IMG/VR virus record: IMGVR_UViG_3300027816_000321
Location: 1 to 28,616 of that record
Direction: 5' to 3' (one strand)
Length of the DNA stretch: 28,616 nt
Source: a virus
The position numbers were made by a program, and so were the translations under genes. Each line of letters begins with the position of its first letter. Within the stretch, counting starts at the first letter, position 1. Under the pieces are notes generated by a model. The model saw only the letters and a list, made by a program, of their open reading frames with translations. It did no database searches and was not told where the DNA came from. Shown here in pieces: positions 1 through 28,616 of the stretch.

Positions 1-1
1 A

Positions 2-133
2 CGCTTTGAAGCACCAGGCGGAAATGTAATGACAGTTGATTGGTACGGTTTTCGTAAACAACAACAAATCACGGTGCCTGCAAAGCAATTAGAAAATATA
101 AACAATCTGTCTTTATCTGTTGGATGCGTATGA
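2..133 (+). CDS. C-terminal end of a truncated phage protein, unknown function
   Basis: An open frame runs in from the left edge and ends at a TGA at 131-133, giving the last 43 residues of a protein whose start lies outside the window. The fragment is polar (it contains FRKQQQITVP) and has no motif I recognise. The TGA overlaps the ATG at 130 of the next gene as ATGA, the arrangement used at many junctions downstream, and this supports the frame being real. No function can be assigned from this much sequence. Confidence 0.6.
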   Translation, partial: RFEAPGGNVMTVDWYGFRKQQQITVPAKQLENINNLSLSVGCV

Positions 134-348
134 AATTAAGTTGTAAAATTAAATGGGTTGCTACAATCGTTACACTTGCTGGTGCAATTGCAACGGCTCT
201 GATGTATGACCCATTAAACATTTACTTGTTGAATCTTGGTGCATTTTTGTTTTTAATCTGGGGTTATATGATAAAAGACAAGGCGATGATTACAGTAAAT
301 GCTGGTCTTTTGTTTATTTACATACTTGGAATTTGGGTAAGAATATGA
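130..348 (+). CDS. Small three-helix membrane protein
   Basis: Encodes 72 residues. I chose the ATG at 130, which overlaps the upstream stop as ATGA, over an in-frame ATG at 124. Three hydrophobic segments, about residues 8-24, 29-46 and 53-70, are joined by very short loops, so this is an integral inner-membrane protein. Segments such as NIYLLNLG and MITVNAGLL recall the half-transporter (SemiSWEET-like) layout, but that is a visual impression only and no diagnostic motif is present. It is probably translationally coupled to both neighbours, since its own TGA overlaps the next ATG at 345. Function unknown. Confidence 0.6.
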   Translation: MKLSCKIKWVATIVTLAGAIATALMYDPLNIYLLNLGAFLFLIWGYMIKDKAMITVNAGLLFIYILGIWVRI

Positions 349-563
349 ATAGCGTATTTGCGTTAATGCTTGTAACTGCAACCGGTGTCGTAGAGGCACC
401 CAACACTTTTAATTCGTTAAGAGATTGTCAGGCTGTTGTTGATAAAATTACTTTTTCGGCCTATTGTGTAGAAAAGAAACCTGTCAACATTGAAAAAGAA
501 ATGAATACTTTTTTAGCTATGTTCAAACGGATGCAAAAGGAAATGGAAATTGAAAAGAGATAA
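345..563 (+). CDS. Small protein with hydrophobic N-terminus and two cysteines
   Basis: Encodes 72 residues from the ATG at 345, which overlaps the upstream TGA as ATGA. An in-frame TTG at 333 is a poorer choice. The N-terminal 12-15 residues (MNSVFALMLVTATG) could be a weak signal peptide or membrane anchor. Two cysteines, in RDCQAVV and AYCVEK, could form a disulfide if the protein is exported, and the C-terminal half is a charged helix. The pattern resembles the small cysteine-containing exported proteins common in T4-type phages. Its function is not known. Confidence 0.55.
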   Translation: MNSVFALMLVTATGVVEAPNTFNSLRDCQAVVDKITFSAYCVEKKPVNIEKEMNTFLAMFKRMQKEMEIEKR

Positions 564-747
564 ATTTCAGCAAATGATGGACCGTAATTTCATTGCATTG
601 TGGGAACAAACAATTGAATCGCAAAAAAGAGCAATAGAATACCACAAGAAAAATAAAAATGATTTTATGGTAGACCTTACGCAAGATTCTCTGCAAAGAA
701 TGATAAAGAAATATGAACAAGTCAAAGAAAAGTTTAAAGCCTCGTAA
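550..747 (+). CDS. Small charged helical protein, TTG start
   Basis: Encodes 65 residues. The best start is the TTG at 550, which has the Shine-Dalgarno-like AAGGA at 537-541 inside the upstream gene. An internal ATG at 574 would give a shorter protein. The sequence is charged and predicted helical, rich in Lys, Gln and Glu (for example KKNKNDFMVDLTQDSL). It overlaps the upstream gene by 14 nt and the next gene by 35 nt. No domain recognised. Confidence 0.5.
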   Translation: MKRDKFQQMMDRNFIALWEQTIESQKRAIEYHKKNKNDFMVDLTQDSLQRMIKKYEQVKEKFKAS

Positions 748-865
748 CTTCCTGATAAAGGATTTGTTTACTCCTAAATACAAGCTTCGTGTCGTAAAAA
801 GCAAGAAGAAGTATGATAGGCAGTTGGACAAATCCTCACTACGAAAGGAAGTTTATGCAGCCTGA
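713..865 (+). CDS. Short basic protein (SKKSLKPRN type)
   Basis: A 50-residue frame opens at the ATG at 713 and stops with TGA at 863-865. The N-terminus, MNKSKKSLKPRNFLIKDLF, resembles short basic proteins I associate with many phage genomes that begin with K/S-rich residues and a KPRN core. The body is strongly basic (KVVKSKKKYD-like), which suggests nucleic-acid or ribosome contact, but that is inference. The frame overlaps the gene before it by 35 nt and the gene after it by 11 nt. It fills a stretch that would otherwise look non-coding. Confidence 0.6.
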   Translation: MNKSKKSLKPRNFLIKDLFTPKYKLRVVKSKKKYDRQLDKSSLRKEVYAA

Positions 866-1262
866 AACCAAACCAAAACCATCAAATCAATATGACGGCA
901 TTTATTTTTTGCCGTATGAAGATGAAGAGCAAGAAGGTCTTTTAATATCATATTTTGATTTTAAGAATGAAATGGCCGGCGGCGAACCAATTGAAACAAC
1001 GCCGGTCGGGTCAAAATATCATATTGCCTTTTTTAAGGCTGATGAAGAAGGTAACCCAACATTTGATGAATCATTTGAGGCAATTCTTGGAGACCCTGGC
1101 AAGTATATTGAAAATCTATCCGGTGCCGGAGTTTATGGTTGTGTGGTAAAAAAGACAACAAAATCATCAAAATGGTTTGATAATTACCTCAAGCGTGCAT
1201 TAGAACATATTAAAATACACAATATGGTCGGTGTTTTAAAATCAATCGCAGAAACTAAATGA
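855..1262 (+). CDS. Conserved phage protein, unknown function
   Basis: Encodes 135 residues. The ATG at 855 is preceded by a good AAGGAAG ribosome-binding site at 844-850. An upstream in-frame ATG at 813 would overlap the preceding basic gene heavily and has no such site. The N-terminus is proline- and glutamine-rich (MQPETKPKPSNQYDG), followed by an acidic alpha/beta-looking domain with no cysteine cluster or catalytic signature that I recognise. It follows the basic gene and precedes the YubB-like gene by 16 nt. Function unknown. Confidence 0.65.
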   Translation: MQPETKPKPSNQYDGIYFLPYEDEEQEGLLISYFDFKNEMAGGEPIETTPVGSKYHIAFFKADEEGNPTFDESFEAILGDPGKYIENLSGAGVYGCVVKKTTKSSKWFDNYLKRALEHIKIHNMVGVLKSIAETK

Positions 1263-1278
1263 AGAAAGTGAGTATATT

Positions 1279-1959
1279 ATGCCTAATTGGTGCAACAACA
1301 CATTTGAATTAGTAGCTCCAAAAGAAAAGGTTCGTGAGTTTGAATCTTTCCTAAACGAAAAAAATGGTAAAGATTGGTTTGATTTCTTTTTACCATGCCC
1401 ACAAGAACTAAAAGATGTTGGTGATGTTTCTTTTCATCACACAAACGAAGAGCTTGTAAAGAAATACGGTCATAGTGATTGGTATTCCTGGTCTGTTTCT
1501 AATTGGGGTTGCAAATGGAACTGTGATGCTCAAGATTGGAATGTGGAAGATTATGATGAAGAGAACCTTAGCATACGATTTTGGTTTGATTCGCCTTGGG
1601 GACCACCAACAGAATTGTATTCATTTATTAGTCAACAAGAAGATTTAAATGTTTTTGCAAATTTCCATGAAGAAGGAATGGCCTTTGTAGGTAAATTTGA
1701 GTATGGTGACATTGAACAATATGAATATAGTGATTTAGATTCTTTAGATGGCATTCCTGATGACATTATTGAAGAATGGAATCTGCGTGAAATGCTTGAA
1801 GAGCGAGCTGAATGGGAAGAAGATGAAGAAAGCGAAGAGGAAAATGACATTGATGAAGTTCCAAACGCTAGCAAAGAAGATTTAGAAGAAGCTCTTGAAG
1901 AATTAAAGAAAGATTTTGATAAATTGATGAAAGAAGAAAAGAATGGCAAGTCAAGTTGA
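1279..1959 (+). CDS. YubB/Api92 ferredoxin-like (DUF1281-type) protein
   Basis: Encodes 226 residues. The opening MPNWCNNTFEL, the PCPQEL segment, the NWGCKWNC stretch and the later FDSPWGPPTEL together follow the pattern of the DUF1281/YubB ferredoxin-like family, known from plasmids and phages (Api92-like). The family has no established biochemical role. Residues from about 185 onward are very acidic (long runs of Glu and Asp) and look disordered or coiled-coil, an extension beyond the usual domain. The ribosome-binding site is GAAAGTGAG upstream. The 3' end overlaps the next gene by 17 nt. Confidence 0.75.
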   Translation: MPNWCNNTFELVAPKEKVREFESFLNEKNGKDWFDFFLPCPQELKDVGDVSFHHTNEELVKKYGHSDWYSWSVSNWGCKWNCDAQDWNVEDYDEENLSIRFWFDSPWGPPTELYSFISQQEDLNVFANFHEEGMAFVGKFEYGDIEQYEYSDLDSLDGIPDDIIEEWNLREMLEERAEWEEDEESEEENDIDEVPNASKEDLEEALEELKKDFDKLMKEEKNGKSS

Positions 1960-2221
1960 TACAAAAGAAGGTCGTGAATGGACACAATCGTTGCTGAAAT
2001 CGCAAGAAGTGACAATTTCGTTCACAAAAAAAGACGGAACAGAGAGAAAAATGCTCTGCACTCTCGCTGAAAGTAAAATTCCTAGCGAAAAAATGCCAAA
2101 AAACAGCGGAAAATCAAAATCCGATGATGCACTCGCTGTTTTTGACATTGAAAAAAATGATTGGCGCAGTTTCCGCTGGGATTCCGTGACAAAAATTGAG
2201 TTTACTCTTGGAGAAAAATGA
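1943..2221 (+). CDS. DUF2693-like SH3-fold phage protein
   Basis: Encodes 92 residues. The core, ISFTKKDGTERKMLCTL, followed by a lysine/serine segment with SDDALAVFDIE and then WRSFRWDSVTKIEF, fits the DUF2693 pattern that recurs in T4-type phages and is thought to be an SH3-like beta barrel. No activity is known. It overlaps the upstream gene by 17 nt and shares an ATGA with the downstream gene, so the three are probably translated together. Confidence 0.7.
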   Translation: MASQVDTKEGREWTQSLLKSQEVTISFTKKDGTERKMLCTLAESKIPSEKMPKNSGKSKSDDALAVFDIEKNDWRSFRWDSVTKIEFTLGEK

Positions 2222-2526
2222 AAATGAGTGAAAAAAAGCGTTTTGTTGTTGAAACCGTGAGTAGTTTTTACGAAATTCACATTGTTGAAGCAGAAAATGA
2301 AGAAGAAGCAAAATTTATTGCTCAAAATTCTGATTATAACGCTTCAAAATGGTTAGGACAACAAGTAGCAAACATCAGCGAGTTTGCTGAAAGTGATATG
2401 CCACGACTAAAAAAAGTGGATTCATACTTTTTTGATGGTTATGCGACCATTGAAGAAGATTATTTGCTTTATCGCAAAATGAATGGTGAATTAAACGGCA
2501 ATATGCCGCAAGAAAAGATTAGATAA
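2218..2526 (+). CDS. Conserved small acidic phage protein
   Basis: Encodes 102 residues. It starts at the ATG at 2218, overlapping the previous stop (ATGA). A second in-frame ATG follows two codons later. The sequence opens as a beta-strand pair (KRFVVETVSSFYEIHIVEA), then an acidic helix typical of small alpha/beta phage proteins in which NEEEAKFIAQ follows an edge strand. No motif assigns a role. The stop lies two bases before the first tRNA gene, so the tRNAs may be cut from the same transcript. Confidence 0.65.
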   Translation: MKMSEKKRFVVETVSSFYEIHIVEAENEEEAKFIAQNSDYNASKWLGQQVANISEFAESDMPRLKKVDSYFFDGYATIEEDYLLYRKMNGELNGNMPQEKIR

Positions 2527-2528
2527 AC

Positions 2529-2602
2529 GCTCCGTTAGTTAAGTGGAATAACAGCTCACTTGTAATGAGCAGTCCGGTGTCCGATTCACCGCCGGAGCAC
2601 CA
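2529..2602 (+). tRNA. tRNA-Thr (anticodon TGT)
   Basis: Cloverleaf read by eye: acceptor GCTCCG pairs with CGGAGC (the seventh pair, T-C, is a mismatch), D stem GTTA/TAAC, anticodon stem GCTCA/TGAGC around the loop CTTGTAA, and T stem CGGTG/CACCG. CCA is encoded. Anticodon TGT reads ACA. The T loop is TCCGATT, so position 55 is C rather than the near-invariant T. Confidence 0.9.
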
Positions 2603-2606
2603 ATTT

Positions 2607-2684
2607 CGGAGCGTAGGTCAGCCTGGTTAGACCGCCTGCTTTGGGAGCAGGAAGTCGTGAGTTCAAATCCCACCGCTCCGACCA
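2607..2684 (+). tRNA. tRNA-Pro (anticodon TGG)
   Basis: Acceptor CGGAGCG pairs fully with CGCTCCG, D stem GGTC/GACC, and anticodon stem CCTGC/GCAGG around TTTGGGA, giving anticodon TGG for CCN codons. T stem GTGAG/CCCAC has one A-C mismatch, with the loop TTCAAAT. CCA is encoded. It lies 4 nt after tRNA-Thr, so the two are surely co-transcribed. Confidence 0.93.
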
Positions 2685-2703
2685 AAACCCGCCGTGTGAA
2701 GGC

Positions 2704-2729
2704 CAGAGGCAATGCCAATAAGACCTCTG
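2704..2729 (+). other. Stem-loop between tRNA-Pro and the next gene
   Basis: CAGAGG at 2704-2709 pairs with CCTCTG at 2724-2729 across a 14-nt loop that itself holds a small GGC/GCC pairing. No T-run follows, so it is more likely an RNA-processing or stability hairpin after the tRNA pair than a terminator. The gene at 2749 begins 19 nt later with the ribosome-binding site AAGAGGA. Confidence 0.4.
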
Positions 2730-2748
2730 ATCCTAAGAGGAAATCAAA

Positions 2749-2940
2749 ATGTCAGGAAAAGGTAGTAAACCAAGGCCATTAAGTGTTGACCAAAAAACAT
2801 TTGATGACAATTGGGACAAAATATTCAAAAAATCAGAAAATTGGGATCATTATAGTGATTTGCCAAGTCCCAACTCATATCAAGACATACTTTCTACGGA
2901 AGATTGCGTTTTAGACGCTTTGGATAAAATCCGACCGTAG
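2749..2940 (+). CDS. Small conserved phage protein (MSGKGSKPRP type)
   Basis: Encodes 63 residues from an ATG preceded by AAGAGGA. The start, MSGKGSKPRPLSV, followed by FDDNWDKIF is a recurrent signature of very small phage proteins that open with GKGSKPR. They have no known function. It sits between two tRNA pairs. Its stop codon TAG (2938-2940) is formed by bases 8-10 of tRNA-Arg, so the coding frame and the tRNA gene share 10 nt. Confidence 0.75.
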   Translation: MSGKGSKPRPLSVDQKTFDDNWDKIFKKSENWDHYSDLPSPNSYQDILSTEDCVLDALDKIRP

Positions 2941-3006
2941 CTCAGTAGATAGAGCATCTGCCTTCTAAGCAGAATGTCGCAGGTGCAAATCCTGTCGGTC
3001 GGTCCA
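2931..3006 (+). tRNA. tRNA-Arg (anticodon TCT)
   Basis: Acceptor CCGACCG pairs fully with CGGTCGG, D stem GCTC/GAGC, anticodon stem TCTGC/GCAGA around CTTCTAA (anticodon TCT, reading AGA), and T stem GCAGG/CCTGT. CCA is encoded. The T loop TGCAAAT has G at position 55. The 5' end overlaps the stop of the preceding coding sequence. Confidence 0.93.
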
Positions 3007-3011
3007 AATAC

Positions 3012-3087
3012 GGGCCGGTAGCTTAAACAGTAAAGCAAGCGACTCATAATCGCTGGAGTGTGGGTGCAAGTCCTACCCGGCCTACCA
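3012..3087 (+). tRNA. tRNA-Met (anticodon CAT)
   Basis: Acceptor GGGCCGG pairs with CCGGCCT (G1-T72 wobble), D stem GCTT/AAGC, anticodon stem AGCGA/TCGCT around CTCATAA, and T stem GTGGG/CCTAC. CCA is encoded. It lacks the C1-A72 mismatch and the three G-C anticodon-stem pairs of an initiator, so it is elongator Met or a lysidine-modified Ile tRNA. The T loop TGCAAGT has G55, and A occupies D-loop position 18. Confidence 0.88.
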
Positions 3088-3093
3088 CTTTTA

Positions 3094-3100
3094 CTAAATA
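3094..3100 (+). promoter_or_regulatory. CTAAATA box, candidate late promoter
   Basis: CTAAATA lies just after the tRNA block and about 66 nt before the ATG of the envelope module. It resembles the TATAAATA late-promoter element of T4-type phages, and this genome carries a gp33-like coactivator. A seven-base AT-rich match can occur by chance. Confidence 0.35.
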
Positions 3101-3165
3101 GAAACCTAGTAGTGATTTTTGTCTGGCTTGTGGTTTTTAGTATGCAAATTACAAGAAAGGCAATT

Positions 3166-3750
3166 ATGAAGCGCATTTTGGTCTCAATCGCTATGATTGT
3201 GGCTGCCTCGTCTGTTACCGCTCAAACCGTAATAGACACAACTACAAGATCCAACTCTACATCCACCACAAAAGTTGAGAGCCCACCACCTACGGCTGTG
3301 GCTCCAGCTATCACAACAATCAACAATGATGTTTGCGCTGTTGCAGCTTCTGGTGCAGTTCAAACACAAATTTTCGGTGTCTCCATGGGCGGTACAATGC
3401 GAGACATGAATTGTGAAAGAATCAAATTAGCAAAAAATCTATTTGATATGGGAATGAAAGTTGCCGCAGTAGCAACTCTATGCCAAGATGAAAGAATTTT
3501 TACCGCCATGATTGCAGCTGGCACACCATGCCCAATTGAAGGCAAAATTGGCCAAGATGCAAAAGATGAATGGGATAAAAGAGGTGTTTTAGCAAGAAAT
3601 GATAAAGCTGACAAAGTTAGTGTAGGTTTTTATGCTAATCAACCAACACCAAAAGAAAAACCAAAAGCTGAAACCAAAAAAGATAATTTCGTATGTGAGC
3701 AATATGCAGGCAGTGATGAAACGGTTAAAGAGAGAATGGGCTGCAAGTGA
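3166..3750 (+). CDS. Exported cysteine-containing phage protein
   Basis: Encodes 194 residues from the ATG at 3166, which follows AAGAAAGG. Upstream in-frame codons run through the tRNA and are not used. Residues 1-20 form a clear signal peptide (MKRILVSIAMIVAASSVTAQ) with probable cleavage after Ala-19, followed by a Thr/Ser-rich linker. The mature domain carries paired cysteines (NCERIKLAKNLFDMGMKVAA, then LCQDERI and TPCPIEG), consistent with a periplasmic disulfide-bonded domain. A second Lys/Pro-rich linker precedes a short C-terminal CEQYAGSDETVK segment ending MGCK. It is the first gene of the envelope module and overlaps the next gene by 4 nt (GTGA). Function unknown. Confidence 0.75.
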   Translation: MKRILVSIAMIVAASSVTAQTVIDTTTRSNSTSTTKVESPPPTAVAPAITTINNDVCAVAASGAVQTQIFGVSMGGTMRDMNCERIKLAKNLFDMGMKVAAVATLCQDERIFTAMIAAGTPCPIEGKIGQDAKDEWDKRGVLARNDKADKVSVGFYANQPTPKEKPKAETKKDNFVCEQYAGSDETVKERMGCK

Positions 3751-5249
3751 AAAAACTTCTTTGGTCATTATTGATTGTTTACGGTTCAGCGTTTGCACAA
3801 GAACCACAAACAACATCTAATTTGATTTATTCAACAACTAATCCTGCACCACCAGGAGCATCTTATTCGTGGTCAGGTTTTGTTGTGAATAATACAACTG
3901 GAGGTGGGTTTTCTGGAGGTAATGTTCCTGCATATAATCCTGACAACGGAACTTTTTATTTTGGTTATGGGCAATCAACTATTGCTTACAGTATTGCAAT
4001 AAACTCTGCATTATCAGGTAGCGGTATTCAAATAGGCGGAATGAACTATGGTTTTGAATATTTAAACCAAGATTTTAACAGAGGAACATTGTCAACAACA
4101 ATCAATCTTTTAAGTAATACTGGTGCAACATTACAATCATACACACACAATCTTCCACAAACCACTCAAGGTTGGACCAATTTTTCTCAAACACAAACAT
4201 TTGCAAATCAATATTCATTATCAAATCTTGGAAATGCCACACTTACAGTAACGGGCCAAGATGATAGATTTTGGGCAGGTTATTATGGACCAGCATTTAG
4301 AAATCAATATCTGACATTTACTTACACAGCGGATATTTGTGCATCAAATCCATTATCTTCGCCTGATTGCCCTGGTTACGCTGCAGCTTATCAAACGCAA
4401 CAATGTTCAATTAATCCTTTGTTTTCACCAAGTTGTCCTGGCTACACATCTGCACAATGTAACATTAATCCATTATATTCACAAGTTTGTCCGGGATATG
4501 CAGCAGCTTATCTAACACAACAATGCAATTTAGATGGATTGTATAGCACATCATGCCCAAATTATGCTGAAGCTTATGCTAAAAAGTATCTTTTGAATGT
4601 TGATACTTCAGGCACAAGTTCATCTACGCAAACTACAAATACGCCATCAACAACAGAACCAACAACAACGGTTTCCAATGATGGCAAAGTAAAAACAGAA
4701 GTTTCAAAAACTGGCGATAGTAATGTTGATAGTGTGATTGAATCAAAAGCTACATCAGCTTCTCCTAGTGATGCTACTGCTACTGTTAAATTAACACCGT
4801 CACCATCAGGAGGTCAAAGTGCTGGTACTCAAACAAACACCAAAACGGAAACAAAAACCGAAACAACGGCCGCACCATCCAGTAATCAACAGCAAACAAC
4901 CAGAACCGCAAGAACAGAAAGAACTGAACAAAAATCTGGAACTAATGAAAGTAAATCTAATTCAGAAATGAAACAAGCTGCTCAACAAAAAGCCAAAGAA
5001 GAAATGAAAAAGGCTGAAGGCGCAACATCATTTGAAGGGCAAATTGCAACACAAGCTGCGGTTGTAAATGCAATTGCTTTTGTGCCTGGTTTTGATGCAT
5101 ATCAAACCGCAAAAATTATTGATGTTAATGCTTTACAATTACAAAGACAGTATGGTAAAGATGTGGTTGACAATAGACGATTAGGTCGTGGTTTGTTTGG
5201 TCCTTCGGATACAAGGCACCAAGAAATGGTCAATCAACAATACAGATAG
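3747..5249 (+). CDS. Large exported protein with CPGY repeats
   Basis: Encodes 500 residues from a GTG start overlapping the upstream TGA. Residues 1-17 are a signal peptide (LLIVYGSAFAQ). Residues about 18-195 look like a beta-sandwich, rich in Gly, Asn, Thr and aromatics. Residues about 198-273 hold four repeats of the form C-x2-(N/D)-(P/G)-L-x-S-x2-C-P-(G/N)-Y, each able to form one disulfide. Then comes a long Ser/Thr/Gln/Lys-rich low-complexity region (about 285-415), and finally a helical end. This is the layout of a surface-exposed or periplasm-spanning protein. A lectin-like or receptor-like role is possible but unproven. Confidence 0.75.
   Translation: MKKLLWSLLIVYGSAFAQEPQTTSNLIYSTTNPAPPGASYSWSGFVVNNTTGGGFSGGNVPAYNPDNGTFYFGYGQSTIAYSIAINSALSGSGIQIGGMNYGFEYLNQDFNRGTLSTTINLLSNTGATLQSYTHNLPQTTQGWTNFSQTQTFANQYSLSNLGNATLTVTGQDDRFWAGYYGPAFRNQYLTFTYTADICASNPLSSPDCPGYAAAYQTQQCSINPLFSPSCPGYTSAQCNINPLYSQVCPGYAAAYLTQQCNLDGLYSTSCPNYAEAYAKKYLLNVDTSGTSSSTQTTNTPSTTEPTTTVSNDGKVKTEVSKTGDSNVDSVIESKATSASPSDATATVKLTPSPSGGQSAGTQTNTKTETKTETTAAPSSNQQQTTRTARTERTEQKSGTNESKSNSEMKQAAQQKAKEEMKKAEGATSFEGQIATQAAVVNAIAFVPGFDAYQTAKIIDVNALQLQRQYGKDVVDNRRLGRGLFGPSDTRHQEMVNQQYR
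4338..4565 (+). repeat. Four tandem Cys-Cys-Pro-Gly-Tyr protein repeats
   Basis: Within the exported protein, four imperfect repeats read as CASNPLSSPDCPGY, CSINPLFSPSCPGY, CNINPLYSQVCPGY and CNLDGLYSTSCPNY. The first and second, and the third and fourth, are separated by AAAY(Q/L)TQQ-type spacers. The repeat unit has 14 residues plus a spacer that is absent or shortened between copies two and three. Confidence 0.75.
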
Positions 5250-5257
5250 GGAATAAA

Positions 5258-5767
5258 ATGCCGGAAGAAATCAAAGATGTAAATAAAAAAATTGATGAGG
5301 CTGAAGCTGCAGTAAAAAAATACGCAAGTAAAGATACTGTAATTAGTATTGGCGGTTATGAATTTACACCAGCAAAATTAATGGTGGCATTTACAATTGT
5401 TTCATCCATACTTGGTGGTTTGTATGGTGCTTTTGAAGTATACAAATCATACCAAGATATGAAAAAGAAAATTGAAACTTATGTTGCTCCTGATTTAGGA
5501 GAGTTTGACAAACGATTAGCAATTATAGAACAGAATCAAAAAGAAACATCCAATGCTCTAAAAGATTCTGCCACTAAAACCGCTGATTATACAAGAGATA
5601 TAAAGAATGACCTCAAAAACGACATACGCCGTATAGAGAAAGTGGTTGAGCAGGTTGAGCGTGATAGTAAACAGTTGTCCCGTGAAACGGACCAAGACCT
5701 TCGTAATCTTCGTAAGGAAGTAGATAATAAGATCCAAAAAGCGATGGATAATCCATTAGCAAAATAA
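5258..5767 (+). CDS. Single-pass membrane protein with long coiled coil
   Basis: Encodes 169 residues. An N-terminal amphipathic segment is followed by one hydrophobic helix (about residues 41-60, LMVAFTIVSSILGGLYGAF) and then roughly 95 residues of charged heptad-like sequence (DLKNDIRRIEKVVEQVERD), a probable coiled coil. It may project from the membrane into the cytoplasm or periplasm and pair with a partner in the same module. Spacing to the previous gene is 8 nt, with GGGAATAAA before the ATG. Function unknown. Confidence 0.7.
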   Translation: MPEEIKDVNKKIDEAEAAVKKYASKDTVISIGGYEFTPAKLMVAFTIVSSILGGLYGAFEVYKSYQDMKKKIETYVAPDLGEFDKRLAIIEQNQKETSNALKDSATKTADYTRDIKNDLKNDIRRIEKVVEQVERDSKQLSRETDQDLRNLRKEVDNKIQKAMDNPLAK

Positions 5768-5779
5768 TAAGGGGCAGTT

Positions 5780-6019
5780 ATGAAGAAAACATGGTTTGTA
5801 TGGTTGATGCCTTTAATGCTCGTTCTAACAGGTTGTGGTGAGAGATATCGTTACCCATGCCAAGATCCTGAAAATTGGAATGAAAAGTATTGTCAGAAGC
5901 CATATTGTAGTGCCAACGGAACTTGTCCAGAGGATTTAACACACTACGAGAAAAACAATTCAAGCGGTACGAAAAGTGGGCCACAGCCTATCATAAATAA
6001 TAAAGGAGCTTGTAAATGA
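5780..6019 (+). CDS. Small lipoprotein
   Basis: Encodes 79 residues. The N-terminus, MKKTWFVWLMPLMLVLTGCG, is a classical lipoprotein signal with lipobox LTGC, so Cys-19 should be lipidated. The mature part is short and Cys-rich (CQDPENW, YCQKPYC, GTCPEDL), ending in a Ser/Gly-rich tail. The ribosome-binding site AAGGGG stands before the ATG. Its TGA overlaps the next ATG. Spanin outer subunits are also small lipoproteins, but this one lies away from the hydrolases and has more cysteines than is usual for a spanin. Confidence 0.8.
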   Translation: MKKTWFVWLMPLMLVLTGCGERYRYPCQDPENWNEKYCQKPYCSANGTCPEDLTHYEKNNSSGTKSGPQPIINNKGACK

Positions 6020-6492
6020 TAGATAGTTTGTTTAGAGGTGAAAAATATACAGTAGACGAATTAAATGCTCGTCTAAAATTTTTCATTGGTATTATATTGG
6101 GTCTGACACTCTTTGGCATTGTGTTTGTGGTTTTGTATTCTTTGATATTTGTCACACAACCAATGAATGGTATGAGTCCCGTTGACAATAAGTTTTTTGA
6201 ACTTATTATTCCAATCGCAACATTTCTAACTGGCACATTGTCTGGTATTATGTTGGCTGGTGATGATAAAGATTTAAGAGCAAAGGCAATTGACGCAGCT
6301 TCTAAATCTGCACCACCGCCATCGTCAACACCTCCAATGGCACCAAAACCATTTACACCCAGCGCACCTTCGTTTGGTGCTCCAACACCATTTGGTTCTG
6401 GACCACCGGCAAATTCATTTTCGGCGGCACCGGTTTCAACAGGATTTGGTGGCAAGTTAGCCCCGCCACCAGCATATGAGCCGGAGTTATAA
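6016..6492 (+). CDS. Two-helix membrane protein with proline-rich tail
   Basis: Encodes 158 residues, starting in an ATGA overlap with the lipoprotein gene. Hydrophobic helices at about residues 22-48 (FFIGIILGLTLFGIVFVVL) and 64-82 (IIPIATFLTGTLSGIML) make it an integral membrane protein. From about residue 100 the sequence is dominated by Pro, Ala, Ser and Phe (repeated P-x-x-F-x-x), a disordered cytoplasmic or periplasmic tail. It is the main membrane anchor of the module. A holin-like role cannot be excluded, but the long tail argues against it. Confidence 0.7.
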   Translation: MIDSLFRGEKYTVDELNARLKFFIGIILGLTLFGIVFVVLYSLIFVTQPMNGMSPVDNKFFELIIPIATFLTGTLSGIMLAGDDKDLRAKAIDAASKSAPPPSSTPPMAPKPFTPSAPSFGAPTPFGSGPPANSFSAAPVSTGFGGKLAPPPAYEPEL

Positions 6493-6575
6493 TGTTTTGG
6501 GTGTTTGACATTTATGTAGCATTGATGTTAGAGGCTTGGTTTTTGCCGTATAAAATGATTACCCAATTTAATTGA
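6492..6575 (+). CDS. Putative 27-residue membrane peptide
   Basis: A short frame opens at an ATG that overlaps the upstream stop as TAATG and ends with TGA at 6573-6575. The product (MFWVFDIYVALMLEAWFLPY followed by seven residues) is strongly hydrophobic and aromatic, a plausible single-helix membrane peptide. Evidence is limited to the coupled start and the composition. It sits just before the inverted repeat that closes the module. Confidence 0.45.
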   Translation: MFWVFDIYVALMLEAWFLPYKMITQFN

Positions 6576-6581
6576 TAGTTG

Positions 6582-6611
6582 CCTGCCTGTTGTTTTGGTA
6601 CAACAGGCAGG
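6582..6611 (+). terminator. Perfect 11-bp inverted repeat, terminator or operator
   Basis: CCTGCCTGTTG (6582-6592) is perfectly complementary to CAACAGGCAGG (6601-6611) around an 8-nt loop. No T-run follows. The very next base starts a TTGACA -35 box, so it may end the envelope transcript, act as an operator for the promoter, or both. Confidence 0.6.
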
Positions 6612-6640
6612 TTGACATGGATATTATATTATGTTAGGAT
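6612..6640 (+). promoter_or_regulatory. Sigma70-type promoter
   Basis: TTGACA (6612-6617), a 17-nt spacer and TAGGAT (6635-6640), with TG two bases before the -10 (extended -10). It would drive the gene starting at 6671 and the row behind it. Confidence 0.6.
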
Positions 6641-6670
6641 GTGGAATCTAGTGAAAAATGGAGATTTGTA

Positions 6671-7747
6671 ATGGCAAGAATTACTGATGCAAATTTGGCT
6701 TTTGCAGGTAGCGAACCAAAGTTTTTGGTAGAGTTATCAGCAATTGATATGATTAAAACTTTGTCATGGTATTCTCAAAACAAAGATACAAAAGATGCCG
6801 TTAAATGGGCAGCTGAGTATTTCAAAAAGAAATTTAAACTTGATGTATCTTCCGTAATCAAAGAATTTCCATCTACATTTGGTTTTGTCTGTCGTATTGT
6901 ATTGAACGGCGGACAATTATGCATCAAAGACCAAGTTTGGTTTGATGACATGGTGAACAAAGTAAAACACCGTCTAAACGAACCAGTTGTTGTAGAGGAT
7001 AAACCTAAAGCGATTGTTATCAATATACAAGAGCGTATTCGTGCCAAAGCTGATGATGCGATTGCTGAGTTAGAAGGCCAAGTTGATGAATTGATTGCAT
7101 CTGGTTTTTCTGCTAACTCACAACCGTATGCTGTATTTCATACTTTAAATGTGAAAGATGCTCAAACGAAATATATCGTTGAGTGGGCTAAAGGCAAGCG
7201 TATTGAATTTGATGAAGTAATGAATACAGATGATAAAGAATTGAAAGAAGCATATTCAAACTTTACCAAACCACAATTGAAAAAGATGGTTGCGTATTTT
7301 GACCAAGTGATTTTGGATTGTCAAAAAGTTTCTGGCGAATCCACAAAATCTCGCAAACCAAGAAAACGCAAAGCCAAATCGCCCGAACAATTGACAGCTA
7401 AGATGAAGTTTATGCCTGAGTTCAAAGAGCTTAAACTTACATCAATCAAACCAGTTGATATAATTGGTGCTATGTCATTATGGGTCTATAACACAAAAAC
7501 CCGTAAACTTGGTGTCTATCATGCTGAAGATGCTGGCGGCCTATCGGTAAAAGGTTCATCAATTCTAAATTTTGTAGAGAGCAAATCTGTGCAAAAGAAA
7601 TTGCGTAAACCAGAGCAGATGGTACCTGAAGTGTTAAATGGTGGTAAAGTATTTCTCCGTAATGTGATGGAGAGTATTCGTGCTGTTGATAGTAAATTGA
7701 CAGGTCGTATTAATGCAGATACTATTTTATTGAAAGTGACAAAATGA
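6671..7747 (+). CDS. Conserved large-phage protein, unknown function
   Basis: Encodes 358 residues from the ATG at 6671. GGAG at 6660 is the likely binding site, and an upstream in-frame GTG at 6641 lies too near the promoter. Residues 1-110 look helical (AEYFKKKFKLDVSSVIKEF). Residues about 130-225 hold a charged helical region, 235-250 a basic linker (STKSRKPRKRKAKS) and the C-terminus an alpha/beta domain (WVYNTKTRKLGVYHAEDAGG). The build resembles proteins kept in T4-type phages next to replication genes, and the basic linker suggests nucleic-acid binding. No catalytic motif is visible. Confidence 0.7.
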   Translation: MARITDANLAFAGSEPKFLVELSAIDMIKTLSWYSQNKDTKDAVKWAAEYFKKKFKLDVSSVIKEFPSTFGFVCRIVLNGGQLCIKDQVWFDDMVNKVKHRLNEPVVVEDKPKAIVINIQERIRAKADDAIAELEGQVDELIASGFSANSQPYAVFHTLNVKDAQTKYIVEWAKGKRIEFDEVMNTDDKELKEAYSNFTKPQLKKMVAYFDQVILDCQKVSGESTKSRKPRKRKAKSPEQLTAKMKFMPEFKELKLTSIKPVDIIGAMSLWVYNTKTRKLGVYHAEDAGGLSVKGSSILNFVESKSVQKKLRKPEQMVPEVLNGGKVFLRNVMESIRAVDSKLTGRINADTILLKVTK

Positions 7748-7950
7748 AAGTGACAATGATTGATCCACCAAGCGGTTGGATGTATGGATTTCCTAAAGCA
7801 ATGCCTAAAAGGTTTGATACTTTTGAAGAGCAGCGTGCATGGTTAGTTTCTGAGGGTTATCCTCAAAAAATAATTGATGAATTTGGCGACCATTTTTATT
7901 GCAGATATTGGGAAACGGATGACCATGAAATACCTCCACATACTGATTGA
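7744..7950 (+). CDS. Small conserved phage protein (MIDPPSGW type)
   Basis: Encodes 68 residues, with the start overlapping the previous stop (ATGA). MIDPPSGWMYGFPKAMPK, then EGYPQKIIDEFGDHFYCRYW, match the pattern of a small hypothetical protein I associate with many large phages. Compact and tryptophan/tyrosine-rich. No function known. Confidence 0.7.
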   Translation: MKVTMIDPPSGWMYGFPKAMPKRFDTFEEQRAWLVSEGYPQKIIDEFGDHFYCRYWETDDHEIPPHTD

Positions 7951-7958
7951 GAATTGAC

Positions 7959-8492
7959 ATGACCATATATCTAAATGACGAGCGTGATTATACACCAATC
8001 GTAGAAGAATGGGTTCGTTGGTTTTATGAAACTATGGATATCAATGACCCATATCTTCGGCCAGGCAACGAAACAGGTGAGGCGCCTGATGGTGTCAAAA
8101 TTATCTTTGATGGTTTTGGTGACTATGAAGGTGAAGATGAAAACGGTGAATATGTTTATGAAGAAGCCGGCAATAAGAACATGATTAGTTTTGCCGTATT
8201 CGTTCATAAAACATCTTTGACGGAAGATTTTCCCGAGCATGAACAAACACCATGGGCATTAATACATCGCCCAAAAGAAGAAGTTTGTATTTGGGCTTGG
8301 TATGATGTAGAAAATGATGAAATTGATATCATTCCATTTGAAGAAAATAATTCAACAGAGCTTGATTCTGATTTTGTAGTTGATTTAATTTTTAAAATTG
8401 CGGAGCGTGATGGTTTTGATTTTGACGGTGATAACAAAGAAAGACCGCCTTCAAATGCCTGGCCATTTCCAACGAAAGATAAAGATGACTGA
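7959..8492 (+). CDS. Acidic phage protein, unknown function
   Basis: Encodes 177 residues from the ATG at 7959. A TTG at 7947 is an alternative that would overlap the previous stop. The protein is very acidic (NGEYVYEEAGNK, DVENDEIDIIPFEENN) with scattered tryptophans. No motif recognised. It overlaps the next gene by 8 nt. Confidence 0.6.
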   Translation: MTIYLNDERDYTPIVEEWVRWFYETMDINDPYLRPGNETGEAPDGVKIIFDGFGDYEGEDENGEYVYEEAGNKNMISFAVFVHKTSLTEDFPEHEQTPWALIHRPKEEVCIWAWYDVENDEIDIIPFEENNSTELDSDFVVDLIFKIAERDGFDFDGDNKERPPSNAWPFPTKDKDD

Positions 8493-8640
8493 GCAGGAAG
8501 AGCAACGATTATACCGAATCTTGTTTGAAGATTCTGATGAGGAAGTTGGCAATGAAGTTTATGAGTTGTATGATACAGTTACGGAAATAATTCAAAACAA
8601 AACACCATTATTGCCTCAATCTGTGCGTATTTTGCACTAA
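8485..8640 (+). CDS. Small acidic protein
   Basis: Encodes 51 residues from the ATG at 8485 (MTEQEEQRLYRILFEDSDEE), mostly helical and acidic. The longer in-frame extension upstream lies inside the previous gene and lacks a binding site. It ends 12 nt before the RNase H gene. Function unknown. Confidence 0.55.
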   Translation: MTEQEEQRLYRILFEDSDEEVGNEVYELYDTVTEIIQNKTPLLPQSVRILH

Positions 8641-8652
8641 AATAGCCATACT

Positions 8653-9501
8653 ATGATTATATTTGATTACCAACAGGTAGCAATTTCAAATTTGATGGAA
8701 CAAATCGGTAGTTCTAAAACTGCCGTAGACGAAGGTCTTGTTCGGCATATGATTTTGAATACCATTCGTACCTATGTGAAAAAGTTTAAAGAATCGCATG
8801 GGCCTGAAGTCGTTATTGCTTGCGACAACAAAAACTATTGGCGCCGTGATATTTTTCCTCACTACAAAGCTGGTCGTAAGAAAGCTCGTGAGGCATCTGG
8901 TCACGATTGGAATACTATCTTTGAATGCCTGAACAAAATTCGTGATGAGCTCAAAGACCATTCGCCATACAAAGTGATTTCGGTTGATACTTGTGAAGCA
9001 GATGACATTATTGCTACTTTGGTGCAAAAACATTCAGCAACACAAAAGGTTATGATTCTGTCTAGCGATAAAGATTTTGCTCAATTGCAAAAGTTTCCTA
9101 ATGTTGAACAATTTTCACCAATTCTGAAAAAATACATTAAAGAACCTTTACCTGCGGCACAATTAAAACAAATGATTATTAGAGGAGACAAAGGTGACGG
9201 CATTCCTAACATTCTGTCTATGGACTCTGTGTTTGTTACTGGTGGACGCCAGAAACCGATAACAGAGGCTAAGATTATTAATTGGATGAACCAAGAACCA
9301 AAAGATTTTTGTAACGATGAAATGCTTCGCAATTATTCTCGTAATGAAACTCTGATTGATTTGACAAAGATTCCTCAGCGCCTAGTGGACAACATACTAC
9401 ATACCTATGACAACGCAAAAGGCTCTTCAAAGCAAGAGTTTATGAATTACATGATTGCGAATCGTTTGAAAAATTTAATTGAGGTGCTTGATGATTTCTG
9501 A
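8653..9501 (+). CDS. rnh: T4-type RNase H (5'-3' exonuclease, FEN superfamily)
   Basis: Encodes 282 residues. Acidic metal ligands appear in the order of the flap-endonuclease/PIN-like fold: Asp-5, Asp-58 (IACD), the EADD group at 115-118, the SSDKD group at 137-141, and GDKGDGIPN at 178-186, the helix-turn-helix entry typical of T4 RNase H. A basic RKKAR segment near 75-79 would lie in the arch. The enzyme removes RNA primers and 5' flaps on the lagging strand. It acts with gp32, encoded near the right end of this window. The gene overlaps the DUF6433-like gene by 11 nt. Confidence 0.88.
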   Translation: MIIFDYQQVAISNLMEQIGSSKTAVDEGLVRHMILNTIRTYVKKFKESHGPEVVIACDNKNYWRRDIFPHYKAGRKKAREASGHDWNTIFECLNKIRDELKDHSPYKVISVDTCEADDIIATLVQKHSATQKVMILSSDKDFAQLQKFPNVEQFSPILKKYIKEPLPAAQLKQMIIRGDKGDGIPNILSMDSVFVTGGRQKPITEAKIINWMNQEPKDFCNDEMLRNYSRNETLIDLTKIPQRLVDNILHTYDNAKGSSKQEFMNYMIANRLKNLIEVLDDF

Positions 9502-9913
9502 TATATTGTATTCCGAAATTTTTGCTGAGTTTAATAAAGCTACAACAAAAGCTGAACGCTTGGCGGTATTGCGTAAGTATGACCACCCAAGATTTCGTGA
9601 ATTTCTAAAGTATGCATTTAACCCAAATGTAAAGTTTGATGTTGAAGTACCTAGATACAGACCGGCAGTTGAACCTGCTGGCCTTAACTTTACATATCTA
9701 AGCTCCGAAGTAACTAAATTCTATCGGTTTATCGTTGGTCATCCAAAACGACCAGCTGGTCTCACACCACAAAAACAGAAACAATTATTGCTTGTTGTTT
9801 TAGAATCTTTACACAAAGACGAAGCAGAAATTCTTGTTCGCCTTATCAAAGGTGATATTGGTGTAAAATATCTCACATTAAATTTATTATCTGAAGCATA
9901 TCCAGGTTTTTAA
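9491..9913 (+). CDS. DUF6433-like conserved phage protein
   Basis: Encodes 140 residues from the ATG at 9491, with GAGGT at 9481-9485 as binding site. The opening helix (AEFNKATTKAERLAVLRKYD), the middle FNPNVKFDVEVP and the end (HKDEAEILVRLIKGD, then EAYPGF) follow the DUF6433 pattern common in T4-type cyanophages. No biochemical role is established. Coupled to RNase H by an 11-nt overlap. Confidence 0.7.
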   Translation: MISDILYSEIFAEFNKATTKAERLAVLRKYDHPRFREFLKYAFNPNVKFDVEVPRYRPAVEPAGLNFTYLSSEVTKFYRFIVGHPKRPAGLTPQKQKQLLLVVLESLHKDEAEILVRLIKGDIGVKYLTLNLLSEAYPGF

Positions 9914-9914
9914 T

Positions 9915-10334
9915 ATGAAAATTGTAGTGTGTTCTGGTGGATTTGACCCGATTCATTCTGGTCACATTTCTTACTTGCGAGCTGCTAAAAGGCTTGGTGA
10001 TAAACTTGTTGTTGGTGTGAATAGTGATGATTGGTTAACTCGTAAAAAAGGTAAACCATTTATGCCTTTAGATGAGCGCCTTCAAATCATCCAATCAATT
10101 AAATATGTTGATTATACCATGAAGTTTCTGGATGACGATGATACTGCCAAACATTTACTGCACAATGTTAAACTAATGTGGCCTAGTGATGAGATAATTG
10201 TTGCAAATGGCGGCGATAGAAATCAAACAAACAACCGTGAAGCAGAAGTTGAAGGTGTAACTTTTGTTTTTGGTGTAGGTGGTTCTCACAAAATGAATTC
10301 TTCTTCTGATATACTTAAACAATGGAACAATTAA
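9915..10334 (+). CDS. Nucleotidylyltransferase (RfaE/TagD-like cytidylyltransferase)
   Basis: Encodes 139 residues, a single-domain enzyme of the HIGH-type nucleotidyltransferase superfamily. The signature is GGFDPIHSGH with H14-S-G-H17, which binds the nucleotide phosphates, and NSSSDIL near the C-terminus takes the place of the usual ISST loop. RKKGKPFMPLDERLQII matches the conserved middle of RfaE-C and glycerol-3-phosphate cytidylyltransferases. It would activate a sugar or polyol phosphate with a nucleotide. First gene of the sugar cassette, overlapping the glycosyltransferase by 13 nt. Confidence 0.85.
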   Translation: MKIVVCSGGFDPIHSGHISYLRAAKRLGDKLVVGVNSDDWLTRKKGKPFMPLDERLQIIQSIKYVDYTMKFLDDDDTAKHLLHNVKLMWPSDEIIVANGGDRNQTNNREAEVEGVTFVFGVGGSHKMNSSSDILKQWNN

Positions 10335-11092
10335 AAGTAGCCGTAGTTACACCCACAATTGCATCTGACCATTTTGCTCAATGCTTAGAATCTGTTCAAA
10401 ATCAAACATATGACAATCTTATACACTATATTTTTGTTGACGGCAATCAGCATTTGGATATGGCTAATGGGTATATTGATAAAGCTGGAAATAGAAAACA
10501 GATATCCCGAATCACGCTTGAAGAAAACATTGGTAAAGGTTGGTACGGACATAGAGTTTATTCTGCTTGTTCTTTTTTGGTCAACGCAGATGTTATTTGT
10601 TACCTTGATGAAGATAATTGGTACGAACCTTGCCATGTTCAGAAATTGGTTGAGAAGATACAGATTGGAAACGATTGGGCTTACTCTCTACGAAAAATCT
10701 TTGACAAAAAAGGAGAGTACCTTTGCGATGACAATTGTGAATCGCTTGGCAAGTGGCCTGTATATTTTAATGACAAAGTATTTCATATTGATACCTCCTC
10801 TTTTGCTGTTAAGCGTGATGTTGCTACTCGTATAGGTCATTCATGGTATGGTCAATGGGGTGCAGATAGGCAATTCTTTTCAAACCTGTCAATGCATTTT
10901 TCAAAGTTTGATTGCACCAATGCTCATACATTGTGTTATCGCTTAGATGGCAATCCAAATTCTGTAACAAAAGATTTCTTTGACCAAGGTAATGGAGTAA
11001 TGCAAAAGAAATATGGCACCGAATTTCCTTGGCACACAAATAAACGATTAAAACAAATTGAAGTAGGTCCCGGTATTGTTATCACAGAATGA
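10322..11092 (+). CDS. GT2-type glycosyltransferase
   Basis: Encodes 256 residues. The N-terminus AVVTPTIASDHFAQCLESV, followed by QTYDNLIHYIFVDG, has the GT-A nucleotide-sugar-binding pattern of family 2. YLDEDNW, with D96-E-D98, supplies the metal-binding DxD. A later WYGQWGADRQFF segment corresponds to the ED/acceptor region. No transmembrane helix is present, so it is probably cytoplasmic. The acceptor is unknown: host polysaccharide, phage DNA base or virion protein. It overlaps both neighbours. Confidence 0.82.
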   Translation: MEQLKVAVVTPTIASDHFAQCLESVQNQTYDNLIHYIFVDGNQHLDMANGYIDKAGNRKQISRITLEENIGKGWYGHRVYSACSFLVNADVICYLDEDNWYEPCHVQKLVEKIQIGNDWAYSLRKIFDKKGEYLCDDNCESLGKWPVYFNDKVFHIDTSSFAVKRDVATRIGHSWYGQWGADRQFFSNLSMHFSKFDCTNAHTLCYRLDGNPNSVTKDFFDQGNGVMQKKYGTEFPWHTNKRLKQIEVGPGIVITE

Positions 11093-11595
11093 AAGTAGAA
11101 AAAACAAAATTAGACGGTGTTTTACTCATTACACCGCCAATTATGGCTGAAGATTTTCGTGGCACAAATACGGAAATTTATCACAAAGAGCTTTATCAAA
11201 AAAACGGTATTAAAACAAATTTTATTTTAGATTCTGTTAGCACTTCACGCAAGGATGTGCTGCGTGGAATTCATGGCGACAACCGAACAACCAAACTTAT
11301 CTCTTGCCTTCATGGTTGCATTTACTTTGTTGTCTTAAATTGCGATACAACATCACCTCAATTTGGTGAATGGCAATCCTTTACATTATCAGAGCAAAAC
11401 AGGCAACAAGTGTTAGTGCCACCTAATTTTGGTAATGGTCATCTTGTAATGAGTGACCATTGTGTATTTCATTATAAACTAGACGCATATTATGACCGCC
11501 AAAGCCAATTCACAATCCGATGGGACGATTCTGGACACAATATTTGGTGGCCAATCAAAAATCCTATTCTCTCCGAACGGGACTCGCTCATCTAA
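11089..11595 (+). CDS. RmlC-like sugar 3,5-epimerase / cupin
   Basis: Encodes 168 residues, near the usual RmlC length of about 180. The EDFRG and VLRGIHG motifs correspond to the DxRG and RGLH motifs of dTDP-4-dehydrorhamnose 3,5-epimerases, with His-62 as the base candidate. The PPNFGNGHLV and FHYKLDAYY stretches follow the later family pattern. RGIHG replaces the common RGLHYQ, so the substrate may be a different nucleotide-linked ketosugar. It sits between a glycosyltransferase and a GalE-like enzyme. Confidence 0.8.
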   Translation: MKVEKTKLDGVLLITPPIMAEDFRGTNTEIYHKELYQKNGIKTNFILDSVSTSRKDVLRGIHGDNRTTKLISCLHGCIYFVVLNCDTTSPQFGEWQSFTLSEQNRQQVLVPPNFGNGHLVMSDHCVFHYKLDAYYDRQSQFTIRWDDSGHNIWWPIKNPILSERDSLI

Positions 11596-11596
11596 C

Positions 11597-12547
11597 ATGA
11601 AAACTGCATTTGTAACCGGTAGTTCCGGTTATTTGGGCTCTCATGTCTGCAAGGAACTCAAAAAAGCTGGATGGAAAGTTTTTGGTTATGATTACGAACA
11701 ACCAAAACACCTTTATTTGGACATTTGGGAAAATGCTGACATTCGTGATGCATTGTCATTATATGGAGCATTGAAGCGTAGCAAACCTGATGTTGTTTTT
11801 CATTTTGCTGGGCGTATTGAAGTCGGGCTTTCACAACAAGAACCTACTGAATTTTACGAAGTGAATTCTGGCGGCACCACAACTCTTTTGAACATGATGA
11901 AACAATTAGAATTAGACAACATCATCTACTCGTCTACGGCTGGTGTTTATGAACCGCAAAATAGGCCGATACAGGAACCAGACCCAAAGAATTGGGACAA
12001 TAATCCGTATGCTGGTTCAAAATTGTGTGCGGAAACAGCTATTCGGCATTCTGGCCTCAAACATATTATTTTTCGTTATTTCAATTTGGCTGGTGCCGAT
12101 CCAGATAATGATATTGGTGAGTGCCATGATCCAGAAACACACTTGATTCCTAAAACTTTGCAAAATCTAAATACTTTCGTTGAAATCTATGGAACAAGCT
12201 ATGACACAGAAGATGGCACCTGCATCCGAGATTATGTTCATGTATCAGATGTTGCCAACGCTCATCTACTTGCCGCAGACCACCTACTTGCCGGCAAAGA
12301 ATCCCACATACTCAATTTAGGAACAGGCATAGGAGAGTCGGTAGTTTCCATCATTAGCAAAATCATAAAAATGACAAATATGCCCATGACAAATGTGATA
12401 ACTTTGCCAAGGCGTGAGGGTGATCCGGCACGATTAGTTGCCGATATAACTCTTGCCAAAAAGATATTGAACTACCGACCAAAACATGATATAATGTCCA
12501 TTCTACAAACCGCTTATAACTGGCATCTTAAACAAAATGGTAAATAA
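11597..12547 (+). CDS. GalE-like NAD-dependent sugar epimerase/dehydratase
   Basis: Encodes 316 residues from the ATG at 11597, one base after the RmlC-like stop. The extended SDR signature is complete: TGSSGYLG (residues 7-14) for NAD, SSTAG with Ser-113/Thr-114, Tyr-138 and Lys-142 (YAGSK) as the catalytic pair, and RYFNLAG then CIRDYVHVSDVANAH, which are typical of UDP-glucose 4-epimerases. It would interconvert UDP-hexoses or a related substrate for the glycosyltransferase. It overlaps the ClpP-like gene by 11 nt. Confidence 0.88.
   Translation: MKTAFVTGSSGYLGSHVCKELKKAGWKVFGYDYEQPKHLYLDIWENADIRDALSLYGALKRSKPDVVFHFAGRIEVGLSQQEPTEFYEVNSGGTTTLLNMMKQLELDNIIYSSTAGVYEPQNRPIQEPDPKNWDNNPYAGSKLCAETAIRHSGLKHIIFRYFNLAGADPDNDIGECHDPETHLIPKTLQNLNTFVEIYGTSYDTEDGTCIRDYVHVSDVANAHLLAADHLLAGKESHILNLGTGIGESVVSIISKIIKMTNMPMTNVITLPRREGDPARLVADITLAKKILNYRPKHDIMSILQTAYNWHLKQNGK
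12467..12495 (+). promoter_or_regulatory. Candidate sigma70 promoter inside the GalE-like gene
   Basis: TTGAAC (12467-12472), a 17-nt spacer and a perfect TATAAT (12490-12495) with TG two bases upstream. It would give separate expression of the ClpP-like gene starting at 12537. Confidence 0.45.
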
Positions 12548-13112
12548 AGACATACAACGGCATGAAGGCCTTGGTGCAGGCGATATTATTAACCTGGGCT
12601 TACTCAAAAATCATACCTTTGTTATCAATGGTGAAATTAACGAAGAAATCGTTGGCGAAGCTATTCGCTGGTTGATTTATGAAAACGCCAGCGATGAAGA
12701 AAAAGAACTTACAATCTATGTCAATTCTGAAGGTGGTAGTGTCAATGACGCTTTTGCCTTGATTGATATGATGCGGCATTCCAAACACATAATTAATACC
12801 GTGGGTCTTGGAAGTGTGATGAGTTCCGCTTTTCTTATCTTTGCAGCTGGCACTAGAGGCTATCGGTATATTTCCAAAAACGCTAGCATTCTTTCACACC
12901 AGTTTAGTGATGAACTTTCACAAACAAAACACCATGATATCAAATCATTTTCAAAAGAATGTGATAATACCAATGAGCGTATGGTCAATTTACTTAAAAC
13001 TTGTACCGACCTCAATGGTTCTATAATCAAACGAAAACTTCTACCTGCATCCGATGTTTGGTTGACAGCTGAAGAACTCGTTGAACTTGGCATTGCTGAC
13101 CATATCTTATAA
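12537..13112 (+). CDS. clpP: ClpP-like serine protease
   Basis: Encodes 191 residues, about the size of bacterial ClpP without its propeptide. The triad can be placed: Ser-96 in GSVMSSAFLIFAAG, His-121 in ILSHQFSD, and Asp-173 in PASDVWLTAEE. VNSEGGSVNDAFALIDMM matches the conserved oxyanion strand and handle. T4-type cyanophages also carry ClpP homologues. It may form a 14-mer with the host ClpX/ClpA or work on its own. MSS replaces the usual ASM around the nucleophile, a divergence worth noting. Confidence 0.85.
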   Translation: MVNKDIQRHEGLGAGDIINLGLLKNHTFVINGEINEEIVGEAIRWLIYENASDEEKELTIYVNSEGGSVNDAFALIDMMRHSKHIINTVGLGSVMSSAFLIFAAGTRGYRYISKNASILSHQFSDELSQTKHHDIKSFSKECDNTNERMVNLLKTCTDLNGSIIKRKLLPASDVWLTAEELVELGIADHIL

Positions 13113-13130
13113 GGAGGTTATTTTTCACAA

Positions 13131-13283
13131 ATGCTAACAGGCGGCAAGAAGTATCAAAAACCGGTTAAAACAAAATTTAAAAAGAACCGTGACAAAGAAA
13201 ATCAAAATCTTTTTAAACCAAAACATCACGATAAATCCGTTTATCGTCTAGCAAAACAAGAGAAGGAAGATTATGTCGTATAG
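13131..13283 (+). CDS. Small basic protein
   Basis: Encodes 50 residues, very basic (GGKKYQKPVKTKFKKNRDK), no cysteine. The nearest strong ribosome-binding site, AAGGAGG at 13111-13117, is 13 nt from the ATG, longer than ideal, which lowers confidence in the start. A nucleic-acid-binding role is plausible from charge only. It overlaps the next gene by 11 nt. Confidence 0.5.
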   Translation: MLTGGKKYQKPVKTKFKKNRDKENQNLFKPKHHDKSVYRLAKQEKEDYVV

Positions 13284-13440
13284 AGAGGTTCTTCTTAAAC
13301 AAATTCTAGAGCTAGAAGAAAAGATATCAAAAGATTCTACACTTAAATCTGCACTAGAGAGCGAATTAAATCGCCTGAGAATTGCTGAATTTGAGGAAGA
13401 AATGAAAGAATCGCAGGAACAGCGTCTCCTAAAGGGTTAG
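13273..13440 (+). CDS. Small coiled-coil protein
   Basis: Encodes 55 residues from the ATG at 13273 behind AGAAGGAAG. Heptad-like spacing of Leu, Ile and Glu (KQILELEEKISKD, then ELNRLRIAEFEEEM) suggests a short coiled coil. It ends at 13440, just before an inverted repeat. Function unknown. Confidence 0.6.
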   Translation: MSYREVLLKQILELEEKISKDSTLKSALESELNRLRIAEFEEEMKESQEQRLLKG

Positions 13441-13454
13441 TGACCACTCACTTA

Positions 13455-13476
13455 CCTGTTGTATAAAAACAACAGG
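13455..13476 (+). terminator. 8-bp inverted repeat before a promoter
   Basis: CCTGTTGT (13455-13462) pairs perfectly with ACAACAGG (13469-13476) around a 6-nt A-rich loop. It stands five bases upstream of a -35 box. It shares the CCTGTTG/CAACAGG core with the repeat at 6582. Confidence 0.55.
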
Positions 13477-13481
13477 GGCTA

Positions 13482-13510
13482 TTGACATCCTGCCCCAGCC
13501 GTGGTATAAT
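13482..13510 (+). promoter_or_regulatory. Perfect sigma70 consensus promoter
   Basis: TTGACA (13482-13487), 17-nt spacer and TATAAT (13505-13510), with TG two bases before the -10. It would drive the SWIM-domain gene starting at 13543. Full consensus is rare and implies strong early expression by host RNA polymerase. Confidence 0.88.
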
Positions 13511-13542
13511 GGAAAAATACTGAAAAACGGCGATATTATATT

Positions 13543-13956
13543 ATGTTTAAAATACTAAAAGAAACAACGGTATGGAATTCTGAATATACCGTGTATAATC
13601 ACACCTATCTTTTAGATCCCAAAAGTCGTATTCTGGCATATTATAATGCCAAAGATAAAACGATACACAAATTAAATTCACCGTATTTAATTGATAAAAG
13701 ATACCGCAAATTCGTGGAAACAAAACATAGCGGTTTATCTAAATTAATTCCCAAAGATTATAAAGAAGAAAAGGCAGACAAAGTTATGCCTTCGGATACT
13801 TTGCGTGTTTTTCATGTCAAATCAAAATCTAAAAACAAAACTTATGAGGTGTCGTTTCAAACAATTACTAAGCAATTGAGTTGTGGTTGTACCGGGTTCG
13901 GTTACAGAATGACCTGTAGCCATGTGAAAGCTGTTGCAAATAAACTAGGAGTTTAA
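13543..13956 (+). CDS. SWIM zinc-finger protein
   Basis: Encodes 137 residues. The C-terminus carries CxC-x8-CxH (C114, C116, C125, H127), the SWIM zinc-binding pattern, in SCGCTGFGYRMTCSHV. The N-terminal part (ETTVWNSEYTVYNHTYLLD, then DKRYRKFVE) resembles a domain repeatedly found before SWIM in T4-type phages. SWIM domains bind DNA or proteins. It is the first gene behind a perfect consensus promoter, so it is probably an early protein that acts on host or phage nucleic acid. Confidence 0.78.
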   Translation: MFKILKETTVWNSEYTVYNHTYLLDPKSRILAYYNAKDKTIHKLNSPYLIDKRYRKFVETKHSGLSKLIPKDYKEEKADKVMPSDTLRVFHVKSKSKNKTYEVSFQTITKQLSCGCTGFGYRMTCSHVKAVANKLGV

Positions 13957-13958
13957 TT

Positions 13959-14273
13959 ATGAAATTTACCGTATATCAAATCAATCTGTCCGACAAAGAT
14001 TATGAAAATAGTGTTTTGCGTGAAATGTACCTTAACACAACTATGGATCCCACCACGGAAGCAATTGAGAAAGCAGCCGGTCTGTATGCTAAAGTAGCAG
14101 AGATTGACGCTCTTTCTTTTGACCATGTATTTGAAATTGGCAACATTGGTCCTGAAGAAAAAATTACTCGCTTTGACGATATGCACTCGGTATCGGTTGG
14201 TGATATTATTAAAAGTGAAAGTGGTGCGATGAAATATGTTGCGCCTTATGGTTTCAAATCTATCGCATTTTAA
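13959..14273 (+). CDS. Conserved small phage protein (YodL-like N-terminus)
   Basis: Encodes 104 residues. MKFTVYQINLSDKDYEN, then the MHSVSVGDII segment, resemble small proteins on phages and plasmids with a YodL-like start, which lack a known role. Ribosome-binding site AGGAG at 13949-13953. Same transcript as the SWIM gene. Confidence 0.65.
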   Translation: MKFTVYQINLSDKDYENSVLREMYLNTTMDPTTEAIEKAAGLYAKVAEIDALSFDHVFEIGNIGPEEKITRFDDMHSVSVGDIIKSESGAMKYVAPYGFKSIAF

Positions 14274-14285
14274 TTGGAGTTTATT

Positions 14286-14459
14286 ATGATTCAAATTATG
14301 AAAATTGCAAGTGAAATTAATTCTCTTTCTGACCGTGATTTGCGGTTACTTGCTGAATGGATAAAAGACAAACCGGCCAATTCTTTGGCCAATTATCTGT
14401 CTTTTGAATTACAAGAGCGTGAATCAATCAACATTGAAGTGCAAGAACCCGTTTGTTAA
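14286..14459 (+). CDS. Small helical protein
   Basis: Encodes 57 residues from the ATG at 14286 behind GGAG at 14275. A TTG at 14274 is possible but would consume the binding site. Mostly helical (EINSLSDRDLRLLAEWIKD). Only one base separates its stop from the next ATG. Function unknown. Confidence 0.6.
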   Translation: MIQIMKIASEINSLSDRDLRLLAEWIKDKPANSLANYLSFELQERESINIEVQEPVC

Positions 14460-14460
14460 T

Positions 14461-14796
14461 ATGTCAATCATTTATACACACCAAAGATCCAAAAAACGCA
14501 AGCCCACCGCCAAGCAGCGTGAGCTTGCCAGACAATGGGAAGAATTGATTGCAAAACACACACCCAAAACCACTCATGCAACCGTTTCTCAGCAGCCGAT
14601 GCAGCGAATTGCACCGTATCGCCGTGAAACGCCAAATTATCCGTCACTTAATAGCACCGAATACAACACCTACAAAAAAGATATTCAGCAATACACCGGT
14701 GACAAAATGAAAGGCATTGGCACTTTACACAAATCAAATGCTGTGCCTATTTTTACTGATGAAGAAGCAAAGGATCAGGCAACTATGCGAAGGTAA
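14461..14796 (+). CDS. Conserved phage protein (HQRSKKRKP type)
   Basis: Encodes 111 residues from the ATG at 14461. The opening MSIIYTHQRSKKRKPTAKQR is basic. Later RRETPNYPSLNST, QQYTGDKMKGIGTLHKSNAV and a C-terminal MRR match a conserved phage protein that occurs next to Gp88-type genes. The HKSNAVPIF stretch is its best-kept part. Function unknown. Confidence 0.7.
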   Translation: MSIIYTHQRSKKRKPTAKQRELARQWEELIAKHTPKTTHATVSQQPMQRIAPYRRETPNYPSLNSTEYNTYKKDIQQYTGDKMKGIGTLHKSNAVPIFTDEEAKDQATMRR

Positions 14797-14825
14797 GTGA
14801 GTGTTCACTAACCTGCGCCTGGAAG

Positions 14826-14843
14826 TGTTGTTTTTATACAACA
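14826..14843 (+). terminator. 6-bp inverted repeat before a promoter
   Basis: TGTTGT (14826-14831) pairs with ACAACA (14838-14843) around a T-rich 6-nt loop. It stands six bases upstream of a -35 box and shares the TGTTGT/ACAACA core with the repeat at 13455. Confidence 0.45.
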
Positions 14844-14849
14844 AAGTGC

Positions 14850-14878
14850 TTGACATTCTTGCCACCACCTGTTATAAT
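14850..14878 (+). promoter_or_regulatory. Perfect sigma70 consensus promoter
   Basis: TTGACA (14850-14855), 17-nt spacer, TATAAT (14873-14878) and TG two bases before the -10. It drives the Gp88-like gene whose ATG is at 14909. Confidence 0.88.
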
Positions 14879-14908
14879 GGTCCTATTGAAATTGAGAGAG
14901 GTTATATT

Positions 14909-15673
14909 ATGCGTTTATTGACAATCGGCAATCCTAAGGTTCTTAAAGGTATGAAACAAGGTTATATGACCTATATTTTGCACCTTGCACCTGCTACTCT
15001 TTCAGGTTATAATGTATGTGCAAAAGCGACCGCAGGTTGTATTGCAGCTTGTTTGAATACAGCAGGTCGTGGCGGTATGATTAAAAAAGGCGAAACGACC
15101 AATGCAATTCAACAAGCTCGTATTCGCAAAACAAAATTCTTTTTTGAGAATCGTGCTGAGTTTATGGCACAATTGGTCAAAGATATTGAATTAGCAATCA
15201 AACAATCCGCTAAGAAGAATTTGATTCCTGTTTTTCGTTTGAATGGCACCTCTGACCTTGCATGGGAAAAATACGAAGCAACGGTTACTGATAAAAATGG
15301 CCGTTCAATTGTTTTCAAAAATATCTTTGAAGCATTTCCTTTTATCCAATTTTATGATTACACCAAAATTCCTGGTCGCAAAGTGAACGGCATCGCCAAT
15401 TATCATTTGACATTCTCTGAAGCTGATGGTAATGCTCTTGATACACTTAATGCGATTCGTGCAGGTATGAATGTTGCAACGGTGTTTGGTATTAAGAAAA
15501 ATTCACCGATGCCTGAAATGTGGAACGGTATGAAAGTTTTCAATGGTGATGAAAGTGATTTGCGTTTTCTGGATCCAAAAGGTGTTGTTGTTGGTCTGTA
15601 TGCAAAAGGCAAAGCAAAAAAAGACACCTCTGGTTTTGTGAAGTATCCTACTTTTATGATGAAGGCAGCTTAA
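14909..15673 (+). CDS. Gp88-like conserved phage protein
   Basis: Encodes 254 residues. The real start is the ATG at 14909, behind GAGAGAGG and downstream of the promoter. A longer in-frame extension to 14801 would run through the promoter. LSGYNVCAKATAGCIAACLN, GRGGMIKKGETTNAIQQARI, VFRLNGTSDLAWEKYE and FLDPKGVVVGLYAKGKAKKD match the Gene-product-88 family found in many phages. The four nearby cysteines near the start suggest a metal or Fe-S site. Function is not established. Confidence 0.8.
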   Translation: MRLLTIGNPKVLKGMKQGYMTYILHLAPATLSGYNVCAKATAGCIAACLNTAGRGGMIKKGETTNAIQQARIRKTKFFFENRAEFMAQLVKDIELAIKQSAKKNLIPVFRLNGTSDLAWEKYEATVTDKNGRSIVFKNIFEAFPFIQFYDYTKIPGRKVNGIANYHLTFSEADGNALDTLNAIRAGMNVATVFGIKKNSPMPEMWNGMKVFNGDESDLRFLDPKGVVVGLYAKGKAKKDTSGFVKYPTFMMKAA

Positions 15674-15674
15674 T

Positions 15675-15920
15675 ATGATGATTTTTATTGGTGAGAGAGA
15701 AAAAAGTGAATATTCTAATCGTGAAGTATTTACTCGGCATGGTGGTGCGTATGACCGTGGTAGTGCCGATGCTTATTATCATCGGTCTCCTGAACCGCAT
15801 TATTTTACAGGTGCGACATATCAATCCACTAAAATTGAAGAAGTAGATATGAGTGAAGAAGAAATCGCTGCCTACATGGCAGGTTATAATGAAACAACCG
15901 ATATGAAGGATTGGGGTTAA
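15675..15920 (+). CDS. Conserved small phage protein (TRHGGAYDRGSAD type)
   Basis: Encodes 81 residues. FTRHGGAYDRGSADAYYHR, then a C-terminal EEEIAAYMAGYNE and DWG, match a small protein that I associate with Gp88-type genes in many phages and that has no known role. It begins one base after the Gp88-like stop, so it is co-translated. Confidence 0.72.
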   Translation: MMIFIGEREKSEYSNREVFTRHGGAYDRGSADAYYHRSPEPHYFTGATYQSTKIEEVDMSEEEIAAYMAGYNETTDMKDWG

Positions 15921-15921
15921 A

Positions 15922-16155
15922 ATGACAATTCGTAAACGCAACAAAAGTGATTTAAAGAAAAAGATTGTGATTGATTTGACTGGTCCACAAGGCAATGCTT
16001 TTTATCTAATTGGTGTTGTTAAACAAACATTTCGCAGGTCTGGTGCCGCCGAACTTGGTGACCAAATTGCGGAAGAAATGATGAAAGGTGATTATGAACA
16101 TCTAATTAAAACCTTTGACTTGTATCTTGGTAATCATTTTGACTTGGTGAGATAA
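15922..16155 (+). CDS. Conserved small phage protein (DLTGPQGNAF type)
   Basis: Encodes 77 residues. KIVIDLTGPQGNAFYLIGVV followed by a helical DYEHLIKTFDLYLGNHF pattern is shared by small phage proteins of unknown function. Begins one base after the previous stop and ends one base before the next ATG, a tight row. Confidence 0.7.
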   Translation: MTIRKRNKSDLKKKIVIDLTGPQGNAFYLIGVVKQTFRRSGAAELGDQIAEEMMKGDYEHLIKTFDLYLGNHFDLVR

Positions 16156-16156
16156 A

Positions 16157-16348
16157 ATGAAATGTGTTATTTGTAATGGTAGAGTTTTTGGTTTTGGTCA
16201 CAATGCTGAACCCGTTATGATTGGTGTTTGTTGTGATATTTGTAATGATACAAAAGTGATTCCTACTCGCATCAACAATTTACTTGGTGCCGGCGCAGGT
16301 AATGAAGTTTCTGAAAGTGATGGTTCTGGTGATGGCGGAGGAGATTAA
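16157..16348 (+). CDS. Small zinc-ribbon-like protein
   Basis: Encodes 63 residues. Two CxxC pairs, CVIC at 3-6 and CDIC at 26-29, flank a GFGHNAEPVMIG stretch, a likely four-cysteine zinc site with an extra cysteine at 25. The C-terminus is a flexible Gly/Ser/Asp tail. It resembles small zinc-finger proteins common in T4-type phages. No target is known. Confidence 0.7.
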   Translation: MKCVICNGRVFGFGHNAEPVMIGVCCDICNDTKVIPTRINNLLGAGAGNEVSESDGSGDGGGD

Positions 16349-16349
16349 A

Positions 16350-16490
16350 GTGGAAGATTTTTTAATTGGTATTGAATATGATGGTTCTTCATATGTTGCA
16401 AACTTTTTAAGTGGCAAATCAATTGAGTTAAATGCTGTGTCTTACCAAGATGCGGTTTTAGAAGCAGATACACTTGTTATTGGAGAATAA
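16350..16490 (+). CDS. Small protein with GTG start
   Basis: Encodes 46 residues from a GTG at 16350 with the strong binding site GGAGGAG at 16337-16343 placed inside the end of the upstream gene. An in-frame ATG at 16332 would remove that spacing. The product (MEDFLIGIEYDGSSYVANFL, then SYQDAVLEADTLVIGE) looks like a small beta-rich domain. Function unknown. Confidence 0.55.
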   Translation: MEDFLIGIEYDGSSYVANFLSGKSIELNAVSYQDAVLEADTLVIGE

Positions 16491-16554
16491 ATTGATTAAG
16501 TTTTTAAAATACTCATCACCTAAAAGTGAATATTCTTTGTTTAAAGGAATACCG

Positions 16555-16734
16555 ATGAGTGAATATACAAAAGAAAACCGTGATTATTTTCGTAAGCTGA
16601 TGAAGCCCGGTTATGAATTACGATTTCTTTTTCGTGGACCTCGCCCGGCAAAATTTGGGCGAACCTCGTATACCCGGCAATCTTATTGTATCAAAGAAGA
16701 TGCAACAACATTTGCCGTTTATGTAAGACGGTAA
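16555..16734 (+). CDS. Small conserved basic protein
   Basis: Encodes 59 residues from the ATG at 16555, preceded by AAAGGA. An upstream in-frame TTG at 16492 behind GGAG would add 21 residues and cannot be excluded. MKPGYELRFLFRGPRP, then a C-terminal KEDATTFAVYVRR, follow a pattern seen in other phage proteins. Basic and beta-rich. Function unknown. Confidence 0.6.
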   Translation: MSEYTKENRDYFRKLMKPGYELRFLFRGPRPAKFGRTSYTRQSYCIKEDATTFAVYVRR

Positions 16735-16750
16735 ACATTGGCAAAATACC

Positions 16751-16779
16751 TTGACAATCTAACCGTGTTGTGTTATAAT
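16751..16779 (+). promoter_or_regulatory. Perfect sigma70 consensus promoter
   Basis: TTGACA (16751-16756), 17-nt spacer, TATAAT (16774-16779) and TG two bases before the -10. It drives the gene at 16814, whose binding site is AAGGAG at 16799-16804. Unlike the other two perfect promoters it has no clear inverted repeat before it. Confidence 0.88.
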
Positions 16780-16813
16780 AGCTGTTCCAAAACTTGATAA
16801 GGAGTATTACAGT

Positions 16814-17263
16814 ATGGCTCGTGGTAAATCTACAAAACTTAAGCCCTTCCAGAAATTGCTAACCGTTTTGCAATCTGGCAAGCCCGTAACGATTGAAGAG
16901 ATTGATGCCACACTCGGCAACGAAATCTATATGTATCGCCTGTCCACTTATATGTGGCATATCAAAACTCAGGCGAACGGCGTTGTAAAAGCAATCAAAG
17001 ATGGCCGCAAAGTGACGGCATATCAGGTTGTAAATGCCTCTGAAGTAAAAGAGTATATGAAGCGTGCTGGTGTTACAAGTGCAAACTTTACACCCGGTCA
17101 AACGACCAAGAAGCCTTCAATTGCTAAACTCGCTGACCTCGCAGCAAAGCCGAAGAAAGCACCGGCAAAAACTCCTGCGAAGAAGCCTGCCAAGCCTAAG
17201 AAAGTTGAAGCTGTTACAGCCGATGCTGACCTAGAAATCGTTGAAGTGGAAGAAGCAGCTTAA
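16814..17263 (+). CDS. DNA-binding-like protein with Lys/Ala/Pro tail
   Basis: Encodes 149 residues. Residues 1-85 look like a small winged-helix domain (FQKLLTVLQSGKPVTIEEID, then KDGRKVTAYQVVN), and a histone-H1-like tail follows (about 105-135, KKAPAKTPAKKPAKPKK) before an acidic end. The fold and tail suggest a nucleoid-associated or regulatory protein. The strong promoter argues for abundant early expression. No direct target is visible. Confidence 0.7.
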   Translation: MARGKSTKLKPFQKLLTVLQSGKPVTIEEIDATLGNEIYMYRLSTYMWHIKTQANGVVKAIKDGRKVTAYQVVNASEVKEYMKRAGVTSANFTPGQTTKKPSIAKLADLAAKPKKAPAKTPAKKPAKPKKVEAVTADADLEIVEVEEAA

Positions 17264-17276
17264 TTGTGAGTTAAAT

Positions 17277-17348
17277 GGGGGAGTGTGCGTCACACATGGC
17301 GCCTATTCTCAAACGACAGCGACTGTTGGGAAACAGACACCGTGCCCC
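17277..17348 (+). ncRNA. Putative structured RNA A
   Basis: No open frame of useful length. GGGG at 17277-17280 can pair with CCCC at 17345-17348, enclosing hairpin GTGTG/CACAC (17283-17295, CGT loop) and hairpin CTGTT/AACAG (17323-17336) capped by the GNRA-type loop GGGA. This is a possible three-way junction. It may be an independent small RNA or a leader of the gene starting at 17369. I matched it to no known family. Confidence 0.45.
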
Positions 17349-17368
17349 TTATGATTATGGAGATTTAA

Positions 17369-17548
17369 ATGATTCAAATGAAAAATGTAAGTGAAAAAGT
17401 TGCAAAGTTTATGATGGCAAAACCTGGTTCGTTCTTTGTCGTACCAAAGAAATCAGAAGTGCCTTTTGAAACTTGTGCAAAATTTGGTGTGAAATTGTTT
17501 GTTACACCGATGAGTGACAAACCGTTTAAGATTGTCAAAAGAGTTTAA
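17369..17548 (+). CDS. Small 59-residue protein between two structured RNAs
   Basis: Encodes 59 residues from the ATG at 17369, behind GGAG at 17359-17362. The product has a helical start (MIQMKNVSEKVAKFMMAKPG) and two beta segments (SFFVVPKK, VKLFVTPMSDKPFKIVKRV), perhaps a small beta-hairpin domain. It lies between two stretches that look non-coding and structured, an unusual setting for this packed genome. Function unknown. Confidence 0.6.
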   Translation: MIQMKNVSEKVAKFMMAKPGSFFVVPKKSEVPFETCAKFGVKLFVTPMSDKPFKIVKRV

Positions 17549-17803
17549 GAGCAAGTCGTTTCATCGGCGACTAATGTGACCCGCATGATAGAAGTAGGCT
17601 GATAACCTACGGGTGGTTCTGGTAGAAGGTCTGCCATGGTAACATGGGTGAAAAGCCTACCACATCAGAAATGATGCCGTCTAACCAAACGGGCGTTGGC
17701 TATACGAGAATCTCTGCGATGGCGAGTGGATGGAAGGTTGGTGGGTGTTACCACAAACTATATGTACCACGGTCGCAGAGAAGCACCTTACTAAGGATAT
17801 ATT
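17549..17803 (+). ncRNA. Putative structured RNA B, about 250 nt
   Basis: A 255-nt gap, visibly richer in G and C than its surroundings, with several complementary segments: AGTCG/CGACT (17554-17572); ACCC/GGGT (17579-17614) enclosing GTAGG/CCTAC with a 7-nt loop; TGGTAG/CTACCA (17620-17662) enclosing CCATG/CATGG capped by GTAA, a GNRA tetraloop; and a perfect 9-bp stem TCTCTGCGA/TCGCAGAGA (17711-17719 with 17773-17781). The last helix closes 18 nt before the purine-rich CTAAGGA and the ATG at 17804. No tRNA fold fits. It may be a trans-acting RNA or a long leader of the MazG-like gene. Matched to no known family. Confidence 0.55.
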
Positions 17804-18097
17804 ATGAAAGATAGTGAAAAACAGATTTTACTAATTTGCCAAGAAGAGTGTGCAGAAGTTACACAGGCAATTAGTAAGGTTTTTCGTTTTGGTTATGATT
17901 CTGAATACAACAACAGAACAAACCATGAGCGACTAACCGAAGAAGTTGGTGATTTACTTGCGATGATTGATTTGATGGTTGAAGCTGGCATTATTGATGA
18001 AGCAGCAATTCAACTGGCATCAGCGCAAAAAAAAGTTAAATTAAAGCAATGGTCTAACATTTTTGATAAACCTAATTTAGAGTTGGTAAAAAATTGA
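17804..18097 (+). CDS. MazG-like nucleotide pyrophosphohydrolase
   Basis: Encodes 97 residues. Metal ligands of the all-alpha NTP pyrophosphohydrolase fold are in place: EECAE (Glu-15 and Glu-18) on one helix and EEVGD (Glu-47 and Asp-50) on the next, the EExxE...ExxD signature. ISKVFRFG and LLAMIDLM match the conserved helices. Phage MazG proteins hydrolyse nucleoside triphosphates, possibly including (p)ppGpp or aberrant dNTPs. It sits just downstream of the structured region and overlaps the next gene by 4 nt (TTGA). Confidence 0.82.
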   Translation: MKDSEKQILLICQEECAEVTQAISKVFRFGYDSEYNNRTNHERLTEEVGDLLAMIDLMVEAGIIDEAAIQLASAQKKVKLKQWSNIFDKPNLELVKN

Positions 18098-18309
18098 ACT
18101 GGATTCTTATCATTTGGTTGGGAACGCCAAGTAACTATACGGTTTACCAAGAATTTAAAACCGTTGAACAATGTATAGAAAAACAAACAATGGTACAAAA
18201 AGCTTTACAACAGGCAGAATCTAAAATGAATGTAACTTGCCGTAAAGCTTCAATGATGGATAAAAAACAAAGTGGCGATATAGTCGTGCATAGATATGTC
18301 TTTTATTAA
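18094..18309 (+). CDS. Small exported or membrane-anchored protein
   Basis: Encodes 71 residues from the TTG at 18094, which overlaps the previous stop. The N-terminus (MNWILIIWLGTPSNY) is hydrophobic and could be a signal or anchor. Two cysteines (EQCIEKQ and VTCRKAS) may pair. Similar in build to the cysteine-bearing gene at 345. Function unknown. Confidence 0.55.
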   Translation: MNWILIIWLGTPSNYTVYQEFKTVEQCIEKQTMVQKALQQAESKMNVTCRKASMMDKKQSGDIVVHRYVFY

Positions 18310-18481
18310 TTACCTCAAATACAGCGGCGCCTGTGTTACAATAACGGTGAATCCATACCATTGGGCGTGGATTCCCGTTTTTGCTTATGAGGAATCAAAC
18401 GAAATGTGGTTTCAGGACTCTTTAAGAATTTCATTTTTATTTTTTACTTTACGAATTTGGATTGATGATGGGAGTTGGTAA
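18296..18481 (+). CDS. Small conserved phage protein (MSFINYLKYSGA type)
   Basis: Encodes 61 residues. Aromatic-rich (TVNPYHWAWIPVF, then ISFLFFTLRIWIDDGSW), a pattern I associate with many phage genomes; its function is not known. It overlaps the previous gene by 14 nt and its stop forms TAATG with the next start. Confidence 0.65.
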   Translation: MSFINYLKYSGACVTITVNPYHWAWIPVFAYEESNEMWFQDSLRISFLFFTLRIWIDDGSW

Positions 18482-19044
18482 TGAACATTTTCTATCTTGA
18501 CCGTGACCCTCGCATTTGTGCTGAAATGCACCTTGATAAGCATTGCGTGAAAATGATTATTGAATATGCACAACTTATGTCAACCGCACACCGAGTGCTT
18601 GATGGTACCGAATACTATGATAAGACCGCAAATGGACGCAGAATTAAGCGTTGGCGCCTAGAAGATGAGCGTGAAGCCCGACTAATGAAAGCTTCGCATA
18701 TCAATCACCCATCCGGTATATGGGTTCGTGCCAATGTTGCAAATTACAGGTGGTTGTTTACAATGTGGGAATTTTTGTGTAAAGAATACACTTTTCGTTA
18801 TGGTAAACAACACGCCTGTAATCGTTTGTTGAATTGTTTGGATGTGGCACCAAACAATATACCTGGTGGTGACTTTTATCCACCAACACCAGCTATGCCT
18901 GATGAATGTAAAATCGCCGGCGATTCCTTGGCTTCGTATCATAAATACTACAATGAGCGTAAGGCTCATTTTGCACGATGGACAAAACGAGAGATACCTT
19001 ACTGGTTCTCTCCTGTGATAAATACAAATAATGCCCACATATAG
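18481..19044 (+). CDS. Conserved phage protein with His/Cys-rich N-terminus
   Basis: Encodes 187 residues from the ATG at 18481 (TAATG overlap, GGAG at 18471-18474). LDRDPRICAEMHLDKHCVKM, LMSTAHRVLDG, SHINHPSGIWVRANVANYRW and a C-terminal FARWTKREIPYWF follow a family spread through phages and some viruses. Such proteins have been loosely linked to pyrimidine-dimer glycosylase-type DNA repair, but I see no T4 endonuclease V signature. The conserved His, Asp and Cys residues near the start suggest an enzyme or metal site. Confidence 0.65.
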   Translation: MNIFYLDRDPRICAEMHLDKHCVKMIIEYAQLMSTAHRVLDGTEYYDKTANGRRIKRWRLEDEREARLMKASHINHPSGIWVRANVANYRWLFTMWEFLCKEYTFRYGKQHACNRLLNCLDVAPNNIPGGDFYPPTPAMPDECKIAGDSLASYHKYYNERKAHFARWTKREIPYWFSPVINTNNAHI

Positions 19045-19336
19045 TTTTATTGATATTGATACGGGTGAAGAATTTGATGCGCTGATGAAAATTTCTGAGC
19101 GTGAAGAATTTCTTAAAAGTAACCCGAATATTCAACCATTGCTAACCGCCGCAGCAATTGTAGGCGGCGTATCCATCAAAGATAAAGTTCCCGCTGGTTT
19201 CAAAGAAGTTCTCGCCAAAGTAGCAGAGAATCATAAAGGTTCTGCTGTTGCTCAATCTCATGGCAAAAGATCCATAAAAGAGGTAAAAACAAAAAGAGTA
19301 GTTGATTCATTACATAAAAAGAAGTATGGAAAGTGA
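19031..19336 (+). CDS. FmdB-like small phage protein lacking zinc cysteines
   Basis: Encodes 101 residues. MPTYSFIDIDTGEEFDALM followed by SEREEFLKSNPNIQPLLTA matches the FmdB-like proteins of T4-type phages, in which the N-terminal zinc ribbon of bacterial FmdB has lost its cysteines. The C-terminal half is basic (KRSIKEVKTKRVVDSLHKKK). A regulatory role is often assumed but unproven. Overlaps the previous gene by 14 nt. Confidence 0.7.
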   Translation: MPTYSFIDIDTGEEFDALMKISEREEFLKSNPNIQPLLTAAAIVGGVSIKDKVPAGFKEVLAKVAENHKGSAVAQSHGKRSIKEVKTKRVVDSLHKKKYGK

Positions 19337-19339
19337 TAA

Positions 19340-19804
19340 GTGCGGAAAAAAGATTTGACAAATATACCGCCAGGCCAAACAAATTGTTCCTGTTGTGGTG
19401 AATTAAAAGATAATACACAATTTCCATACTATAAAACAAAATTTGTCAATAAAGGACCAAATAATCCGTTAACTGGTTTTAGAAGTCGTGTCAATACAAT
19501 TTGTGAAAAATGCAGAAAAGAGAAACAAAAAGACCGAGCATCAATTAAGAAAAATTTTAAGGATTTAAAAGAACCGGATCATGGGCAACCATGTGAATCG
19601 TGCGGCGAAAAGGTCACGCAAAATTGGCAGTTAGACCATTGTCATAAAACAGGAATTTTTCGTGGTTGGCTTTGCAAACAATGTAATACAGGAATAGGAA
19701 ATTTAGGTGACGACAAATCTTCTGTATTAAAAGCTTTGATGTATCTTGAGCGAGCAGAGAAAGGGGAAAATCCAAGCCAAAAGCTTTTAAATGGCATAAG
19801 ATAA
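19340..19804 (+). CDS. Endonuclease VII-type HNH nuclease / recombination resolvase
   Basis: Encodes 154 residues from a GTG start. Two zinc-binding CxxC pairs (C85/C88 and C112/C115) flank the catalytic core QLDHCHKTGIFRGWLC, with His-100 and His-102, followed by NTGIGNLGDD. This is the beta-beta-alpha-metal signature of T4 endonuclease VII (gene 49) and its many HNH relatives. Further CxxC pairs near residues 16-19 and 55-58 make an extra N-terminal zinc module. It may resolve branched DNA before packaging, or be a homing-type HNH nuclease. Confidence 0.85.
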   Translation: MRKKDLTNIPPGQTNCSCCGELKDNTQFPYYKTKFVNKGPNNPLTGFRSRVNTICEKCRKEKQKDRASIKKNFKDLKEPDHGQPCESCGEKVTQNWQLDHCHKTGIFRGWLCKQCNTGIGNLGDDKSSVLKALMYLERAEKGENPSQKLLNGIR

Positions 19805-19838
19805 ACTTTGTTATGTCAACGCTTCGTAAGGAGAAAGT

Positions 19839-20024
19839 ATGGCAAAACGAAAAGGTATTGAAACAAAAGCAGCACTTTTGCACCAACACTTTAGAGGAGA
19901 ACTCCAGAAAGCAGATGAAAATGAATTGGGTGATTGGTCACATGAGAACTTACAGAAAAATAGAGAAAGGTATATGAAGCAGCATTTCCCTTGGTTAGTA
20001 GAGGGATATAAAACACCGACATAA
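19839..20024 (+). CDS. Small helical protein
   Basis: Encodes 61 residues with a good AAGGAG binding site. Mostly helical and charged (MAKRKGIETKAALLHQHF, then WSHENLQKNRERYMKQHFPW). Its stop overlaps the next start as TAATG, so it is coupled to the PD-(D/E)XK nuclease and may act with it. Function unknown. Confidence 0.6.
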   Translation: MAKRKGIETKAALLHQHFRGELQKADENELGDWSHENLQKNRERYMKQHFPWLVEGYKTPT

Positions 20025-20701
20025 TGAAAACTTTTAATCATGTAAAATTAAGTGAATTGGACTTTGAATTAGAATCCGAAACAACAGAAGCGGGTAGGAC
20101 CTACAAGACACCAGGAGGAAAGTCCTACCCGTCTATCACAACCGTTCTATCCAACTACAACAAAAAAGCAATCTACGAATGGCGTCAGAGAGTTGGCGAA
20201 GAAGAAGCCAATCGTGTCTCTAGAGCTGCATCTGGTCGTGGCACCAAACTGCATAACGCTGTTGAGAAATATCTTTTAAACGAAATGAATGACCTGAAGT
20301 ATCAATCTATGATGCCCGATACAAAAGAGTTATTTCTCAAAGTGAAGCCATTTCTGGACAATCACATTGGCGACATATATGGTATTGAACAACCATTGTA
20401 TAGTGACAGATTGCAGATTGCGGGTCGTTGTGATTGTATTGCGGAATGGGAAGGTGAGTTATCTATTGTAGATTGGAAAACATCAACAAGAATAAAAGAT
20501 AAAGACCACATACAAAACTATTTTATGCAATGTACCGCATATGCTGAAATGTTTGAGGAAAGAACAGGCAAACCAATTCGCCAAATTGTTGTTGCAATTG
20601 CCGTAGAAGATTCAAATGTACCGTCAATCTTTATTGAAAACAAAGCTGATTATCTTTTGCCTCTCCAAGATTACATTTTACGATATAATAGACCCATATA
20701 A
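20024..20701 (+). CDS. PD-(D/E)XK nuclease (RecB/Cas4-like exonuclease)
   Basis: Encodes 225 residues. SGRGTKLHNAVEKYL carries the early glutamate (Glu-81). IAGRCDCIAEWEGELSIVDW gives Asp-137 and the Asp-150-x-Lys-152 catalytic pair. MQCTAYAEMFEE is the following Q-x3-Y helix, the ordinary order of RecB-like phage exonucleases. There are no four cysteines as in Cas4, so it is not an Fe-S protein. It probably degrades or resects DNA in phage recombination or host-genome breakdown. Confidence 0.85.
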   Translation: MKTFNHVKLSELDFELESETTEAGRTYKTPGGKSYPSITTVLSNYNKKAIYEWRQRVGEEEANRVSRAASGRGTKLHNAVEKYLLNEMNDLKYQSMMPDTKELFLKVKPFLDNHIGDIYGIEQPLYSDRLQIAGRCDCIAEWEGELSIVDWKTSTRIKDKDHIQNYFMQCTAYAEMFEERTGKPIRQIVVAIAVEDSNVPSIFIENKADYLLPLQDYILRYNRPI

Positions 20702-20704
20702 ATA
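20697..20704 (+). promoter_or_regulatory. TATAAATA box, T4 late-promoter-like
   Basis: An exact match to the T4 late-promoter element TATAAATA lies across the end of the nuclease gene, four bases before the ATG at 20709. Such short spacing would give a nearly leaderless transcript, so it may be coincidental or may serve the tmRNA region downstream. Confidence 0.35.
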
Positions 20705-20708
20705 AATT

Positions 20709-21017
20709 ATGGGTAAAAAATTACTGTCAACTTTATTGTTTCTACCTGCGTTAGCTATAGCACAGGTTGACTATGTTCAATTTGAAACTGTTTGTGTGAG
20801 TAAAAAAATGCTTGATGAAACAGTTGCAAAACACGGCGAGAAACCTTTTGTAATAGCCGTTGGGCATAGATTGGTGGATGAAAAAAAGGTATTTCATCCT
20901 GTTATAATGTTTATGAATCCTAATACTAAAACTTGGACTCTTGTAGAAAGAATTGAGCCCGATACATTTTGTGTTGTGGGTGTTGGCTCAAAAATGGAAC
21001 CGTTTTTTAGTAAGTAA
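20709..21017 (+). CDS. Small exported protein
   Basis: Encodes 102 residues. MGKKLLSTLLFLPALAIAQ is a typical signal peptide with cleavage after Ala-18. The mature part is a small beta-rich domain with two cysteines (ETVCVSKK and DTFCVVG), which may be joined by a disulfide. It is the gene directly upstream of the permuted tmRNA, and the two may be co-transcribed. Function unknown. Confidence 0.65.
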   Translation: MGKKLLSTLLFLPALAIAQVDYVQFETVCVSKKMLDETVAKHGEKPFVIAVGHRLVDEKKVFHPVIMFMNPNTKTWTLVERIEPDTFCVVGVGSKMEPFFSK

Positions 21018-21080
21018 AGAATTCGTTGAAGGTTGTAAAAGATGCGTTGGACGGGGGTGCGAATCCCCCCATCTCCACCA

Positions 21081-21142
21081 AAAGCATATTCCGAACCGAG
21101 TATTCTGGTAGCGAATGGTGAAAACCTGAATATGCTTCTGAT
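21081..21142 (+). other. Spacer of the permuted tmRNA precursor
   Basis: The 62 nt between the acceptor CCA and the first G of the coding piece form a hairpin: AAGCATATTC (21082-21091) pairs perfectly with GAATATGCTT (21128-21137). In known permuted tmRNAs this segment is removed, leaving two RNA pieces. RNase P would cut before G21143, and 3' trimming would stop at CCA. Confidence 0.75.
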
Positions 21143-21248
21143 GGGGATGACTAGATTTGACAGCGTATGTAATAAACAACTGGAGAATCGGCAAAGCCAA
21201 AGCCGTTAGGGTTGAGACAACTCGGCCGAAGAAGCAAAAACTACAAAC

Positions 21249-21281
21249 GCCAATGATGAGCGCTTTGCTCTAGCCGCCTAA
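21249..21281 (+). other. tmRNA tag reading frame (ANDERFALAA)
   Basis: GCC AAT GAT GAG CGC TTT GCT CTA GCC GCC TAA encodes ANDERFALAA and a stop. The end ALAA is the degradation signal read by ClpXP and related proteases. The frame is open further upstream (to GCA at 21234), so the exact resume codon is inferred from known tags. Confidence 0.88.
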
Positions 21282-21298
21282 AGGTTAGATGAGGTTTC

Positions 21299-21330
21299 AC
21301 CAACTGCACCTTATAATCCAAGCAGTTGGT
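21299..21330 (+). other. 9-bp stem-loop at the end of the tmRNA region
   Basis: ACCAACTGC (21299-21307) pairs perfectly with GCAGTTGGT (21322-21330) around a 14-nt loop. It could be a structural hairpin closing the coding piece or a processing signal. It lacks a T-run, so it is a weak terminator. Confidence 0.5.
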
Positions 21331-21354
21331 ATTCTTAATTAAGGAGATTATAGT

Positions 21355-21483
21355 ATGAAAGCAGTCGCACTTATCGCAGCATCGTTGTTCGCAGTAACCG
21401 CCTTTGCTAATGCACCGAAGAAAGAAGAGCCAAAGAAAGACGCTCCGAAAGCTGAAGTCAAAAAAGACGAAAAAAAGAAGTAA
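21355..21483 (+). CDS. Small exported Lys/Glu/Pro-rich peptide
   Basis: Encodes 42 residues with a strong AAGGAG binding site. MKAVALIAASLFAVTAFA is a signal peptide with cleavage after Ala-18 or Ala-20. The mature part is only about 22 residues of Lys, Glu, Pro and Ala (PKKEEPKKDAPKAEVKKDE). It lies 24 nt after the tmRNA stem-loop and just before a terminator. The composition resembles small periplasmic proteins of betaproteobacteria. Function unknown; perhaps a periplasmic or wall-interacting peptide. Confidence 0.65.
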   Translation: MKAVALIAASLFAVTAFANAPKKEEPKKDAPKAEVKKDEKKK

Positions 21484-21487
21484 AAAT

Positions 21488-21512
21488 ATGGTGGGCTTGT
21501 CCCACCATTTTT
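21488..21512 (+). terminator. Rho-independent terminator
   Basis: ATGGTGGG (21488-21495) pairs perfectly with CCCACCAT (21501-21508) around CTTGT, followed by a T-run at 21508-21512. It closes the transcript that carries the tmRNA region and the small peptide. Confidence 0.85.
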
Positions 21513-21532
21513 ATTAATGCACCTGTGAGATT

Positions 21533-22225
21533 ATGAAAGTAAAAATCGGACCTTATAAAAATTGGATTGGGCCATATCAAATTGCCGAGAAGATCCTATT
21601 TTTTATTCCAAAATACAATAAGACAACATTTGAATATACGAAAGCGTATGACAAGTATGTTCACGGTTTTGGTGAATGGTTAACTCAAGACAAAAATGGA
21701 AACCCATCTTGGTTGACTAAACTTTGCCATTGGATTGAATCCAAACGCAAACGAACTATCAAAGTTAAGATTGACCGATGGGATACTTGGTCAATGGATC
21801 ATACATTGGCACTTATTATTTTGCCAATGCTGAAACAATTAAAAGAAACAAATCATGGTGCACCTTTTGTGGATGATGAAGATGTGCCAGAAGAATTGCG
21901 TAGCACATCAGCACCACCAAAAGAAAATGAATGGGATACCGATGCCAATCATTTCAAAAGATTTGAATGGGTAATGGATGAAATGATTTGGGCTTTTGAG
22001 CAGTTAGTTGATGATGACAATGATGCACAATTTCATTCTGGTAATTCAGATTTAAAAACTGTGCCATGCGAGTGGGACGAAGAAGGTGAGCCAAAAATGT
22101 ATTCTTTAGAACATGGCCCTAACCACACCTCAGTATTTGATAAAGAAGGCTATGATAAGCACAATGAAAGAATTCAAAACGGGCTAAGATTATTTGGTCG
22201 CTATTATAGAAACTTATGGGATTAA
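21533..22225 (+). CDS. Conserved phage protein (MKVKIGPYKNW type)
   Basis: Encodes 230 residues. MKVKIGPYKNWIGPYQIAE, KLCHWIESKRKRTIKVKID, RWDTWSMDHTLALIILPML and the central GAPFVDDEDVPEELRST form a family I have seen across large phages, all of unknown function. It is acidic in the second half and carries no recognised active site. It is followed after one base by the oxygenase gene. Confidence 0.75.
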   Translation: MKVKIGPYKNWIGPYQIAEKILFFIPKYNKTTFEYTKAYDKYVHGFGEWLTQDKNGNPSWLTKLCHWIESKRKRTIKVKIDRWDTWSMDHTLALIILPMLKQLKETNHGAPFVDDEDVPEELRSTSAPPKENEWDTDANHFKRFEWVMDEMIWAFEQLVDDDNDAQFHSGNSDLKTVPCEWDEEGEPKMYSLEHGPNHTSVFDKEGYDKHNERIQNGLRLFGRYYRNLWD

Positions 22226-22226
22226 T

Positions 22227-22817
22227 ATGATACAAAAAACATTTGATATGAACAGAGACCTAAGTTCTTATGTTTTGGTTATGGAAAATTGGATTGATAC
22301 TGAGGCCTGCAAACAAACAATCCGTGAAATACAAGATGCGCCTTGGCAACAACATACTTTTTACAATCCAATTGATGGTTCATACAACACTCAAAGTGGT
22401 TCTAGAGAATTGGATATTGCATACGGTAATGGTGTGTCAACAAAAGATTACATTATGCAAAGAATATGGGACGCTTTTAAGCAATACACAACCCATTACA
22501 GTTTTCCATGGTTTAGCACTTGGTCTGGTTTTTCGGAAGTGAGATTCAATATGTATAAAGAAACACGAGTGATGGCTGAGCATTGTGACCACATTCATTC
22601 TATGTTTGATGGTGAGCGAAAAGGTGTTCCAACTATGACATTTTTGGCTATGTTAAATGATGAATATACTGGTGGCGAACTTGTTATGTGGGGTGATGAA
22701 GTAATTCCAATGGGAGAAGGTACAGCTGTTGTTTTTCCATCATGCTTTTTATATCCACACCGGGTAGATCCAGTTATTACAGGAACTAGGTATTCTTGTG
22801 TATCTTGGGCTTGGTAA
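22227..22817 (+). CDS. 2-oxoglutarate-Fe(II) oxygenase, prolyl-hydroxylase-like
   Basis: Encodes 196 residues from the ATG at 22227. The double-stranded beta-helix signature is complete: His-119-x-Asp-121 (EHCDHIHS), distal His-178 (YPHRVDP) and Arg-188 (GTRYSCVSW) to bind 2-oxoglutarate. DEYTGGELVMWG and GTAVVFPS are typical strands of the P4H-like group. It may hydroxylate a protein, a nucleobase or a sugar. Such genes are common in cyanophages and freshwater phages, but their substrates are unknown. Confidence 0.88.
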   Translation: MIQKTFDMNRDLSSYVLVMENWIDTEACKQTIREIQDAPWQQHTFYNPIDGSYNTQSGSRELDIAYGNGVSTKDYIMQRIWDAFKQYTTHYSFPWFSTWSGFSEVRFNMYKETRVMAEHCDHIHSMFDGERKGVPTMTFLAMLNDEYTGGELVMWGDEVIPMGEGTAVVFPSCFLYPHRVDPVITGTRYSCVSWAW

Positions 22818-22820
22818 TTA

Positions 22821-22827
22821 CTAAATA
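22821..22827 (+). promoter_or_regulatory. CTAAATA box, candidate late promoter
   Basis: CTAAATA stands in the 66-nt gap between the oxygenase stop and the ATG at 22884. It is of the same form as the boxes at 774, 3094 and 25625. Confidence 0.35.
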
Positions 22828-22883
22828 AGTAACCAGCATACACACAATCGCTGGCAACACACAAAAACACACAGGAGAAAATT

Positions 22884-23159
22884 ATGTCAAACATGACACC
22901 TTTTGAGATTCGCCTAGAGTTATTAAAAATGGCGAGAGATATGTTAAATGATGATTATTATGGAAAGCGTGAACAAATTTCAAATCAATGGCAAGTAGAA
23001 ATTGATACTGCCAAACTCAAAGGTGAAGATCCACCTAAGCACCCCGGATTTCCACCATTTCCCTCCGAAGCAGAAGTTATCGCCAAAGCAGCGACTTTGA
23101 ATAATTTCGTTTCAAACATAACCGTAGATAAACCAACAACAACTAAAAAATCTACCTGA
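22884..23159 (+). CDS. Conserved T4-type phage protein (MTPFEIRLELLKMA type)
   Basis: Encodes 91 residues with an AGGAG binding site. MSNMTPFEIRLELLKMARDM, then a Pro-rich stretch (DPPKHPGFPPFPSEAEV) and AKAATLNNFVSN match a short protein that recurs in T4-type genomes. Its likely place is a structural or assembly gene, but nothing in the sequence proves a role. The CTAAATA box upstream fits late expression. Confidence 0.7.
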   Translation: MSNMTPFEIRLELLKMARDMLNDDYYGKREQISNQWQVEIDTAKLKGEDPPKHPGFPPFPSEAEVIAKAATLNNFVSNITVDKPTTTKKST

Positions 23160-23167
23160 TGGGACAA

Positions 23168-23185
23168 GGGCGGCTTCGGCCGCCC
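23168..23185 (+). terminator. GC-rich hairpin with TTCG tetraloop
   Basis: GGGCGGC (23168-23174) pairs perfectly with GCCGCCC (23179-23185) around TTCG, an ultra-stable tetraloop. No T-run follows, so termination may be weak or it may be an mRNA-stabilising structure. It stands between the genes at 22884 and 23207. Confidence 0.65.
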
Positions 23186-23206
23186 CCTAACAATTAAGGA
23201 GAAGTT

Positions 23207-23755
23207 ATGAAAAGAGCAATTGTGCTTTTCACAATTAGTTTGATTGCATTAATTATAGGATTTACCTCACTCACAGTAACAAATGTTGTAAAATTGCCAT
23301 ATAAGGCTTATTACAATTTCATGTCTGCTGATGCCAAAAAACAAGTAGATTGCCTTGCAGAAAATATGTATTTTGAGGCAGGATACGAACCAGAAAAAGG
23401 ACAAGTTGCCGTAGCATTTGTCACCATTAACCGAGTAAAATCGGGTTACTTTGAGAATGATATTTGTGGTGTAGTAAAACAAAAAATACAAGGCATTTGC
23501 CAATTTTCTTGGTATTGTGAACACGCTAACCCTACCGCAAAGCGCTTGACAGGCAGGGCTGAAATGGTGTATAATGATGTTAAGGACCTAGCAGTTTATG
23601 TCTATTCTAATTACGACAAACTGGAAGATCCATCAAAGGGAGCTTTATTTTTTCATGCCGATTATGTGAATCCAGGATGGAGAAACATGGAACATAAGAT
23701 AACAATTGGCCGCCACATTTTTTACAACAGAAAGGATTTAAAGTGGACAAGTTAA
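23207..23755 (+). CDS. SleB-type cell wall hydrolase with signal anchor
   Basis: Encodes 182 residues. Residues about 3-26 are a hydrophobic N-terminal helix (a signal anchor or uncleaved signal). The catalytic domain has the SleB/Hydrolase_2 pattern: CLAENMYFEAGYEPEKGQVA (Glu-52 and Glu-57), then NRVKSGYFENDICGVV and CQFSWYC. It cuts peptidoglycan and is a candidate endolysin. The anchored form suggests release by a pinholin. It overlaps the next gene by 13 nt. Confidence 0.85.
   Translation: MKRAIVLFTISLIALIIGFTSLTVTNVVKLPYKAYYNFMSADAKKQVDCLAENMYFEAGYEPEKGQVAVAFVTINRVKSGYFENDICGVVKQKIQGICQFSWYCEHANPTAKRLTGRAEMVYNDVKDLAVYVYSNYDKLEDPSKGALFFHADYVNPGWRNMEHKITIGRHIFYNRKDLKWTS
23546..23575 (+). 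promoter_or_regulatory. Consensus promoter inside the SleB gene
   Basis: TTGACA (23546-23551), 18-nt spacer and TATAAT (23570-23575). Both boxes are perfect. It could drive the row beginning at 23743, which leads into gp33, gp59 and the nucleotidase-like gene. A chance match within coding DNA cannot be excluded. Confidence 0.5.
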
Positions 23756-24009
23756 CCGATAAACTAAAAGGTGATAATGTATTTACAATTTGCATTACAT
23801 TATTGTTTTTGACTGCCGTAATTTGTATTGGTTGGTATCATATACACGACCGTAGTTTGATGGCAGAAAATATGAACAATGCAATTGCAAAAGGCATTGA
23901 CCCACTTTCAGTCCGTTGTTCATATGTTAAGAGTGATGATATTATCTGCGTAGCATTTGCAGCATCAGCACAATCACACAATGTAGCACAACAAGCAACT
24001 AAACGATAA
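23743..24009 (+). CDS. Small single-pass membrane protein
   Basis: Encodes 88 residues from a GTG start overlapping the hydrolase gene by 13 nt. One hydrophobic helix (about residues 14-31, FTICITLLFLTAVICIGW) is followed by a charged periplasmic part with two cysteines (VRCSYVKSDDIICVAFA). Coupling to a wall hydrolase suggests a role in lysis, for example as a holin- or spanin-like factor, but the sequence gives no proof. Confidence 0.65.
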   Translation: MDKLTDKLKGDNVFTICITLLFLTAVICIGWYHIHDRSLMAENMNNAIAKGIDPLSVRCSYVKSDDIICVAFAASAQSHNVAQQATKR

Positions 24010-24025
24010 ACTAGGATTCTATATT

Positions 24026-24337
24026 ATGGCAAAATACACTTTTACTTGTGAACACTTTGATTATGACAATTATCGTGGTGATGAACTTGATGTTGCATCA
24101 AAACACACCACAGAATTTCGTGCAGATACTTTAGAAACTATGCTTGAAAACTTTGAAATGTTCTTGCGTGGTGCAGGATTTCAGTTTGATGGTGTTTTAG
24201 ATGTTGTGAAACCAGAAGAAGAGATTGTATATCACAATGATGATATTCAGTTTGACTTCTCTGAAATTCCACAAAACAACTGGCCATTTGCAGAAAATGT
24301 TTCACGCTCTGAAATTAATTTTGCGAGTGAGAAGTAA
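24026..24337 (+). CDS. Conserved small acidic phage protein
   Basis: Encodes 103 residues. MLENFEMFLRGAGFQFDGVL and NNWPFAEN form a pattern that recurs in T4-type genomes near gp33. Acidic, mixed alpha/beta. Stop overlaps the next ATG as TAATG. Function unknown. Confidence 0.68.
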   Translation: MAKYTFTCEHFDYDNYRGDELDVASKHTTEFRADTLETMLENFEMFLRGAGFQFDGVLDVVKPEEEIVYHNDDIQFDFSEIPQNNWPFAENVSRSEINFASEK

Positions 24338-24561
24338 TGCCTACAAAAGATGAAATGGGAAAGTTTGCGAAAGCGATTGATGCGTTAGTAGCAAACACCG
24401 ATTTAAATTACATAGAAGCAATCGTTCAATATTGTAAAGAAACCGGTTTAGAGATTGAAGTGGCGGCATCATTAGTGAATTCAAATCTTAAATCAAAATT
24501 AGCTAATGATGCCATGGATTTAAATTTATTAAAAGATAAAGGTTCTAGGCTTCCAATATGA
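24337..24561 (+). CDS. 33: gp33-like late-transcription coactivator
   Basis: Encodes 74 residues. The C-terminal part (YIEAIVQYCKETGLEIEVAA, then LVNSNLKSKLANDAMDLNLL and SRLPI) matches the conserved end of gp33 homologues in T4-type cyanophages. T4 gp33 binds the RNA polymerase flap and links it to the sliding clamp at late promoters. The position directly before a gp59-like gene agrees with the T4 59-33 neighbourhood, although the order is reversed. Assigned from pattern only. Confidence 0.72.
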   Translation: MPTKDEMGKFAKAIDALVANTDLNYIEAIVQYCKETGLEIEVAASLVNSNLKSKLANDAMDLNLLKDKGSRLPI

Positions 24562-25151
24562 CAGGATTTGAGGCTTTCGGTCTTTACGAATCCCTCAAAC
24601 TTCATTTTACCAAAGATAGTTATGATTTCTTTCGTTACAATGGCAAGACAAACATAAGTATCACGGCATTTGAAAATCGTAAAGACAAATATCATTTTTA
24701 TAAACTATCACGCAAGTTTAGCAACCGTGATGAATTAATTTCGTTTATTGTTGCGAATCTGCTTGCAAAAGAAACATTATGGGTTGGTGACTTATTGAGT
24801 GACACCGCAGAAGTGAATTTTCGTGAGCATCAGCGTGTTCTTCAATCGTTTTCTTATGTGTTTGAAAATGACTGTAAGGAAGTGTTTGATGGCCATGATG
24901 ATCCAAATACTGTATTAAAGGTGGATGGCGGAGATTATCCAATATTACTTACAAAGACACTTCGCAAGGAAATACATATTGAGAGCTTTACAATGTTGGC
25001 CAAGATTCTGCCATTTATGAAAAATTGGTCTAAAGAGATTTCAGATACAATTCGGTGGCCAACATTTAAAACCAAAGTAGAAAAATTAATGCCATTTTTA
25101 CCAGAAGATACAAAATACAAACTTATACTTAAAAAAATTATAAAGAAATGA
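24558..25151 (+). CDS. 59: gp59-like helicase loader
   Basis: Encodes 197 residues, near the 217 of T4 gp59. FRYNGKTNISITAFENRKDK, YHFYKLSRKF, LISFIVANLLAKETLWVGDL and NFREHQRVLQSFSYVFENDC line up with the known pattern of gp59 (YNW, RRDKY.F.KLS, IFISNLVAN..AWIGDI, YRE). It loads the gp41 helicase at gp32-coated forks. ATGA overlap with gp33 upstream and with the HAD gene downstream. Mostly helical, as expected. Confidence 0.82.
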   Translation: MTGFEAFGLYESLKLHFTKDSYDFFRYNGKTNISITAFENRKDKYHFYKLSRKFSNRDELISFIVANLLAKETLWVGDLLSDTAEVNFREHQRVLQSFSYVFENDCKEVFDGHDDPNTVLKVDGGDYPILLTKTLRKEIHIESFTMLAKILPFMKNWSKEISDTIRWPTFKTKVEKLMPFLPEDTKYKLILKKIIKK

Positions 25152-25636
25152 TAACAAAAATTTACCTAGACATGGATGGTGTTCTCTGCGACTTTGAAAA
25201 GAAGTTTACTGAATACTATGGATTCTTGTCATTGGCTAAAAGAGACCGTAAAGAATGGTCACGAGATTGGGAAGAATTCATTCTGCACAAAAAGGGATTT
25301 GAGAAATTGAATTGGTTTCCTGGCGGCCAAGAATTGCTAAATCATGTAAGAAACACCAAATTGCCTGTTGAGATTCTTTCATCAGCCGGCGGCAAGAAGT
25401 TTCAAGGTGAAGTTACGGCACAAAAAATTAAATGGCTGCGGAAGCATGGTATTAATTACAAAGCCAATATCGTATCAGGCCGTAAAGAAAAAGCTGAGTA
25501 TGCCACACCTGAAACAGTTTTAATTGATGATACCGAAGATGTTTTACGGTATTTCACACAGGCTGGTGGCCACGGCATACTTCACAAAAATGTAAAAGAT
25601 ACGATTCAAAAGCTTGACTTGCTACTAAATAAATGA
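25148..25636 (+). CDS. HAD-family 5'(3')-deoxyribonucleotidase-like phosphatase
   Basis: Encodes 162 residues. HAD motif I is D8-M-D10-G-V-L-C-D (DMDGVLCDFE), motif II is a serine in VEILSSAGGKKF, motif III is a lysine in SGRKEKAEYA, and motif IV is LIDDTEDVL. The small cap (KKFTEYYGFLSLA) fits the 5'(3')-nucleotidase (NT5C) group. It would hydrolyse nucleoside monophosphates or act on a 5' or 3' end. Placed between gp59 and gp32. Confidence 0.8.
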   Translation: MITKIYLDMDGVLCDFEKKFTEYYGFLSLAKRDRKEWSRDWEEFILHKKGFEKLNWFPGGQELLNHVRNTKLPVEILSSAGGKKFQGEVTAQKIKWLRKHGINYKANIVSGRKEKAEYATPETVLIDDTEDVLRYFTQAGGHGILHKNVKDTIQKLDLLLNK

Positions 25637-25642
25637 TATAAT
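25614..25642 (+). promoter_or_regulatory. Promoter of the gp32 gene
   Basis: TTGACT (25614-25619), 17-nt spacer and TATAAT (25637-25642), with TG two bases before the -10. The spacer holds a CTAAATA box (25625-25631), so an early sigma70 promoter and a late-type box may overlap here. Confidence 0.7.
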
Positions 25643-25703
25643 ATGTTTTTGTGGATAAGTCGTTTATACATCGTTCATATACCGTTATACGAAAGGAAAT
25701 ACA

Positions 25704-26585
25704 ATGAGTAGTTTTGCAAATCTAAAGCGTGGTCGTTCTGACCTCTCTAAACTCACCAAAGCAATTGAAGCAACAAATCAGACCGGCGAAGGTGGTTCTA
25801 AAGACGATAATCGTTTTTGGCAACCTGAAGTAGATAAAGCTGGTAATGGTATGGCTGTGATTCGCTTTCTGCCTGCACCACAGGTTGATGGCGAAGATGC
25901 TCTGCCATGGGTTCGTGTATTTTCACACGGATTCCAAGGACCAGGCGGCTGGTTGATTGATAATTGCTTGACAACACTAAATGAAAAATGTCCAGTTTGT
26001 GAGCACAACAATACATTATGGAATTCTGGCATTGAAGCAAATAAAGACATTGCTCGGAAGCAAAAGCGTAAATTGTCTTATGTCGCCAATGTTCTGATTG
26101 TTTCTGACCCAGCAAACAAATCAAATGAAGGTCAAGTTAAACTGTTTAAGTTTGGCAAAAAAATCTTTGATAAAATTACAGAAGCAATGAACCCTGAATT
26201 TGCAGATGAAACACCAATTAACCCATTTGATTTGTGGGAAGGTGCTAACTTCAAACTTAAAATTCGTAATGTTGAAGGATATCGTAATTATGATAAGTCA
26301 GAGTTTGCTGAGAAATCGGCACTCTATGATGGTGATGATGAAAAACTTGAGGCTCTTTGGAAATCAGAATATGGTTTGAAAGAATTCCTTGAGCGTAAGA
26401 ACTTCAAAACTTATGACCAATTGAAACAAAGATTGGACAAAGCACTAGGTTTTGATGGCGCTGCACCTGCACCCAAATCTAAAGCAGCTGATATTACTGC
26501 TGAAGATACATCTATCATTGATAAATCTATTGGTGAAGATGATGAAGATTTGGATTATTTCAAATCCCTTGCGGAATCTAACTGA
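25704..26585 (+). CDS. 32: gp32-type single-stranded DNA-binding protein
   Basis: Encodes 293 residues, close to the 301 of T4 gp32. The N-terminal cooperativity domain is SSFANLKRGRSDLSKLTKAI. The core OB fold holds a zinc site, His-75, Cys-88, Cys-96 and Cys-99 (HGF, DNCLTTLNEKCPVC). NPFDLWEGANFKLKIRNV is well kept, and the acidic C-terminus (EDDEDLDYFKSLAESN) binds other replication proteins. Its promoter lies 62 nt upstream. It coats single-stranded DNA and works with gp59 and RNase H. Confidence 0.92.
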   Translation: MSSFANLKRGRSDLSKLTKAIEATNQTGEGGSKDDNRFWQPEVDKAGNGMAVIRFLPAPQVDGEDALPWVRVFSHGFQGPGGWLIDNCLTTLNEKCPVCEHNNTLWNSGIEANKDIARKQKRKLSYVANVLIVSDPANKSNEGQVKLFKFGKKIFDKITEAMNPEFADETPINPFDLWEGANFKLKIRNVEGYRNYDKSEFAEKSALYDGDDEKLEALWKSEYGLKEFLERKNFKTYDQLKQRLDKALGFDGAAPAPKSKAADITAEDTSIIDKSIGEDDEDLDYFKSLAESN

Positions 26586-26610
26586 TTCTAACCCATGCCA
26601 TGCAAGTGCT

Positions 26611-26635
26611 ACCCCGGCCTCGTGCCGGGGTTTTT
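26611..26635 (+). terminator. Rho-independent terminator after gp32
   Basis: ACCCCGGC (26611-26618) pairs with GCCGGGGT (26624-26631), loop CTCGT, followed by five T (26631-26635). It lies in the convergent gap and serves mainly the plus strand, since no A-run precedes it for the minus strand. Confidence 0.92.
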
Positions 26636-26636
26636 A

Positions 26637-28562
26637 TTAGGCCGCAGCACTAGCTAACATATTGCCTGTATCTTGCCGTTTAGAAGATGCGACCTGTGTT
26701 TTATTTACAATTGTCGTATTGTTTGTTGGTGCATTAACAACAACAGGTGTTTGAGGTTTTTGTTGTTCTCTTTGACCTTGTGCGAGGGATGATGATGCAG
26801 AAGCCATACCGCCACCGCTTGGTGCTGAAGCGGCCGCTCCAACTTGTGTTATTTTAGGATCATTTAAATATTCTTGGAAATGTTTTGCACGGTCTTCCAA
26901 TCCAATAAAACCACCATTTACAAATTTAGTGACTGCCTTAATATCTGTCCAATCACCTTTATATTGTTTCATATATTTGATTGCAGTATCAGCTGCAGCT
27001 TCAGGCTTTGATACATCATCAGGATTACTTGAATATCCAAATTTTGTATAATTTTGTTTTCCTGTTAATTGAATAAATCCACGGCCACGATACATAAACC
27101 CTTCGCCGCCACCTTCTGGTGCATTACCCATACGACCACCATAAAGTCGTTCAGCTACTTTTTGTGGGCCGCCAGCAGCAACAGCTTCAGCATCCTGTGG
27201 GCCTGAAAACTTCTTTGGAAACAATTTCATTAATGTTCCGGCTTTATAATTCAGATTTTCACTCAACATTGTAAAGTTACCAGATTCATGGCCAACTTGT
27301 GCCATAATTGCAGCACGAGCATTTGGATCTGTTATGTTTGCATCATCCATGGCCTTCAACATAGCTTTTTTACCACTCTCTGAGCCAATTTTTCCTGGTT
27401 TTACATCAGCGGAAGTTGGTGGTTTAGCCTCTGGGCTTGGTGCAGCCGGAGCTGCAGCTTTTGGTGTTGGTTTTGGTGCAGCTGCCGATGGTGTTGTCGG
27501 CGGCGGAGGTGCAGCCGGAGCTGGCCCAGGAACAACTAATGCTTCTGGTGTTGGCGCAGGTTGTATTGCTTCTTTTTTCTTTGCTTCTTCTTCACGGCGC
27601 ATTGTTTCAGTTTTAGGAGGTAATCCTAAACGCTGACGAACAATTTCATCATCACCAGTATATTGTTTTTCTTTTTCTAATCTTTTAACTCGCTCAGTTT
27701 CTTCAGCTTCTCTTTGTGCTTCTTGTTTTTTTCTTTCTGGCTCAGATTGTTGTCTTTCTAATTTTTTTCTTTCAGCTGAATCGTCAACCTGTGCAGATTC
27801 ACCTTTTTTACGAATGCCAAGCTTTTCTTTTACCCAATTAGGCAACATATCAATTAGGCCATTAACCTTATTCATAAAACCATCGTATAAGTTTTTTATT
27901 GTTTGTATTGGTGAAGTAATTAAATTTTTCCAAAAATTAAAGTATCCAATAAAAAAATCTCCTACTTTGGAAAAAAATCCAGATATTGTATCAATAACTG
28001 GTTGTATAAACTCCATTACTTTATCAATAATTGGTTGAATGGATTCTTTAAACCATTCTTTTATGCCATCAACAAATTCACCCATTTTTGTTTTAATAGC
28101 ATCCCAAAGACCTGTAGCCCATTCAACAAAAGTATCTTTAAATGCTAAAAAAACAACTCCAACAATGGCAGCTAAACCAAGATACTTCATTACTGATTTA
28201 AGAATTTTATTTTTTGAAAATGTTTCTTTAAGTTTTTTGACACGATTTACGCCAGGCATCGCAGTTGGTTTTTTCTTTTCATCTTTACCAATTTCAACAT
28301 CTAACTTTTTAGCCCTTTCACCTTCTTTAAGAAATTGAGCGTCTGCGCCTTTTGCTGGTTCTCCGCCTTCTAACTTAACTAATTTTTGAATGTTTTGTCT
28401 AGCAACATTTAAATCACGAGCAAAACCTGGTAAAGACATAAAGTTTTTACCAACAATTTTTAAAAGTGTATTTGGATTTTCTTTGACAACTTTCTGTGTT
28501 TTTGCTACACCAAGAACTTTGTCTTTGAGAGAACTACCAAGAATTCCTGCTATATCTGCCAT
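26637..28562 (-). CDS. Virion-associated GH19 muramidase/chitinase-like protein
   Basis: Encodes 641 residues on the minus strand. Residues about 125-142 are hydrophobic, followed by helical amphipathic repeats to 250, a charged coil (260-335), an Ala/Pro-rich linker (335-390) and a GH19 domain at about 396-575. GH19 catalytic Glu-426 stands in QVGHESGNF and Glu-487 in GGGEGFMYRGRGFIQLTG. The tail (VVVNAPTNNTTIVN) is of a kind seen in phage baseplate and tail-tube proteins. It probably opens peptidoglycan during infection. First gene of the minus-strand block. Confidence 0.85.
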   Translation of the reverse strand: MADIAGILGSSLKDKVLGVAKTQKVVKENPNTLLKIVGKNFMSLPGFARDLNVARQNIQKLVKLEGGEPAKGADAQFLKEGERAKKLDVEIGKDEKKKPTAMPGVNRVKKLKETFSKNKILKSVMKYLGLAAIVGVVFLAFKDTFVEWATGLWDAIKTKMGEFVDGIKEWFKESIQPIIDKVMEFIQPVIDTISGFFSKVGDFFIGYFNFWKNLITSPIQTIKNLYDGFMNKVNGLIDMLPNWVKEKLGIRKKGESAQVDDSAERKKLERQQSEPERKKQEAQREAEETERVKRLEKEKQYTGDDEIVRQRLGLPPKTETMRREEEAKKKEAIQPAPTPEALVVPGPAPAAPPPPTTPSAAAPKPTPKAAAPAAPSPEAKPPTSADVKPGKIGSESGKKAMLKAMDDANITDPNARAAIMAQVGHESGNFTMLSENLNYKAGTLMKLFPKKFSGPQDAEAVAAGGPQKVAERLYGGRMGNAPEGGGEGFMYRGRGFIQLTGKQNYTKFGYSSNPDDVSKPEAAADTAIKYMKQYKGDWTDIKAVTKFVNGGFIGLEDRAKHFQEYLNDPKITQVGAAASAPSGGGMASASSSLAQGQREQQKPQTPVVVNAPTNNTTIVNKTQVASSKRQDTGNMLASAAA

Positions 28563-28563
28563 C

Positions 28564-28616
28564 TTATGTTCTCATCAACATACTTGCTAAATCAGAATTG
28601 TATACATCAGCAACTT
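28564..28616 (-). CDS. C-terminal end of an upstream structural gene
   Basis: Read on the minus strand, an open frame enters from the right edge, giving VADVYNSDLASMLMRT and a TAA at 28566-28564, one base before the ATG of the GH19 gene. The tight junction suggests an operon. No family can be named from 16 residues. Confidence 0.6.
   Translation of the reverse strand, partial: VADVYNSDLASMLMRT

Follow-up and report, generated by a model that had tools for sequence, protein, structure and literature searches.

The Permuted tmRNA Gene and Its Anatomy

The window, by which we mean the whole stretch of 28,616 nucleotides of viral DNA that was analysed, carries a circularly permuted (two-piece) tmRNA gene at 21021-21335 on the plus strand. 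Two Rfam models matched this gene above their curated cut-offs, RF04321 (tmRNA_permuted; 21021-21281, 102.9 bits, E 2.7e-19, cut-off 47 bits) and RF01850 (beta_tmRNA; 20981-21350, 90.2 bits, E 2.9e-26, cut-off 84 bits), and a permuted tmRNA with the tag ANDERFALAA was called by ARAGORN at 20988-21372. Among the three older lineage models, the beta model gave the highest score (90.2 bits), followed by the alpha model (51.0, also marginally above its cut-off of 50) and the cyano model (31.5, cut-off 70). The coding part precedes the acceptor part in a one-piece tmRNA (RF00023); in the window this order is reversed, and the CCA at 21078-21080 is followed by a 62-nt spacer and then by G21143.

The acceptor piece (21021-21080) consists of the 3' strands of helix 2, the T arm, the acceptor 3' strand, the discriminator A and the encoded CCA. 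Its 5' end is placed provisionally at the start of the RF04321 match, and a conserved block, reading ATTCGT or TTGTTGTA in most of the 30 related viral genes that were aligned, begins at 21021. The T stem-loop (21053-21069, GGGGG TGCGAAT CCCCC), with G as loop nucleotide 55, is paired in 100% of the alignment cells, and 5/5 of its pairs are changed on both sides. The acceptor 3' strand (CATCTCC, 21070-21076), followed by the discriminator A (21077) and CCA, pairs with the acceptor 5' strand (GGGGATG, 21143-21149) in a 7-bp stem, the G3-U70 pair of which is formed by 21145 and 21074. Between these strands lies the intervening spacer (21081-21142), whose 10-bp hairpin (21082-21091/21128-21137) is paired in 95.3% of the cells, with 10/10 pairs changed on both sides.

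The coding piece (21143-21335), delimited by the RF04321 and RF01850 alignments and approximate at its 3' end, comprises the acceptor 5' strand, a D-loop-like region, the partner strands of helix 2 (21161-21188), the PK1 region, the tag and a 3' hairpin. Helix 2 is built of blocks of 8 bp (21042-21049/21161-21168), 6 bp (21031-21036/21176-21181) and 4 bp (21021-21024/21185-21188), paired in 92%, 72% and 100% of the cells, respectively. The PK1 region (21189-21229) aligns poorly, and its stem CGGC/GCCG (21189-21192/21202-21205) has the least support of all the helices (pairing in 64.6% of the cells, four pairs changed on both sides). The tag frame at 21249-21281 (GCC AAT GAT GAG CGC TTT GCT CTA GCC GCC TAA) encodes ANDERFALAA and a stop, a degradation-signal ending; the same tag is also present in several betaproteobacterial tmRNAs. 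In the 3' region (21291-21329), the main block of the hairpin (21300-21307/21322-21329) is paired in 92.3% of the cells and a possible pseudoknot (21291-21294/21309-21312) in 82.5%. The window gene departs from the betaproteobacterial host consensus in its D-loop-like sequence (TAGATTTGAC vs TGGTTTCGAC) and in its T loop (TGC vs TTC), and its D region is one base shorter than the model.

An earlier, sequence-only reading had proposed a permuted two-piece tmRNA with a G3-U70 acceptor stem, a spacer hairpin linking the pieces and a tag ending in ALAA. The model matches, the ARAGORN call and the pairings given above bear this out, and all of its coordinates agree with the sequence between 20800 and 21600; helix 2 is likewise present, in three blocks and not in the two that had been described. 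For the T4 late promoter TATAAATA, one match was found, at 20697, against 1.84 expected by chance, and it was discarded; sigma-70-type promoters near the gene gave weak matches alone, about as many as in shuffled sequences.

Pairing Between the Two Pieces

The structure tested across the 30 related viral genes included the acceptor stem, T stem, three helix 2 blocks, spacer hairpin, PK1 stem, 3' hairpin and pseudoknot. The acceptor stem was paired in 210/210 cells and occurred in eight distinct sequences (e.g., GGGGATG/CATCTCC, GGGCCTG/CAGGTCC, GGGTCTG/CAGATCC and GGGCCAG/CTGGTCC), with G3-U70 and CCA invariant. Changes on both sides were found in 46 of the 56 tested pairs, and the covariation score was 0.492 vs 0.179 for the control. 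The whole structure was paired in 90.1% of the cells, compared with 71.9% after shuffling and 43-50% when the partners were slid by 1-3 columns; as the structure was derived from the window, the slid control somewhat favours it, but the acceptor stem and the size of the difference are independent of that. Folding of the acceptor stem with the spacer gave -28.5 kcal/mol (z = -4.84), which none of 200 shuffles equalled, whereas the acceptor piece and spacer folded without the coding piece were no better than shuffles (z = -0.86). The low-energy fold thus emerges solely when the coding-piece strand is included.

In the elbow of tRNA, D-loop nucleotide 18 contacts T-loop nucleotide 55. These two nucleotides sit on different pieces of the permuted gene (21150-21160 and 21053-21069, respectively), and the window has the combination G55-A18. 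Among 132 distinct viral genes, 76 have G18-U55 and 56 have A18-G55, and mixed combinations are absent. The counts of U55-G18 vs G55-A18 were 40 vs 1 in the sampled betaproteobacterial genes and 0 vs 26 in the alphaproteobacterial ones. The covariation of 18 and 55 is independent support for one tRNA-like domain built from both pieces. Together with the acceptor pairing and the covariation of the other helices, it shows that both pieces belong to one RNA, and the possibility that they derive from unrelated RNAs is refuted.

A Fixed Locus in T4-Like Phages

The assignment of the gene to a phage was upheld: the window phage is T4-like, encoding gp32, gp59, endonuclease VII and the phrog_298 and phrog_107 exonucleases. 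Upstream of the tmRNA gene lies the PD-(D/E)XK exonuclease (phrog_298, 20024-20701), and downstream follow a small protein (24337-24561) that, by its position alone, is probably the late-transcription coactivator gp33, the helicase loader gp59 (phrog_269, PF08993; 24558-25151) and the single-stranded-DNA-binding protein gp32 (phrog_224, PF08804; 25704-26585), which is up to 60.7% identical to cyanophage gp32; all of them are on the plus strand. The window also holds four tRNA genes (Thr, Pro, Arg and Met, 2529-3087), all with encoded CCA, and those for Arg and Met, at 2931 and 3012, have TGC in the T loop, with G at nucleotide 55, and AG in the D loop.

A first pattern scan alone yielded at least 120 viral contigs with permuted tmRNAs, and 195 viral loci with the gene were examined overall; incomplete loci were included and duplicates kept, so that the following counts are not rates. 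In 101 loci the exonuclease precedes the tmRNA on the same strand, and within 6 kb it was never found on the other strand or on the downstream side; the gp33-like protein, gp59 and gp32 were located downstream in 80, 93 and 57 loci, respectively. Retrieval by the exonuclease protein alone, which avoids selecting contigs by their tmRNA, yielded 49 viral contigs also holding a gp33-like or gp59 landmark, several of them copies of one phage, and 45 of these contain a permuted tmRNA. In five further close relatives, in which the landmark was out of reach, no permuted tmRNA was found. In five contigs (L310-L314), the exonuclease is 89% identical to that of the window, and the 5 kb downstream of it show no permuted tmRNA; the SleB gene is more distant, and loss or insertion is possible.

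Contigs nearly identical to the window (99.84-99.96%) occur in three other IMG/VR records, and the locus is common to phages whose gp32 is 50-79% identical to that of the window. An open tag frame ending in AA, as in ANDERFALAA, is present in most relatives. In the cyanophages S-CREM1 and S-CRM01, the exonuclease is followed directly by gp33, with no annotated tmRNA between them. The tmRNA gene occupies a fixed locus, in the order exonuclease, tmRNA, gp33/gp59/gp32, which is kept in a phage lineage. A separate viral group with permuted tmRNA (L207, L215, L220, L235 and relatives) has tags that are predicted to be short or unusual, such as ADAELVAA, and shares none of its neighbours with the window.

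It had also been suggested that small exported genes next to the tmRNA are part of the system. This suggestion was rejected: their homologues flank the tmRNA in just 4 and 5 of the 195 loci, and at least three of the 4 and of the 5 are copies of the same phage. A gene encoding a lysine-rich protein of 42 aa with a signal-peptide-like start is located 3' of the tmRNA at 21355-21483; its homologues are rare in this neighbourhood, and a good terminator-like hairpin follows it at 21488-21508.

Proposed Function

Gene anatomy, covariation and locus point to a functional two-piece tmRNA that is owned by the phage and works via host factors, and we consider this reading highly probable. Against it stand the departures of the D-loop-like and T-loop sequences from the host consensus, a beta-model score far lower than those of three sampled host genes, the weak support for PK1 and the lack of a clear promoter in the searches described above. 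A single precursor would be transcribed through the acceptor piece, the spacer and the coding piece. Host RNase P would cleave at G21143, host tRNA 3'-end processing (RNase Z and/or exonucleases) would trim the acceptor piece to the encoded CCA at 21080, and the spacer hairpin would be removed. The two RNAs would be held together by the 7-bp acceptor stem, helix 2 and the 18-55 elbow contact. Host AlaRS would charge the CCA end via G3-U70, and host SmpB and EF-Tu would bring the charged RNA to stalled ribosomes, where translation would restart at GCC 21249 and the ANDERFALAA tag would direct the product to host proteases. Processing, alanylation, delivery and tagging as proposed here follow the established biology of two-piece tmRNAs (PMC3985003; PMC3968760), and the two-piece tmRNA of Caulobacter is functional according to work cited in PMC3985003. 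SmpB was not found in the 15 phage records searched, most of them longer than 100 kb, so the protein would have to come from the host. The probable benefit for the phage is continued recycling of ribosomes at a time when mRNAs are cleaved and the host has ceased to transcribe. If the gene works in this way, many phages supply their own ribosome-rescue RNA yet depend on host SmpB, and the role of trans-translation in infection becomes testable through one small gene.

A tmRNA-like antagonist or decoy, which would bind SmpB, AlaRS or stalled ribosomes and blunt host trans-translation, is improbable. Divergent elbow and acceptor stems would suit such an RNA, and according to work cited in PMC11915505 the tag-less tmRNA of phage DS6A had an inhibitory effect on the endogenous tmRNA in E. 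coli. However, almost all relatives retain CCA, the AlaRS determinant and a full tag frame whose end is of the degradation type, none of which a decoy would need.

Relationship to Host ssrA Genes

The window gene resembles betaproteobacterial genes without being typical of them, since the beta model, although the best-scoring of the older lineage models, gave 248-336 bits for three betaproteobacterial host genomes vs 90 for the window gene. When the gene was compared by BLAST with 399 Burkholderiales genomes, the alignments covered chiefly the T arm and the tag segment, where identity reached 89% over 46 nt. A maximum-likelihood tree built from 185 mature sequences places the window gene with three other phage genes (support 100/98), while all sampled betaproteobacterial genes form a separate clade (99/95) with two viral contigs inside; the tree is unrooted, its sequences are short, the bootstrap had not settled and the host sample is mostly Rhodocyclales. 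The beta model thus fits the gene, whereas the tree does not group it with betaproteobacterial genes, and the position of the phage clade outside the host clade makes the gene "beta-like" rather than part of the lineage of host genes.

CCA is encoded in 30/30 aligned phage genes, 22 of which, besides the window, were retrieved through the exonuclease only, and is not encoded in 63 of the 64 sampled beta host genes. The spacer is 62 nt in the window and has a median of 59 nt in the phage genes vs 28 nt in the sampled beta hosts, where a search pattern allowing 20-50 nt biased the median downward; the CCA comparison is unaffected by this. When bacterial genomes were scanned with a pattern of phage-length spacer and encoded CCA, no hits were obtained. 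The acceptor stem and spacer (21070-21149) vary widely among close phage relatives, and the sampled beta hosts nearly all have GGGGGTG. Since the acceptor strands lie close together in a permuted gene, one recombination event could be enough to exchange the entire cassette.

A more far-reaching proposal has a small chance of being correct. It holds that non-cyanobacterial T4-like phages carry a two-piece tmRNA lineage of their own that is old, has been inherited vertically and is locked between the exonuclease and gp33/gp59/gp32, and that the divergence of this lineage from host ssrA is adaptive: with swappable acceptor-spacer cassettes and an A18-G55 elbow unable to carry pseudouridine 55, the RNA would work and escape RNA-targeting factors of hosts or rivals during infection.

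The tag, the 46-nt segment around it and the ranking of the three lineage models would also suit a recent capture of a betaproteobacterial host ssrA, for instance by imprecise excision, with the gene carried as a passenger. Beyond the tag and T-arm segments, however, almost nothing aligned in the 399 genomes, and from this and the tree a recent capture from a sampled host appears unlikely. The supported phage clade, the conservation of the locus over phages with such divergent gp32 and the encoded CCA also argue against capture, and the passenger reading as a whole is decidedly improbable.

Comparison With Known Systems

The sequence-only reading had regarded a two-piece tmRNA in a phage as a departure from the mostly one-piece tmRNAs known from phages, but its novelty is limited, given the report of 2022 on the two-piece tmRNA of phage Melnitz and the 195 viral loci described here. 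In that report, ARAGORN classed 53 of 133 unique structures of phage tmRNAs as two-piece, and 50 of these 53 were from marine or aquatic samples (PMC9004378); 79 phage tmRNAs were listed elsewhere, where RF04321 was built (PMC11915505). Phage two-piece tmRNAs have been known mainly from marine phages, and the best-studied case is alphaproteobacterial-linked. The present results suggest that T4-like phages, among them relatives with beta-like tags, have an element that keeps its locus throughout the lineage and differs from the sampled host genes. Neither the constancy of the locus across lineages nor the covariation of 18 with 55 nor the difference in encoded CCA was found in the literature, the coverage of which was incomplete, and no priority is claimed for them.

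Like the window phage, the Methylophilales phage Melnitz (MZ577097) is T4-like and has a permuted tmRNA, and the order is the same: PD-(D/E)XK nuclease, tmRNA, late-transcription coactivator, gp59 and gp32 (PMC9004378). The Melnitz gene scores as alpha type (106.7 bits alpha, 25 beta), whereas the window gene scores as beta type (51 alpha, 90 beta); a glutamine riboswitch accompanies the Melnitz gene (PMC9004378), and none was found in the window by a gathering-level Rfam search. The shared locus would also allow the alternative role of phage tmRNA proposed in PMC9004378, but the window tag is of the host type and gives no sign of selectivity, making this role highly improbable for the window gene.

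The betaproteobacterial ssrA described by RF01850 is similar to the window gene in gene order, helix 2, tag type (ANDERFALAA) and 3' hairpin, and differs from it in the elbow, which is G18-U55 in 40/41 host genes and A18-G55 in the window. The short D region and the low beta-model score relative to hosts might be taken as marks of a degenerate pseudogene or a chance match, but in 30 relatives compensatory change is strong, the tag is unbroken and the acceptor strands pair perfectly, which leaves this a negligible probability.

The Stenotrophomonas T4-like phages DLP_6 (KU682439) and Marzo (MZ326868) also match the permuted models above their cut-offs, with 136.8 and 119.0 bits for RF04321 and 103.7 and 94.6 bits for RF01850, respectively. 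Their hosts are gammaproteobacteria, which are not among the groups in which two-piece tmRNA has been reported. Their permuted genes, at 1951-2294 in DLP_6 and 1941-2315 in Marzo, are unannotated (DLP_6) or simply named "tmRNA" in their records. In the tree they form a clade separate from that of the window, and the Marzo tmRNA, unlike that of the window, is located inside a tRNA cluster.
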